In this document: positions 1-64,000 of the stretch, piece after piece
How the letters are laid out: every line of letters begins with the position of its first letter
How positions within the stretch are numbered: position 1 is the first letter of the stretch
Assembly (NCBI GenBank): GCA_026005175.1
Contig: BPKO01000001.1
Location: 806,001-870,000 of the forward strand
DNA from: Candidatus Tectimicrobiota bacterium
Lineage (GTDB): Bacteria > Tectomicrobia > Entotheonellia > Entotheonellales > Entotheonellaceae
Reading direction: 5' to 3'
DNA length: 64,000 nt
Position numbers and translations under genes: made by a program
Notes under the pieces: model-generated
What the model saw: the letters and a program-made list of their open reading frames with translations, nothing else
Database searches by the model: none
Told to the model about the DNA's origin: nothing

Positions 1-679
1 GCTCGGCGCGCAGGCACGCTGCTGGCAGCAGCTCCGCTTGCCCAGAGGCGAGCCCGACGGCGGTGGCATTGACGATCAGCCGGCACTCTGCGGCGCTGTC
101 GGCCGCCCTTGTGAGGGGAACAGCCCGCACTTGGGCGTGCGGAAAGCGCTGTTGCAGCGCCACAGCCAGGCGCTCGCCCCGCTCGTAAGTGCGGTTGGCA
201 AGGGTTAAGGCCGGACAACCTGCTTGCAGCAAGGCCACCGCCACAGCCCGCGCCGCGCCGCCGGCCCCCAGCACCAGCGCCGGCAGCTCGCTCACCCTCA
301 GCGAAAGGGCCTGCAGGGGCTGTAAAAACCCTTGGCCGTCGGTGTTGTGGCCACGGGTGCGCCCGTCGACCACGCACACGGTGTTGACCGCCCCCATTAG
401 CTCGGCTTCCGGAGCCAGCTCATCCAGAAGAGGCAAGATGGCTTCTTTGTGCGGGATCGTCACGTTGAAGCCCTGGACGCCAAGCGCCACGGCACCCCGC
501 ACCGCCTCGGGCAGGCGGGTGGGCGGAACGGGAAACGGCACGTAGAGGCTGTCAAGACCGTGGTGGTGAAAGGCCAGGGTGTGCATAAAGGGTGACAGAG
601 AATGGCCAAGCGGGTAGCCCATGAGGCCGTAGAGGCGAGTAGTCCCCGAAAGGGGCACAGAAAGCCGCGGTGCAGACAT
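1..679 (-). CDS. aroE: Shikimate 5-dehydrogenase (AroE), 3' end beyond the window
   Basis: Reduces 3-dehydroshikimate to shikimate with NADPH in the chorismate pathway. Reading the minus strand from the ATG at 679 gives at least 226 residues before the window ends. The N-terminal substrate-binding motif GYPLGHSLSPFMH is at about residues 22-34, NVTIPHKE with its catalytic lysine at about 75-82, and NTDGQGF at about 116. A Rossmann motif, VLGAGGAARAVAV, follows near 135. The start lies 4 bases after the rodZ stop, so the two are co-transcribed. The family is usually about 270-290 residues, so only the last fifth is missing. Identification is firm. Confidence 0.95.
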   Translation of the reverse strand, partial: MSAPRLSVPLSGTTRLYGLMGYPLGHSLSPFMHTLAFHHHGLDSLYVPFPVPPTRLPEAVRGAVALGVQGFNVTIPHKEAILPLLDELAPEAELMGAVNTVCVVDGRTRGHNTDGQGFLQPLQALSLRVSELPALVLGAGGAARAVAVALLQAGCPALTLANRTYERGERLAVALQQRFPHAQVRAVPLTRAADSAAECRLIVNATAVGLASGQAELLPAACLRAE

Positions 680-683
680 CCCG

Positions 684-1535
684 TCAGTTGAGCAGTTCGC
701 GAGTGAGGAGGAAATTGCGCACCACGTTGCTGCGCGTCTGTGGCAAGGGAATGTCTTGGCCGTTGAGGCTCAGGCGCGTTCCCTGCACGTTGCCGACCGT
801 CAGCACGAAGCGCTCGGTCGCTTCCCACCGGATGTCCTTGCCGGCGGTCAGCAGCAACGCGTGGCGCTTTTCGCCGTCAATTTCGACGCGCAACCAGGTA
901 TCTTCCAAGGCGCGCACGTGCAGGACCAGTGGCGTGGGGGGCGGGGGCGGCGGCGCCGGCGCTTCTGTGGCCGCTGGGGTATGCTGTGCGGTGCCGTTTG
1001 CGGGCAGCGCCGGCGGTGGCTCTCCTGCTTCGGTTGGCGTCTGCGGAGGTGCCGCCACGGGAAGCGGCGGGGCAGGGGACTCTGCCGGCAGCGGCGAAGG
1101 CGTTGACCCTGGCATAGCCGCAGTCGACGCCGCTGTCGGCTCTGTGGGCGGTGCTTGCCGTCCACTGCGCAGTACGAGGCCGGCCAGCAAGGCAAGCGCT
1201 CCGAGCAACGCTGCCAGCCCCAGGAGGCGCATCTTTCTGCTTATCCCGCCGCCTGCCCTGGGCACAACCGTCCCCTGGGCTTCCTCCGGAGGCCGGTGGC
1301 GGGCGTGGTAGGCAGCAACCACCGCATCGGGATCCAGCGCCAGACACTGAGCGTAGGCACGCAAGAAGCCAAGCACAAAGGGCGTGGGCGGCAAGTCGTC
1401 GTAGCGGTCCTGCTCAAGGGCTTCGAGGAATTTGCGCTGGATCTTGGTCACGGCCGAGATCTCCTGCAAAGAGATCTGCCGCCGCTCCCGCTCCGCGCGC
1501 AAAAACTCGCCAAGAGAGCCGGACTCGGCTGCCAT
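684..1535 (-). CDS. rodZ: RodZ-like cytoskeletal/HTH membrane protein
   Basis: 283 residues with the RodZ layout. A cytoplasmic helix-turn-helix (residues about 8-70, GEFLRAERERRQISLQEIS) is followed by a basic linker, one membrane helix (about 107-127, LLGLAALLGALALLAGLVL), a long Pro/Ala-rich periplasmic linker and a C-terminal beta domain (DUF4115 type) starting near LVLHVRALEDTWLRVEIDG. RodZ couples MreB to the wall-elongation machinery, and mreBCD, mrdA and rodA lie about 6 kb away on the other strand. A good ribosome site (AGGAGCG) precedes the ATG. It sits 13 bases after the TPR lipoprotein gene, an arrangement resembling pilF-rodZ in gammaproteobacteria. Confidence 0.88.
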   Translation of the reverse strand: MAAESGSLGEFLRAERERRQISLQEISAVTKIQRKFLEALEQDRYDDLPPTPFVLGFLRAYAQCLALDPDAVVAAYHARHRPPEEAQGTVVPRAGGGISRKMRLLGLAALLGALALLAGLVLRSGRQAPPTEPTAASTAAMPGSTPSPLPAESPAPPLPVAAPPQTPTEAGEPPPALPANGTAQHTPAATEAPAPPPPPPTPLVLHVRALEDTWLRVEIDGEKRHALLLTAGKDIRWEATERFVLTVGNVQGTRLSLNGQDIPLPQTRSNVVRNFLLTRELLN

Positions 1536-1548
1536 AGCACGCTCCTGC

Positions 1549-2343
1549 TCAAGGGGTCAGGGACTGCAACTGCTTGCGAACCCGCATTGCCATCTCGCTT
1601 TCGGGCGCAAGGGCAAGTACACGCTCAAAGGCCTGGCGTGCCGCCTCCGCCTGCCCTAGAGCCAGCAAGCTTCCGGCCAGCCCAACATATGCCTCGACAT
1701 ACGCCGGGCGCAAGCGCAGCGCCTGGCGAAACGCCGCAATCGCCTCTTCGTGCCGTTCCAGCCGCTTGTAAACCAAGCCCAAATTGTGGTGCGCTTCGGG
1801 AAGCTCGGGCTGGTACTCCAGGGCGACCCGCAAGTGTTCGAGGGCCTGATATGGCGCGTCTTTTTGCAAGTAGGCCAGGCCAATGTTGGTATGCGCCACC
1901 GCTGGCTTGGCGTAGCCAGGGTCCTTTAAGGCCCGCTGCGCCAAGGCAATCGCCTCATCGGGCCGACCCTGCAGCAGCAGGACAGTACTGTAGTTGACCA
2001 GCACAGAAGGCGGCACCTTGGGCTGCTGGAGAGCCGCGCGGTAGGCGGCTTCGGCCAGGGCAAGGCGCCCCTGGGCTTGATAAATCAGGGCCAGCAGCTC
2101 GAAGTAGCGCGGCTCTTGCGGTAGGAGCTCGAGCGCCTGACGGATTTCCTGTTCGGCGAGGCGATACGATGCCCGGCCCAAGTACGCCTGTGCCAGCCGG
2201 TAGTGGTCTTCGGCGCGCAGGTGGACCTGCGGCGGGGGGGCACATCCACTGCCTGCCGCAGCCAGCCAAAGCATGAGGGCCGCCGGCCACAGCCGCCGCC
2301 AACGCTTGTCCCCGGGGCGTGTGCTTCCTTTCCCCCCGCCCAT
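1549..2343 (-). CDS. PilF/PilW-like TPR lipoprotein
   Basis: Predicted outer-membrane lipoprotein made of tetratricopeptide repeats, resembling PilF/PilW, the pilotin for type IV pilus secretins. From the ATG at 2343 a basic n-region leads into a hydrophobic stretch and a lipobox ending GSGC, then about five TPR units (for example AHTNIGLAYLQKDAPYQALE and EAHHNLGLVYKRLERHEEA). An in-frame GTG at 2373 lies only a few bases from the predicted transcription start at about 2377, so the internal ATG is preferred although its ribosome site is poor. No other pilus gene is in the window, so the pilus role rests on similarity and on the neighbour rodZ. Confidence 0.75.
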   Translation of the reverse strand: MGGGKGSTRPGDKRWRRLWPAALMLWLAAAGSGCAPPPQVHLRAEDHYRLAQAYLGRASYRLAEQEIRQALELLPQEPRYFELLALIYQAQGRLALAEAAYRAALQQPKVPPSVLVNYSTVLLLQGRPDEAIALAQRALKDPGYAKPAVAHTNIGLAYLQKDAPYQALEHLRVALEYQPELPEAHHNLGLVYKRLERHEEAIAAFRQALRLRPAYVEAYVGLAGSLLALGQAEAARQAFERVLALAPESEMAMRVRKQLQSLTP

Positions 2344-2383
2344 GGCGCCACGCTGCTCCACTGAGGCACGCACATGTTGCTTG

Positions 2384-2413
2384 TATATAGCAAAGGCGGC
2401 GTTACCCTGTCAA
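2384..2413 (-). promoter_or_regulatory. Sigma-70 promoter before the pilF-like/rodZ/aroE genes
   Basis: On the minus strand a perfect -35 TTGACA (2413-2408) is separated by 18 bases from a -10 TATATA (2389-2384). It lies just after the aroF stop at 2432, so the TPR lipoprotein, rodZ and aroE need not depend on readthrough from the attenuated aroF promoter. Confidence 0.75.
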
Positions 2414-2431
2414 TTCTTTTACCACAAAGGG

Positions 2432-3448
2432 CTACAGTTGCCGGCCAACGGCGCGGGCGACCGGTGCCAGCTCGCGCATCATGGCGCAAAACGTTGCCGG
2501 CTTCAGCGACTGCGGCCCATCACAGAGAGCCTGCGCTGGGTGGGGATGGACTTCCACCAGCAGGCCGTCGGCCCCTGCCGCAATGGCCGCCTTGGCCATG
2601 GGGGTCACGTACTGCCAGTGGCCGGTGGCGTGGCTCGGGTCGACGATCACCGGCAAGTGGGTCTCGGCGTGCAAGACCGGCACGGCACTGAGATCAAGGG
2701 TGTTGCGCGTGGCTTTTTCAAAGGTGCGAATGCCGCGCTCGCACAGGATGACGCGCGGATTTCCGGCCGAGAGGATGTACTCGGCCGACAACAACAGCTC
2801 TTCGATCGTCGTGCTCATGCCACGCTTGAGCAACACCGGCACGTCGAGCCGCCCGACGCGCTTGAGAAGGCTGAAATTCTGTACGTTGCGGGCCCCGATC
2901 TGGATGATATCCGCGTAAGCGGCGACCAGTTCGGCGTCTTCGGGATTCATGCACTCGGTGACGATGGGCAGCCCAAGTTCTTTGCCCACTTGCTGTAAAA
3001 TGCGCAGGCCCACTTCTTCGAGGCCCTGGAAGCTGTAGGGAGAGGTGCGCGGCTTGAACGCGCCACCGCGCAGAATGCGGGCGCCGGCTGCCTTGACGGC
3101 GACGGCGGTTTCGTACACCTGTTCGTAGCTCTCTACGGTGCAGGGGCCTGCCATCACCACGACTTCTGGGCCGCCGATGGCCACCCCTTGCACGGTGATC
3201 ACCGTGCGCTCGCGGTGCTCGAGCCGACTGGCCAGCTTGTAGGGTTTGAGGATGGGCACCACTTTTTCCACCCCCGGCAACCCCTCAAGGGCCTGCAAGG
3301 CGGCTTTGCCCCGCTCATCTCCCACGGCGGCAATGACGGTCCGTTCGACGCCCACGATGGGGTGGGGTTTGTAGCCCAGACGCGCGATTTCGCGCATCAC
3401 CGCCTCGCACTTCTCGGCTTCCGCCCCTGCTTTCATGACCACAATCAT
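2432..3448 (-). CDS. aroF: 3-deoxy-7-phosphoheptulonate synthase (DAHP synthase, AroF type)
   Basis: First enzyme of the shikimate pathway; condenses phosphoenolpyruvate with erythrose 4-phosphate. 338 residues, typical of the short class I-beta enzymes. Residues 1 to about 75 form a ferredoxin/ACT-like regulatory domain (MIVVMKAGAEAEKCEAVM), which in this subclass mediates feedback by aromatic amino acids. The TIM-barrel domain carries AGPCTVES, LRGGAFKPRTSPYSFQG, ARNVQNFSLL, LLKRGM, CERGIRTFE and DPSHATG. AAGGAGG lies 8 bases before the ATG. Upstream are an intrinsic terminator and an aromatic leader peptide, so this gene appears to be controlled by attenuation as well as by allostery. Confidence 0.96.
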   Translation of the reverse strand: MIVVMKAGAEAEKCEAVMREIARLGYKPHPIVGVERTVIAAVGDERGKAALQALEGLPGVEKVVPILKPYKLASRLEHRERTVITVQGVAIGGPEVVVMAGPCTVESYEQVYETAVAVKAAGARILRGGAFKPRTSPYSFQGLEEVGLRILQQVGKELGLPIVTECMNPEDAELVAAYADIIQIGARNVQNFSLLKRVGRLDVPVLLKRGMSTTIEELLLSAEYILSAGNPRVILCERGIRTFEKATRNTLDLSAVPVLHAETHLPVIVDPSHATGHWQYVTPMAKAAIAAGADGLLVEVHPHPAQALCDGPQSLKPATFCAMMRELAPVARAVGRQL

Positions 3449-3473
3449 CGCCTTGCCTCCTTAAATAAAAAAA

Positions 3474-3503
3474 GGCCCTGGGTCGCGGTAGCGACCCAGG
3501 GCC
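3474..3503 (-). terminator. Attenuator terminator in the aroF leader
   Basis: Perfect 13-bp stem (GGCCCTGGGTCGC paired with GCGACCCAGGGCC) with a 4-base loop. On the minus strand it is followed directly by seven T residues (3473-3467) and then by the aroF ribosome site. It sits between the aroF promoter and aroF, so it can only act as a conditional (attenuator) terminator. Confidence 0.9.
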
Positions 3504-3527
3504 CGAACGAGGGAGAAACCGGGAGGC

Positions 3528-3629
3528 TCACCTCACCAGGCAGAGGGCCGCTGCCAGGGCATAATAAAAGTAGGAGCGGCGCCAGCGCGCCTCCTCTCCT
3601 TTGCCTGGCAAGCCAACTGTGCGACCCAT
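3528..3629 (-). CDS. Aromatic-rich leader peptide of aroF
   Basis: A 33-codon open frame, ATG to TGA, inside the 5' leader of aroF. It has a plausible ribosome site (GGAAGG, 9 bases before the ATG). The second half reads RWRRSYFYYALAAALCL, giving one Trp codon and then Tyr-Phe-Tyr-Tyr in succession (3572-3561). These are the end products of the pathway that aroF starts. The stop codon lies 24 bases before the terminator hairpin. Ribosome stalling at the aromatic codons when charged tRNA is scarce would favour transcription into aroF, as in the trp and phe leaders. I know of no named family for this peptide, and function is inferred from position and codon content. Confidence 0.78.
   Translation of the reverse strand: MGRTVGLPGKGEEARWRRSYFYYALAAALCLVR
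3572..3595 (-). promoter_or_regulatory. Candidate pause hairpin in the aroF leader
   Basis: On the minus strand AGGAGGCGC and GCGCCGCTCCT can form a 9-bp stem with a 2-base bulge and a GCTG loop. It covers the Trp-Arg-Arg-Ser codons of the leader peptide and ends exactly where the Tyr-Phe-Tyr-Tyr codons begin. This is where a pause hairpin would lie in a classical attenuator. Thermodynamics were not computed. Confidence 0.5.
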
Positions 3630-3672
3630 GCCGGTGAGCCTTCCGTTAGCCTATAAAGCCTTAGGTGCTCTC

Positions 3673-3701
3673 TATATAGCACACCTGTCGGAGAGTGTCA
3701 A
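3673..3701 (-). promoter_or_regulatory. Consensus sigma-70 promoter of aroF
   Basis: TTGACA (3701-3696), a 17-base spacer, then TATATA (3678-3673) on the minus strand, essentially consensus. Transcription should start near 3666, giving a leader of about 218 bases before the aroF ATG. It begins 6 bases downstream of the preceding gene's stop codon. Confidence 0.85.
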
Positions 3702-3706
3702 GCGCT

Positions 3707-5185
3707 TCACCGCCCCTCTGCGAGGAGGCTGCGCGCCAAGGTGAGGGCGTCCCAGGCAGTCCCCGTGAGGTCTTGGCTCAGGGTTTCGGCGCTCTCTGCC
3801 AGCGCCTTGCCCCAAAACTCCCGCAGCAGCGCGCCGCTGTCGGGATTGCGATACCAGTCGTCGCCGCACTGCTGGCGTAGAGCGGTCTCCAGGGCACGCG
3901 CCAGGATACGGGCGCGAAGGGCGGTGAGCGTCGTGTAAGCCCAGTCCCAGTCCAGGACGTAGTACGCTCCGGCATACGCCACGCGGCACGCCTCCATCAA
4001 CAAGTCCCGGTAAATGTCGGCGGCCTCCTGTAGCGTGTCCTGGGTAGCCAGATGGTGCGCAAACAGCAAGCGAGCGATTTCGCGCCGCAGGCGATAGAGG
4101 GTGTCGAGCTGTCGCCAGGCCTCATAGCTGCCGTCGACACGGACGCCCAGGTACGCTCGCAGCCACCCGGGGTGGGCGACGGTATTGGCAAGCCACACGG
4201 CGCTGCCCTCTACCACGGCGGCATCGCCCAACACGCGCAGCAGTTCCGGCACCTCTTCTGAAGTATAAGCCCAGAGCAAAGCCCGACCGCACGCCGCGGC
4301 CGCCCGCTCGGCGCCCTTTACGCCCCCGGCCTGGCCACAGACAAGCACGACTTCCTGAGGCACGGCCGGCGCGGCAGCCAGTGCGGGACCAGGCTGTTCG
4401 CGCTGGAACTGCCAGTGCAGACGTCCGGCCGCGGCGGGGTCAATCCCCATCGCCCGTAGGCTGGCTTGCAGCGCCGGCAGCACGCTGCCTGGCTGATAAT
4501 AATGGTGGTATTCGGCAAAGGAAAAGAGGGCCAGCACGTCATGCCGCCTGAGCTGGCCAAGGGGCACGCCCAGCCGCCGCCTCACCGCCCAGGCCAGCAA
4601 GTCGAGGTAGACGTCCTCGGTGTCTTTGAGGGTCTGGGACAGCACGTCGGGCAGCGCCGCGGGATCGACGGGCAAAATGGCCGCCCACAGCGCCGCCGGG
4701 GTAGCAAAGCCGTGCTGGCGGGCATAGCCTTGGAGGGCGGCAAACGCCTCGGCAACGGGCGCCGCCAAGGTGTCGAGACGTTCTACCAGAGCCGCTTCAA
4801 TCGCGGCGCGCCGCTCGCGGCGTGACTCGCCCGCCATAGCGGCAAAAGCGGCAGGCAGCGACAGCGGCTCCTCATCGACCTCGCAGTACAGCGCGCGCTG
4901 CTGCTCCCGCAGGGCCTCCTGGTGGGGAAGCAATGCCGCACGCAGGCCGGTTTCCAAGACCCAGGCCCGCAGGCAGCGCAACTCGCGCTGCCGCTCAGAG
5001 GAGGCGGTGTGCATGGCCTCCTCTAGCACGGCCAGGGTCTGCGGCGAACAGACCCCCGCATAATGCCGAAGCACTTCCGCGCTGCGGCTCTCCCCCGCCG
5101 CCAGGTCAAGGGCAGCACGGGCGAAGTCACGCTGCGCGGCAAGGCAGGCAGCACGCAACGCGGCCAGGGGGTCGGTAGCCGCCAT
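3707..5185 (-). CDS. Metallopeptidase-like protein lacking HExxH (M3-like fold)
   Basis: 492 residues, mostly helical, with no signal peptide. The C-terminal half looks like gluzincin oligopeptidases of the M3/M32 type. A GG-containing strand (VLVCGQAGGVKGAE, near 280) is followed by a helix, then the short motif VVEGSAVWL (near 325), which would hold the third zinc ligand, and a helical tail with YRLRREIARLLF and DDWYRNPDSGALLREFWG. Where active enzymes have HExGHA, this protein has AACGRAL, so both zinc histidines and the catalytic glutamate are missing. Catalysis as a zinc peptidase is therefore unlikely. It lies 18 bases after a sulfur-carrier gene, presumably in one transcript. Family assignment is by eye and tentative. 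Confidence 0.6.
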   Translation of the reverse strand: MAATDPLAALRAACLAAQRDFARAALDLAAGESRSAEVLRHYAGVCSPQTLAVLEEAMHTASSERQRELRCLRAWVLETGLRAALLPHQEALREQQRALYCEVDEEPLSLPAAFAAMAGESRRERRAAIEAALVERLDTLAAPVAEAFAALQGYARQHGFATPAALWAAILPVDPAALPDVLSQTLKDTEDVYLDLLAWAVRRRLGVPLGQLRRHDVLALFSFAEYHHYYQPGSVLPALQASLRAMGIDPAAAGRLHWQFQREQPGPALAAAPAVPQEVVLVCGQAGGVKGAERAAAACGRALLWAYTSEEVPELLRVLGDAAVVEGSAVWLANTVAHPGWLRAYLGVRVDGSYEAWRQLDTLYRLRREIARLLFAHHLATQDTLQEAADIYRDLLMEACRVAYAGAYYVLDWDWAYTTLTALRARILARALETALRQQCGDDWYRNPDSGALLREFWGKALAESAETLSQDLTGTAWDALTLARSLLAEGR

Positions 5186-5203
5186 CGTTACGCGCTCAGG
5201 ACG

Positions 5204-5494
5204 CTACGCCAAGGGCGAGCCGCCACCGGCAATAGCCGGGATGATGGCGAGTTCGTCGCCGTCTTTGAGGGGGGTCTGTTCGCCATTGAGAAAGCGGATA
5301 TCTTCGTCGTTGAGGTAGAGGTTGATGAACTTGCGAATCCCCCCGCGCTCGTCGCACAGCCGTTCGCGAATGCCGGGGAAGTGGCGCTCGAGATCGGCAA
5401 TGACTTCCTCAACGGTGCGTCCCTCAGCGTGGACCTCGCTTTGATTCTTGGTGAACTTTTGCAAGGGCGTGGGAATTCGCACCAACACCGCCAT
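5204..5494 (-). CDS. ThiS/MoaD-family sulfur carrier protein (CysO-like)
   Basis: 96 residues with a ubiquitin-like beta-grasp fold, most like CysO of actinobacteria and MoaD relatives: MAVLVRIPTPLQKFT at the start, FINLYLNDEDIRFL in the middle and IIPAIAGG near the end. Such proteins carry sulfur as a C-terminal thiocarboxylate on Gly-Gly. Here the Gly-Gly is followed by GSPLA, so a trimming step would be needed before adenylation, as reported for QbsE with its JAMM protease. The ATG at 5494 has AAGGAGGAG in front. No MoeB/ThiF-type activator, JAMM protease or cysteine synthase is nearby, so the pathway (cysteine, cofactor or other) is unknown. Confidence 0.85.
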   Translation of the reverse strand: MAVLVRIPTPLQKFTKNQSEVHAEGRTVEEVIADLERHFPGIRERLCDERGGIRKFINLYLNDEDIRFLNGEQTPLKDGDELAIIPAIAGGGSPLA

Positions 5495-5543
5495 CGTTGT
5501 GCTCCTCCTTATGCAAGACACAGAACAAGGCATAGTGTGGTTC

Positions 5544-5573
5544 ATCATAATGAATACCGCCGGCGGTTGGCAA
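5544..5573 (-). promoter_or_regulatory. Promoter of the sulfur-carrier gene
   Basis: TTGCCA (5573-5568), an 18-base spacer, then TATGAT (5549-5544) on the minus strand. It is placed between the ppiD stop (5604) and the sulfur-carrier ATG (5494), so the carrier and the metallopeptidase-like gene can be expressed apart from ppiD. Confidence 0.65.
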
Positions 5574-5603
5574 GGGAGGCGGCGGCGCAACCCGAACGCT
5601 GGA

Positions 5604-7526
5604 TTAAAAGACATACTGCGGGTTGACGACGATCTCGCCTTGCTCCCTGAGGGTGCGGTACTGCGCCTGCAAGAAGGCCTCAAAGGCCTGGCGCAGCCGC
5701 TGGCGCGCGGCGGCAAGCAGACGGGTGCGGTATGCCTCGCGCTGCTGCGCCAACGCCGCCATGTCGGCGGGCTGCCGCGCCACGACTTCGATGACGAAGG
5801 TCCGTGAGCCGTCATGGGCCACCCCCACCTCGCCCGGCTGCAAGCCAAAGGCCACGCGGCGAAAGGCGGGGTTTTCCCCGAGTTCGGGGATGGGATCGAG
5901 GCGGGTAAAGGGCTCGCTCTCGACCACGCGCAGCTGCAGCGAAGCGGCCAGCTCCGATAGCGCCGTCCCGGCCCGCACTTTTTCCGCCCACGCCTCGGCC
6001 GTCTGGCGGGCCAGCTCGGTCGCGCGCTGCTGCTGCACGTCGGCGCGCACCTGCTCCTGGAGGTCGGCCAAGGGAGGAACCGTGGCAGGTCGGCGTTCCA
6101 CCACCTGGAAGAGATAGTACGTGCCGTCGCTGCCGGCCACGGCATCGACCGCTTCTCCCTCGAGGGCAAAGGCCCGGCGCACCAGGTCTGGCGCCTTAAC
6201 GTCGGCAAGGCGTCCGGTTGCAGGCACAAAGGGGGTGGTGGTGACCGGCAAGTTGTGCTGCTCTGCCACGGCAGTAAACTGAGCGGGCGCCACTTCAAGG
6301 TGTGCCAGCAGCTCATCAGCCAGCGCCTCTACGGCTTCTTGGGCCTTTTCCTGACGCACCCGCTGTTCTACCTCGGCGCGTACCGCATCGAGCGGCTTGA
6401 GGCCCCCGGGGTGCCGTGCCTCCACGCGCAGGATGTGAAAGCCGTAGGGGGTGCGCACCAAGTCGCTGATCGCCCCCACGGGTAAGGAGAAAGCGGCTTC
6501 TTCAAAGGCCTGCACCATCTCGCCGCGCGCAAACGTTCCCAAGTCCCCTCCCTTGTCGGCCGTTGCCGGGTCTTCGGAGTACTTGCGGGCCAGCTCGGCA
6601 AAGTCGGCACCGGCGCGCAGCTGGGCCAGAATTTTTTCCGCCCGTGCCCGCACTTCGGCTTCCTGCTCTGCTGAGGCGTCTGGCGGCAGACGCAGCAGGA
6701 TGTGGCGGGCGTGAACCCGTTCGGGCTGGCGAAACGCCTCCTGGTGCAGGGCGTAGTAGTCCTCGATGTCCCGGGGTGACACCTGCACCTGGGCAGTAAA
6801 GCGCTCTGGTGCCAGCACCATGTAACGGATACGCCGCTGCTCGGGGAGGCGGTAACGCTCGCGGTGCGCTTCGTAGTATGCCTGCACGTCGGCCTCGCTC
6901 ACCTCTACTTGCTCAGCAAACAGGCTCGGTACCAGCGTCACGTAGCGCACGGTGAGGCGTTCGTGGTCGCGGCGATAGGCTTCCTCAATGTCGGCGTCGC
7001 TCACCTGAGCGGCGGCCTCGAGCAGCTGGAAGAGCTTTTGTTGCAGGAGGAACTGGCGTTGCTCTTCTTCAAACTGTCGCGGAGAGACAGGCGGCACCTG
7101 ACTGCGCAAGACGGCCTGGTAGCGGGCGGGGTCGAAGCGCCCTTCGGTCTGGAAGGCCGGCATGGCGGCGATGTGGTCGTAGAGTTCCTGCTCGCTTACC
7201 TGAATCCCTTCTTGCTCGGCCAGGCGCTGGACCAAGAGGCGGGTGGCAAGCTGCTGCAAGGCCATTTCGCGGAAATTAAATCGGGCTTCCAGGTCTTCTT
7301 GCCCCCCAAGCAGGGCCCGGTACAGGCGCAGCAGGCGTTCGCGCTCACGTTGGAACTCCTGGATGCCGATGCGAGATCCCAGAACCGTCGCCACTTCGGA
7401 CGAGGTTGGTGTGGGGCTCGAACGAACGCCCCAGGCGTAGAAGATGGTCACGATAAAAGCCAGCACGACGGCCCACAGAACGCCTTTGATCATCCAGCTC
7501 TGCGCGCGGCGCATCTGCTGTAACAT
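5604..7526 (-). CDS. ppiD: Periplasmic peptidyl-prolyl isomerase/chaperone PpiD-like
   Basis: About 640 residues, inner-membrane anchored, with the PpiD layout. A short cytoplasmic end is followed by one membrane helix (about residues 13-33, VLWAVVLAFIVTIFYAWGV), a SurA-like N-terminal chaperone region, a parvulin rotamase domain (about 265-365, with VHARHILLRLP, KYSEDPATADKGGDLG and TPYGFHILRV) and a second chaperone-like C-terminal part. PpiD assists proteins emerging from the Sec translocon. The ATG at 7526 is preferred to an upstream in-frame start because GGAGG lies 10 bases before it. It is divergent from mreB. A -10-like TACAAT is seen at 7572-7567 with no clear -35. Confidence 0.88.
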   Translation of the reverse strand: MLQQMRRAQSWMIKGVLWAVVLAFIVTIFYAWGVRSSPTPTSSEVATVLGSRIGIQEFQRERERLLRLYRALLGGQEDLEARFNFREMALQQLATRLLVQRLAEQEGIQVSEQELYDHIAAMPAFQTEGRFDPARYQAVLRSQVPPVSPRQFEEEQRQFLLQQKLFQLLEAAAQVSDADIEEAYRRDHERLTVRYVTLVPSLFAEQVEVSEADVQAYYEAHRERYRLPEQRRIRYMVLAPERFTAQVQVSPRDIEDYYALHQEAFRQPERVHARHILLRLPPDASAEQEAEVRARAEKILAQLRAGADFAELARKYSEDPATADKGGDLGTFARGEMVQAFEEAAFSLPVGAISDLVRTPYGFHILRVEARHPGGLKPLDAVRAEVEQRVRQEKAQEAVEALADELLAHLEVAPAQFTAVAEQHNLPVTTTPFVPATGRLADVKAPDLVRRAFALEGEAVDAVAGSDGTYYLFQVVERRPATVPPLADLQEQVRADVQQQRATELARQTAEAWAEKVRAGTALSELAASLQLRVVESEPFTRLDPIPELGENPAFRRVAFGLQPGEVGVAHDGSRTFVIEVVARQPADMAALAQQREAYRTRLLAAARQRLRQAFEAFLQAQYRTLREQGEIVVNPQYVF

Positions 7527-7614
7527 AGCCCCTGTCCCTCCTGCGACGGTAAACGGTGACACGGAAATTGTACCGCATCGTCGGCTGCGCGGTGAGGGCA
7601 GCTTGGGATTCTCG

Positions 7615-9542
<1,928 letters not shown>

Positions 9543-9543
<1 letters not shown>

Positions 9544-10064
9544 TGTCGAGCTTTCTTTTTTTTCTCTTTGTGATGCTCGGTGCCGCATTGTTGCAGACAA
9601 GCCCGCTGCTCTTTTCGGTAGGGGGAGGCTGGCGTGTGGATCTGTTGCTGCTGGTGGTGGTGTACGCCAGCCTGTTCTGGGGCGAGCAACAGGCCCTGGT
9701 GGTGGGATTTTGCGCCGGCTTGGGACAAGACGCGTTGTCGAGTGAGTTGCTCGGGACGCACGCCTTGAGCAAGACCTTGAGTGCTTTCGTGATCCTGTCC
9801 TTACGCCGCCATGTGCACGTGCAGAGCCTTGTGGCCCAGGAGCTGCTCACCCTCACCGCCTTGCTCACCGACACCGCCGCTCGCTTGGCCCTGATGGCCA
9901 TGGTGCACGTGCCGCTCTGGTCGCTGGCGGTGCTGGCGCCTGCCTTGCTGCAACAGCTCGGGCTCAGCGTCTTGCTCGCCCCGCTCGTTTGCCAGGGACT
10001 GCACTTGCTGACCCAGCCCTTGCGGATAAGCCCGAAACACGGGACAGAACGGGTAGTCACGTAG
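9543..10064 (+). CDS. mreD: Rod shape-determining protein MreD
   Basis: 173 residues, nearly all membrane-embedded, with about five hydrophobic helices beginning SFLFFLFVMLGAALLQTS. FCAGLGQDALSSELLGTHALSKTL matches the conserved MreD loop. The start overlaps the mreC stop by one base and mrdA follows after 3 bases, so translation is probably coupled. MreD is weakly conserved; position between mreC and mrdA makes the call secure. Confidence 0.9.
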
Positions 10065-10067
10065 GGC

Positions 10068-11943
10068 ATGCGTTATTTACAACAAGCCAAACCTGCTGCA
10101 GATGCCACGTTCTGCAAGCGCCTGCGGGTGCTGCTGCTTCTCATCTTGACCGCTTTTGGCTTACTGCTGGCGCGGGCCTGGCAGCTGCAGGTGGTTCGCG
10201 GCGACCATTACTTGCGGCTCTCAGAAGGAAACCGCCTGCGCAGCCTGCGCGTGAAGAGCCTGCGGGGGAAAATCCTCGACCGCACCGGCCACGTCTTGGC
10301 CGACAACCGGGCTGCCTATACGCTGCTGGCCATCCCGGAAGACCTGCCGCCCCTGTCACAGCTCCTACCCAAGCTGCAAGCGCTGAACTTGGAGATTGAC
10401 CCGGCTGCGCTGGCAGCGCAGGCGCAGCCGGGGAGCTTCAGGCCGATTCCCTTGCAGCGGGATCTGCCGCGTGACCGTGTCGCATACTTTGCCGAGCACC
10501 GCATGGACTACCCAGGGTTGCTCCTCGAAGTGGAGCCGCTGCGCTTTTATCCCTACGGTCCCCTGGCCGCCCATCTCTTGGGTTACCTTGGTGAAATCAG
10601 CGAAGAACAGCTGCGCCAGTGGCACACCTATCCATACCAGCCCGGGGACCTGGTAGGACAGTATGGCCTTGAGCGGACTTACGAATCCGTGCTGCGGGGC
10701 CAGTACGGGTTACGCCAGGTGGAAGTCGATGCTTTCGGGCGCGAAACCCGGGTCATCGCCGAGTACCCGCCACAGCCGGGTACGAATCTCGTCCTCTCCC
10801 TGGACTTGCCCCTGCAGCAGCTGGCCGAGCACCTGCTGTCCGGGCAGACGGGCGCCATCGTGGCCCTCGATCCGCGCAGTGGCCAGATCCTGGCCCTGGC
10901 CAGCAGCCCCGCGTTTGATCCGAATCGCTTTGCCGGGCGTCTCTCGGCACGCGAGTGGCAAGCCCTGCGCCATCACCCCGAGCACCCTCTCCACAACCGC
11001 GCCTTGCAAGGACAGTATCCCCCTGGCTCGATTTTCAAAATCGTTGCCGCCATCGCCGCCCTGGAGGAGCGCCTGATCACGCCTGACACCTCCCTCTACT
11101 GCCCTGGCTTCTACACCTACGGCCAGCGCACTTACCGCGACTGGAAGCCAGGAGGACACGGGCATGTTACCCTACGCCAGGCCTTGGCGCAGTCGTGCGA
11201 CGTCTACTTTTATCACCTGGGCCAGCAGCTGGGCGTCGATCGCCTGGCCCGGTACGCCCAGGCTCTTGGCTTGGGGACAACCGACGGGTTTTGCGGAGGC
11301 CTTGGAAAAGCCAGGCCTGATTCCCTCCAAGCGCTGGAAGCAAGAGGTGCGCGGAGAACCCTGGTACGGCGGCGAGACGCTGAGCGTGGCCATCGGCCAG
11401 GGCTATACCCTCACCACGCCCCTGCAAGTGGCCACCTTGCTGGCCACGGTGGCCAATGGAGGCACCCTGTATCGGCCTTATGTGGTGCTGCGCCAAGAAC
11501 GCATGGACGGCACGGTGGTTCAGACGACGGCCCCGCAAGTGCTGCGCCGCTTGCCCCTGCGCCCCGAGACGCTGGCCCACGTGCAGGAGGGGTTGTGGGA
11601 TGCCGTCAACGACCCCAAAGGCACGGGCAAGGCGGCGCGCCACGAGCAAATTGGCATTGCCGGCAAGACCGGAACCGCCCAGGTCATCCGGCTCCCCAGG
11701 CATAACGACCAGGAAAGGCAAGCGCAGCTGCCGCGGCGTTACCGGGATCACGCCTGGTTTGCCGCCTTTGCCCCCTATCACGACCCGCGCATCGTGGTCG
11801 TCGTCTTCATCGAGCACGCCGGCAAGGGAGGCGCCCATTTCGCTTCGTATGCCACGGCCATGATTCAGGCCTACCTCCAGCCCTATTCCGTGGCCGCCGA
11901 GCTGGTCACGCTTTCCGAAACCGGGCAGGATACCGTGCGGTAA
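10068..11943 (+). CDS. mrdA: Penicillin-binding protein 2 (elongasome transpeptidase, frameshifted)
   Basis: Cross-links peptidoglycan during cell elongation with RodA. About 624 residues once corrected. Order: membrane helix (VLLLLILTAFGLLLARAW), dimerisation/pedestal domain with RGKILDRTGHVLADN, then the transpeptidase domain with the active-site motif SIFK (PPGSIFKI), the second motif SCD (AQSCDVYFYHLG) and the third KTG (GKTGTAQV). At 11273-11276 GGGG should be GGG: the frame then passes from GLG into QPTGFAEALEKPGLIPSKRW and on to the stop at 11943. Both halves match the family without a gap, so this is an error rather than a pseudogene. Confidence 0.94.
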
Positions 11944-11953
11944 GGCAAACAGG

Positions 11954-13061
11954 ATGCCTGAGGAACGGCGACTCCTCGCTTACTTTGACTGGCTTACCCT
12001 GGCTCTCATCCTGCTCATTACCACTCTGAGCCTCCTGTTGCTCTACAGCGCCACCGCAACCCAGGTAAAAGGAGTGGCCCCGCTTTTCGTCAAGCAGCTG
12101 GTGTGGTTGGGGATAGGGCTCATGGGCCTGGCGGCCGTCTTGTGCTGTGACTACCAACTCCTTTGTCGCTACGCCTACGTGCTTTACGGTGTCCTTCTCC
12201 TCGGGCTGGTGGCTGTTCTCCTCACCGGGCCGGTGATCAATGGCGCCCAGCGCTGGCTGGTGGTGGGTCCCTGGCGGTTTCAAGTCTCTGAGCTGGCCAA
12301 GCCGGTATTGATCCTTGTGCTGGCGCGCTATCTGACCGAAGAGCGTGAGGCAAGCGCCGATGGCCTCACCTTGCGGGAGGTGCTCGTGCCCTTGGCCCTG
12401 GTGGTCCCGCCCTTTTTGCTCATTGCCAAACAGCCTGACCTGAGCACTTCCCTGCTCCTGTTCGCTATTCTTGGCATCATGGTGGTCATGGCGGGGATTC
12501 GGCGCCAGACGCTGCTGGCCTTGAGTGGACTGGCACTGGCAGCCCTGCCCGTGGCCTGGCTGGGACTGAAACACTATCAGCGCCAGCGCCTTCTGGCGAT
12601 GCTCAATCCCAACACCGACCTGCAAGGCGTGGGGTATCACGGCCTGCAGTCAAAAATTGCCATCGGCTCGGGAGGCCTGTGGGGAAAGGGATGGTTTGCC
12701 GGCACCCAGAGCCACCTGCACTTCCTTCCGGAAAAGCACACGGATTTTATCTTTGCCGTCTTGGGGGAGGAATGGGGCTTTGCCGGCGTGTGCGTGCTCC
12801 TGGGGCTGTTTTGCCTCCTGTGTGTACACGGATTAACCACCGCCGCCCGCGCCCGCGATCGTCTGGGCGCCCTCATCGCCACTGGGGTGGTGAGCTTGCT
12901 GGCCCTCCAGGTGTTCCTCAACGTGGGCATGACCATTGGTCTTTTGCCGGTCATTGGCTTACCATTGCCCCTGGTGAGCTATGGGGGGGTCGTCGCTGGT
13001 GACCACCCTGCTGTTGCTGGGGTTGCTCATGAACGTGCGCATGCGGCGCTTTCGTTTCTAA
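11954..13061 (+). CDS. rodA: Peptidoglycan glycosyltransferase RodA (frameshifted at the 3' end)
   Basis: SEDS-family polymerase of lipid II and partner of PBP2, with about ten membrane helices. Characteristic motifs include GPVINGAQRWLVVGPWRFQVSELAKP, LIAKQPDLSTSLLL and SHLHFLPEKHTDFIFAVLGEEWG. At 12983-12989 there is a run of seven G where six restores SYGGSSLVTTLLLLGLLMNV and the usual short basic tail, ending TAA at 13061. About 368 residues, normal for the family. It starts 10 bases after mrdA. Confidence 0.94.
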
Positions 13062-13077
13062 TCCTGAGGGGCTAGCG

Positions 13078-14244
13078 ATGCGGCGCTTCTGGTTGCCGTG
13101 GCTATTTGTCCTGCTGCTGTGGAGTGCCTTCTTCAGCCACAACCGCGGCATGGCACGGGCCGCCGCGGACTCCTCAACCGCCCAGAGGGACGCGGCTGTC
13201 GGTCTGGCCGGTGTCGTGGTTCCAACGGTGGCCCCGTTGGCCACGATCTTTCATGCCCCATCTGGTCACTTGAGCCTGGCAGACGGTGACGAGATCGTCC
13301 TCGATGCGGGAGAAGGGGCGGGGCTGCTCGTCGGCATACCCCTGCGCGTGGTGCGCGTGGCAGGGGTGGTGCGGCATCCCACCCAGGGCCATATCCTGGG
13401 CACGCTCGTGCTCTTCCTGGGCGAAGCGCGCGTGACGCAGGTACAGGCCACCACGGCAACGGCCGTCATTACCAAGGCGTTTGACGCCGTCGTGCTGGGT
13501 GACCAGGTGTTGCCACCGTCTCCCATCCTGCCGCCGCAGCCGGCGCGCCACCGCGAGCCGACAGGCCTCAGCGGCGTGGTGATCGCGGCACCAGACGGCA
13601 AGACGGCTCTGGCACAAGGGGACGTGGTCTACGTGAACCGCGGCGCCGAGCATGGCCTGCGGCGTGGGGACCGCCTGCGCGTGCTGGCGCACGACACCTG
13701 GCTCCGCCATCCCCGCACGCGACGGCCGGTGCGCCTGCCGGCACCGGCTGTTGGCGAGCTCGTCCTCGTCGATGTACGCCCCCATACGGCGACGGCCCTG
13801 GTCACGGCAAGCGTGCAGGAGTTTGCCGTTGGCGCCCGCGTCGTCTACGTGCCTAGCGAAGCCGTTACCGAAGCCGGCACCACAGAACGCCCGCCACCGC
13901 CCTCCTCTGACATGCCGCTGCCGCCTCCTCCCCCGGCCGAGACCCGCGTCGCCAAGGAAGCCGTGGCCGAACACTACACGGTGCAGCGCGGCGATACCCT
14001 GTGGGGAATTGCGGCGCTGCCCGCTATTTACCGCGAGCCGCTGCTGTGGCCGCTGATTTACCGGGCCAACCAGACCCAAATCGTCGATCCCGACCTCATC
14101 TATCCCCGGCAGCGGCTGCGCATCCCCGCGCGACTACACGCCCGAAGAAGCCCGTACTGCCATGCAGCGCGCGCGCACGCGGGGGCCCCTGGCGCTTGGG
14201 GCGACGGCCCGGACCGCTATATCCTCGAAGGCGTGCGCCCCTAG
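13078..14244 (+). CDS. Secreted LysM-domain protein
   Basis: 388 residues. A signal sequence (RRFWLPWLFVLLLWSAFFS) precedes a region of two beta-rich repeats concerned with surface/envelope proteins (VLDAGEGAGLLVGIPLRVV and YVNRGAEHGLRRGDRLRVL, which resemble each other), a proline-rich linker and one LysM domain (HYTVQRGDTLWGIAALPAIY to IYPRQRLRIP), which should bind peptidoglycan. The last 30 residues are out of frame between a CCCC at 14124-14127 and a GGGG at 14196-14199. Removing one C restores RIPRDYTPEEARTAMQRART, and the original frame then returns for GDGPDRYILEGV. It lies between the elongasome and dprA; its function is unknown. Confidence 0.82.
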   Translation: MRRFWLPWLFVLLLWSAFFSHNRGMARAAADSSTAQRDAAVGLAGVVVPTVAPLATIFHAPSGHLSLADGDEIVLDAGEGAGLLVGIPLRVVRVAGVVRHPTQGHILGTLVLFLGEARVTQVQATTATAVITKAFDAVVLGDQVLPPSPILPPQPARHREPTGLSGVVIAAPDGKTALAQGDVVYVNRGAEHGLRRGDRLRVLAHDTWLRHPRTRRPVRLPAPAVGELVLVDVRPHTATALVTASVQEFAVGARVVYVPSEAVTEAGTTERPPPPSSDMPLPPPPPAETRVAKEAVAEHYTVQRGDTLWGIAALPAIYREPLLWPLIYRANQTQIVDPDLIYPRQRLRIPARLHARRSPYCHAARAHAGAPGAWGDGPDRYILEGVRP

Positions 14245-14247
14245 AGG

Positions 14248-15389
14248 ATGCCAGTGGCATGGGTAACCCTGAGCCTCGAGCAGTGCCAGGCCTGGATTGC
14301 GCTCCATCTGGCCTGCACCACGTGGCCGTCACTGGCCACCCAGTGGGCCCGGCAGCTGGCGCTTCCCGGTATGGCAGAGCGCCTCCTCACCGAAGGGCTG
14401 GCCGCGCTGGAAGCCGCGCTTCCGGACTTGCAAGCGCGCGTGCAGGCCGTGCAGCGCGGCCAGGCCTTTGCCCGCTACATGCAGCGGCTGGCCACCGAGC
14501 CGGTGCAGGTCATCCCCTTTGTCGATGCGCGCTACCCGCGTCCCTTGCGCTGGATCCCTGACCCCCCACCGGTGCTCTACGTGCGGGGCACCCTGGTGCC
14601 CGAAGACGAGTTGGCCGTGGCGGTGGTGGGAACGCGCAAGCCAAGCGCCTACGGCCGGCTGCAAGCGCAGCGGCTGAGTGCCGAGCTGGTGCGCTGCGGC
14701 CTCACGGTGATCAGTGGCATGGCACGCGGCATCGACAGCCTGGCCCATGCCAGCGCCCTGGAAGCCGGAGGCAGAACCCTGGCCGTGCTGGGCAGCGGCA
14801 TCAACGTCGTCTACCCCCCGGAGAACCGCCGGCTCTATACCGCCATCAGCGAACAGGGCGCCGTGCTGTCAGAATTCCCTCTCGACACCAAACCTGACCG
14901 CTGGAACTTCCCGCGGCGCAACCGCCTCATCAGCGGCCTGTCTCTCGGCGTCCTGGTGGTAGAGGCCACCACCACCAGTGGCTCCCTGCATACGGCGCGG
15001 CACGCCCTCGAGCAGGGCCGCGAGGTGTTTGCCGTGCCCGGGCGGGTCGATTCCCCGAGCAGCCGCGGCACCCACGGCCTTATCAAGCACGGCGCCAAGC
15101 TCGTCGAGGACGTCGAGGACATCCTGGCCGAGTTCCCCGAAGCAGTGCGCCAGGCCCTCGCCCAGCGGCAGCCGGCGCCGGCGGGGCCCCCGCCGCGGCG
15201 GCTTCTCCACCGGCGCTGAGCCCAGAGGAGGCCCACGTGCTCGCCTTGGTGCCGCCCCAGGAGACCCACATCGACACGCTCATTGCCGCCAGCGAGTTGC
15301 CAGCCCACGTGGTAGCCAGTATATTGGTTACACTGGAGCTGCGCGGTCTCGTTCGCCAACTACCGGGAAAGTTTTTTGCCCGCGCCTGA
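14248..15389 (+). CDS. dprA: DNA-processing protein DprA (frameshifted)
   Basis: Loads RecA on incoming single-stranded DNA during transformation and recombination. An N-terminal SAM-like region is followed by the Rossmann-fold core with VVGTRKPSAYG, SGMARGIDSLAHA, GSGINVVYPPENR, SEFPLDTKP and FPRRNRLISGLS. A C-terminal winged helix (LSPEEAHVLALVPPQETHID to GLVRQLPGKFFARA) lies in another frame. The break falls in or near the GGGGCCCCC run at 15183-15191 (two bases too many or one too few). Corrected length is about 380 residues, as usual. It is 27 bases before topA, a very common pairing. Confidence 0.92.
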
Positions 15390-15416
15390 AGCGCGTAAGG
15401 AGCGGAAGCCCTCCTC

Positions 15417-17663
15417 ATGGCTAAGTCGCTGATTATCGTCGAGTCGCCGGCCAAGGCCCGCACCATCAAGAAGTACCTGGGTCAGGACTACGCGGTGAAG
15501 GCCTCGGTGGGCCACGTGAAGGATCTGCCGGAGCGGCGCCTGGGCATCGACATCGCTCACGGGTTTACGCCCGAGTATGTGGTGATTAAGGGCAAGGGGA
15601 AGATCCTGCGCGAGCTGCGCGCCGCCGCCCGGCAAGCCGAGCGCGTCTTCCTCGCCCCAGACCCAGACCGCGAAGGCGAGGCCATTGCCTGGCACATCGC
15701 CAGCGAGCTGCCCTCAGAGGTGCGGGACCGCATTTACCGCATCCTCATGCACGAAATTACCAAAAAAGGCATCACCGAAGCCCTGCAGCATCCCGGCCCC
15801 ATCGACGAGCACAAAGTGGCCGCGCAGCAGGCACGGCGGCTGCTGGATCGCCTGGTGGGGTACAAGATCAGCCCCTTGCTGTGGAAAAAAGTGCAGCGTG
15901 GCCTCAGCGCCGGCCGCGTGCAGTCGGTGGCGTTGCGGCTTATCTGCGAGCGCGAGCGCGCCATAGAGGCCTTCCAGCCGCAGGAATACTGGACGATCGA
16001 CGCCCTCTTGAGCGCAGACGGGACTCCTTTCCGCGCTCGCCTGCACAGCGTGGGCGGCAAGAAAGTCCACCTTGCCACCGAGGCCGACGCCCAACGCCTT
16101 GTCGAGGCCCTACGCCAGGGCCCCGCTATGTGGTGGCAAGTGTCAAAAAATCCACGCGGCAGCGCCATCCCGCGCCGCCCTTTATCACCAGCACGCTGCA
16201 GCAAGAAGCCTGGCGCCGGCTGCGCTTTGCCGCCCAACGCACCATGCGGGTGGCCCAGCAGCTCTACGAAGGGCTTCCGGTGGGCGAGGAAGGCGAAGTG
16301 GGGCTCATCACGTACATGCGCACCGATTCCACGCGGGTGGCGGCCGAGGCGGTGCAGGAGGCCCAGGCGTACATCCGGCATCACTTTGGTGGCGACTATG
16401 TGCCGGCCCGGCCGCGGGCGGCCAAGAAGGGCAAAGCGGTCCAGGATGCGCACGAGGCGATCCGGCCGACCGCCGTCACCCGTACTCCGGAGCAAGTGAA
16501 GCCCTACCTGAGTGCCGAGCAGCACGCCCTCTACACCCTCATCTGGCAGCGCTTTGTCGCCAGCCAGATGGCCTCGGCGGTGCTCGACCACACCACCGTC
16601 GACATCGCCGCCGGCGACTGCCGGCTGCGCGCCACCGGGAGTACCGTGCGCTTTGCCGGCTTTACGGTGCTTTACGAGGAGTCGGCCCCGGAGCCAGAAG
16701 GCGACGAGACCCCAGAGGAAAACCGCCTCCTGCCGCCGCTTGCCGCCGGGCAGGAAGTGCAGCTTCAGGCTCTGGAGCCCAAGCAGCACTTTACGCAACC
16801 CCCGCCGCGCTTTACCGAAGCCTCGCTGGTGGGGGAGCTGGAAAAGCTCGGCATCGGGCGTCCCAGTACCTATGCGGTGATTCTCAGCACCCTGCGCGAG
16901 CGCCACTACGTGGAAGAGCGCGAGCGGCGCCTGGTGCCTACAGAGCTCGGCAAAACGGTGAACGACCTCCTGGTGCAGCACTTTCCCGACATTTTCGACG
17001 TGCAGTTCACGGCCCAGCTGGAAGACACCCTGGACCGCATCGAGGAAGGCCAAACCGACTGGCAAACCACGCTGAAGAACTTCTACGAGCCTTTTGCGGC
17101 CGATTTGCAGCGCGCCGCTGAGAAAATGCGGGACGTGCGGCGCGAAGTGGAAACAACGGAAGAAGTGTGTGACCAGTGCGGGCGGCCGATGGTGATCCGC
17201 TGGGGGCGCTTTGGCCGCTTTCTGGCCTGCTCGGGGTTCCCGGCGTGCAAGCAAACACGGGAGCTGGCTGCTGCTCCTGCCGAGGAGCCTGCTCCGCCAT
17301 GCGAGGCTTGCGGGCGGCCAATGACCGTCAAGCGCGGGCGCTACGGGGAGTTCCTGGCCTGCACCGGCTATCCTGACTGCAAGACCACCCGGCCCCCTCA
17401 CCGTGGCCATGGCGTGCCCGGAGCCAGGGTGTAGCGGCCATATCGTGCCGCGGCGCACGCGCCGCGGCCGCGTGTTTTACGGCTGCACCAACTACCCGGC
17501 GTGCACCTTCTCTACCTGGCAGCGCCCGGTGCCCCGGCCGTGCCCTCAGTGCCAAGCGCCATACTTGCTTGAGAAAACGAACCGCGGCCAGCATCTCACC
17601 CTGGTATGTGCCACCAAAGGCTGCACGTATCGGGAAACGGCCGAAGCGGCTTCGATTGCGTGA
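15417..17663 (+). CDS. topA: DNA topoisomerase I (two compensating frameshifts)
   Basis: Relaxes negative supercoils by type IA strand passage. 748 residues after correction. The Toprim domain has IVESPAKARTIKKYLG and DPDREGEAIAWHI. The catalytic tyrosine is in GLITYMRTDSTRV, and GIGRPSTYAVILSTL closes the gate domain. The C-terminus has about four Cys4 zinc ribbons (CDQCGRPM, CEACGRPM, CPEPGCSGHIV, CPQCQAPYLL). Breaks: a C missing at 16121-16124 (GPRYVVASVKKST restored) and one C too many at 17393-17397 (TRPLTVAMACPEPG restored). Since one is a loss and one a gain, total length is a multiple of three. Confidence 0.94.
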
Positions 17664-17693
17664 TGGCCCGCACGCCCATCCCGAAGGAGGAAA

Positions 17694-19007
17694 ATGGTGA
17701 GCACGCCCATTGTTGTCATCGGCGGCGGACTGGCCGGAGTGGAGGCGGCTTACCAAATCGCTGAGCGCGGCCTGCCGGTTTGCCTTTACGAGATGCGCCC
17801 GCAACGCCAGACGCCAGCACACCGCACCGGGCTTTTGGGCGAACTGGTGTGCAGCAACTCGCTCAAGGCGGATACGCCCACCTCGGCCCACGGGCTGCTC
17901 AAAGCCGAAATGCGCCGCCTCGGTTCCCTGGTGCTACGCGCTGCCGACGCCAGCCGCGTGCCTGCCGGCAGCGCCTTGGCCGTCGACCGCCAGCAGTTTG
18001 CTCAATACCTCACTGCGATCATTGCCCAACACCCGCGCATCACCCTGGTGCGCGAGGAAGTCACTGCGCTGCCGGCGCAAGGCATTACCATCGTAGCTAC
18101 CGGCCCGCTCACCTCGGGAGCCTTGGCCACGCATCTCCAGCACACCCTGGGTGCCGAACACCTTTACTTTTACGATGCCCTTTCCCCCATCATCGCCGCT
18201 GACTCGATTGACTACACCAAAACCTTCCGTGCGGCGCGCTACGGCGTCGGCGAGGGCGACGACTACCTCAATTGCCCGCTTGACCGCGAGACCTACGAAC
18301 GCTTTTGGGAGGCCCTGGTGAGCGCCGAGTGCGTGGTGCCGCACCCCTTTGAGAAGGAAATCTTCTTCGAGGGCTGCCTACCCATTGAGGAAATGGCGCG
18401 GCGCGGGCCGCAAACCCTGGCCTTTGGCCCGCTCAAGCCGGTGGGGCTGCGGGCGCCCGACGGGTCACGTCCTTACGCGGTGGTGCAGCTGCGCCTTGAG
18501 GACCGCCTGCACAGCGCTTACAACATGGTGGGCTTCCAGACCCGGCTCAAGTACGGCGAACAGCAACGGGTGTTCCGCATGATCCCGGGGCTAGAGGCAG
18601 CAGAGTTTCTGCGCTTTGGCGCCGTGCACCGCAACACGTACCTCAACGCCCCCCGCTTGCTGCTGCCAACGCTGCAGGCGCGCCAGCGCCCCACCCTCTT
18701 CTTTGCTGGCCAGATTACCGGCGTCGAAGGCTACGTGGAGTCTGCGGCCACCGGGCTGCTGGCCGGCATCAACGCCGCTGCCCTGGCCCGCGGGCTTCCC
18801 TTGCAGGTGCCACCGCCAACGACGGCGCATGGGGCACTGGTACGCTACATTGCGACCGCCGAGACGACGAATTTTCAGCCCATGAACATCCACTTCGGCC
18901 TCTTGCCGCCGCTGACCACGCGGGTGCAAGCCAAAAAAGCCCGACGCGCCGCGCTGGTGGCCCGTGCCCTGGCAGATCTGGAACGATGGCTGGCGCAGGT
19001 GCCCTGA
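17694..19007 (+). CDS. trmFO: Methylene-THF:tRNA (uracil-54-C5)-methyltransferase TrmFO
   Basis: Makes ribothymidine at position 54 of tRNA using methylene-tetrahydrofolate and FAD. 437 residues, intact. The N-terminal FAD motif VIGGGLAGVEAAYQIAERG is followed by the family block GELVCSNSLKADTPTSAHGLLKAEM, then PFEKEIFFEGCLPIEEMARRG, NMVGFQTRLKYGEQQRVFRMIPG and the C-terminal QPMNIHFGLLPPL. AAGGAGG precedes the ATG. It overlaps xerC by 22 bases. This folate route is typical of Firmicutes, deltaproteobacteria and related phyla rather than of gammaproteobacteria, which use SAM-dependent TrmA. Confidence 0.96.
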   Translation: MVSTPIVVIGGGLAGVEAAYQIAERGLPVCLYEMRPQRQTPAHRTGLLGELVCSNSLKADTPTSAHGLLKAEMRRLGSLVLRAADASRVPAGSALAVDRQQFAQYLTAIIAQHPRITLVREEVTALPAQGITIVATGPLTSGALATHLQHTLGAEHLYFYDALSPIIAADSIDYTKTFRAARYGVGEGDDYLNCPLDRETYERFWEALVSAECVVPHPFEKEIFFEGCLPIEEMARRGPQTLAFGPLKPVGLRAPDGSRPYAVVQLRLEDRLHSAYNMVGFQTRLKYGEQQRVFRMIPGLEAAEFLRFGAVHRNTYLNAPRLLLPTLQARQRPTLFFAGQITGVEGYVESAATGLLAGINAAALARGLPLQVPPPTTAHGALVRYIATAETTNFQPMNIHFGLLPPLTTRVQAKKARRAALVARALADLERWLAQVP

Positions 19008-19924
19008 CGCTGCCGGCAGCGGTGGCCGCTTTCCGCACGTATCTCGAGGCCGAGCGCCATGCCTCGCCGCACACGGTGCGCAACTACCTCTCCGATCTGG
19101 CCCAGCTAGAGGCGTTTGCGCGCACCTCGGGGGCCGGCGCGCCGCCGCTGCCCTTGGCCTGCCTGGATCTTTCCTTACTGCGGGCCTTCCTAGCCGACTT
19201 GTACGCGCGCGGGGTGAGCCATACCAGCCTGGCGCGCAAGCTGGCAACCCTGCGCAGCTTCTTTGACTTCCTCTGCCGGCGCGGCCTCGCCCAAGACAAC
19301 CCGGCGCGCCAGCTGCCGCTGCCTGCAACGCGGCGCCCCCTGCCACGGGCCCTGCCCATCGATCAGGTCTTTGCCCTGCTCGATGCCCCGGGGCCGGAGA
19401 CGCCGCTGCACGTTCGCGATCGCGCCATCCTGGAGCTGCTTTACGCCACCGGCTTGCGTGTGGGAGAACTGGTTCGCCTCGACATGCAGGACCTCGACTT
19501 GCCGGGGCGTACCCTGCGCGTGCGCGGCAAGGGCAAGCAGGAGCGGCTGGCCTTTTTCGGCCCTACGGCCGCCGGCACGCTGGCCGCTTACCTGGGAGCC
19601 CGTGCGCAGTGGCCGCAGATCCGGGACACGGCAGCGCTGTTTCTCAACCACCGCGGCGGGCGGCTAAGCGCGCGCGGCGTCCACTTGCTGCTGCAGCGTG
19701 CCTGCCGCCGCGTTGGCCTGTCCCAGAGCGTCAGCCCCCACATGCTGCGGCATAGCTTTGCCACCCACCTGCTCGACAGCGGTGCCGACCTGCGTGGCAT
19801 CCAAGAGCTTTTGGGACACCGCCGCCTCTCTACCACGCAGCGCTACACCCACGTCAGTTTGGACCGCCTCACTGCGGTTTACGACCGCGCCCACCCGCGG
19901 GCGCGCCTTGAGGAAACGTCATGA
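18986..19924 (+). CDS. xerC: Tyrosine recombinase XerC-type
   Basis: 312 residues. The N-terminal core-binding domain ([23 protein letters not shown]) and C-terminal catalytic domain carry the full active site: Arg in ATGLRVGEL, Lys in [15 protein letters not shown] (His-x-x-Arg), GH in [12 protein letters not shown] and the nucleophile Tyr in RYTHVS. It resolves chromosome dimers at dif with XerD. The position between trmFO and hslV, with overlapping ends on both sides, is the standard chromosomal xerC context and argues against a phage integrase. The stop overlaps the hslV ATG (ATGA). Confidence 0.93.
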
Positions 19925-20448
19925 TTTACGGCACCACCATTCTCTGCGTGCGCCAGGGAGCGCACGTGGCCATGGCCGGCGACGGCCAGGTGAGCCTCAA
20001 CAACACCATCGTCAAGCACCAGGCCAAAAAAGTCCGCAAAGTCTACCACCAGCGCGTGCTGGCCGGTTTTGCCGGAGCGGCCGCCGACGCCTTTACCCTC
20101 TTTGCCCGCTTCGAGCAGAAGCTCGAAGCCTGCCAGGGAAGCCTCCTGCGTGCCGCGGTGGAGCTGGCCAAGGACTGGCGCTCCGACCGCGTCCTGCGCC
20201 GCCTCGAGGCGCTGCTGGCGGTGGCCGATCGCGAAACGGCATTGATTCTCTCTGGCACCGGCGATATCATTGAGCCGGACGACGGCATCATTGGCATCGG
20301 TTCGGGCGGGCCATACGCGCTGGCCGCAGCCCGTGCTTTGTTGCGCCATACACAGCTGAGCGCGCGGGAAATCGTGGCCGCGGCAATGCGTATTGCCGCA
20401 GAGATCTGCGTGTACACCAATGACCACATCTGCATTGAAGAACTCTGA
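19921..20448 (+). CDS. hslV: ATP-dependent protease subunit HslV
   Basis: Proteolytic subunit of the HslVU (ClpQY) protease, an N-terminal threonine hydrolase. 175 residues. The start [11 protein letters not shown] indicates a short propeptide: removal of MIYG would expose the catalytic threonine. MAGDGQVSL and the glycine-rich [20 protein letters not shown] match the family. It is translationally coupled to xerC by a 4-base overlap and followed by hslU. Confidence 0.95.
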
Positions 20449-20458
20449 AGCCGCCGTC

Positions 20459-21806
20459 GTGGAGGCCCTGACGCCCAGCCAGATCGTGCAGGAGCTCGAC
20501 AAGTACATCGTCGGGCAGCACGAGGCCAAGCGGGCAGTAGCCATTGCCCTGCGCAACCGCTGGCGCCGCCAGCAGCTGCCCCCGGAGCTGCGCGACGAGG
20601 TGGCCCCCAAAAACATCCTGATGATCGGACCCACGGGGGTGGGCAAAACGGAAATCGCCCGCCGCCTGGCGGCGCTGGCACGCTCGCCGTTTCTCAAAGT
20701 CGAAGCCACCAAGTTCACCGAAGTGGGCTACGTGGGGCGCGACGTCGAATCGATGATCCGCGACTTGGTCGAGCTGGCCAAGAACATGGTGCAGCAAGAG
20801 GAAATGGAGCGGGTCAAAAGCCGTGCCGCCGCCCTGGCCGAGGAGCGGCTGCTCGACTTGCTGCTGCCTCCGCCCCCCCAAGCCGACAAGCAAGTGGTGC
20901 TTGACGAACTCGGGCAGCAGCACTACCAGCGCACGCGCGAGAAGTTCCGCCAGTACCTGCACGAGGGCAAGCTGGACGACCGCTTTGTCGAGCTGGAAGT
21001 GACCGACCGCACCCTGCCCATGATCGAGGTGATCTCGGGTTCAGGGGTGGAGGAAATGGACATCAACATCAAGGACTTTCTGGGTAACTTCTTTCCGCCG
21101 CGCAAAAAGCGGCGCAAAGCCAAAGTGCCCGAAGCGCTGCAACTTCTCTTGCAGGAAGAGGCCCAGAAGCTCATCGACATGGACAGCGTGGTGCGCGAGG
21201 CCATCCGGCGCGTGGAGCAGTCGGGCATCATTTTCCTCGACGAAATCGACAAAATCGCCGGGCGCGAGCGCACGGCCGGCCCCTGACGTTTCGCGCGAAG
21301 GGGTGCAGCGCGACCTCCTGCCCATCGTGGAAGGAAGTACGGTCAACACCAAGTACGGCATGGTGCGCACCGATCACATCCTCTTCATCGCCGCCGGGGC
21401 CTTCCACGTCTCCAAGCCTTCGGATCTTATCCCCGAGCTGCAAGGACGCTTTCCCATCCGCGTCGAGCTGCAACCGCTCGGCAAGGAGGATTTTGTGCGC
21501 ATTTTGCGTGAGCCGCAAAACGCGCTGCTCAAGCAGTATGAGGCGCTGCTGGCCACCGAGGGCGTAGAGCTGGTGTTTACCGACGACGCCGTCGACGAGC
21601 TGGCCAGCATTGCCGAGCGGGTCAACCAGCAGACCGAAAACATCGGGGCGCGCCGGCTCTATACGATCCTGGAGCGGCTGCTGGAGGAGATCTCCTTCGC
21701 CGCGCCGGATGTGGCCCCGCAGCGCGTGGTCATCGATCGCGAGTACGTGCGTACGCGCCTCGAAGGTATCGTGCAGAGCGAAGACCTCAGCCACTACATC
21801 CTCTAA
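20459..21806 (+). CDS. hslU: HslU ATPase/unfoldase (frameshifted)
   Basis: AAA+ partner of HslV. The GTG at 20459 gives [19 protein letters not shown], aligning with the family start. In-frame upstream starts would overlap hslV by up to 56 bases. Walker A is GPTGVGKTE, Walker [11 protein letters not shown], the inserted I-domain is present and the C-terminus ends DLSHYIL, which docks into HslV. At 21280-21283 CCCC should be CCC, giving [20 protein letters not shown]. Without this correction the protein stops just after Walker B. Corrected length is about 448 residues. Confidence 0.93.
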
Positions 21807-21826
21807 CGCCGCAAGGAGACCGCCCG

Positions 21827-22714
21827 ATGGACCTGACCCCTTACACGCAGCGGGCCGACGTGCTCATCGAAGCGCTGCCGTACATTCGGCAGTTTTTTGG
21901 CAAGACGGTGGTCATCAAGTACGGCGGGCATGCCATGATCGACGACGCCCTGCGCCATGCCTTTGCCCGCGACATCGTGCTGCTCAAGTACGTGGGCATG
22001 CACCCTATCGTGGTGCACGGCGGCGGGCCGCAGATCGGCGAGACCATGAAGCGCATGGGGCTCACGGCGCGCTTCGTCGATGGCCTGCGCGTTACCGATG
22101 CGGCGACCATGGACGTGGTGGAGATGGTCCTGGGCGGCAAGCTCAACAAGGAAATCGTGGCCACCATCAACTTGCACGGCGGCCAGGCGGTGGGGCTGAG
22201 CGGCAAGGATGCCAACCTGCTGGTGGCCACCAAGAAGCGGCTCTACCGGCAAGAGACGCCGGATGCCCCGCCAACGCCAGTAGACCTGGGGCAGGTGGGC
22301 GACATCACCGCCGTCAACAGCACCGTCATCGAGGTGCTGGAAGCCAACGGCTTTATTCCGGTTATTGCCCCCACGGCGGTGGGGACACAGGGCGAGAGCT
22401 ACAACGTCAACGCCGATACGGCGGCCGGCGACATTGCCGCGGCGCTGCGGGCAGAAAAGCTCCTTTTCCTCACCGACGTTCCTGGCATTCTCGACCGCGA
22501 TGGCAAGCTGCTCTCTAGCCTCAATACGGCAGCCCTCGAGGCTCTGAAAGCCGAAGGGGTGCTCGACGGTGGCATGCTGCCCAAAGTGGAGGCCTGCCTG
22601 CACGCGCTGCGCCACGGCGTGGCCAAAGCCCACATCATCGACGGCCGAGTGCCCCACGCCGTCTTGCTGGAGCTGTTTACCGATCGCGGCATCGGTACGG
22701 AAATCGTCCGCTAA
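21827..22714 (+). CDS. argB: N-acetylglutamate kinase
   Basis: Second step of arginine synthesis; phosphorylates N-acetylglutamate. 295 residues with KTVVIKYGGHAM, HGGGPQIGETMKRMG (substrate loop), DLGQVGDITAVNS and NVNADTAAGDIAAALRAEKL. It starts 20 bases after hslU with a ribosome site (CAAGGAG), the first of four consecutive arginine genes. The arrangement hslVU-argBDFG is one I associate with deltaproteobacteria-like genomes. Confidence 0.96.
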   Translation: MDLTPYTQRADVLIEALPYIRQFFGKTVVIKYGGHAMIDDALRHAFARDIVLLKYVGMHPIVVHGGGPQIGETMKRMGLTARFVDGLRVTDAATMDVVEMVLGGKLNKEIVATINLHGGQAVGLSGKDANLLVATKKRLYRQETPDAPPTPVDLGQVGDITAVNSTVIEVLEANGFIPVIAPTAVGTQGESYNVNADTAAGDIAAALRAEKLLFLTDVPGILDRDGKLLSSLNTAALEALKAEGVLDGGMLPKVEACLHALRHGVAKAHIIDGRVPHAVLLELFTDRGIGTEIVR

Positions 22715-22735
22715 CCCCCGCGCAGGAGAACTGGC

Positions 22736-23926
22736 ATGACCAACGCCGAGCTTGTCGCCCAAGCCGAACGCGTCCTCATTCCCACCTACCGGCGGTTTCC
22801 GGTGGCGTTTGTCCGCGGGCGCGGGGCAACCTTGTGGGATGCCGACGGCAAAGCGTATACGGATTTCTTGAGCGGTATTGCGGTGTGCGTGCTTGGCCAC
22901 TGCCACCCGCGCGTGGTGGCGGCCATCACCAAGCAAGCCGAAACCCTGCTGCACGTTTCCAACTTCTACCACACGCTGCCGCAGACCGAAGTGGCGACGT
23001 TTCTGGCAGAGCACAGCTTTGGAGGCCAGGCCTTTTTCTGCAACAGCGGCGCCGAAGCCAACGAGGCGGCGCTGAAGCTGGCCCGCAAGTACGGCCGCGA
23101 CCACCACGGCCCCGAGCGCTTTGAAGTCATCGCCATGGTCAACTCCTTCCACGGCCGCACCCTGGGAACGGTGGCTGCCACCGGGCAGACCAAAGTGCAG
23201 CATGGCTTCGAGCCGCTGCTGCCCGGCTTTCGCCACGTGCCCTACGGCGACTTGGCCGCGGTGGAGCAGGCGATGAACGAGCACACCTGCGCCGTGCTGG
23301 TCGAGCCCATTCAAGGCGAAGGTGGCGTCGTGGTGCCGCCCGAGGGCTACCTCGAAGGCCTGCGCCACCTGTGCGATCAGCGCGATGTCTTGTTGATTTT
23401 CGACGAGATTCAAACTGGCATCGGCCACACCGGCTACCTCTTTGGCTACCAGCACAGTGGCGTGGTGCCCGACATCATGACCCTGGCTAAGGGCCTGGCC
23501 GGCGGCCTGCCCATTGGGGTCATGCTGGCCAAGCCGCACGTGGCGGCTTCTCTAGGGCCGGGAACGCATGGCTCGACGTTTGGCGGCAACCCCGTGGCCT
23601 GCAGTGCCGCCCTCGCCGTGCTCCAAACGATTACCGAAGAAGACTTGCTGGCGCACGTGCGGCAGGTGGGGGCTTACTTTATGGCGGGGCTGCGGCGCCT
23701 GCAGGCCAAGTACCCCTTTATCGTCGACGTGCGGGGGCGCGGGCTGATGCTGGCCGCCGAGCTCGATCGCCCCTGTGCGCACGTGGTAAGCAAGTGCCTG
23801 GAGCGGGGGTACTTGATTAACTGCACCGTCGACCGCGTGCTGCGCTTTCTCCCCCCGCTCATCATCACCGAGCAGGAAGTGGACGGCCTGTTGGCGACGC
23901 TGGATGCCGTGCTGGCAGAGGAGTGA
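22736..23926 (+). CDS. argD: Acetylornithine aminotransferase
   Basis: Class III PLP aminotransferase, 396 residues; transfers an amino group from glutamate to N-acetylglutamate semialdehyde. Family blocks: CNSGAEANEAALKLARKYG, FHGRTLGTVAATGQ, FDEIQTGIGHTG and the PLP-lysine segment TLAKGLAGGLPIG, followed by HGSTFGGNPVAC. It lies 21 bases after argB. Confidence 0.95.
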   Translation: MTNAELVAQAERVLIPTYRRFPVAFVRGRGATLWDADGKAYTDFLSGIAVCVLGHCHPRVVAAITKQAETLLHVSNFYHTLPQTEVATFLAEHSFGGQAFFCNSGAEANEAALKLARKYGRDHHGPERFEVIAMVNSFHGRTLGTVAATGQTKVQHGFEPLLPGFRHVPYGDLAAVEQAMNEHTCAVLVEPIQGEGGVVVPPEGYLEGLRHLCDQRDVLLIFDEIQTGIGHTGYLFGYQHSGVVPDIMTLAKGLAGGLPIGVMLAKPHVAASLGPGTHGSTFGGNPVACSAALAVLQTITEEDLLAHVRQVGAYFMAGLRRLQAKYPFIVDVRGRGLMLAAELDRPCAHVVSKCLERGYLINCTVDRVLRFLPPLIITEQEVDGLLATLDAVLAEE

Positions 23927-23929
23927 GGA

Positions 23930-24864
<935 letters not shown>

Positions 24865-24868
<4 letters not shown>

Positions 24869-26076
24869 GTTCCACCCCGCGCAAAATCGTGCTCGCCTAT
24901 TCTGGCGGACTGGATACCTCGGTGATCCTGCACTGGCTGCGGCAGACGTACCGCTGCCCGGTGGTGGCCTTCGTGGCCGATGTTGGCCAGGAGGAAGACC
25001 TGCAAGCGATTGCCGAAAAGGCGCGCCAGACCGGCGCCGAGCAGGTGGTGGTTGAGGACCTGCGGGAGGCTTTCGTGCGTGACTTTGTCTTTCCGGCGCT
25101 GCGCGCCCAGGCGGTCTACGAGGGCAGTTATTTGCTGGGCACTTCGCTGGCCCGCCCGCTCATTGCCCAGAAGCAGATCGAAGTGGCCCAGCGGGTGGGG
25201 GCCGACACGGTGGCCCACGGGGCGACGGGCAAAGGCAACGACCAGGTGCGCTTCGAGCTCACCTTCCAGGCCCTGGCGCCGCAGCTGCGCGTTCTTGCCC
25301 CCTGGCGTGAATGGCCGCTGCGGGCCCGCGCCGACTTGATGAACTACGCCCGCGAACACGGCATCCCGGTGCCCACCACCCCGCAAAAGCCCTACAGTAT
25401 CGACCGCAACCTGCTCCACACCAGCTACGAAGGCGGCATCCTCGAAGACCCCTGGCAGGAGCCGCCGGCCGACATGTTCCAGATGACGGTGGCGCCGGAA
25501 GAAGCCCCCGACCGCCCCACATACGTGGAGATCAGCTTTGAGGCTGGCGTTCCCACCGCCATCGACGGCACGCCTTACGCCCCTGTGGCGTTGCTCGAGA
25601 CCCTCAACCGCCTGGCAGGCGCCAACGGCATCGGGCGCGTCGACATGGTGGAGAACCGCTTTGTGGGCATGAAGTCGCGCGGCGTCTACGAAACCCCGGG
25701 CGGCACGGTGCTGCACGTGGCCCACCGCGCCCTGGAGTCGATCACCCTCGACCGCGAGGTGATGTTCCTGCGCGACAGCCTGATGCCCAAGTATGCCCAG
25801 CTCGTCTACAACGGCTTCTGGTTTGCACCCGAGCGCCTCATGCTGCAAGCTGCCATCGACGCCACGCAGCAGGAGGTGACCGGCACGGTGCGGCTGAAGC
25901 TCTACAAAGGCAACTGCATGGTGGTCGGCCGCAAGGCGCCGCGCTCCCTCTACCGCCCCGAATACGCCACCTTCGAAGCCGACCGCGTCTACAACCCGCG
26001 CGACGCCGAGGGCTTTATCCGCCTGCACGGGCTGCGCCTGCGCCTGCAGGCCTTGCGCGGCACCTCTCAGCCCTAA
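24865..26076 (+). CDS. argG: Argininosuccinate synthase
   Basis: Joins citrulline and aspartate with ATP. 403 residues, GTG start overlapping the argF stop by 4 bases. Motifs: [12 protein letters not shown] (PP-loop), [13 protein letters not shown] and [10 protein letters not shown]. argH is not in the window, because the operon ends against the convergent secF, with the two stop codons overlapping by 4 bases. Confidence 0.97.
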
Positions 26077-27170
26077 GCGCGCGACGAGCGCGAGGCCTTG
26101 CTAGAGAGGACTTTGCCCAGGCGCCTTCCGGGACCTCCCAGCGCACGCTCGGGCCAGTAAATGAGCAGCGGGCTGGCGATGTAAATCGACGAGTACGTGC
26201 CCACCACGATGCCCACCAGCAGGGCAAAAGCGAAGTCGTGGATCACCTCGCCCCCCAGGAAAAAGAGGGCTAGCACCACGATGAGTGTGGTGCCCGAGGT
26301 GAGGAGGGTGCGGCTGAGCGTCTGGTTGATGCTCAGGTTGACGAGGGCAGGAAACGACTCGCGGCGCTGGCTATGTAGGTTTTCGCGGATGCGGTCAAAG
26401 ACGATGATCGTGTCGTTGAGCGAGTAACCGATGATGGTGAGCAGCGCGGCCACAATGGGCAAGTTAAACTCGCGGTCGAAGAGAGAAAAAAAGCCCACGG
26501 TAATCAGCACGTCGTGAAACAGGGCGACAATAGCCGCCAGGGCGTAGCGCAGCTGCAAAACCAAACTAAAGAGCACGGTGATGACGAGGGCCACGACGAT
26601 CAGCACGGTGGGGGAGACGCCGGGGAACCACTGGGTAATGGCGTAAGTGACCACAAACAGCGCCACGGCAAGGCCGATGGCCACGAACCACTTGGCCTCG
26701 AAGCGCCCGGAAATGTAAATGACGATGCCGAGAATGGCATAGAAAATGGCAAACAGCGCCTGCCGGCGCAGCTCTTCGCTCACTTGCGGGCCGACCACTT
26801 CCACGCGCCGCACCTCGACGCTCTGCTGCGGCAGCTGGCGCTTGAGGGCCTGCTGCACCTGCGTGCCGATGTCCTCTCCTGCCACCTGGGCCACGCGGAT
26901 GAGCACTTCGCGCCGGTCGCCAAAGTGCTGCACGATGCCTTTGCCCAGCCCCAGCTCGGCGAGGGCTGCGCGCACCGGGCCCAGTTCCACCGGCTCACCG
27001 AAGCGCACCTGTACCAGGGTGCCGCCGCTGAAATCGATGCCGGCCTTGAGCCCACCGTGCAGGACAATCGACCCCAGACCTACGAGGATCACCGCCAGGG
27101 AGAGGGCAACGCATAGCTTGATTTTGCCCACAAAGTCGATGTGGCAATCGGGAGGAATGAGCTGGAACAT
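26073..27170 (-). CDS. secF: Protein translocase subunit SecF
   Basis: Inner-membrane RND-like subunit that uses the proton gradient to finish Sec export. About 365 residues, six membrane helices. An N-terminal helix is followed by [14 protein letters not shown] and a periplasmic domain, then the C-terminal bundle with [17 protein letters not shown] and [25 protein letters not shown]. The ATG at 27170 is preferred over an upstream in-frame TTG that overlaps the secD stop. yajC-secD-secF is the standard order. Confidence 0.94.
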
Positions 27171-27196
27171 GGGAGCTTCTCGCCTTAGGGCCTGCG

Positions 27197-28744
27197 TCAA
27201 ATGCTGAGCCGCGTCACGCGCCGCAGGCTAAAGATCGTTTCGTAAATCGTCTTGCTGACGAAAATCGCCGTGAACATGCTGGCGGCAATGCCGATCGCCA
27301 GGGTGACAGCAAAGCCTTTCACCGGCCCGGACCCAAACTGAAAGAGCACCACGGCGGCAATCAAGGTGGTGACGTTGGCATCCAGGATGGTGGCGGTGGC
27401 TTTCTGAAAACCGGCCTCCACCGCAGCGCGCACCGTTTTGCCCAGCCGCAGCTCCTCACGAATGCGCTCGAAAATAAGCACGTTGGCGTCCACGGCCATA
27501 CCCACGGTGAGCAAAATGCCGGCAATGCCGGGAAGGGTCAGGGTGGCGCCGAGGTTGGGCAGGGCAAGCACGCCCATAATGATCAGCAAGTTGAGGGCCA
27601 GGGCGCAGTCGGCCAGCAGCCCGGAAAGGCGGTAGTACACGAGCATAAACAAAACGACAAGGGCCCCGCCAAGCAGCACGGCACGCATCCCCTGAGCGAT
27701 CGAGTCGCTGCCTAGCGAGGGACCCACGGTGCGGTTTTCCACGATGCGCACCGGGGCAGGGAGAGCCCCTTCGCGCAGAATGATGGCCAAGTCGCGAGCT
27801 TCTTCAGGAGTAAAGCTGCCGGTAATGCGTGCCTCCCCTCCCGGAATCGGCTCCTGGATCACCGGGGCAGAAAAAATCACCCCGTCGAGGATGATGGCCA
27901 GCGCTTTACCCACGTTTTCTTCGGTGATGCGGGCAAAAATGCGCCGGCCGCGGCTGTTGAGGCGCATCAGCACGTAGTACTGGCCAAAGTTGCTCTGATC
28001 CGGCAGGGCGCGGGCATCGGCGAGCAGGTCGCCGGTCAGCAAAGTGCGCCGGTAAACAAAGTAGGTATCGCGCACCACCAGCTGGCCGGTTTCGGGATCT
28101 TTGACTTTCAGGTACAGCCGTTCGGTCCCCGGGGGCGGCGGCGCGTCGGGCGAGGGGGCGCGCGAGTGCACCAGCTTGAACTCCAGCCGCGCCGTCCTGC
28201 CGATGAGCTCGATGGCCCGCTGCGGGTTTTTGAGGCCGGGCAGCTGCACCACCAGCCGCTGACTTCCTTGCTTACTGATGCTTGGCTCGCTGACGCCAAA
28301 GGCGTCGATGCGGTTGCGGATCTTTTCTAGCGCCTGGTCCACGGCACTGGTGCGGATCTGGCGCAGCTCGGCTGCCGGAAAATTAAACTCCCAGACGGTG
28401 GGCGACACCTGCCGCAGGCCGCTGCTGGGGTAGTTGCGCACCACCTCAGCCACTGCGTCTGCCTCCGGCGGCGTTGCAAAGACCAGGCGCAGGCCTTCCA
28501 GGTCGCGGCGCTCGACGCGGGTCACCGGCAAGCCCTTGACCCGCAAGTCCCGGTGCACCGCTTCCGCGGTGCGGTCCAGCGCCCCCTTCACCGCCTCGTC
28601 CACCTGCACTTCCAGCACCAGGTGCATGCCGCCTTGCAAGTCCAGCCCCAGATGGATCTTTTCCCGCGGTGGTATGGCCAGGACGAGGCTGGCAAGGATT
28701 ACCGCGGCCACGATGCCTAGCTTGATGAGCAGCTGCCGCTTCAT
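27197..28744 (-). CDS. secD: Protein translocase subunit SecD
   Basis: Partner of SecF. 515 residues: N-terminal helix (KLGIVAAVILASLVLAI), then GLDLQGGMHLVLEVQVD, the large periplasmic head with the P1 domain, and the bundle with NRTVGPSLGSDSIAQGM, PGIAGILLTVGMAVDANVLIFERIREEL and a C-terminal cluster of helices. It starts 7 bases after the yajC stop. Confidence 0.95.
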   Translation of the reverse strand: MKRQLLIKLGIVAAVILASLVLAIPPREKIHLGLDLQGGMHLVLEVQVDEAVKGALDRTAEAVHRDLRVKGLPVTRVERRDLEGLRLVFATPPEADAVAEVVRNYPSSGLRQVSPTVWEFNFPAAELRQIRTSAVDQALEKIRNRIDAFGVSEPSISKQGSQRLVVQLPGLKNPQRAIELIGRTARLEFKLVHSRAPSPDAPPPPGTERLYLKVKDPETGQLVVRDTYFVYRRTLLTGDLLADARALPDQSNFGQYYVLMRLNSRGRRIFARITEENVGKALAIILDGVIFSAPVIQEPIPGGEARITGSFTPEEARDLAIILREGALPAPVRIVENRTVGPSLGSDSIAQGMRAVLLGGALVVLFMLVYYRLSGLLADCALALNLLIIMGVLALPNLGATLTLPGIAGILLTVGMAVDANVLIFERIREELRLGKTVRAAVEAGFQKATATILDANVTTLIAAVVLFQFGSGPVKGFAVTLAIGIAASMFTAIFVSKTIYETIFSLRRVTRLSI

Positions 28745-28751
28745 GGGCCGC

Positions 28752-29060
28752 CTACTTCAGCACCTTGTCCACGTACTCGCGCTGGATGCGCAGCTTCAAG
28801 CCGTCGCCGGCTTCAATGCGCAGGATCTGCCCGTCAATTTTGTCGATCACCCCTACGATGCCGCCGCGGGTGACGATGCGGTCGCCCTTTTTGAGGTTGG
28901 CGAGCATTTGCTGGAATTCCTTGCGCTGCTTTTGCTGTGGGCGAAAGATCAGGAAGTAAAAAATGGCCATCAGCGGCAGGAAAAGCAGCAGGGTGCTCAG
29001 CAGTCCCCCCGCTGCCCCCCCGGGCTGCGTTCCCTGGGCATAGGCAAGCTCTGGCAACAC
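28752..29060 (-). CDS. yajC: Preprotein translocase accessory subunit YajC
   Basis: 102 residues from the GTG at 29060, which has AAAGGAG 6 bases upstream; longer in-frame starts run back across the predicted transcription start. One membrane helix (LLSTLLLFLPLMAIFYFLIF) is followed by the hallmark RPQQKQRKEFQQML and a small beta domain (KKGDRIVTRGGIVGVIDKI). Confidence 0.93.
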   Translation of the reverse strand: MLPELAYAQGTQPGGAAGGLLSTLLLFLPLMAIFYFLIFRPQQKQRKEFQQMLANLKKGDRIVTRGGIVGVIDKIDGQILRIEAGDGLKLRIQREYVDKVLK

Positions 29061-29093
29061 CGACTTCTCCTTTTCTCGGTCACCGTTGAGCAG

Positions 29094-29102
29094 AATATAA
29101 CA
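29094..29102 (-). promoter_or_regulatory. Extended -10 element upstream of yajC-secDF
   Basis: On the minus strand TGTTATATT provides a TGn extension plus TATATT hexamer. No good -35 is visible, which extended -10 promoters can tolerate. Predicted start is near 29087, about 27 bases before the yajC GTG. Confidence 0.45.
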
Positions 29103-29134
29103 TTCTGGCGGCAAAAAGGCACGGGAAAACGCCG

Positions 29135-29163
29135 TTGACAGGGAAGCCAGTGGCTGCTATGGT
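29135..29163 (+). promoter_or_regulatory. Promoter of the TPR membrane protein gene
   Basis: TTGACA (29135-29140), 17 bases, TATGGT (29158-29163). It predicts a leader of only about 20 bases before the ATG at 29190. Confidence 0.7.
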
Positions 29164-29189
29164 GCGGCCCACACCGTAGCGGCAGAGCC

Positions 29190-32346
<3,157 letters not shown>

Positions 32347-32347
<1 letters not shown>

Positions 32348-33697
32348 CACCCACCACCGTCGGCGTAGAGGTTCTCGAAGCGGGCGTACTCGCGCAGGAA
32401 CGTCAGTTCCACCACGCCGGTGGGGCCGTTGCGCTGCTTGCCGATGATCAGCTCGGCAATGCCTTTCTTGGGGCTGTCCTCGTGATAGACCTCGTCGCGG
32501 TAAATGAAGACCACCACGTCAGCATCCTGCTCGATGGCCCCGGATTCGCGCAAGTCGGAGAGCTGCGGCCGCGGCGGGCGTCGCTGTTCCACAGCACGGC
32601 TGAGCTGCGACAGTGCCACCACCGGCACCTGGAGCTCCTTGGCCAGCGACTTGAGGGCGCGCGTCACCTCCGAAATCTCCTGCTGCCGGCTTTCGGTGCG
32701 GGTGCGGGCCTGCATGAGTTGCAGGTAGTCGATGATCACCAGCGCCAGGTCGCCAAGCTCGGCGCGCAGCCGCCGTGCCTTGGCGCGGATGTCCAGCGCC
32801 GACTGCTCCGGCGTGTCGTCGATGAAAATGGGAGCTTCGGAGAGCGCTCCGGCGGCCTTGGTGAGCACCGGCCAGTCCTCGCGCCGCAAAAACCCGGTGC
32901 GCAGCTTGGCCGAGTCGATGCGTGCCTCGGCACACAGCATGCGCATGACCAGCTGCTCCTTGGCCATCTCCAGGCTGAAGATGGCCACCGGCCGTCCCAC
33001 GCGGATGCCCACATGTTGGGCGATGTTGAGGCAGAAGGCCGTCTTGCCCATGCTCGGCCGGCCGGCAATGATGATCAGGTCGGCCGGCTGCAAGCCGGCG
33101 GTCTTGCGGTCGAACTCCGTAAAGCCGGTCGGAGTGCCGGTAATGAGCTCCTTGCGCTCGTAGAGCTGCTCGATGCGCTTGAAGGCCTCCTTGACCACCG
33201 TTTTGATGTTAACAAAGCCAGGGGTCAGCTTGCGCTGGCTGATTTCGAAGATGGCCTGCTCGGCGCGGTCGAGCAGCAGCTCGACGTCGTCGGTTTCCTC
33301 GTAGCTCTCGCTGACAATGGTGGTGGCCGTCTGGATCAGGGCGCGCAGGATGGCTTTTTCCCGCACGATACGGGCGTGGTGCCAGACGTTGGCCGCGGTG
33401 GGCACCACGTCCACGAGCTCGGCGAGGTAGGCCCGCCCCGCCCACGGCTTCCAGGCGCTCCTTGCGCCGCAAGCGCTCGGTCACGGTGAGCAAGTCGATG
33501 GGCACGTTTTCTTCAAACAGCTCGACCATCGCCTGGAAGATCCAGCGGTGTGCTTCGTGATAGAAGTCGCGGGGCTCGAGCACCTCGAGCACTTTGAGCA
33601 GCGCCGAGTTGTCGAGCAAGATGGCCCCTAGGACACTCTGTTCCATCTCGAGGCTCTGGGGGGGCAGCTTCTGGAGGGCGCCAGGCTGCCGGTCCAT
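32347..33697 (-). CDS. dnaB: Replicative DNA helicase DnaB (frameshifted)
   Basis: Hexameric replication-fork helicase, about 449 residues when corrected. The N-terminal domain has PPQSLEMEQSVLGAILLDN; the RecA-like domain has Walker A GRPSMGKTAFCLN, IIDYLQLM and QLSRAVEQRRPPRPQLSDLR. At 33436-33439 the plus strand has CCCC where CCC gives RLEAVGGRAYLAELVDVVPT. No intein. It lies in the classic rpsF-ssb-rpsR-rplI-dnaB order, and a DciA-like gene, the likely loader in genomes without DnaC, lies 10 kb upstream in the same co-directional run. Confidence 0.95.
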
Positions 33698-33713
33698 CGG
33701 CGGGACTCCTCTA

Positions 33714-34163
33714 TTATGCGGTCTCGGGAGCCACCGTTACTTTGAGCTCGGTGACCACGTCGGCTCCCAGGCGGATGGGGACGGTGTACTCTCCCACGCT
33801 TTTGATGGGCTGCTCGAGCAGAATCCGGCGGCGGTCGATATCGATGCCGGCGGCCTGCAGCTGCTCGGCAATGTCCAGTGCGGTCACCGAGCCAAACAGC
33901 TTGCCCTCTTCGCCGGCCTTGCGGGTAAAGTGACAGGTCATCTGGCGCAGGCGCTCGGCCAGGCTTTGTGCCTCTTTTTTGAGACGCGCCAGGCGGTGCT
34001 CGCGCATGCGCAGCTGGTGCTCAAGCTGGCGCTTGTTTTTTTCTGTCGCCGCCACCGCCAGGCCGCGGGGGATGAGGAAGTTGCGGCCGTAGCCGTCGGC
34101 CACCTCGACGATGTCCCCCACTTCGCCGAGCTTTTCCACATCCTTAAGCAAGATGACCTTCAT
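33714..34163 (-). CDS. rplI: 50S ribosomal protein L9
   Basis: 149 residues. The N-terminal rRNA-binding domain MKVILLKDVEKLGEVGDIV with GYGRNFLIPRGLA is followed by a long connecting helix and the C-terminal domain (LFGSVTALDIAEQLQ). AAAGGAG lies 7 bases before the ATG. It is separated from rpsR by 137 bases that can form alternative hairpins. Confidence 0.97.
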   Translation of the reverse strand: MKVILLKDVEKLGEVGDIVEVADGYGRNFLIPRGLAVAATEKNKRQLEHQLRMREHRLARLKKEAQSLAERLRQMTCHFTRKAGEEGKLFGSVTALDIAEQLQAAGIDIDRRRILLEQPIKSVGEYTVPIRLGADVVTELKVTVAPETA

Positions 34164-34218
34164 CCTCGTCTCCTTTGTGCCCTGGGGAGCCGTCCTGTCG
34201 CCGAAGGCAGCATCATAG

Positions 34219-34250
34219 GGGCAGGAAGCCCCTGCCCGCCTCTGGGCAGG
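34219..34250 (-). promoter_or_regulatory. Mutually exclusive hairpins between rpsR and rplI
   Basis: Three short arms lie in a row: GGGCAGG (34219-34225), CCTGCCC (34231-34237) and GGGCAGG (34244-34250), plus-strand sense. The middle arm can pair fully with either neighbour but not both. This lies within the 137-base gap between rpsR and rplI. It may modulate readthrough or RNA processing there; no function is proven and no T-run follows. Confidence 0.4.
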
Positions 34251-34300
34251 AGCCGTGAGGCCTGCACGGCAATCAGCATTGCGCGGGGATTACGGCCGTC

Positions 34301-34561
34301 TTACTCCACCGTAAACGGCATCAGTGCCAGGATGCGCGCGCGCTTGATCGCCCGCGTCAACTGGCGCTGGTGGTAGGCGCAGTTGCCGGAAATACGGCGG
34401 GGGATGATTTTGCCCCGCTCGGTGATCAGGTTGCGCAAGCGGCGCACGTCCTTGTAGTCAATCAGCGTGATTTTATCCGCACAGAAGCGGCAAATTTTTT
34501 TGCGCAGCAGCCGCCGCCGCTTCCGTGCCAGCGCTTTGCGCTTGGCTGCTGTCGTTGGCAT
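34301..34561 (-). CDS. rpsR: 30S ribosomal protein S18
   Basis: 86 residues, basic. A long Arg/Lys-rich N-terminal tail ([18 protein letters not shown]) is followed by [44 protein letters not shown] and a [11 protein letters not shown] tail. It lies 30 bases after ssb. Confidence 0.97.
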
Positions 34562-34591
34562 CTCTTTCCTCCTCTGCGCGTCACCACTCGG

Positions 34592-35014
34592 CTAAAACGG
34601 AATGTCGTCGTCCTCGCCCAGGGGCACCTCCAGGTCCTCGCCACCTGGCGGCGTGGGCGGACTTGCCCGCTCCGGGCTTTCTTCACGGACGCGGGGCATG
34701 AACTGGACGTTCGTCGCCACCACCTCGTGCTTGCTGCGCCGCTGGCCGTCCTCGCCCTCCCAGCTTCGCCAATGCAAGCGGCCTTCCACGAGGGCCAGGC
34801 TCCCTTTGCGCAGGTACTCACCGGCGGTTTCCGCCTGGCGGCCATAAGTGACGATATCGATAAAGCACACTTCTTCTCGCACCTCGTCGCCTTGCCGGTA
34901 GCGGCGGTTGACGGCGAGGCCAAACGTCGACACCGGGACCCCGTTAGGCGTGTAGCGCAGCTCCGGATCCCGGGTCAGGTTGCCGAGCAGAATGACCTTG
35001 TTGAGGCTGGCCAT
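34592..35014 (-). CDS. ssb: Single-stranded DNA-binding protein
   Basis: 140 residues. An OB-fold (MASLNKVILLGNLTRDPELRY, GEYLRKGSLALVEGRL) is followed by a short Pro/Glu linker and the conserved acidic tip DDDIPF that recruits partner enzymes. Its position between rpsF and rpsR is the usual one for the chromosomal copy. Confidence 0.97.
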   Translation of the reverse strand: MASLNKVILLGNLTRDPELRYTPNGVPVSTFGLAVNRRYRQGDEVREEVCFIDIVTYGRQAETAGEYLRKGSLALVEGRLHWRSWEGEDGQRRSKHEVVATNVQFMPRVREESPERASPPTPPGGEDLEVPLGEDDDIPF

Positions 35015-35053
35015 TACGATTCCTCTTCTTCCTCTGAGACGTCGACAGCGGCC

Positions 35054-35480
35054 TCAGGAGAAGCTGGGGGCCGGGCGCTCCTCACCGGCGCGGGCCGAGG
35101 CAGCTCTCCCACCCCGGCGTTCGCTGCGCTCTTCTTCCCGCCCATCGTCGTCGGCAAAGCGTGTAAAGCCCGTCAGCTGTTCTTCCTTGTCAAAGCGCAC
35201 GGTGAGGTAGCGCAGCACGCGTTCGTTTAGGCGGTACATGCGCTCGAGTTCGGCCGGTACCCCGGGGAAGCGCGCGAAAGTGCAGCAGATTGTAGTAGCC
35301 GTAGCGCTGTTTGCGGATCGGATACGCCAGGCGCCGCTTTCCCCCGCGCTCGAGGCGCAGAACCGAGGCACCGTGCCGCTCCAGGAGCCTGACGATCTCC
35401 TGGATGGCGGCTTCGACGTCCTCCTCGCTCAACTCTGGATGCAAGACAAACACGGTTTCGTAAAGATTCGCGGTGGGCAT
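35054..35480 (-). CDS. rpsF: 30S ribosomal protein S6 (frameshifted, long acidic/basic tail)
   Basis: Pairs with S18 on the small subunit. ATG at 35480: [40 protein letters not shown], then, after correction, [20 protein letters not shown]. The break is at 35264-35267 (plus-strand GGGG to be read GGG). About 141 residues including a charged tail ([20 protein letters not shown]) longer than in E. coli, which is common in deltaproteobacteria-like genomes. Confidence 0.94.
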
Positions 35481-35517
35481 ACGTAGCTCAACCCCTTCTC
35501 GCCGGTTCCATACAAAT

Positions 35518-37509
35518 CTACAGGAAGAGCGGTGCCAAGACAAGTGAGACCACAGACATGAGCTTGATCAGGATGTTCATCGACGGCCCGGCGGTATCTT
35601 TGAAGGGATCGCCGACGGTATCGCCGACCACGGCGGCCTTGTGCGCTTCTGAGCCTTTGCCGCCCAGGTTGCCGGCTTCGATGTACTTTTTGGCATTGTC
35701 CCAGGCACCGCCACCGTTGGCCATCATCAGCGCCAGCAGCACCCCGGTCAGTGTGGCTCCGGCCAGGGTGCCGCCCAGGGCTTCTTTCCCCAGCACAAAG
35801 CCGACCAGCACTGGGGTCAAGACGGCGATGAGGCCCGGAGCAATCATCTCACGCAGCGCCGCCGTGGTGCTGATGGCCACGCAGCGCGCCGCATCGGGCT
35901 TGGCCGTCCCTACCATGAGGCCAGGGATCTCGCGGAACTGGCGGCGGATCTCCTGCACCATTTCAAAGGCCGCCTTGCCCACCGAGGTCATGGTCAAGGC
36001 GGCAATGACAAACGGCACGATGCCGCCCAGGAACATGCCGATGACCACCGGGGCGTGGGTGAGGTCGATCTCCTGCAACCCCACGCTGGTGGTATAGGCA
36101 GAGTAAAGGGCCAGGGCGGTGAGAGCCGCCGAGCCGATGGCAAAGCCTTTGCCAATAGCGGCAGTGGTGTTGCCCAAGGCGTCGAGGCCATCGGTAATGC
36201 GGCGCACTTCCGGCCCCAGGCCGCTCATTTCGGTGATCCCCCCGGCGTTGTCGGCAATCGGGCCATAGGCGTCCACCGACATGGTAATGCCCACCGTGCT
36301 CAGCATCCCCACGGCGGCAATGCCGATGCCGTAGAGGCCGGCCACGGCAAAGGCAATGCCAATGGCCAGGCACAGCACGATGATGGGCAAGGCGGTGCTT
36401 TCCATGGCCACGGCCAGGCCGGTGATGATGTTGGTGGCGCTGCCGGTTTCTGACGCGCGGGCAATGCGCTGAATCGGCTTGCCCGCCGTGTAGTACTCCG
36501 TTACCAGCCCGATGGCGATGCCGGCCAGGCAGCCGGCGAGCAGGGCCCAGTAAACCCGGGCGGGCAGCCCGGTGCCCAGGACCACGAAAATGCTGCCCAC
36601 CAGCAGCAAGGCGGCGCTCAGGAAGGTGGCGTAGCGCAAGGCCGCAGCGGGGTCGAGGTGCTGCAGCACGCGCATGGAGGCAATCCCGATCAGGGAAGCC
36701 ACCAGCCCAAGGGCCACGATGAGCAACGGCAAGGCCATGTAGTTAAAGGCCCCCGCGCCCAGGCTGGCGCCAATAGCGATGGTGGCCACCACGGAGCCGA
36801 CGTAAGACTCAAAAATGTCGGCCCCCATGCCGGCCGTGTCGCCCACGCAGTCGCCGACGTTGTCGGCAATCACCCCGGGGTTGCGCGGGTCGTCTTCGGG
36901 AATCCCAGCTTCCACTTTGCCCACCAGGTCGGCGCCCACGTCTGCCGACTTGGTGTAAATGCCACCACCCACGCGGGCAAAGAGGGCAATAGAGCTTGCC
37001 CCCATGGCAAAGCCGTTCATTACGGCCGGATGGGCCTTGGCAAAGAGCAGGAAGAAAAGGCCGAGACCAACCAGCCCCAGGCTGGCCACCGAAAGCCCCA
37101 TGACCGCCCCGCCGGCAAACGCCACGCTCAGCGCCTTGGCTTGTCCGGCTTCGGCCGCCGCCTGCGAGGTGCGCACGTTGGCCCGCGTGGCGGCTTGCAT
37201 GCCAAACCACCCGGCCAGCATCGAGCAGATAGCCCCGCAGCCAAAGGCGATGGCCGTCGTCCAGCCAATGGCAAAGCCAAGCAGGAGGAAGACCACCGCA
37301 ATGAAGATGGCCAAAATTTGGTACTCCTTGCGCAAGAAGACCATGGCGCCTTCGTGGATGGCCTCGGCAATCTCTCTCATCGTCGTGGTGCCGGCAGGCT
37401 GCCGGGTGATGTAGCGGTAGATGCCCAGCGCCGTGGCCAGCCCCAGGACGCCCAGCAGGATGGCAAACAGCGGCGCCAGATTGGCCAGAGCTGCAATCGA
37501 CGGTTCCAT
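35518..37509 (-). CDS. hppA: Membrane-bound ion-pumping pyrophosphatase, K+-dependent type
   Basis: Couples pyrophosphate hydrolysis to H+ or Na+ export. 663 residues, about sixteen membrane helices. Substrate and core motifs: [31 protein letters not shown], quoted here only as the segment near residue 180; [19 protein letters not shown]; and the C-terminal [20 protein letters not shown]. The segment [20 protein letters not shown] has Ala where K+-independent enzymes carry Lys, which places it in the K+-dependent group. Whether it pumps H+ or Na+ is not decided from reading alone. It sits between pth and rpsF in the long minus-strand run. Confidence 0.95.
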
Positions 37510-37545
37510 AGGGCAAGATGCTCCTCTGCTGAGAGTGGCTCGCCT

Positions 37546-38082
37546 TCAGCCGGTGTCTGCTGCCAGCAGACGCTCCACCAGGTCCACGGCCTGGGCAATC
37601 ATGGCGTCGCGGGCCTCGATTTCTGCCGGGGCAAAAGGCGAAAGCACGTAGTCAACGACTTCCTCCTTGCGCGGCGGGCGGCCGATCCCCAAGCGCACGC
37701 GAAAAAAGTCTCCGTGCCCCAGGCAGGCGATCACCGAGCGAACCCCCAGGTGGCCGGCATCGCCCCCGCCGCGCTTAAGGCGAATCTTTCCCAGGGGTAA
37801 GTCGATGTCATCGTGGACCACAATGAGCTTTTCCCCCTCGCGGAGGTACGCGTGGGCCAGCGTGACCACCGCTTTCCCGCTTGCGTTCATGTACGTCTGT
37901 GGTTTGGCCAGCAGCACCGGCTGGCCGGCGATCGTTCCTTGGCCGCACCATGCCTCTCCTACCGAGGCCTGCACTGCAATGCGGTGTCGCGCGGCCAGGG
38001 CATCGATGACCATAAAGCCAAGGTTGTGCCGCGTCTGCGCATACCGGCGCCCTGGATTGCCCAGTCCCACAACAAGGTGCAC
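37546..38082 (-). CDS. pth: Peptidyl-tRNA hydrolase
   Basis: Recycles peptidyl-tRNA dropped by ribosomes. 178 residues. LVVGLGNPGRRYAQTRHNLGF carries the catalytic His and an essential Asn. KPQTYMNASGKAV and VVHDDIDLPLGKIRLKRGGGDAGH with the catalytic Asp are present. It follows rplY (L25), the usual partner, after 62 bases. Confidence 0.96.
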   Translation of the reverse strand: MHLVVGLGNPGRRYAQTRHNLGFMVIDALAARHRIAVQASVGEAWCGQGTIAGQPVLLAKPQTYMNASGKAVVTLAHAYLREGEKLIVVHDDIDLPLGKIRLKRGGGDAGHLGVRSVIACLGHGDFFRVRLGIGRPPRKEEVVDYVLSPFAPAEIEARDAMIAQAVDLVERLLAADTG

Positions 38083-38144
38083 CTTGCGGCTACCTGTCGC
38101 ATGGGGCCACGTTGAAGCTGCAACACCCTCCCTTGCCGGCGGCT

Positions 38145-38771
38145 TCAGGCTTCCGTCGCTTCCCCTGCGGTCTCTTCAGCCGCTGCTTCCGCTTCTCCTA
38201 CCTCTACCGCCTCAGAGATTGCTTCTGTGGTCACGACGGCCTCCTCGGGATTGGTCAGCAGGGTAACCCCAGGAGGCATGAGGAGCTCGCCGGCACGGCG
38301 CACCTCCCCGAGCTCCAGCGTCGACAAGTCGACGGCGATGGTTTCCGGGATGTGGCGGGGCAGGCACTCGACTTCGACTTCTCGCAGCAAGGGCACGAGC
38401 TGGGCGTTGGCCATGCGCAACCGCTCCTCGGGGACGTTGACAAAGGCCAGCGGCACCGTCACCCGAATCGGTTCGTCCATGGCCAAGCGATAGAAGTCGA
38501 CATGCAACACCGCCTGCGACACCGGATCAATCTGTACTTCTCGAACAATGGCGCTATAAGTGACAGAATTTTCGCCTTCGAGGACGAGGTCGACCAGGAC
38601 ATTTTCACCGCCCTGGCGCACCTGTGCGAGGTCTTTGGCGGCCACGGCCAGGGCGGCATTGACGCCGTGTCCATAGAGGACAGCGGGAATGTATCCTGCC
38701 CGCCGCAGGCGGCGGGCGGCGCCTTTGCCGGTCTGCGGGCGCCGCTGTGCCACGAGCTTAACGGCCTCCAT
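38145..38771 (-). CDS. rplY: 50S ribosomal protein L25/CTC-type
   Basis: 208 residues, the long CTC/TL5 version: an N-terminal 5S rRNA-binding domain (GKGAARRLRRAGYIPAVLYGH, HVDFYRL) plus a C-terminal beta domain (VNVPEERLRMANA, LPRHIPETIAVDLSTLELGE) and an Ala/Glu-rich tail. TAGGAGGAG precedes the ATG. It lies 10 bases after prs, and the set prs-rplY-pth is conserved in many bacteria. Confidence 0.95.
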   Translation of the reverse strand: MEAVKLVAQRRPQTGKGAARRLRRAGYIPAVLYGHGVNAALAVAAKDLAQVRQGGENVLVDLVLEGENSVTYSAIVREVQIDPVSQAVLHVDFYRLAMDEPIRVTVPLAFVNVPEERLRMANAQLVPLLREVEVECLPRHIPETIAVDLSTLELGEVRRAGELLMPPGVTLLTNPEEAVVTTEAISEAVEVGEAEAAAEETAGEATEA

Positions 38772-38781
38772 GGGGCTCCTC

Positions 38782-39733
38782 CTAGATGAACAGCGAGCTT
38801 ACCGACTCGTTACAGTGAATGCGTTTGATGGCTTCCCCCAGCAAGTGGGCCACGGAGAGCACCCGCAAGTGGGGCCAGCATACCGCCTTGTCGCGCAGCG
38901 GAATGGTGTCGGTGACCACCAGTTCCTGCAGGTGAGAGGCAGCCAAACGCTGCATCGCCTGCCCAGAAAGCACAGGGTGCGTGACGCCGGCAAAGACGCG
39001 GCGAGCTCCAGCCCGCAGCAGCGCTTCCGTGGCCTCCACCAGCGTGCCGGCGGTGTCGACGATGTCATCGACGATGAGGACGTCTCTGCCCGCCACGTCG
39101 CCGATAATATGCATGACTTTAGCGACGTTTTTCTTGTCGCTCTCGCGCCGCTTATCGATAATGCCCAACCCCGCGCCCAGACGCTTGGCAAAAGCGCGCG
39201 CGCGCTCCACGCCCCCGGCGTCGGGCGACACGACGATGAGATCCCGAAACGGCAGCTGCCGGAAGTAGTCGATGAGGACGGGGGGCCGCAAAAAGGTGGT
39301 CGACCGGGATGTTGAAGTAGCCCTGGATCTGCCCTGCGTGCAGGTCCATGGCCAGCACGCGCTGGATCCCCGCGGCGGTGATGAGATCGGCGACCAGCTT
39401 GGCCGTAATCGGTACCCGCGGCCGGTCCTTGCGGTCCTGGCGCCCGTAGCCAAAGTAGGGCATGACAGCAGTAAGGCGAGCGGCCGAGGCGCGGCGGCAG
39501 GCGTCGGCCATGATCAGGAGTTCCATGAGGTTCTGGTTGACTGGGTGGCACGTCGACTGCACCAGGAAGACGTCCTTGCCGCGGATATTCTCCTGGATTT
39601 GCACGAAGATCTCGCCGTCGCTGAAGTCCGAGACTTCGATCCGCCCCATCTCGATTCCCAGATAGCGGCAGATGCCCTGGGCCAGCTGCGGGTTCGAGCG
39701 CCCGCTGAAAAGTCGCAAGTCCATCAAGTCCAT
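38782..39733 (-). CDS. prs: Ribose-phosphate pyrophosphokinase (frameshifted)
   Basis: Makes PRPP for nucleotides, histidine and tryptophan. About 316 residues when corrected. [37 protein letters not shown] (ATP loop), [17 protein letters not shown] and the PRPP motif [11 protein letters not shown]. At 39280-39285 the plus strand has six G where five restore [15 protein letters not shown]. The ATG at 39733 is used, and a second in-frame ATG follows three codons later. Confidence 0.94.
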
Positions 39734-39885
39734 GATCCTCGCGCCCCCGCTGCGGTGTCCATGGTGTCACGTGGCCAGAAGCGGCTAGGTGAGGGAAGAA
39801 CACGACAGAGCAGGAGCGTACGGGCCTCTCCCGCCAGAGGGTTCCCGCCGCAGACCCCTCCTTGCCCACAGCATACACGGCCGTC

Positions 39886-40755
39886 TTACGCGATCGGGGT
39901 GGGGCGCGTCCGCCAAGGCCGGCATACCCATACCGTCCACTGCGCGCTGCGCACGGCAGCCGCCACTTGCCGCGCCCGCGCCACCGAGGGACACAGGGCA
40001 TAAACCGTGGGGCCGCTTCCCGACATCGACACCCCGTAGACGCCCGGCTGCCGCAAGGCCCGTTTAGCTTCCGCCACCACCGGAAACTGGCGCACCACCA
40101 CCTCTTCGAGGTCGTTCGTACACCACGCCCCCACTGCAGCCAGATTCCCAGAGAGGAAAAAATCCCTGAGGATGGTAGTCGGATTCCCCCGCGCTGTCAA
40201 TGGCAATCTCAGCTGCTGGTAGACCCAGGCGGTGGAAACCGCCACGTGGGGCTTGACCAGCACGAGGGCGAAGGGGGGTGGGTCGGGAAGGGGCGTGAGC
40301 TCGTCGCCGCGTCCGCAGCCAAAAGCGGCTACCGCCGGGGCCAGAAAGAAGGGGACATCGGCGCCGAGTTGGGCCGCGTAAGAAAGCAGGTCTTCCCTGG
40401 CAAGCCCCAGGCGCCAGAGGCGATTGAGCGCCAGGAGGGTGGTCGCTGCGTCGCTGCTACCTCCCCCCAAGCCAGCTGCCACCGGAATCCGCTTGTGGAG
40501 GACGATGTGCACCCCGCAGTGCGGCGCCTGCCGTTGCAGCAGAGCGGCCGCTTTGTATACTAAGTTGCTTTCGTCACAAGGAACGGCAGGGTCGTCACAG
40601 CATACGTTCAGGGTGCCCGGGGCGGCAGGGGTGAAGACCAGGGTATCGGCAAGCGAGATTTTCACAAAAACGGTGGAGAGGTCGTGATACCCGTCAGGAC
40701 GCCGGCCGTGGACGGTCAGCCCGAGGTTGATTTTGGCGGGAGCTCGACACCGCAT
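39886..40755 (-). CDS. ispE: 4-diphosphocytidyl-2-C-methyl-D-erythritol kinase
   Basis: GHMP kinase of the non-mevalonate isoprenoid pathway. 289 residues: RAPAKINLGLTVHGRRPDGYHDL, the phosphate loop PVAAGLGGGSSDAATTLLAL, GADVPFFL and SMSGSGPTVYAL. Its start overlaps the end of the LolB-like gene by 62 bases out of frame, unusually long. The N-terminus matches the family exactly, so if something is off it is the LolB-like end. The 152-base gap to prs shows no gene or tRNA to me. Confidence 0.94.
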   Translation of the reverse strand: MRCRAPAKINLGLTVHGRRPDGYHDLSTVFVKISLADTLVFTPAAPGTLNVCCDDPAVPCDESNLVYKAAALLQRQAPHCGVHIVLHKRIPVAAGLGGGSSDAATTLLALNRLWRLGLAREDLLSYAAQLGADVPFFLAPAVAAFGCGRGDELTPLPDPPPFALVLVKPHVAVSTAWVYQQLRLPLTARGNPTTILRDFFLSGNLAAVGAWCTNDLEEVVVRQFPVVAEAKRALRQPGVYGVSMSGSGPTVYALCPSVARARQVAAAVRSAQWTVWVCRPWRTRPTPIA

Positions 40756-41626
40756 CCTCAGCGCTCGCAGACGTGCTTGGCAGCCCAGGGACGCCAGAGA
40801 GCTGTTCGAGAGACAAGCGACGCGTGCCAGCAGGCACCCGCATGTGGAACAGCGCTGGCGAGACCTCGACGTTCATCTGCACCTCGCTATAGTGCCAGAC
40901 GAGGTGTCGCGAGGCAAGCGGCTGGGTGAGGGCAATGCGATGGGGCACTGTGAAGGGGGCGCTGGGGCGAAAGTCGTCGTAAGTGATGCGCAGTGCCAGG
41001 ACCCCCGAGGGCGTGTATGTCTCAAAGCGCACCGGTTGCCACGAAGCGGCATCAAACCAGACCGCATAGCGTCCCGCCCTCTGCGGCAGCGTTCCCTGCC
41101 AGCGGTAGTGGCCCTCCGCAGCCAGGTAGGCCACCGTGCCTGCCGCCGGCAGCGTCTCCAAGGGCAGGTCCCCAATGAGCACGTAGGGCACCACGCGGGG
41201 AGACAGCGCAATTCCCAGCAGGCGCACCAGGCTGTCCTCGGTGGCGGCCCCGACCACCAAGGTGCGCTCCTGGGGCGTGTAAAACCACAGCTGCTGCTCA
41301 GCCAGGATGAGCAGAAACAGCGGCTGGCCAAAAGGGCCAAGGCCTTCGAGGCGCAGTGCCTCAAAGCCCCGCATGACCACGGCCGCCGTGTCCAGGGCCA
41401 GCCGCTGCCCCGGCGCTCTAAGCTGCAAGCGCACCAGCCCTTGCAGGCTCTGGAACGCCTGCCGGCGCAGGTGCAGCTGCTGCCAGAGCGGCCCTGCCGT
41501 GGTGAGCGGCACCGAGGGAGGAAGCGGCTGCCGTCCCCCACAGCCGCTTGCCAGCAAGCCAAGCCCCAGACTCAGGACAAGCCCCCACCACCCTGCCTGC
41601 CCACCGCACGGGAGTAAGCGCCGCAT
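40694..41626 (-). CDS. LolB-like/DUF4292-type outer-membrane lipoprotein
   Basis: 310 residues. Signal peptide with lipobox LLASGC, then a beta-rich domain whose repeated short strands (LRLEGLGPFGQPLFLLIL, LWFYTPQERTLVV, ARVVPYVLIGDLP-like segments) resemble LolB/LolA folds. In proteobacteria lolB lies next to ispE and prs, exactly as here. That context supports a role in receiving lipoproteins at the outer membrane. The last 20 residues (SASAEDAVSSSRQNQPRADR) overlap ispE in another frame and look low-complexity; a late frameshift may have extended the protein. Confidence 0.72.
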   Translation of the reverse strand: MRRLLPCGGQAGWWGLVLSLGLGLLASGCGGRQPLPPSVPLTTAGPLWQQLHLRRQAFQSLQGLVRLQLRAPGQRLALDTAAVVMRGFEALRLEGLGPFGQPLFLLILAEQQLWFYTPQERTLVVGAATEDSLVRLLGIALSPRVVPYVLIGDLPLETLPAAGTVAYLAAEGHYRWQGTLPQRAGRYAVWFDAASWQPVRFETYTPSGVLALRITYDDFRPSAPFTVPHRIALTQPLASRHLVWHYSEVQMNVEVSPALFHMRVPAGTRRLSLEQLSGVPGLPSTSASAEDAVSSSRQNQPRADRPRPAS

Positions 41627-41641
41627 CGCCGCCGCCCGGCC

Positions 41642-43433
41642 CTAAGGATGCCCCGGGGCCGGCGCCTCTTGGGCCGCCTTTTCCATCAGCGCCTTGAGCT
41701 GGTGCAGCTTCGCTTCCACGCTCGGGTTATGGGGCTTCAAACTCAGGGCCTTTTGCCAAGCCGCCTGCGCCTCGGGCAGCCGCTGCAGGCGAAAGTAGAC
41801 GTCGCCAAGGTGCTCGAGAATCACCGGGTCGTCGGGAACGGCGGCCACGGCACGTTCAAGCTCGTGCAAGGCTTTCTCGTACCAGCCCTTTTTGTAGTAC
41901 GCCCACCCCAGGCTGTCGAGAAAGTAGCCGTTGTTGGGCTCAATGGCCAAAGCGCGCTGGATGACCGCAATCGACTCGTCGAGGTTGATGCCGCGGTCGG
42001 CGTACATGTAGCCGAGGTAGTTCAAGGCGTTGGCGTGGTTGGGATTCAGCTCAATAGTGCGCTTCATCTGCGCCACCGAGGCCTCGAAATTGCCCATTTT
42101 CTCGTAGACGACCCCCAGATTGAAGTGATAGGTGGCGTTGTCGGCATCCAGGGCAATGGCCTTCTGGAGGCTGGCCACCGCGGCGCCGTAGTCTTTCTGC
42201 TCGGCTTGGGCCAGGCCGAGGTAAAAGTGAACCCGCGCGTCGTCAGGGGCAAGCTTGGCAGCCTGGGCAAAGGTGACAAGCGCCTGCTGCGGGTTGTCGA
42301 GGCGCCCGTACAGGTGCCCCAAGTAGAGGTAAAAATCGATCGCCTGTGGCCGCAGCGCAATCGCCTGCTGCACGGCCTGCAAGGCTTCGTCGTAGCGCTC
42401 GAGCTCTTCGTAAGCCCGCGCCAGGTAGTACCGCACCTCGGCATTGGCCGGCTCAGCAGCCGCCACGGCCTGCAACGCTTCTAGGGCTTTGGCGAACTGC
42501 TTGAGTTCCAAATAAAGAAGCCCGAGGCGGGCGCGCAGCCGCACGTTGTGCGGGTCGAGCACCTGGAGCTGCTCGTAAATGGCCAGGGCCTGAGCAAAGT
42601 CGTTCTGCTGGATGTAGAGCTCGGCCAGGCGCTGCCGAAACGTTTTCTCGTACGGATTTACTTCCAAGGCTCGCTGCAAGACGGCAATCGCTTCGTCGTA
42701 GCGCTTCTGCAGCTCGTAAAGCGTCCCAAGCAGGCTATAGGCCCGCTCAAAGCGAGGCTGGTAAGTGATGGCTTGCTGGAGCAAAGCCTCGGCCTGCGCA
42801 TAGTCGCCTTGCTCGGCAAAGAGGTGGCCCAAGGCGTAGAGGCCGCGCGCAGAGTCGGGCCGCTCGTGCAGCAGCTGTTCGAGGGCGGCGCGGGCTTCTG
42901 CCGCCTGGCCGGCTTCCACGAGCAGCGAGGCGAGGTACAAATACGCTTCTTCCCGCTGGGGATTGAGGGCAATGGCCCGGCGGAAGGCGTCTCGTGCTGC
43001 TTCCTTTTGCTCTAGGCCGAGGTAGATCTTGCCCAGTAGCAGGTGGCCAGGTTCGTAAGCGGGGTCAAGCGCCAGAGCGCGCTGACAGGCGTCGCGGGCA
43101 GCCGCCAGTTCTCCGCGTTGCACGTACAGGCGGGCCAGCTCGGTGTGAAGAAAGGCAGAGTCGGGCGCGGCGCGCAGCGCCTGCTCTATTTCGGCAATCG
43201 CCGCCGGCAAGGCGTCGGCCTCTTGGCCCTGCAACCGGTAGGCATAGCTCAAGATGTAATGATAGTAAGCCGTGCTTTGCTGCTGCACGTCTTGGGAAGC
43301 GACCTCCGCGGGGGGCAATCCCGTGGCCTGGGGAAAGGCGGCCCGCGCAGCCGCTGAAGACCAAAAAACCGAGGAGCCCGACGAGCACGTAACCGCTTTG
43401 GGGCACCAGGGACGGAAAGAGGCGTGTCTTCAT
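41642..43433 (-). CDS. Large TPR lipoprotein (frameshifted near the start)
   Basis: About 596 residues when corrected. Signal peptide with lipobox (LGFLVFSGC), then about fourteen canonical TPR units in tandem, such as AYSLLGTLYELQKRYDEAIA and YHFNLGVVYEKMGNFEASVA, ending with a proline-rich tail. Plus-strand GGGGGG at 43310-43315 should be five G, joining the signal peptide to PAEVASQDVQQQSTAYYHYI. Similar lipoproteins occur next to lolB-ispE in deltaproteobacteria-like genomes, and a scaffold role in the envelope is plausible. ATG 43433 overlaps the DciA-like stop (ATGA). Confidence 0.82.
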
Positions 43434-43915
43434 CCTTGCTCCCTTCTCGTTTGCCAGCCTTTCCGCCAAGCACGTCGCACCGCCTCGCGCACCTCGGGAT
43501 CGCGAATGGCGGCCGTGGTCTCTTGTAGCTCCTGCGCTTCGGCAGCGCTGAGGGAGACGGCCGCCACCGCTGGCGGTGCTGGAGCTGGCGGCGTGGGGGC
43601 GGAGGTCGCCAAAATGAAGTGAACTTTGCGGATGGGGACCTCGCCCAGCCGGCGGCGGAGGTTGTCGAGCACCCGTGCCTGGTAAAAGGCGAGCTCCTGT
43701 AACCAGAGGGGGTCTTTGACGGCGACAAACAGCACCTGACGGCGGAGATTGACGGGCGACGTCACCGCCGCCAGCTGCTCTCCAACGATGTCGCGCCAGT
43801 GCTGCACCACCGTGCCCAGCCAGGCGAGCTGCCCCAGCCCGAGCCGCTGCAGCGCGTGCGGCAAGACGGCCGCCAGAGGCTGCAAAGCGTGCGCCTTAGC
43901 AGAGGGCCGTGGCAT
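43430..43915 (-). CDS. DUF721/DciA-like protein
   Basis: 161 residues. The DUF721 core is clear: LAWLGTVVQHWRDIVGEQLA, then SPVNLRRQVLFVAVKDPLWLQELAFY with ARVLDNLRRRLG. A linker rich in Ala/Pro and a helical tail (LSAAEAQELQETTAAIRDPE) follow. DciA proteins load or aid DnaB in bacteria without DnaC, and dnaB is in the same co-directional run. The ATG at 43915 is chosen because upstream sequence in this frame is plsC read out of frame. Confidence 0.78.
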   Translation of the reverse strand: MPRPSAKAHALQPLAAVLPHALQRLGLGQLAWLGTVVQHWRDIVGEQLAAVTSPVNLRRQVLFVAVKDPLWLQELAFYQARVLDNLRRRLGEVPIRKVHFILATSAPTPPAPAPPAVAAVSLSAAEAQELQETTAAIRDPEVREAVRRAWRKGWQTRREQG

Positions 43916-44664
43916 CTCTTGCCCCCTGTGGCTGCGGCGTGCCCGCCGACGGGGCTTGCTGCAGCGCCGCGATGGCCTGCATGACCCGATCGACAATGGC
44001 TTGCGCCGTCTCCTTGGTATCGGGTTGGGCAAAAAGCGGTGTCAGGTCCAGCGGTGCCCCGAAGCGAACCCGGACGACCGGACGGCGCCGCAGCAGCGAC
44101 GACGCGATGGTCTCGGTGCCCTGCACCAGGGTAGGGATCACGATGGGACGCGCCAGGTACAAGAGTTTCCCTACGGTGCGGTTGCCACGCTGAAGGCGCC
44201 CGTCGCGGCTGCGCGTCCCTTCGGGAAAGAGCATCACTTTTTCCGTTTGCATATGGGTAACGATGCGCCGCATGGCCGTGAGATCCCCACGGGCCACGCC
44301 GCACGGGAAAGGCACCCCACGAGGACAAGAGGGCACGCAGCAACGGATTCGTGAAGAGCTCTTCTTTGGCCGGCGCCCAGACAATCTGGAGCCCCTGCAG
44401 CGCCATCACCGCGTACGGAATCACCAAGGTGTCGAAGAGCGAGAGGTGATTGCTCGCCAGCACCACCCCGCCTTGCCTGGGGATATGGTCTCCCCCTTCG
44501 ATGTACAAGCGGCAGCAGCTGCGGAAAAAGCACCCTATGGCCGTAAAGCTCAGCCGAATCCACAGCCGCTCTGGCCATGAGCGCTCGGCCAGTGGCTGCC
44601 AAGAGGCACCTCGCGGTTTCTTGGGCTGCCGCCCGGAAAAAGGCCTCATCGGCAAGACGTCCAT
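43896..44664 (-). CDS. Lysophospholipid acyltransferase, PlsC family (frameshifted)
   Basis: Acylates lysophosphatidate or a related glycerolipid at the inner membrane. About 255 residues when corrected. A membrane-associated N-terminus is followed by the HX4D motif ASNHLSLFDTL, a VRRG substrate loop and FPEGTRSRDGRLQRG. The break is close to 44291-44293 (plus-strand GGG to be read GG), giving FPVRRGRGDLTAMRRIVTHM. The stop overlaps the DciA-like start by 20 bases. It heads the long run down to tgt. Confidence 0.88.
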
Positions 44665-44690
44665 ACCCGCTGGATGGTAACTTTCGTGAA

Positions 44691-44719
44691 ATTATAGTCG
44701 GCAGCCGTCGCCGCCGCAA
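44691..44719 (-). promoter_or_regulatory. Promoter of the plsC-to-tgt run
   Basis: TTGCGG (44719-44714), 17 bases, perfect TATAAT (44696-44691) on the minus strand. Start predicted near 44684, about 20 bases before the plsC ATG. It is the best promoter seen for the co-directional genes down to tgt, though internal ones are likely. Confidence 0.65.
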
Positions 44720-44795
44720 TTTTGTCAGGCCCGGGTTGCAGGGAGAACCCGTTTTTCTCCGCTGCCGCCCGCGCCGCTGGCTGGTGTGCCAGCCG

Positions 44796-44824
44796 TTGCC
44801 AGCCCCCTGGTCGCATGGTATAAG
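44796..44824 (+). promoter_or_regulatory. Promoter of the radical SAM gene
   Basis: TTGCCA (44796-44801), 17 bases, TATAAG (44819-44824); predicted start near 44831, 43 bases before the ATG. Confidence 0.65.
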
Positions 44825-44873
44825 ATGAAAGCATCTCACCCGGAGGCACCGTGCGGGGCGGCGGGGAGGAGCG

Positions 44874-45947
44874 ATGGCAGAGCGAGAGCAGCAAAGACCA
44901 CCCGCAGCAGGGCTGCGGGGCCGCGGCGCCGCGAGCAATCCACCCAACCGCTTTGCGCGCTTGCACTACGTGCGCGAAGCCGACGACCCGGCGGCGCCAG
45001 CGCCACCTACCCAGTTCTTCCGCGACGCCTCCCGCTCCATCATCTCCTGCAACGACAGCCCGGACGTGGGTTTCGAGGTGAGCATTAATCCTTATCGTGG
45101 TTGCGAGCATGGATGCATTTATTGTTTTGCGAGGCCCACGCACGAGTACCTGGGCTTTTCCGCTGGGCTCGACTTTGAGACCAAGATCTTGGTCAAGGAA
45201 GACGCCCCGGTGCTCCTTGAGCGAGCGCTGGCTTCCCCGCGCTGGCAGCCGCGGCCGCTGGCGCTAAGCGGCGTCACCGATCCTTACCAGCCGGTTGAGC
45301 GCCGCCTGCAGCTGACGCGCCGCTGCCTCCAGGTGCTGGTGGCTTTTCGCCAGCCGGTGGTGGTGGTGACCAAAAGCGCGCTTGTAACCCGGGACCTCGA
45401 CCTCTTGCAGGAACTGGCCCGCGTGCAGGCCGCGGCGGTCTACCTCTCCATCACCACCCTCGACGAGACCCTGTGCCGCCTGCTGGAGCCGCGGGCTTCG
45501 CAGCCCCCGCGCCGCCTTGCCGCCCTGACCGCCCTGGCCGCTGCCGGGATTCCGGCCGGGGTGCTGGTGGCGCCGGTGATCCCGGGCCTTACCGAGCACG
45601 AGTTGCCGGCCATCCTTGCCGCCGCCGCGCGGGCCGGCGCTCGCTTTGCCGGCTATAGCCTGCTGCGGCTGCCGCATGCGGTAGCCGAGCTTTTCCAGCA
45701 GTGGCTAGAGCAACACTTTCCAGCGCGCAAGGCCAAGGTGCTTGGCCGCTTGCGCGCCCTGCGCGGCGGCGCGCTCCACGACACCCGCTTCGGCACCCGC
45801 CTGCGCGGCGAGGGTCTCGATGCCGAGCAGCTGGCCGCCCTCTTTCGCCTCGCCTGCCGCAAAAGCGGCCTCTCTCCCCATGCCCCTGCCCTCTCGAGCG
45901 CCGCCTTCCGGCGGCCGACCACCCAGCTGTCGCTGTTTGCGCCCTGA
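44874..45947 (+). CDS. Radical SAM protein of the SplB/PA0069 type
   Basis: 357 residues. The 4Fe-4S motif CEHGCIYCFARPTHEYLG is preceded by FEVSINPYRG and followed by LALSGVTDPYQPVERRLQLT and VVVVTKSALVTRDLDLL, the signature of spore-photoproduct-lyase-like proteins widespread in non-sporulating bacteria. The substrate is unknown, so DNA repair is only an extrapolation from SplB. The C-terminus ends QLSLF, a QL.LF-type clamp-binding peptide, which would fit a link to the sliding clamp. A ribosome site GGAGGA precedes the ATG. Confidence 0.88.
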   Translation: MAEREQQRPPAAGLRGRGAASNPPNRFARLHYVREADDPAAPAPPTQFFRDASRSIISCNDSPDVGFEVSINPYRGCEHGCIYCFARPTHEYLGFSAGLDFETKILVKEDAPVLLERALASPRWQPRPLALSGVTDPYQPVERRLQLTRRCLQVLVAFRQPVVVVTKSALVTRDLDLLQELARVQAAAVYLSITTLDETLCRLLEPRASQPPRRLAALTALAAAGIPAGVLVAPVIPGLTEHELPAILAAAARAGARFAGYSLLRLPHAVAELFQQWLEQHFPARKAKVLGRLRALRGGALHDTRFGTRLRGEGLDAEQLAALFRLACRKSGLSPHAPALSSAAFRRPTTQLSLFAP

Positions 45948-45951
45948 GCGG

Positions 45952-47181
45952 CTACTGCAGGCCGATCTCCTGGAAGAAGGCGACAATGGCGTCGCGCACC
46001 ACATTGGGTGCCTGCAACACGGCGTAGTGGGCTAGCGGGCTTGCAAAACCGACCAGCTTGGCGCCGCCGATGCGCTTGGCCGCCTCTTCGGCGGTGACGT
46101 AGCGCAGCCACTGGTCGTTTTTGACGTGCACGATCAGGGTCCTGGCCTTGATGCGGTGAAGCTCCGCGGTGATGTCGTAGCCGGGAAGCGCCCAGTTGCG
46201 ATAGAGGAGGTCGTTGACGTCGTAGTCGCGGGCGCGGCGGATCAGGTTGACCCCTTGCTCGCCTTTGGGCTCCCAGTAAAAGATCTCCTTCTCGACTTCT
46301 TGCCAGGGCTGCTTGACGCGGTAGTCAAAGTCAAACGCGGTGTGCCCCAGGATGGACCAGCCAAACATCATGCCCCGGTTGGGATGGCGCTCCTTGGGCA
46401 GGTGGTAGTAGGCGCCCTGCGTCTCTCGCCATACCGGATCGCTCTGCATGGCCGCGGTCATCAGCTGAAAGAGCCAGCCCACCACCGGGTCGTTGGCGGT
46501 AATGCCGCCAATGGGCATGATGGCCTCGACAAAGTCGGGGTGCAGTAGCGCCCAGAGGTAGCTCTGGATGGCACCCATCGACACCCCGGTGGCCAGCTTC
46601 ACCTTGCCCACGCCCAGGTGGTCGCGCAGCAGGCGATAATTGGCCTGCACCATGTCCATGAAGCTGTAGCGGGGAAATTGCAACCCCAAGCCCTCGCTGG
46701 GCTTGCTGGTGCCCCACAGGCCCAGGGCGTCGAGGAAAACCACATAGTATTTGTTGGTGTCGATCAGCTTGCCGGGTCCCACCACCGCCCCCTGGGCAAA
46801 GGCGTTGCCCGGTTGGCCATCGTACCAAAAGTAGTACGAAAACGTCGCGTCACCCGAGTAATACGAGCTGATGATCACTGCATTGGTGATCTTGCCCTCG
46901 GCGTCTCTCATCGGGGTGCCCACGTCGATATAGGCCACGCGCAGCGGCCCGGCGCCTAGCGACTCCAGGGTCACACCGCCTTCGCCGCCAAAGGCGTAAG
47001 CCGCTTCGTTGCCAAGGGCGTACGTGCCGCCGATCTTGAAGTTGGGGCTCTCGTAGAACTTCTTAAGGGGACACAGGGTTTCGATGCCGCAGCGCCGCGT
47101 CACCGCGGCGGCCAGCGCCGCGCTGGCCAGAAGCAGCATTCCACAGGCCAGGGCTATTGCCTTACACCACCGTCTCTGCAT
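45952..47181 (-). CDS. Secreted alpha/beta hydrolase (MetX-like fold)
   Basis: 409 residues with a signal peptide (LACGMLLLASAALAAA). The fold is that of homoserine acetyltransferase relatives: VVFLDALGLWGTSKPSEGLG, the nucleophile elbow ATGVSMGAIQSYLWALLHPD, an Asp in VKNDQWLRYVT and a His in PLAHYAVLQAP. Because it is exported it cannot be the methionine enzyme, so an esterase-like role outside the cytoplasm is more likely. It follows a HAD dehalogenase gene by 14 bases. The upstream sequence reads open in the same frame only because of the HAD frameshift. Confidence 0.8.
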   Translation of the reverse strand: MQRRWCKAIALACGMLLLASAALAAAVTRRCGIETLCPLKKFYESPNFKIGGTYALGNEAAYAFGGEGGVTLESLGAGPLRVAYIDVGTPMRDAEGKITNAVIISSYYSGDATFSYYFWYDGQPGNAFAQGAVVGPGKLIDTNKYYVVFLDALGLWGTSKPSEGLGLQFPRYSFMDMVQANYRLLRDHLGVGKVKLATGVSMGAIQSYLWALLHPDFVEAIMPIGGITANDPVVGWLFQLMTAAMQSDPVWRETQGAYYHLPKERHPNRGMMFGWSILGHTAFDFDYRVKQPWQEVEKEIFYWEPKGEQGVNLIRRARDYDVNDLLYRNWALPGYDITAELHRIKARTLIVHVKNDQWLRYVTAEEAAKRIGGAKLVGFASPLAHYAVLQAPNVVRDAIVAFFQEIGLQ

Positions 47182-47195
47182 GCGCGTGTCCTTTA

Positions 47196-47904
47196 CTAGG
47201 GGTGGCCAAGGAGGGCCGTTGCCAGTTCGGAAAAGTCCTTCACCGTGAGGTCCGGCTGGTAGGGGGTCTCTTCGTAGGGCAGACCGTAGCGGTTGATGAA
47301 GGCACCGCGGTACCCGCAGGGCCCGCGCGCCCATGACGTCGAAGGAGTTGGCCGACACCATCAGGCAGTCCCCCACCTCCAGCCCCAGCAGGGTGGCCGC
47401 CCGCCGGTACACGGCGGGGTGCGGCTTGAAAGCGCCCACCGTGTGGACGGAAATCACCGCGTCAAAGGGCCAGCCAATGCGCTCTTGTACCAGGTGGGCC
47501 AGCAGCTCCGGGTCGCCGTTGGACAACGCCACCAGCCGGTAGCGCGCCTTGAGGCGCTGCAGCGCCGGCCGCACGTCGGGAAAGGGAGAGAGCTGCCACC
47601 AGGCCTGCATCAGCGTGTCGACTTCCTCCGCCGAGGCGGCAAGCCCGTGGCGGCGCAGGGTGTAGAGGAGGGCGCGGCGGGCCGTTTCCAGGTAGCCGCT
47701 GTGCCCCAGCAGCATGATCGTATCCTGGTACTGCTCCAGGCGCTGGCGCGTGCGCCACTGCTCCCACAAGTGCGCCGCTGTCACCGTGGTGTAGCCTCGG
47801 GCCTCGAGAAAGCGGGCTAGAAAGGGGGTCAGACTTCCCCCCAAGTCGAGCACCGTGCCGAACAAGTCAAACGTCAGGGCCTGCACGCGCGCAAGAGGAT
47901 GCAT
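47196..47904 (-). CDS. HAD-type (S)-2-haloacid dehalogenase-like protein (frameshifted)
   Basis: About 235 residues when corrected. The nucleophile motif FDLFGTVLDLGG, VALSNGDPELLAHLV, AFKPHPAVY with the lysine, and MVSANSFDVMGARACGYRGA are those of type II haloacid dehalogenases. At 47319-47321 (plus-strand GGG) one base is extra; correction gives GAFINRYGLPYEETPYQPD and the stop at 47196. Substrate cannot be read from sequence. It is co-directional with the exported hydrolase. Confidence 0.85.
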
Positions 47905-48063
47905 ACGGTCACTTCTCCACAAGAGCATGGTCAAGCTGGGGTGCGAGTCGCAGCCGTGGCACGTGCCGTCTCACATCTGAGCGCAGCATGTGCCTCAGGA
48001 ACCCGTAGCCCCGCCGAAAAAGCGGCCTCTTCTTTCCTGGCACGGGCTTTGCTTGCCCCTTGC

Positions 48064-48149
48064 GGTGCTGCGCCATGCCCCCACCCGCCTTGCGGAGCGC
48101 ACCGCATGCTGGCACTGGGCACTCCTGCTGGGGGCATGGCGACAGCACC
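48064..48149. repeat. 19-bp inverted repeat with nested hairpin
   Basis: GGTGCTGCGCCATGCCCCC (48064-48082) is complementary to 48130-48149, with one extra A in the right arm. The 47-base loop contains a further GCGG/CCGC hairpin. It starts 4 bases after the stop codon of the small gene at 48154 and has no T-run, so it may be a 3' stabilising or processing structure, or the remains of a small mobile element. Confidence 0.8.
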
Positions 48150-48153
48150 AACC

Positions 48154-48351
48154 TTACGCCCGGCGCCGGTAAGCCTGCATCAGCGCGCGCACCGAGTCAA
48201 AAACAGGCCCCCGCTGCCGTTCCCTGAGCCGGCGCCACGCTTGGGCCTCGCGGTTGAGCTCGCGGGCGAGCTGCACCATGTCGCGGTTGTGCCCCGGGGT
48301 GCCGCTGACGCCGTGCTTGTGCGATCCGATTCCCTTTCTGCCGTGGTGCAT
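48154..48351 (-). CDS. Small basic histidine/arginine-rich protein, unknown
   Basis: 65 residues, no family recognised. The N-terminus is rich in His, Gly and Lys (MHHGRKGIGSHKHGVSGTPG); the rest is predicted helical and strongly basic (LARELNREAQAWRRLRERQR, then FDSVRALMQAYRRRA). It has the marks of a real gene: AGGAGG 7 bases before the ATG, a consensus promoter about 70 bases upstream, GC-ending codons like its neighbours and a strong hairpin just after the stop. Its charge suggests nucleic-acid binding, which is speculation. The 250 bases between it and the HAD gene hold only the inverted repeat. Confidence 0.65.
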   Translation of the reverse strand: MHHGRKGIGSHKHGVSGTPGHNRDMVQLARELNREAQAWRRLRERQRGPVFDSVRALMQAYRRRA

Positions 48352-48419
48352 CCCCAGCCCTCCTGCTCCCCGGGTGGTCTTGGAAGGCCCTCTGGTGCCG
48401 ACACGGTCCCTGTGGTAGG

Positions 48420-48448
48420 GTTGTAGACGCCCCGGGTCGTCTTGTCAA
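48420..48448 (-). promoter_or_regulatory. Promoter of the small basic protein gene
   Basis: TTGACA (48448-48443), 17 bases, TACAAC (48425-48420) on the minus strand. Start predicted near 48413, leaving a leader of about 60 bases. Confidence 0.7.
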
Positions 48449-48490
48449 GGGAGCGCCGTGCGCAGGCTCTACCCTGGCAGGAGGAAGACG

Positions 48491-49600
48491 ATGTGGCCAC
48501 AGAAAGTATTCGGACTGCTGCTGGCCGGCAGCCTGCTCTGCCCTGGGGCGGGACTGGCCCGCTCACTCCCCTTGCACCTTCTCTCTTTGCCGCCGGGCTT
48601 TACCATCACCCTGTACGCCGAGGTGCCGCACGCCCGCTCCCTGGCTTTAGGAGAGCGCGGCACGGTGTTTGTTGGCACCCGCGAGGGCGGAAAAGTCTAT
48701 GCGGTCCTCGACCGCGACGGCGACCGGCGTGCCGACGTGGTGCAGGAGGTGGCCCGTGACCTGGTGGTGCCCAACGGAGTGGCCTTTCACCAAGGCAGCC
48801 TCTACGTGGCCGAAGTCCACCGTATTCTGCGCTTTGACGACATCGAAGCGCGGCTTGCGGCGCCACCGGCACCGGTGGTGGTCTACGACGACTTGCCGCG
48901 CAGCCGGCACCACGGCCGGCGCTTCCTAGGGGTGGGGCCCGACGGCTGGCTTTATGTGGGCATCGGTGCGCCGTGCAACGTCTGCCTGCCACGCGATCCC
49001 CGCTACGGCACCATTGCGCGCCTGGCTCCCGATGGCCGCCGCCTGGAGATCTTTGCCCGTGGCGTGCGCAACAGCGTGGGGTTTGACTGGCATCCCGTCA
49101 CCGGTGAGCTGTGGTTCACCGACAATGGGCGCGACTGGCTGGGCGACGACTTGCCGCCTGACGAGCTCAACCGCGCGCCGCAGCCCGGCCTGCACTTTGG
49201 CTTTCCCTTCTGCCACGGCGGCCACCTCCCCGACCCCGAGTACGGCACGCGGCGCGCTTGCGCGGACTTCGTGCCGCCGGCCATGTCCCTGGGGCCACAC
49301 GTGGCGGCGCTGGGCATGCGCTTTTACACTGGCAGTCTGTTTCCGCCGGCATACCGCCACCAGATCTTCATCGCCGAGCATGGCTCCTGGAACCGTAGCG
49401 AGCCTATTGGCTACCGCATTACGCTGGTGCGCCTGCGCGGCCAGCGCGCTGTGGCCTACGAGGTCTTTGCCAGCGGCTGGCTGCAGGGGAATGTGGCTTG
49501 GGGGCGGCCGGTCGACGTGCTGGTGATGCCCGACGGGGCGCTGCTGGTCTCCGACGACCGCGCCGGGGCGCTGTACCGCATCGGGTATCGAGGAGAATAG
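48491..49600 (+). CDS. Secreted sorbosone/glucose dehydrogenase-like beta-propeller
   Basis: 369 residues from the ATG at 48491 (AGGAGG upstream). A signal peptide (VFGLLLAGSLLCPGAGLA) is followed by repeated propeller blades such as VGPDGWLYVGIGAPCNVC, FARGVRNSVGFDWHP, GELWFTDNGRDWLGDDLPPDELN and FIAEHGSWNRS. These match soluble PQQ-dependent sugar dehydrogenases of the GDH/sorbosone family, which act in the periplasm. Cofactor and substrate are not proven. GIGAPCNVC and the FCHGGH segment add Cys/His that could bind a metal or heme, but no standard CxxCH is present. Confidence 0.8.
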   Translation: MWPQKVFGLLLAGSLLCPGAGLARSLPLHLLSLPPGFTITLYAEVPHARSLALGERGTVFVGTREGGKVYAVLDRDGDRRADVVQEVARDLVVPNGVAFHQGSLYVAEVHRILRFDDIEARLAAPPAPVVVYDDLPRSRHHGRRFLGVGPDGWLYVGIGAPCNVCLPRDPRYGTIARLAPDGRRLEIFARGVRNSVGFDWHPVTGELWFTDNGRDWLGDDLPPDELNRAPQPGLHFGFPFCHGGHLPDPEYGTRRACADFVPPAMSLGPHVAALGMRFYTGSLFPPAYRHQIFIAEHGSWNRSEPIGYRITLVRLRGQRAVAYEVFASGWLQGNVAWGRPVDVLVMPDGALLVSDDRAGALYRIGYRGE

Positions 49601-49701
49601 CTTCGTGAGTATGGCGCGCCGCCGGCGCTGCCCCAGCCGCAACCGTCGTGGCAGGAGGGGCGTTACGTCAAAAACAACAGGCAAAATGAGGGCCAAAGAG
49701 G

Positions 49702-50721
49702 ATGGCACTTGGCGTTCGCTTGCGGGATGCACACCTGAGCCTGGCGGCCATGCAGGAGCTGACACAGCTTGCCGAAGACAAGGGCTACGACAGCGTATGG
49801 CTGCCAGAGAGCATGGGCCGTGAGGCGATCACCGAGCTCACGGTATTGGCGCTAAGCAGCCGGCGTATTCGGGTGGGAACCGGCATTGTGCCGGTGTTTG
49901 CCCGGCTGCCGACGGTGGCGGCGGCGGCCATCGCCACGGCGGCGCAGGTGGCGCCTGGGCGGGTGATTCTGGGCCTGGGCATCGGCCATCAGCACGCCCT
50001 GGAAAGCGGGCACGGCGTGGCGTTTTCACGGCCGCTGCAGCATGTGCGGGAGTTTACCGCCATTGCCCGGCGCGTGCTTTGCGAAGGGGAAGTCACTTTT
50101 GCCGGCGAGATCTATCGCATTGCCCGCTACCGGCTCGACGTGCTGCCGCCGCAGCCGGTGCCCATCTTTGTCGCCGCCTTGCGGCCGCAGATGCTGCGGC
50201 TGGCCGGTGCGATTGCCGACGGCGTGCTGCTGAACTGGGTGCCGCTGGCCTACCTCCCGCAAGCCGTGCAGCACATCCGCGAGGGCGCCGCGGCGGCGGG
50301 CCGGTCGCCGGCCGAGATTCAAGTCGCCGGCTATCTGCGCACCTGCGTGACCGACACCCCGGAAGCCGTCGAGCAGGCGACGCGCGTGCAGCTGGCGCGC
50401 TACGGTTCGATGGTCTATTACCAGCGCTACTTTGCCAGCATTGGCTTTGCCGACGAAGCGGCAGCCATGGCCCAAGCCTGGCAGCGCGGCGACGCCGACG
50501 CGGCGGCGCGCGCCGTGACCCGGTCGATGATCCAGGCCTTGACCGTCTACGGCCCGGCCGAGGCCTGCCGCGAGCGCCTGCAAGCTTACCGCGAGGCAGG
50601 CTTGCAGCTTCCGGTGATCGCCCCGTTTCCGGTGGGAGAACCCATTCAGGAAACCTTCCGCCGCACGATGGTGGGGTGCGCGCTGTCGGGTGGTATACAG
50701 GGGTCAGGTCTTGAATCGTGA
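49702..50721 (+). CDS. LLM-class (F420/flavin) oxidoreductase, 3' end altered by a repeat
   Basis: 339 residues of the luciferase-like monooxygenase fold: LAEDKGYDSVWLPESMGREA, VGTGIVPVFARLPTVAAAAI, GRVILGLGIGHQHALESGHG and PQPVPIFVAALRPQMLRLAG. These look more like F420-dependent members than FMN ones. The last codons (GSGLES) and the stop come from the 75-bp direct repeat that starts at 50700, so the native C-terminus may have been replaced or the gene trimmed. A weak ribosome site (AAGAGG) precedes the ATG. A second LLM gene is at 54.1 kb. Confidence 0.87.
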   Translation: MALGVRLRDAHLSLAAMQELTQLAEDKGYDSVWLPESMGREAITELTVLALSSRRIRVGTGIVPVFARLPTVAAAAIATAAQVAPGRVILGLGIGHQHALESGHGVAFSRPLQHVREFTAIARRVLCEGEVTFAGEIYRIARYRLDVLPPQPVPIFVAALRPQMLRLAGAIADGVLLNWVPLAYLPQAVQHIREGAAAAGRSPAEIQVAGYLRTCVTDTPEAVEQATRVQLARYGSMVYYQRYFASIGFADEAAAMAQAWQRGDADAAARAVTRSMIQALTVYGPAEACRERLQAYREAGLQLPVIAPFPVGEPIQETFRRTMVGCALSGGIQGSGLES

Positions 50722-50774
50722 CGCAAGCGCTTGGCCTAACCACCGCGTGCCAGCGACGGCTTACCGTGTTCGCT
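50700..50774 (+). repeat. 75-bp direct repeat, left copy
   Basis: The first 39 bases are identical to the copy at 52349. They start GGGGTCAGGTCTTGAATCGT and continue GACGCAAGCGCTTGGCCTA. The remaining 36 differ at seven positions. It runs into the 3' end of the LLM oxidoreductase gene. From memory, GGGGTCAGGTCTTGAA-type sequences occur beside REP-associated (Y1/RAYT) transposases, though no transposase is here. Confidence 0.85.
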
Positions 50775-50871
50775 AGGCTCCTGCCCTCAGCCGCGCCTGA
50801 GGCGTGTCGTTAAGTCGCACGCTGTGTCTGGAGCGTCCTCGTCATGCCCTTGCCAGAGCAAGGGAGAGGCT

Positions 50872-51126
50872 ATGACAAACACAGTGGATGCCTTGATTCT
50901 CGACCTGCTTGAGTGGATTGATCCCCAGTCGAGGCCGTATGCCGAAGTCATCGAGGCCTGGCGGACTTCATGTCCGCGGCTTCCGGTTTGGGAGGAGGCC
51001 AGCGGGCGCGGCTTCCTCGAGCGCTGTCACGAGCCGGGCTGCGGAACTTACGTGTCGGTGTCAGCTCTCGGTAGGGAGTATCTGCAGGCCGCGCGGCCCA
51101 ACAGCGGCATAGAGCCGGCGCGCTGA
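50872..51126 (+). CDS. Small conserved hypothetical protein (possible winged helix)
   Basis: 84 residues: ALILDLLEWIDPQSRPYAEV, SCPRLPVWEEASGRGFLER and SVSALGREYLQAARP. I recall similar short proteins with RPYAEV, TSCPRLPVWEEA and RGF(L/I)ER blocks in many proteobacterial and metagenomic genomes, annotated only as hypothetical. The pattern (helices followed by a short beta wing) would suit a winged-helix fold. GGGAGAGG lies just before the ATG. It lies between the two copies of the direct repeat. Confidence 0.65.
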   Translation: MTNTVDALILDLLEWIDPQSRPYAEVIEAWRTSCPRLPVWEEASGRGFLERCHEPGCGTYVSVSALGREYLQAARPNSGIEPAR

Positions 51127-51194
51127 AGGGCGCGGCTTGTGCTTGGCGTTAAACTGCCCACCTGTGGAAGAGGGGCAACCGTCAGGGGGTAGAG

Positions 51195-52338
51195 ATGAGG
51201 TGCAAAATCATTCGGTTCCTTGCAGTGGGGCTCTTGCTCTCGGGGCTTGCTGTCATCCTCCAGTCACCCGTGCCTGCACATCCCACACAGCGCCTCCGAG
51301 GCGACTTTTTGCTGCTACGGACCGTCTCAATGATGGATCCGCACGGCTGGGCTGCCCCAGTTGTTGCGAAAACGCTTCTGGTGCCGGCGGATTGGCGGGT
51401 TGCAAGGGGGCATCCGCTGGAAGATCGCTGATTTCAGGGGGTGCACAGGCCACATGATCGAGGAGCACTTTGTGGCGGCCAGCCCAGATGGCCAGATCGT
51501 TTTCGAGATCTTGCCAAATCTCTTTTGGCAATGGGGAGACAACCCCCTCAGCCAGGCAGAGATTCAAATGCGAGGCTGTCGCTTGGTGCCACCCCTTGGC
51601 GCGCCGGGCCTCCTCGCGCAATATGTCATTCCCAATTTCCGTCCCGGCGCCGATATTCGGGAAATACGGCCATTCCTCGAAGCGGCGCGCGCCGCCTATG
51701 AGGACATTGACCGTCTCTGGGGGGCGCTCTTGCAGATGCAAAATAGCTCAGTAAGAACCGAGGCCGTCAGCGCCGTCCTCGAGTATCGGCACGGTGGCCG
51801 CGTCTACGAGGAGCGGGTTGCCTTAACCTTGGCAGAGACCGTTACCCCGTCTTTATTAGGACCGCAGTACACCTATGTGACGCCGCAAATTTACACATTT
51901 CGGGCCCCAAAGGGACAGCTTGAAAGTTACGAAACGCTTTTTGCTACTGTAATGGCATCGGTGCGCGTCAATCCCGTCTGGGAACAGGCAATGGTCCAGC
52001 TTATTGCCAGCGTCAACATGGGGATCAGCCTGGCAGCGGGGGAACGGGCAAGAATATGGAATCAAGCCATGAACCAGATCGGCGAGCTGCGGGTGCGGAC
52101 CTGGCAGCAGAGTCAGGAGACTCTAAGTCGCGTGTCACAGTCCTGGAGCAGGGCGCTGCGGGGCGTCGATGGATACCTTGATCCCATTACCCAACAGACG
52201 GTCGACCTTCCCACTGGCTACAAGAACGCTTGGAGCAACGGGATGGGTGACTACATTCTCACGCCTGATCCCGGTTTTAACCCCAACGTGGAACTTCGCC
52301 AGGGCAACTGGCAGCGCATGCGGCAACTTCAAAACTAG
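51195..52338 (+). CDS. Secreted protein of unknown function (frameshifted)
   Basis: About 380 residues when corrected. A signal peptide (FLAVGLLLSGLAVILQSPVPA) is followed by a domain with GTDEH-like strands, then VFEILPNLFWQWGDNPLSQ, EYRHGGRVYEERVALTLAET and a C-terminal half with VDGYLDPITQQTVDLPTGYK and NAWSNGMGDYILTPDPGFNP. I recognise similar C-terminal segments in unnamed exported proteins but no function. One base is extra in AAGGGGG at 51404-51410 (VARGIRWKIADF restored). Base composition is less GC-rich than the neighbours, particularly 51.7-52.1 kb, hinting at transfer. It ends 10 bases before the right repeat copy. Confidence 0.62.
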
Positions 52339-52348
52339 GCAGGGGCGT

Positions 52349-52423
52349 GGGGTCAGGTCTTGAATCGTGACGCAAGCGCTTGGCCTAGCCACTGCGTGCA
52401 GGCGACGGCTTACAGCGTCCGCT
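52349..52423 (+). repeat. 75-bp direct repeat, right copy
   Basis: The second copy of the repeat at 50700, same orientation, 1.65 kb away: 68 of 75 bases match, including the first 39 without a change. It lies just after the stop of the secreted protein gene, as the left copy lies at the end of the LLM gene. Confidence 0.85.
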
Positions 52424-53058
52424 CCCGCCGCACCGGGCGCTCGGCACTCGCCCATGGAGAATTTGGGGCCCCGCAGCCTTGCTGGGGTGGTTCGCCCACC
52501 GGGCCGGCCCTGCCTCCGCCATTGGGATTGCGTTAGAGATATCACTTCGACTTGGAGACGCTGCTGCCGGGTGTCCTCGACCGGTGCCTCCGGGCGTTCT
52601 GTTACCTCGCCAGAAATCCAGTCTCCCCCACAGCGGGCGCAGCCCATGGCTGGCACCTGACGCATGACGACGACACCAAAGCCCAGATCCGCCGTGAACG
52701 TCGTCGTCCCCGCTTTTTCCCTCCCCCGCCAAGGGGCCCCCGATCCTGGCGTACCTCGCTCATCGCGCTCTCCTGACATGACCTCCCGGCTCAAAGCGCT
52801 CAAGATCCGTTCGTAGGCGGCGACCGCGTGAAGCGGCCTTGGGCCGGACCACTTTGGGTTAAAATGAAACTCGCCCTGAGCGGAGGCGCCTGGAGCTGGC
52901 TGCCACGCGGCACTGCCGAGGTGCGGCGCACGGGTACTTTATCGCAGCGGCAAGGGAGTGCCGGCGAGCCGGGCGAGAAGACTCAACGGGGCGCTGTGGC
53001 CGGTCGACAAAGGGGAGAGAAAGCTTCCGTGTCTGGTGCCAGAGAAAGGAGACGAGAC
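52424..53058. other. 635-bp stretch without a convincing gene
   Basis: Open frames exist on both strands but none has a good ribosome site with family-like sequence. A minus-strand frame with MSEVRQDRGPL (AGGAGAG upstream, near 52.76 kb) or the overlapping QVPAMGCARCGGDW frame could be remnants of a decayed gene next to the repeat. GC-rich, with no clear hairpin or tRNA. Confidence 0.4.
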
Positions 53059-53604
53059 ATGGCCGACAATGCCCCTTCCCGCCCGGCGCAGCGCGGGGAG
53101 AGCGTGCTGCGCTGTCCCAGGTGTGAGGCGCCCCTGCACGTCGCCCTCGACGAAGACGTGGAAGTCGATACCTGCCCGGCATGCCATGGCGTCTGGGTAG
53201 AAGTGCTGGAGGAAAAAGCCGCCCTCAAGCTGCGGCCGGTGGCCTTTACCGTCGACGACGTGCGGCTGTTTCGCAAGCTCTACCGTCCACCGGCCACCCG
53301 CGAGCCGGTGCGCTACCTTCCCTGTCCCGTCTGCGGCGCCCTCATGCAACGCCGCGTCTGGGGCTCGCACTCTGGGGTCATCGTCGACCGCTGCCGCGAG
53401 CACGGCACCTGGTACGACGCCGGGGAGCTGGAGAAAGTCCGGGAGTTTGTCGCTCTGGGCGGGGCCGAGTTCGAAAAGCTAAAACTGGCCGAGCGCGGGC
53501 TGCAAGACTTGGAAGCCAAGCTGACGCGCGAAGTCGCCCGCCTCGACCGGCGCATCGACAGGGTTTACCGGCGCGCCCGTCTGTGGAGCCTGCTCGGCTT
53601 TTGA
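53059..53604 (+). CDS. Double zf-TFIIB zinc-ribbon protein
   Basis: 181 residues from the ATG at 53059 (AAAGGAG upstream). Two zf-TFIIB modules: LRCPRCEAPL with DTCPACHGVWVE, and LPCPVCGALMQRR with VDRCREHGTWYDAGELEKV. A charged helical tail follows (LQDLEAKLTREVARLDRRID), likely coiled-coil. Such proteins are common and mostly uncharacterised. It lies 12 bases before a FGE-like gene, probably co-transcribed. Confidence 0.83.
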   Translation: MADNAPSRPAQRGESVLRCPRCEAPLHVALDEDVEVDTCPACHGVWVEVLEEKAALKLRPVAFTVDDVRLFRKLYRPPATREPVRYLPCPVCGALMQRRVWGSHSGVIVDRCREHGTWYDAGELEKVREFVALGGAEFEKLKLAERGLQDLEAKLTREVARLDRRIDRVYRRARLWSLLGF

Positions 53605-53616
53605 AGGAGAAAGGCC

Positions 53617-54111
53617 ATGCAGAGATCCGCTTTGGCCCGCACGTGCAGAACCGTTTGCCTTATGGTGGTCCCCAGTGTGATGCTCCTCTTGCCCCTGGCT
53701 TGGGGTCAGGAGCTCGACCGCACTGAGGTGAGCAACCGCGAGTACCAGGCGTTCGTCCTCGCTACCGGCCGCGCCGCGCCTGCCCACTGGCACGGCACCG
53801 AGGTTCCCGCGGGCAGCGAAGAGGACCCGGTGACCATGGTCACCTGGTACGACGCTCGCGATTATTGCGCCTGGCGCGGCAAGCGGCTGCCCACCCAGGT
53901 CGAGTGGCAGGCCGCCTGCCAACGCCAGGAACTGGAAAAGCGCGGCGACGTCTGGGAGTGGACACAAAGCGAGGAGGACGGCTGGAAGATCCTCTGCGGC
54001 CCACAGGGCACCTGCGCCTGCACCCACCGCTACCGGGCCAGCTGGAAGAATGCCGTCAAGGGCTTCCGCTGCGCCAAAGACGCGCCGCTGGCGTGGCGCC
54101 GCGGACCCTGA
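53617..54111 (+). CDS. Small secreted formylglycine-generating-enzyme-like (SUMF1) protein
   Basis: 164 residues, much shorter than typical FGE domains of about 250. A signal sequence (VVPSVMLLLPLAWG) is followed by RTEVSNREYQAFVLATGR, VTMVTWYDARDYCAWRGKRL and PTQVEWQAAC, then GDVWEWTQSEEDG and a shortened end with VKGFRCAKD. These are the FGE-sulfatase landmarks with the central part missing. No sulfatase is nearby, so a binding or structural role is at least as likely as catalysis. Confidence 0.75.
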   Translation: MQRSALARTCRTVCLMVVPSVMLLLPLAWGQELDRTEVSNREYQAFVLATGRAAPAHWHGTEVPAGSEEDPVTMVTWYDARDYCAWRGKRLPTQVEWQAACQRQELEKRGDVWEWTQSEEDGWKILCGPQGTCACTHRYRASWKNAVKGFRCAKDAPLAWRRGP

Positions 54112-54116
54112 CGGGC

Positions 54117-55127
54117 TCAAGCCAGCAGCGGCCGCACCCGCTCGGCCAGCAGCCGCATGGCCCGAGTGACCGCCGCGTGGGGCATGCCGGGCCAGTGCAG
54201 GCGAAAAATAAACGTAGTGGCACCGGTCATCTCGGCACAGCGCCGGATCTCGTCAGCACAGGCCTGCGGGTCGCCGAGGATAAAGCGGTCGCGTGCCAGG
54301 TCTTCAAAGCGCTGCGTCATGTCATCGTCCCCGGGCAAGGCGCGGTGTTGCCCCCACTGCACGTAAGCCGCGTACTTCTGCTCCAGGTAAGGGCGGGCCA
54401 GGCGCAGCGCTTCTTCTTGGGTTTCGGCGACGCAAACCTCGCGCATCATCGGCAGCTCGGCCGGAAAGGGCTTGCCCAGGCGGGCCAGGGCCGCGCGGTA
54501 CAGCTGCATCTGGCGAGCAATGGTCTGCAATGTGGCGTGCGGGTTGATGATCCAGGCATCGCCGAGCTCGGCGGCCCGCTCCACCGCCGGGTCGTTGTTG
54601 GCGGCCACCCAGATGGGGGGATGGGGTTTCTGCACCGGGCGCAGGGCGGTGCGCGCTGCGTGCAGCTGGCAGTACGGCGATTCGTACGTCACCGCTTCCC
54701 CTGCCCACAGGCACTTGATGACTTCCAGGTGCTGCCGCAGCCGGGGCACGCGCTCTCCTTTGCGCAGGCCGAAAGCGCGGTCTTCGACGTCGCGATAGCC
54801 CAGGCCGACGCCGAAAATGAAGCGGCCTTCGGTGATGACGTCGAGCGAGGCGGCCTCTTCGGCCACCGCCACCGGGTTGAGCAGCGGCAGCAAGTAAATG
54901 GTGATGCCGACGCGCATCTCACCGGCTTCGGCGGCCAGGCGCGCTGCCGCCACGTTGGGCTGCAGCATCTGAAACTCGGTGGTAAGGAAGTGCTGACCAA
55001 AGACGATGAGGTCAAAGCCCAGCTCCCGCGCCAGCCGCACCTGGGCCAGGGTGTCGCGAAAGCAGTCGACCAGAGAGGCCCCTGGGGGGTGCTGATTGGT
55101 CATGATCAGGCCAAAGCGCATAGACAT
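54117..55127 (-). CDS. LLM-class flavin-dependent oxidoreductase
   Basis: 336 residues: MRFGLIMTNQHPPG at the start, ARELGFDLIVFGQHFLTTEF, GITIYLLPLLNPVAVAEEAA, GRFIFGVGLGYRDVEDRAFG and PHPPIWVAANNDPAVERAAE. This is the FMN/F420 alkanal-monooxygenase-like fold, and the substrate is unknown. It is the last gene of the nfuA-led minus-strand run and lies 11 bases after the CoA-transferase, suggesting a shared catabolic role. Confidence 0.9.
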   Translation of the reverse strand: MSMRFGLIMTNQHPPGASLVDCFRDTLAQVRLARELGFDLIVFGQHFLTTEFQMLQPNVAAARLAAEAGEMRVGITIYLLPLLNPVAVAEEAASLDVITEGRFIFGVGLGYRDVEDRAFGLRKGERVPRLRQHLEVIKCLWAGEAVTYESPYCQLHAARTALRPVQKPHPPIWVAANNDPAVERAAELGDAWIINPHATLQTIARQMQLYRAALARLGKPFPAELPMMREVCVAETQEEALRLARPYLEQKYAAYVQWGQHRALPGDDDMTQRFEDLARDRFILGDPQACADEIRRCAEMTGATTFIFRLHWPGMPHAAVTRAMRLLAERVRPLLA

Positions 55128-55138
55128 CTCCTTGTTTT

Positions 55139-56335
55139 CTAAATCACGCCGCGGGCGCGCAAAGCATCAAGATCGTCGCGCCGCAGGCCCAGACGGCCAC
55201 AGTAAATCTCTTCGTTGTGCGCCCCCGGGGTGAGCGGCCCCAGGTGTTCGACCCGGCCAGGGGTGCGGCTCAGCTTGGGCACGATGCCGGCCATGTGCAG
55301 CACCCCGCCCAGCGGGCTGGGCAGCGCCAAGAGGTTGTCTCGCGCCTGCAGGTGGGGGTCGGCGAAGAGGTCGGCAACACTGGCCACCAGCCCTGCCGGC
55401 ACTTCCGCCGCTTCCAGGCGCTGCAGGGCCTCGCGGGCACTGAACTGCCCCACCCACTGCTGCACCAAGGCATCGACTTCCTCGCGCCGCTGCACGCGAA
55501 CGGCCATGGTGGGATAGGCCTCGAGCAGCTGTGGCTGCTGCATGGCCTGCAGCGCCAGGCGTTCAAACATGCGGTCGTTGGTGCAGGCAATGGCAATCCA
55601 CTTGCCGTCGGCAGTGCGGTAGTGGTTGTGCGGCACCACGTAAGGGGTACCCGAGCCACAGCGCTCGCGTCCCTGCCCGGTGGCGCCGTAGACCGGAATG
55701 AGCTCGTCGAGCATGCGCAACATCGGCTCATAAAGGCCGACGTCGACCACCTGCCCCTCGCCGGTGCGCTGCCGGTACTGCAAGGCAAGCAAGGCGCCCA
55801 GGGCGCCGAAGGCGCCGGCCAGGTAGTCGGGGACGGTGGGCGTGCCTGGCGGCACCGGTGGCCGGTCAGGATACCCACAAATATACGTCATGCCGCTGAC
55901 TGCTGCGGCAATGCGCCCAAAGCCCGGCTGCTCTCGGTAAGGCCCGGTCTGTCCAAAAGCAGAGATGCGCACCAAGATGAGCCCGGGATTGATGGCCCGC
56001 AGCGTCTCGTAATCCAGCTGCCAGCGCTCCAGGGTGCCAGGACGGAAATTCTCGGCCACGATATCCACCTGGGCCACCAGCTTCTTGATGAGCGCTTGTC
56101 CCTCGGGTAGGCGCAGGTTGCAGGTGATCGACTTCTTGTTGCGCGCCTCGGCCAGCCACCAGTACGACAGGCCCTCGCGTGCCGGCGTGCCAAGGCGGCG
56201 CAAGTCGTCCCCGCGGCCGGGCTGCTCGACTTTGATCACCTCGGCACCAAACTCCCCAAGCAGCGTGCAGCAAAAGGGTGCGGCCACGAACGTGGCCAGG
56301 TCGAGGACGGTGATACCGGTCAACGCGGTGTCCAT
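55139..56335 (-). CDS. Class III CoA-transferase (CaiB/BaiF type)
   Basis: 398 residues. LTGITVLDLATFVAAPFCCT at the start; GAEVIKVEQPGRGDDLRRLG; KKSITCNLRLPEGQALIKKL; DIVAENFRPGTLERW; and the likely catalytic Asp in TVPDYLAGAFGALGALLAL. Moves CoA between acyl groups via an aspartyl-CoA intermediate. The gene follows an MmgE/PrpD gene by 19 bases. Acyl substrate is unknown. Confidence 0.93.
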   Translation of the reverse strand: MDTALTGITVLDLATFVAAPFCCTLLGEFGAEVIKVEQPGRGDDLRRLGTPAREGLSYWWLAEARNKKSITCNLRLPEGQALIKKLVAQVDIVAENFRPGTLERWQLDYETLRAINPGLILVRISAFGQTGPYREQPGFGRIAAAVSGMTYICGYPDRPPVPPGTPTVPDYLAGAFGALGALLALQYRQRTGEGQVVDVGLYEPMLRMLDELIPVYGATGQGRERCGSGTPYVVPHNHYRTADGKWIAIACTNDRMFERLALQAMQQPQLLEAYPTMAVRVQRREEVDALVQQWVGQFSAREALQRLEAAEVPAGLVASVADLFADPHLQARDNLLALPSPLGGVLHMAGIVPKLSRTPGRVEHLGPLTPGAHNEEIYCGRLGLRRDDLDALRARGVI

Positions 56336-56354
56336 GCTGCCCTCGCCGCGGCCT

Positions 56355-57740
56355 TTACGCTGCGTGGGGGCGCAGCAGCCGCCACAGCGGTGCCACCTCC
56401 GCTACCGTGTCGAGGGCCTGCACCTGCTGGGCGAGGGTTTCTAGCCGCGCTCGGGGCAGCACGGCGCTGCCCAAGTCGAAGTACTTGGCCCGCAGCTCTT
56501 CCCACGTCAGGGGGTTTTGCGGGTCACCCTTGGGGTAGGTGACGCTGGCGGAAACCTTGCGGCCGTCGGTCAGCTCGATGGTGGCCCAGGCCGGCCACTG
56601 GCGCGGAAAGCGCTGGTCCAGCTCGGGGTCGCGCACCAGGGTTACTTTCTGCATCAGCTCGCGCACCGCCGGCGAGGCGATCACCTCGGGGGTAAACTCG
56701 GCCAGCGAAGCACGGCGGTAAAGCAGGGCCACCGCGGCGCCAAAGGGCATGCTGAACTGGGCGTCTACCACCGAGCGCGGGGCGTACTTGACCTCGGCCG
56801 GCTCGCCGATGATGGGAAAGGCCGTGTCGAGAATCCCCAGGGTGACGTGCGCCACCTGAGACGGGGCGAGGTCATAGCGCTGCACCAGCTCCAGGAGGGC
56901 GTCGATGGGCGCCTGCATGTAGCGGCAGCAGGCGTGCGGTTTGACCGCCGTGGCCAGGATGGCGAACGAAGCGCCCAGCGCTTCGGTGAGCCGCTGCGGC
57001 TGCGGGGCGGTGGAGTAGGCCTGCAGGAAGCCATCACGCCCCTCGAGGATGGCCGTCGGGCCGCGGTAGCCCTGCCGCGCCAGGGCGGCTGCCAGCAGCC
57101 CGCTGTGAGCGGCCCACCCCGGGTGCAGGCGCTTGGTCCAGGCGCCGTCGGCCAGGAAGGCCATGGAGCCGGCGGTCTGGCTGCCGGCAATTCCCAGGGC
57201 GTACGCCGTCTGCGACGCGTCCAGGCCCCACAGGCGGGCCACCGCGGCCGCCGCGCCAAACGTGCCGCAGGTGCCCGTGGGGTGAAAGCCTTGCCGGTAG
57301 TGGGCCGTAGGGGTGACGGCCATCGCCAGGCGGGCGGCCACCTCGTAGCCCAGCACCGCCGCGGCGAGGAAGTCGCGACCCGAGGCCGGCTGCAGCTCCG
57401 AAGCGGCAATGAGGGCCGAGAAAATGGGCGCTCCCAGGTGGATGGAGCCCTCCTGGTGGGTATCGTCCAGCTCCAGGCTGTGCGCCGAGACGCCGTTGAC
57501 CAGGGCGGCAAACGGCGCCAGGGCGCCCTGGTCGCAGCCGATGAGGGTGGCGGGGCCAGGGGCCAGGGTCTGTACGCAAGCCCGCGCCGTGGCGCTCGAG
57601 TCAGTACAGGAGCCGCGCAAGGCGACCCCCAGGTAGTCGAGCAGGAAGTAAGCGGCGCGCTCCAGGGTAGCGGCAGGGAGGTCAGAGAGCGGCGTGGTGG
57701 CCACAAAAGTGGCCAGCTGCTGGGTGGCACCGGCAGTCAT
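56355..57740 (-). CDS. MmgE/PrpD family protein (2-methylcitrate dehydratase-like)
   Basis: 461 residues. RAAYFLLDYLGVALRGSCTD, VNGVSAHSLELDDTHQEGSI, GYEVAARLAMAVTP, FHPTGTCGTFGAAAAVARLW and VKPHACCRYMQAPIDALLEL are family blocks. Members include 2-methylcitrate dehydratase and cis-aconitate decarboxylase; prpB and prpC are absent here, so the substrate is uncertain. The ATG at 57740 overlaps the trmB stop (ATGA). The frame stays open far upstream, into trmB and serC, only because of their frameshifts. Confidence 0.92.
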   Translation of the reverse strand: MTAGATQQLATFVATTPLSDLPAATLERAAYFLLDYLGVALRGSCTDSSATARACVQTLAPGPATLIGCDQGALAPFAALVNGVSAHSLELDDTHQEGSIHLGAPIFSALIAASELQPASGRDFLAAAVLGYEVAARLAMAVTPTAHYRQGFHPTGTCGTFGAAAAVARLWGLDASQTAYALGIAGSQTAGSMAFLADGAWTKRLHPGWAAHSGLLAAALARQGYRGPTAILEGRDGFLQAYSTAPQPQRLTEALGASFAILATAVKPHACCRYMQAPIDALLELVQRYDLAPSQVAHVTLGILDTAFPIIGEPAEVKYAPRSVVDAQFSMPFGAAVALLYRRASLAEFTPEVIASPAVRELMQKVTLVRDPELDQRFPRQWPAWATIELTDGRKVSASVTYPKGDPQNPLTWEELRAKYFDLGSAVLPRARLETLAQQVQALDTVAEVAPLWRLLRPHAA

Positions 57741-58712
57741 GGCAGAGCCTCCTGTGCTTCGGGGACGGGGTTGCAGGGCGCGGCTGCCGTGGCCGAGCGC
57801 TGTGCCGCCTCGCGCACCAGGTCCAGGGCTCGCTGCACCCCGACGGTGGGAATCATGCTGCAGCCGCGTGCCGGCTTGATAAACCAGTGCGTGTCGCCGC
57901 GGCGGATGTCGATCCAGAGGTCCTGCGTCAGGCCCTCCTCGGCCACCAGCACCCGCACCATGGCGTGCTGGCGCTTGGGATCGTAGAGGAACTCTTTGAA
58001 AGCCACGGTGATGGTGCCGTGGGGCATCGGCAGGCTGGAAGCGCTCGGGGTCAAAGTGGGAGACGCGATGGATCTGCACGGCCACCTCCTCGGGGACGGG
58101 AATGGCGTGGTGGTGCGCTTTGCGCAGGAGCAGTTCGTAGAACTGCTCCTGCCCTTGCGCTTGCCACTTGCGCTCGTACTTGGTGCGGTAGCAAGGCGGC
58201 ACGCAGCGCCACTGGCAGGCAAAGCCGCTGTCGGGCACCTGTTCCAGCACCCACTCAAGGTAGGGTCGGTGGTCGGTAACCAGCAGCACTTCGCCCTCTG
58301 GCGCCAGGCGGCTGTTGAGCAGGCAGAGAAAGGGATGCGAAAAAAGGCGGTGCTTGGCGTGGCGTGCTTTGGGCCAAGGACAGGGAAAGAGGGCATAGAG
58401 GCGAGCGATGCTTTGCGGCGCAAAAAGCCGCTCCAGGGCCACCCGCGCCTCGACCAGCAGCAAGCGCACGTTGTCCACTCCGGCCTGGGCAATGCGCCGC
58501 AGCCCCCGCTGGACCGAGGCCCACTCGCGTTCGATGCCCACGAAGTTGTGCGCCGGTCTGGCCTGGGCCTGGCGCACCAGGAACTCGCCGTTGCCAAAGC
58601 CCAGCTCCACTTCCAGCGGCGCCTGGCGGGCAAAGAGCGCCTCCCAGTCGAGCGGTCGCGGCAGCTGGGCCCAGGAAACCAGTGGGGCCAAGGAGCGGTA
58701 GCGGGCACGCAT
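57737..58712 (-). CDS. trmB: tRNA (guanine-N7-)-methyltransferase with C-terminal extension (frameshifted)
   Basis: Methylates G46 of tRNA with SAM. The Rossmann core has VELGFGNGEFLVRQAQARP, FVGIEREWASVQRGLRR, ARLYALFPCPWPKARHAKHR and DHRPYLEWVLEQVP. About 324 residues after removing one base at 58037-58038 (plus-strand GG), which links HFDPERF to LPMPHGTITVAFKEFLYDP. The extra 90 or so C-terminal residues (DLWIDIRRGDTHWFIKPARG) are absent from E. coli TrmB. Long C-terminal regions are known in Aquifex-type TrmB. Confidence 0.86.
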
Positions 58713-58720
58713 CGTCGATC

Positions 58721-59810
58721 TCAGCCGTAGCGCTGCTGGAAGTGGCGCATGAAATCGACCAGCGCCTGCACGGCCTCGAGCGGCACGGCGTTGTAGAGCG
58801 AAGCGCGGATGCCCCCCACGGCGCGGTGGCCGCGCAGGCCGACAAACCCGGCGGCAGTGCTTTCGGCAAGGAAGCGCTCTTCTAGGGCCGGGGTGGGCAG
58901 ACGAAAGGTGACGTTCATCTGCGAGCGGCTCTCGGGCCGGGCCGTACCGCGGTAAAAGCCCCCCGAGGCGTCGAGGGTGGCGTAGAGCAGCGCCGCTTTT
59001 TCCGCGTTGCGCGCTGCGGCGGCGGGCAGGCCGCCCTGGGCCAGCAAGTACTTGGCTACCAGTCCCACCACGTAAATGGCGAACACCGGCGGCGTGTTGA
59101 CCAGCGAGTTGCGCTTGGCCATTTCGGCATAGCTCAGCGTGCTTGGCAGGTTGCGACGCGCGCGCTCGAGCAGGTCGCGGCGTACGATGACCACTGTCAC
59201 CCCGGCCGGCCCCAGGTTTTTTTTGTGCCCCGGCGTAAATGAGACCAAAGCGTTCCACCTCCACCGGGCGGCTGAGCAAGTCCGAAGACATATCGCACAC
59301 CAGGGGCACCTCGCCAGCCTCGGGGACGTAGGAGAACTGCGTGCCGACGATGGTGTTGTTGCTGGTGTAGTGAAGGTAAGCGGCGTCGGGATCAACGTGG
59401 AAGGCGTCGGGCGCCGGCACGTGGTCGTAGTTGCTGGCAGCGCTCGACCAGATGTCGCGGGCATCGCCAAGCTTTTGCGCCTCGCGCAGCGCCGTTTCGC
59501 TCCACTTGCCGGTGATCAAGTACTCGGCAAAGGCGCCCTGCGGCAGCAAGTTGAGCGGCACCAGGGCAAACTGCGTCTGGGCGCCGCCGCCCATAAAGAG
59601 CACCGCGTAGTCGTCGGGGCAGCCCAGCAGCGCCCGCAAGTCGGCTATCGCGGCGTGGTGGACGCGCTCGTAGAGGGCGCTGCGGTGGCTGATTTCCAGG
59701 ATCGACATACCCGTGCCTTGAAAGTCGAGCAGCTCTGCCTGCACCTGCTGCAGCACCGGCAGGGGCAGGGCTGCCGGGCCAGGGTTGAAGTTGTAGACTT
59801 GCGCGCGCAC
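58721..59810 (-). CDS. serC: Phosphoserine aminotransferase (frameshifted)
   Basis: Makes phosphoserine for serine synthesis and also serves pyridoxal synthesis. About 362 residues when corrected, exactly family length. YNFNPGPAALPLPVLQQVQ, MSILEISHRSALYERVHHAA, VLFMGGGAQTQFALVPLNLL, then the PLP-lysine segment. The break is at a run of eight T (plus strand, 59217-59224), read as seven to give YAGAQKNLGPAGVTVVIVRR, so it interrupts the active-site lysine region. It lies 9 bases before trmB and 9 bases after the acyl-CoA dehydrogenase. Confidence 0.95.
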
Positions 59811-59819
59811 GGCTTTCTC

Positions 59820-61013
59820 TCACTGCAAGAGCGCGGCGATGCGCGGCACGAGCGGCCGCGTGGCCATGGTCTTGAGGGCAAAGTTGCTCCCTTCCCCCAC
59901 GCGGCAGACAAAAAGGTCGCGGCAGTGGCGTGCCAGGCCGAATTCATCGAGGCAGGCCACCCCACCGCAGATTTCCATGGCCAGGGGGAGCAGCTCGGAA
60001 GCCCGCCGCGAGCACTCGATTTTTACTTTGGCCGCCGACTCACGCGGCAAGGTGCCGGCGTCGTACTGCTTGACGAGGTGCAGCAGCCAGGTCAGCCCTT
60101 GCTGCAAGGCGATGTCCATGTCGAGCAGCACGTCCTGCACGCGCTGGAAGCGGCCAATAGGCAGCCCGGCAAACTGGATACGCTCCTGGACGTAAGTGCG
60201 GCAGGCATCAAGGGCAAACGCCAGCGAGGCCAGGGCCAGGGCGGCAATGAACAGGCGCCCGCCGTTGAGGGTGGTCACCATCACCTTGAAGCCTTCGTGC
60301 ACCGTGCCCAGCACCGCCTCGTCGGGCACCTCGACGTCCTCAAAGGCAATGGCGCCGGTAGAAGATTGCTGCCAGACGGTTTTGCCGTGCATTTCCCGAT
60401 AGTGCACGCCAGGGTGGCTCATGGGCACGATGAAGCACGTGGAGCGGTGGCCATGGCGTCCCTCGGGATTGGTAAGGGCGTGCACGATGATGTGGCTGGC
60501 CCAGCGGGCGTTGGTGGTCCAGCACTTCTCGCCCCGCAGGCGCCAGCCGCCGTCGATGCGGGTAGCGGTGGTTTCCGGGTTGGCGGCATCGGAACCGCGG
60601 CCGGGCTCAGAAAGGCCGAAAGCAAACATGCGCTTGCCCGCCGCCAGCTCGGGGAGGTGAGCCGCTTTCTGCTCGGGGCGACCGCAGAGCTGCAGCGGCT
60701 TGATGCCCAGGCTAACCGCCGCGCCGGGGGTAATGGCCACGCTCTGGCTGTGGTAGCCCAGCGCCAGCCCCATGAGCACCAGCTCCAGCAAGCCGCCGCC
60801 CTGGCCGCCGTACTGCTCCTCGACGGTAAGGCCAAAGAGACCCAGCGCCGCCATGGCGGCAATCGTCTCCTCGGGCAGCAGCTGCTGCTGGCGCTCCCAG
60901 GCCAGCAGGTGTGGGGCGATTTCCTTGTCGGCAAAGTCGCACACCGCCTGATAGAAAGCAAACTGCTCGGCGCTCACCAGCCCTTCGAGGTAGGCGTCCA
61001 TCTGGCGAAGCAT
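59820..61013 (-). CDS. Acyl-CoA dehydrogenase
   Basis: 397 residues from the ATG at 61013 (AGAAGG upstream). The family flow is complete: FADKEIAPHLLAWERQQQLL, GLFGLTVEEQYGGQGGG, FGLSEPGRGSDAANPETTAT, GWRLRGEKCWTTNARWASHI, TVHEGFKVMVTTLNGGRLFI and a C-terminal four-helix part with LAMEICGGVACLDEFGLARH. FAD-dependent alpha,beta-desaturation of an acyl-CoA. A possible -10 TATACT lies at 61046-61041 without a good -35. Confidence 0.93.
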   Translation of the reverse strand: MLRQMDAYLEGLVSAEQFAFYQAVCDFADKEIAPHLLAWERQQQLLPEETIAAMAALGLFGLTVEEQYGGQGGGLLELVLMGLALGYHSQSVAITPGAAVSLGIKPLQLCGRPEQKAAHLPELAAGKRMFAFGLSEPGRGSDAANPETTATRIDGGWRLRGEKCWTTNARWASHIIVHALTNPEGRHGHRSTCFIVPMSHPGVHYREMHGKTVWQQSSTGAIAFEDVEVPDEAVLGTVHEGFKVMVTTLNGGRLFIAALALASLAFALDACRTYVQERIQFAGLPIGRFQRVQDVLLDMDIALQQGLTWLLHLVKQYDAGTLPRESAAKVKIECSRRASELLPLAMEICGGVACLDEFGLARHCRDLFVCRVGEGSNFALKTMATRPLVPRIAALLQ

Positions 61014-61094
61014 GACCCTATCCTTCTGCAGGCATCCCAAAGTATAGCGTGCCGCCGGCCACCCTAACACGCCCCCTGCGGCGTGTCAACGCAA

Positions 61095-62348
61095 CTAGGC
61101 GTCCGTGGGGGTAATGACGAACGTCAGCCGCTTGTAGGCCTCACGCAGGGCGGCTTCGACGTGTGCCGGGGTGGCGGCGCGCGCAAAGAGAAAGCCAAGA
61201 TAGCGGTCCCCCTCGGGCAAGGGCACCACTTCGTGGCCAAGGGGCACGGTGAGGTGCAGGGCTTCGATGCCCGGGACCTGTTTGGCCGCTTCCTGGCCGT
61301 GCACGGCACGCAGCGTGCCGCGCTGTGGGATGGGGAGCATCATCACCCCGGCAGCCTGGCCCTCACGCGCATACGAGGTCACTTCCAGGCCCAGGGCGTG
61401 CCGCAGCACCAGCTCTTCCAGCGACATGCCGGTACCAAAGCGCAGCGTGCGCGCGCAGAGGCCGCCGATGGTGCGGGCTGCCAGCTCGAGTGGCCAGGGG
61501 CCCTGGGCGTTGAGGCGCAGCTCGGCGTGCACCGGGCCTTCACGCAGGCCAAGGGCGCGCGTGCAGGCGGCCACGCAGGCGGCAATCGCCTCTTGCGTTG
61601 CCGCCGGCAGGCGCGAGGGGGTCACGTAGAGGGTCTCCTCGAAAAACGGCCCTTCCAGGGGATCGGGCTTGTCGAAGAGGGCCAGCACTTGCAGGTTGCC
61701 CCGCACCAGCAGGCCCTCCAGGGCCACTTCCTGCCCCGGGAGGTACGCCTCCACCAGGATCTGCTCGGCCAGGGCGCCGCCGCGGCTGGCCACCTCGGGA
61801 GTGCGCAGCAAGGCGGCCAGCCGCTGCCAGGCGGCCACAAACTGCTCTGGCGTGTCGGCGCGCATGACGCCCCGGCTGGCAGAAAGAAAGAGGGGCTTGA
61901 GCACGCAAGGATAAGGCACCTGCACCGCCACCGCCGCCGGGTCGGCGGTGAGGGGAAAGCAGGCAAAATGCGGCGTCGGCAAGCCGGCCGCGGCCAGGCG
62001 CTGCCGCAGCTGGTACTTGTTGCGCGTGGCCAGCACCGCCTCGGCCGGATTGTGGGGCAAGCCGAGAGCCGCAGCAGCCATCGCCGCCAGCGGTACCGTG
62101 TCGTCGTCTACCCCCACCACGGCGGTGAGCGGGAACTGGCGGGCAAAAGCGACAATCGCCGCGGTGGCCGCCTGCGGCTGCAAGAAATCGAGGGCCAGCG
62201 TGGTGCCTGGGGTAAGCGCGGCCAGGGCCTGCTCGCGCTCGGTGCCCACCACCACCTCGGCGCCCAGCCGCCGTGCTGCTTCCAGAAAATCGTGGCTCTT
62301 GTACGTGCGGGTGGTCATCAGCAGCAGCAGGCGCGGCCGGGACGGCAC
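61095..62348 (-). CDS. ATP-grasp carboxylate-amine/thiol ligase-like enzyme
   Basis: 417 residues. A Rossmann-like pre-domain (LLLLMTTRTYKSHDFLEAAR, VVGVDDDTVPLAAMAAAALG) is followed by an ATP-grasp core: ATRNKYQLRQRLAAAGLPTP, YPCVLKPLFLSASRGVMRAD, LVEAYLPGQEVALEGLLV, VHAELRLNAQGPWPLELAAR and TIGGLCARTLRFGTGMSLEE. It resembles the dipeptide (BacD/YwfE-like) and PurK-like branch of L-amino-acid ligases. The C-terminal region is the extension seen in that branch. Product unknown. It is 18 bases after nfuA. Confidence 0.82.
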   Translation of the reverse strand: MPSRPRLLLLMTTRTYKSHDFLEAARRLGAEVVVGTEREQALAALTPGTTLALDFLQPQAATAAIVAFARQFPLTAVVGVDDDTVPLAAMAAAALGLPHNPAEAVLATRNKYQLRQRLAAAGLPTPHFACFPLTADPAAVAVQVPYPCVLKPLFLSASRGVMRADTPEQFVAAWQRLAALLRTPEVASRGGALAEQILVEAYLPGQEVALEGLLVRGNLQVLALFDKPDPLEGPFFEETLYVTPSRLPAATQEAIAACVAACTRALGLREGPVHAELRLNAQGPWPLELAARTIGGLCARTLRFGTGMSLEELVLRHALGLEVTSYAREGQAAGVMMLPIPQRGTLRAVHGQEAAKQVPGIEALHLTVPLGHEVVPLPEGDRYLGFLFARAATPAHVEAALREAYKRLTFVITPTDA

Positions 62349-62366
62349 GGCAGGCCCCTCCGGCGC

Positions 62367-62942
62367 CTAGCCCTTGGCCGGCTGGTAGTACGGGTTGGTG
62401 CCGGCGGCGTGGTCGGTGGTGTCGACCACTTCCCGGATCTCGGGCATTTCCTGGCGAATGAGGGCTTCGATGCCCTGCCGCAGGGTGACGTTCACCATGC
62501 CGCAGCCCTGGCAGCCGCCGCCCAGGCGCACGTAGACGACGTCATCCTTGACATCGAGCAGCTCCACGTAGCCGCCGTGGGCAGCCACGCTCGGGTTGAT
62601 GCGGGTGTCGAGCAGCTCCTGCACCTTCATCGCCTTGGGGTCGGTCCACACGGGATTGGGGTTGTCGATTTTGAAGCCGCTGCCCTGCACGCTCTCGATG
62701 TAGTCGATGGTCGCCCCTTGCAGGTTGGGGGCGCTTTGCGGGTCGATGTGGACTTTGAGTCCTTCGCTGTCGATGATCACGTCGTCAGCGGCTTCCTGCC
62801 CCGGCTCCACCAGCCCCAGGTAGTAGCGAAAGCCGGCCGAAGTGCGGCCGGTAATCGACACGCGCAGGCCGCTGCCCTGCCGGCCCTGGGCTTCCATCAC
62901 CGCCCGGATCTTGTTGCGTGCCGCTTCGGTAATCGTCAGCAT
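62367..62942 (-). CDS. nfuA: NfuA-type iron-sulfur carrier
   Basis: 191 residues in two domains. The N-terminal A-type (IscA-like) domain (LTITEAARNKIRAVMEAQG, LVEPGQEAADDVII) lacks the three cysteines of true A-type carriers, as in NfuA. The C-terminal NifU domain has INPSVAAHGGYVELLDVKDD and GGGCQGCGMVNVTLRQGIEA with the CxxC that holds a 4Fe-4S cluster at the dimer interface. It delivers clusters to target enzymes under stress. First gene of the minus run from 63.0 kb. Confidence 0.93.
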   Translation of the reverse strand: MLTITEAARNKIRAVMEAQGRQGSGLRVSITGRTSAGFRYYLGLVEPGQEAADDVIIDSEGLKVHIDPQSAPNLQGATIDYIESVQGSGFKIDNPNPVWTDPKAMKVQELLDTRINPSVAAHGGYVELLDVKDDVVYVRLGGGCQGCGMVNVTLRQGIEALIRQEMPEIREVVDTTDHAAGTNPYYQPAKG

Positions 62943-62985
62943 GAACTTCTCCTTCGTTAGGGGTCTGACACGGCCCTACAAGGGG

Positions 62986-63013
62986 ATTGTACCGTCACGT
63001 GCGGCAATGTCAA
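62986..63013 (-). promoter_or_regulatory. Promoter of nfuA
   Basis: TTGACA (63013-63008), 16 bases, TACAAT (62991-62986) on the minus strand; start near 62979, about 37 bases before the ATG. It faces away from the thiolase promoter, their -35 elements only 12 bases apart. Confidence 0.7.
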
Positions 63014-63025
63014 ACGCGGCGGCGC

Positions 63026-63055
63026 TTGTGCGCTGGCGCTGCCCTCCGGTATACT
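63026..63055 (+). promoter_or_regulatory. Promoter of the thiolase gene
   Basis: TTGTGC (63026-63031), 18 bases, TATACT (63050-63055); start near 63062, 36 bases before the ATG. Confidence 0.65.
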
Positions 63056-63097
63056 GAGCCGGAGCAGCGTGCAAAACCATACGGTAAGGAGAGCGGC

Positions 63098-64000
63098 ATG
63101 CGACCAGCCCGTCCGGTATATATTGCGGCGCAGGCAATCACCCCCTTTATTGGCAAAGGCAACCCGCACTTCATCGCTCCCGGGCATCCAGAATACGGCA
63201 AGCGGGACAACCCCACCCTGGAGGAGCATCTGTGCACGGTGGTGCGCAAGCTCCTCGACGACCACGGCATCGATCCCAGCCTTATCCAGCGGGGCTTTGT
63301 CGGCAACTTTGCCGGGGAGTTGTTCAGCAAGCAAGGGCATCTTGGCGCCATGGTGGCGCGTGCCGATGCCCGCCTGGCCAGCAAAGGCTTCACCCGCGTG
63401 GAGGCGGCCTGTGCATCTGGCGGCGTAGGCCTCGTGGGGGCCATTGAGGCCATCCAGGCCGGGTTTGACGTGGTTCTGGTGGTGGGTGCCGAGGTGCAGA
63501 CCACGGTGCGGGCGCGCGAGGGCGCCGATTACCTGGCGCGCGCGGCGCACTATGCCACCGAGCGCCCGATCGACGATTTTACGTTTCCCGCCCTGCTGGC
63601 CCGCCGCGCCAAGGCCTACAAGGAAACCTACGGCCTGACCGACCGCGACCTCGCGCACTTTACCGTTAAGGCTTACAGTAACGCCAACCGCAACCCGCTG
63701 GCCCACATGCACGCCGTAAAAATCACCCTCGAGCAGGCAGCCACCGCCGGTGACCACAACCCGCAAATCCTGCAAAATCCCGAGCTCAAGCCTCATCTCA
63801 AAGTGAGCGATTGCTCCCAGGTGAGCGATGGCGCCGCGGCGGTGCTGCTGGCAAGCGAAGCGGGCTTGCAGAAACTGGGACGCCGCAAGGCCGACTGCGT
63901 GCAGGTGCGGGCATACGGCTTCTGCACCAACCCCCTGGGACAGGTGCAGAACTTGCTGCGCTTTGACACCACGGCCGCGGCGGTGGCCGAAGCCTTACGT
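63098..64000 (+). CDS. Thiolase/acetyl-CoA acetyltransferase-like protein, 3' end beyond the window
   Basis: 301 codons are in the window, open at its end. AAGGAGAG precedes the ATG. The nucleophile cysteine is in VEAACASGGVGLVGAIEAIQ. GFDVVLVVGAEVQTTVRARE, FPALLARRAKAYKETYGLTD, FTVKAYSNANRNPLAHMHAV and SDCSQVSDGAAAVLLASEAG match the SCP2-type (non-decarboxylating) thiolases. The C-terminal His and Cys motifs lie outside. Together with the acyl-CoA dehydrogenase and CoA-transferase it points to fatty- or other acyl-CoA turnover. Confidence 0.93.
   Translation, partial: MRPARPVYIAAQAITPFIGKGNPHFIAPGHPEYGKRDNPTLEEHLCTVVRKLLDDHGIDPSLIQRGFVGNFAGELFSKQGHLGAMVARADARLASKGFTRVEAACASGGVGLVGAIEAIQAGFDVVLVVGAEVQTTVRAREGADYLARAAHYATERPIDDFTFPALLARRAKAYKETYGLTDRDLAHFTVKAYSNANRNPLAHMHAVKITLEQAATAGDHNPQILQNPELKPHLKVSDCSQVSDGAAAVLLASEAGLQKLGRRKADCVQVRAYGFCTNPLGQVQNLLRFDTTAAAVAEALR

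Follow-up and report, generated by a model that had tools for sequence, protein, structure and literature searches.

The window (the whole 64-kb stretch of DNA analysed here) carries on its minus strand an aroF gene encoding a type Ib DAHP synthase with an N-terminal ferredoxin-like (FXD) regulatory domain. DAHP synthase is the entry enzyme of aromatic amino-acid synthesis. The gene product matches PF00793 and PF18152 in Pfam, as well as NF006421/TIGR01361, and its closest solved chain is 1rzm. The neighbouring gene 5' of the aroF leader (3707-5185) lies on the same strand, with its 3' end at 3707; its 492-aa product has no match in Pfam or NCBIfam, and it sits 3' of a MoaD/ThiS-like reading frame (near 5204-5500, by eye). 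On the other side, a further TTGACA..TATATA promoter-like pair was noticed at 2412-2375 (minus strand), between aroF and a TPR (PilW-like) gene at 2373-1549. The features leading into aroF are the following, in the direction of transcription:

3673-3701, minus strand: promoter, read directly (TTGACA at 3701-3696, a 17-nt spacer and TATATA at 3678-3673)
3639-3644, minus strand: ribosome-binding site GGAAGG of the leader ORF, 9 nt 5' of its ATG, read directly
3528-3629, minus strand: leader peptide ORF of 33 codons plus stop, peptide MGRTVGLPGKGEEARWRRSYFYYALAAALCLVR
3621-3627, minus strand: segment 1, GGGUCGC, at the start of the leader ORF; 7/7 pairs with segment 2 in the ribosome-free fold
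3572-3599 (approximate), minus strand: GC-rich hairpin belonging to the 1:2 structure, with its end at the first Tyr codon (3572-3570)
3584-3561, minus strand: regulatory codons Trp16, Tyr20, Phe21, Tyr22 and Tyr23 in the run W-R-R-S-Y-F-Y-Y
3545-3552, minus strand: segment 2, AGCGGCCC, the antiterminator strand within the leader ORF, 3' of the aromatic codons
3541-3501, minus strand: inner antiterminator helices GCCUGG(3541-3536):UCGGGC(3506-3501), GAGG(3534-3531):CCUC(3512-3509) and GAGCC(3529-3525):GGUUU(3520-3516)
3490-3497, minus strand: segment 3, GGGUCGCU (as DNA GGGTCGCT), partner of segment 2
3467-3503, minus strand: intrinsic terminator (3:4), a perfect 13-bp stem at 3503-3474 with a UACC loop, followed by U7 at 3473-3467
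3456-3462, minus strand: ribosome-binding site AAGGAGG of aroF, whose ATG is at 3448
2432-3448, minus strand: aroF

The first-pass annotation of this region had read the promoter, the 33-codon ORF with its ribosome-binding site, the hairpin reaching the Tyr codons, the 13-bp terminator with its seven T and the aroF ribosome-binding site correctly, letter by letter. The promoter agrees with the consensus at 6/6 positions in the -35 box and at 4/6 in the -10 box; a stricter promoter scan omits the pair because the final base of the -10 box is an A. The terminator was also recovered by a program scan. A search of both strands of the 64 kb for a short ORF with at least five aromatic residues in eight and a strong terminator downstream returned this arrangement only, and no other terminator passed the threshold for strength used there. 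When the intergenic stretch was dinucleotide-shuffled 3000 times, the ORF feature arose in 0.5% of cases and the terminator in 0.4%, while the two together never did, and the minimum free energy (MFE) of the leader RNA has a z-score of -4.4. Three hallmarks of an attenuator are found side by side—an ORF led by a ribosome-binding site and predicted to be translated, a cluster of end-product codons (W, Y, F, Y, Y within codons 16-23) and a terminator before the gene. Elsewhere in the same genome, one trpE locus (L149, at C1:442427) was checked upstream for an aromatic leader and none was seen. The TrpE of this locus (about 1080-1560) does not fit its N-terminal family before position 54, and its initial part may lie in another frame.

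Folding supplied the fourth hallmark, namely, an exclusive antiterminator that becomes available if the ribosome stalls at the regulatory codons and is blocked if it reaches the stop. In the MFE structure of the whole leader, GGGUCGC (3627-3621) pairs with GCGGCCC (3551-3545) and the terminator is intact alongside; in this ribosome-free state, the 1:2 helix forms and the 2:3 helix has a probability of 0.08. The same GGGUCGC 7-mer of segment 1 occurs again within segment 3. Stalled states were modelled by folding only the RNA 3' of the ribosome, with its edge placed 12 nt beyond the first base of the A-site codon. With a stall anywhere from Trp16 to Tyr23, and before the 3' arm of the terminator has been made, the predicted structure is an antiterminator of about -35 kcal/mol, in which AGCGGCCC (3552-3545) pairs with GGGUCGCU (3497-3490) on top of the three inner helices. 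When followed codon by codon, the probability of the 2:3 helix stayed at 0.99 as the A site moved through codons 16-22, fell to 0.87 at Tyr23 and to 0.46 at codon 24, and was 0 at every position between codon 25 and the stop; setting the edge at 9 or 15 nt instead moved the drop by one codon. The aromatic cluster therefore ends at the last stall position that still frees the antiterminator. Hence, a competing fold that excludes the 3474-3503 hairpin does exist, and its switch point coincides with the end of the cluster. The GGCCC/GGGCC complement first picked out by eye as the antiterminator was right in part: GGCCC (3549-3545) lies within segment 2, but the main pairing is the longer AGCGGCCC:GGGTCGCT match in a four-helix structure.

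How unusual these folds are depends on the measure chosen. The energy of the antiterminator region lies below that of 99.35% of shuffles (P = 0.0065), whereas the number of blocked terminator nucleotides is unexceptional (P = 0.216), the 8-bp 2:3 match arises in 22.8% of shuffles of this GC-rich RNA and the joint 1:2 and 2:3 match in 10.2%. In the window, the helix matches and blocked bases would not convince by themselves, and the energy alone stands out. As a control, the E. coli trpL leader (NC_000913) was subjected to the same scan, and its terminator arm was blocked with a value of 0.62 at both Trp codons and of 0 at the stop—the known behaviour of the trp attenuator. Once the terminator of the window has been fully transcribed, the terminator fold (-49.0 kcal/mol) is favoured over the antiterminator fold (-39.9 kcal/mol) by about 9 kcal/mol. 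The antiterminator would therefore have to form first, under kinetic control, as in other attenuators.

Building on this anatomy, on the mutually exclusive folds, on the position of the switch and on the conservation of the design described below, we consider it very probable that aroF is controlled by a ribosome-mediated transcription attenuator of the trp/phe type. Transcription would start near 3666, with translation of the leader coupled to it and with pausing of the RNA polymerase, for which the GC hairpin at 3599-3572 is a possible pause hairpin. With ample charged aromatic tRNAs, the ribosome would pass Tyr23 and reach the stop, covering both segment 2 (3552-3545) and the strands of the inner antiterminator helices; the 13-bp terminator would then form and transcription would cease at about 3467. 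Were charged Tyr-tRNA (three codons), Phe-tRNA or Trp-tRNA (one codon each) to become scarce, the ribosome would stall within 3584-3561 and leave segment 2 free, such that the antiterminator would form ahead of the 3' arm of the terminator and the RNA polymerase would continue into aroF. If the leader were not translated at all, segment 1 would take up segment 2 and the terminator would form. In the model, stalls at Trp16, Tyr20, Phe21, Tyr22 or Tyr23 each free the antiterminator, from which we infer that several aromatic tRNAs may be sensed together in the cell.

The first-pass annotation had made its case depend on counterparts in related genomes. Among five genomes of the window's phylum, three of the same family lack this aroF; the nearest relative carrying the gene, G004 (same class), has an aromatic leader (MEHLRERREGYFCYYYFFGFWYYFSYGT) followed by a terminator (GGCCATGGGTC..GACCCATGGCC), the arm of which is blocked at 0.88 through codon 27 and at 0.29 beyond. 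Leaders of the same design also precede aroF orthologues in at least five further lineages from several other phyla, including G035 (AWRYFYCFYFTPVCPGAV), the deltaproteobacterium RBG_13_52_11 (L035; SWRLYFYYWTRVCPLL), G036 (AYFFNGYRFFWGYFWF) and many genomes from the phyla of G089 and G141. The phylum of G089 is most likely Rokubacteria because one member, G215, and the named record L034 have identical AroF proteins. Over 72 related leaders, blocking of the arm of the first downstream hairpin averages 0.77 with the ribosome at the last aromatic codon, falling to 0.11 at the stop. Of 69 related leader ORFs, 65 have a TTGAC no more than 120 nt upstream. These results, together with the competing antiterminator, support the attenuator interpretation.

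We also noted other arrangements upstream of aroF. In Desulfobacterota (L048, L059, L065, L067 and L083), leaders with the Trp-rich runs RYWWWR, RFWYWWC and WYWWR precede genes from a separate AroF clade, and are probably Trp-specific attenuators. In L030 (G023), a short leader (MRTLGRYFGFYYPAGGALRSA) and a 10-bp GGGCGCCCCC hairpin lie before aroF. Tandem aroF-aroF copies occur in the phylum of G089 (G228:C321, G234:C124, G236:C221, G208:C124, G204:C368 and G207:C203); several of the first copies have an aromatic leader, and none was seen before those second copies that were inspected.

A further conserved feature emerged from 50 leaders found in the phyla of G089 and G141, in G035 and in L035. 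In these sequences, Val-Cys/Arg-Pro (V[CR]P) codons of the form GTYYGCCC (or GTCCGTCC) come after the aromatic run, and in 46 of the 50 leaders they have an 8/8 downstream complement, against 3.7 expected from shuffles. Among the 25 distinct cases—those with the pairing site at the junction of the 5' arm and loop of the downstream hairpin—99% of the cells in the antiterminator helix pair, compared with 33-51% when the alignment is slid by 1-3 columns. In the hairpin stem itself, eight of nine pairs have both-sided changes, while covariation in the antiterminator helix is thin: few pairs vary, 38 of 500 shuffles reach the same level and the sole strongly variable pair is U-A in 11 cases, U-G in 10, C-G in 4 and C-A in none. 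Third codon positions are held as well (GTC in 49/50 leaders and TGC or CGC in 44/50); the conservation of V[CR]P therefore points to the RNA rather than to the peptide. The window leader was tried as a member of this group and rejected, since the motif is absent, A-L-C-L codons stand in its place and the neighbouring segment AGCGGCCC serves instead. Nonetheless, comparison of the window peptide with leaders of this group gave a best local score of 46 against 29 ± 4 for shuffled peptides (0/500), although shuffling breaks up the aromatic cluster and convergence is possible. In the AroF tree, one clade (SH-aLRT 94) holds the window together with all V[CR]P leaders, and the leader label is clustered beyond shuffles; either common descent or transfer of the gene plus its leader might account for this pattern.

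Which amino acids the attenuator senses is a question within the same mechanism. A variant in which only tyrosine (or tyrosine plus phenylalanine) is sensed, the Trp codon being incidental, comes close to an even call without quite reaching it. Three Tyr codons against one Phe and one Trp in the window fit such a variant, as do the totals of 185 F, 85 Y and 38 W in the 50 V[CR]P leaders and the AroR leader of C. glutamicum (Phe-Tyr-Phe), which, as summarised in PMC11802643, responds to Phe only (Neshat et al. 2014). Yet in the model Trp16 is as effective a stall site as Tyr for freeing the antiterminator, and both L004 and L035 likewise have a Trp early in the cluster. Far less probable is an arrest of the ribosome by the leader peptide itself—a TnaC-like nascent-chain sensing of free Tyr or Phe, for which V[CR]P would be the arrest sequence in the relatives. 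About 50 relatives do have a conserved F-x-x-V-[CR]-P beyond their aromatic run, which would agree with this explanation, but the window has no such motif, Cys and Arg interchange freely while third codon positions are kept (as expected of an RNA element), and V[CR]P is placed 3' of the aromatic run, roughly where the switch is lost. It is equally improbable that the terminator merely ends the upstream gene, the small ORF being a chance frame and aroF having another promoter: that gene does end at 3707 on the same strand, but a promoter and an ORF led by a ribosome-binding site lie between it and the terminator, ORF and terminator never arose jointly in the shuffles, the same arrangement stands before aroF orthologues of several phyla and the promoter scan found no promoter-like site between the terminator and the aroF ATG.

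Returning to ribosome-mediated attenuation, the phylum of G089 displays what could be an elaboration of it. In L119, L123, L129, L146 and about 30 more loci, the leader is followed by two hairpins, namely, hairpin A (GCCGCGGGC..GCCCGCGGC), with 0-3 T after it, and hairpin B (GGCCGCGGG..CCCGCGGCC), with 6-8 T. Between the 3' arm of A and the 5' arm of B there is a complementary stretch of 7-10 bp. This complementarity suggests a relay attenuator, in which the V[CR]P codons would open hairpin A (without a U run) and the 3' arm thus freed would block hairpin B, the real terminator. The arms of A and B have a CCGCGG core in common, and duplication of a terminator is therefore an alternative to the relay. 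We tentatively propose that type Ib aroF is accompanied by an old attenuator family, as yet undescribed, in several uncultured phyla—that of the window, the Rokubacteria-like one of G089, that of G141, the lineages of G035 and G036, and a deltaproteobacterium—and that this family operates as a three-step relay in the Rokubacteria-like branch, a joint proposal that we place slightly below the midpoint between doubt and acceptance.

The relation of the window leader to known systems was examined through databases and the literature. At gathering score, Rfam (Trp_leader, Phe_leader, T-box and all other families) gave no match to the window leader, and at E<=5 it returned nothing but sub-threshold matches to unrelated families driven by the GC hairpin, e.g., NsiR1 with 30.4 bits against a cutoff of 39, which were rejected. 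Six leader peptides had no match in NCBIfam. The E. coli trpL leader and the window leader are alike in having a leader ORF, regulatory codons, exclusive 1:2, 2:3 and 3:4 helices, an intrinsic terminator and the same calculated switch; the window differs in its aroF target, mixed Trp/Tyr/Phe codons, longer leader, four-helix antiterminator and lack of an Rfam Trp_leader match. The Phe_leader (pheL) of gammaproteobacteria also has an aromatic codon run before a terminator, as in the window, but its target is pheA, and the window leader has no Rfam match to it.

Attenuation before aroF itself has precedents. In the aroR-aroF system of C. glutamicum, control is by ribosome-mediated attenuation, and the AroR leader answers to Phe and not to Tyr according to the summary of Neshat et al. 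(2014) in PMC11802643. By this description, on which the comparison is made, the system shares with the window a DAHP synthase gene, leader-ribosome attenuation and aromatic codons, and differs in belonging to Actinobacteria and in its Phe response. Similarly, uORFC-13-1 of Acholeplasma and environmental sequences is a uORF with Phe codon(s) and a terminator upstream of aroF, for which attenuation has been proposed (PMC8632094); it resembles the window in this layout and, by its published description, is set apart by a U-run coding for at least one Phe and by its occurrence in Acholeplasma and environmental sequences. Attenuation of E. coli aroF by a translated leader has also been proposed (Camakaris 1980, as cited in PMC8632094). 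The initial impression that no described family matches thus holds for Rfam, but ribosome-mediated attenuation of aroF is already described as a kind. What goes beyond it is the breadth over uncultured phyla, the conserved codon/RNA element and, possibly, the two-hairpin relay of the Rokubacteria-like branch. Our literature search, covering mostly non-subscription papers, found no report of aromatic leaders or of the conserved pairing in these phyla, an earlier description being possible.

Taken as a proposal, the attenuator provides a concrete form of control over entry into aromatic amino-acid synthesis in lineages that have seen hardly any experiments, and suggests that ribosome-mediated attenuation of aroF would reach far past Proteobacteria, Actinobacteria and Firmicutes. 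Placing a mixed Tyr/Phe/Trp leader at an enzyme of the common pathway would be a simple way of integrating three charging states. The codon/RNA element of the related leaders, together with the possible two-hairpin relay, could become an Rfam family.
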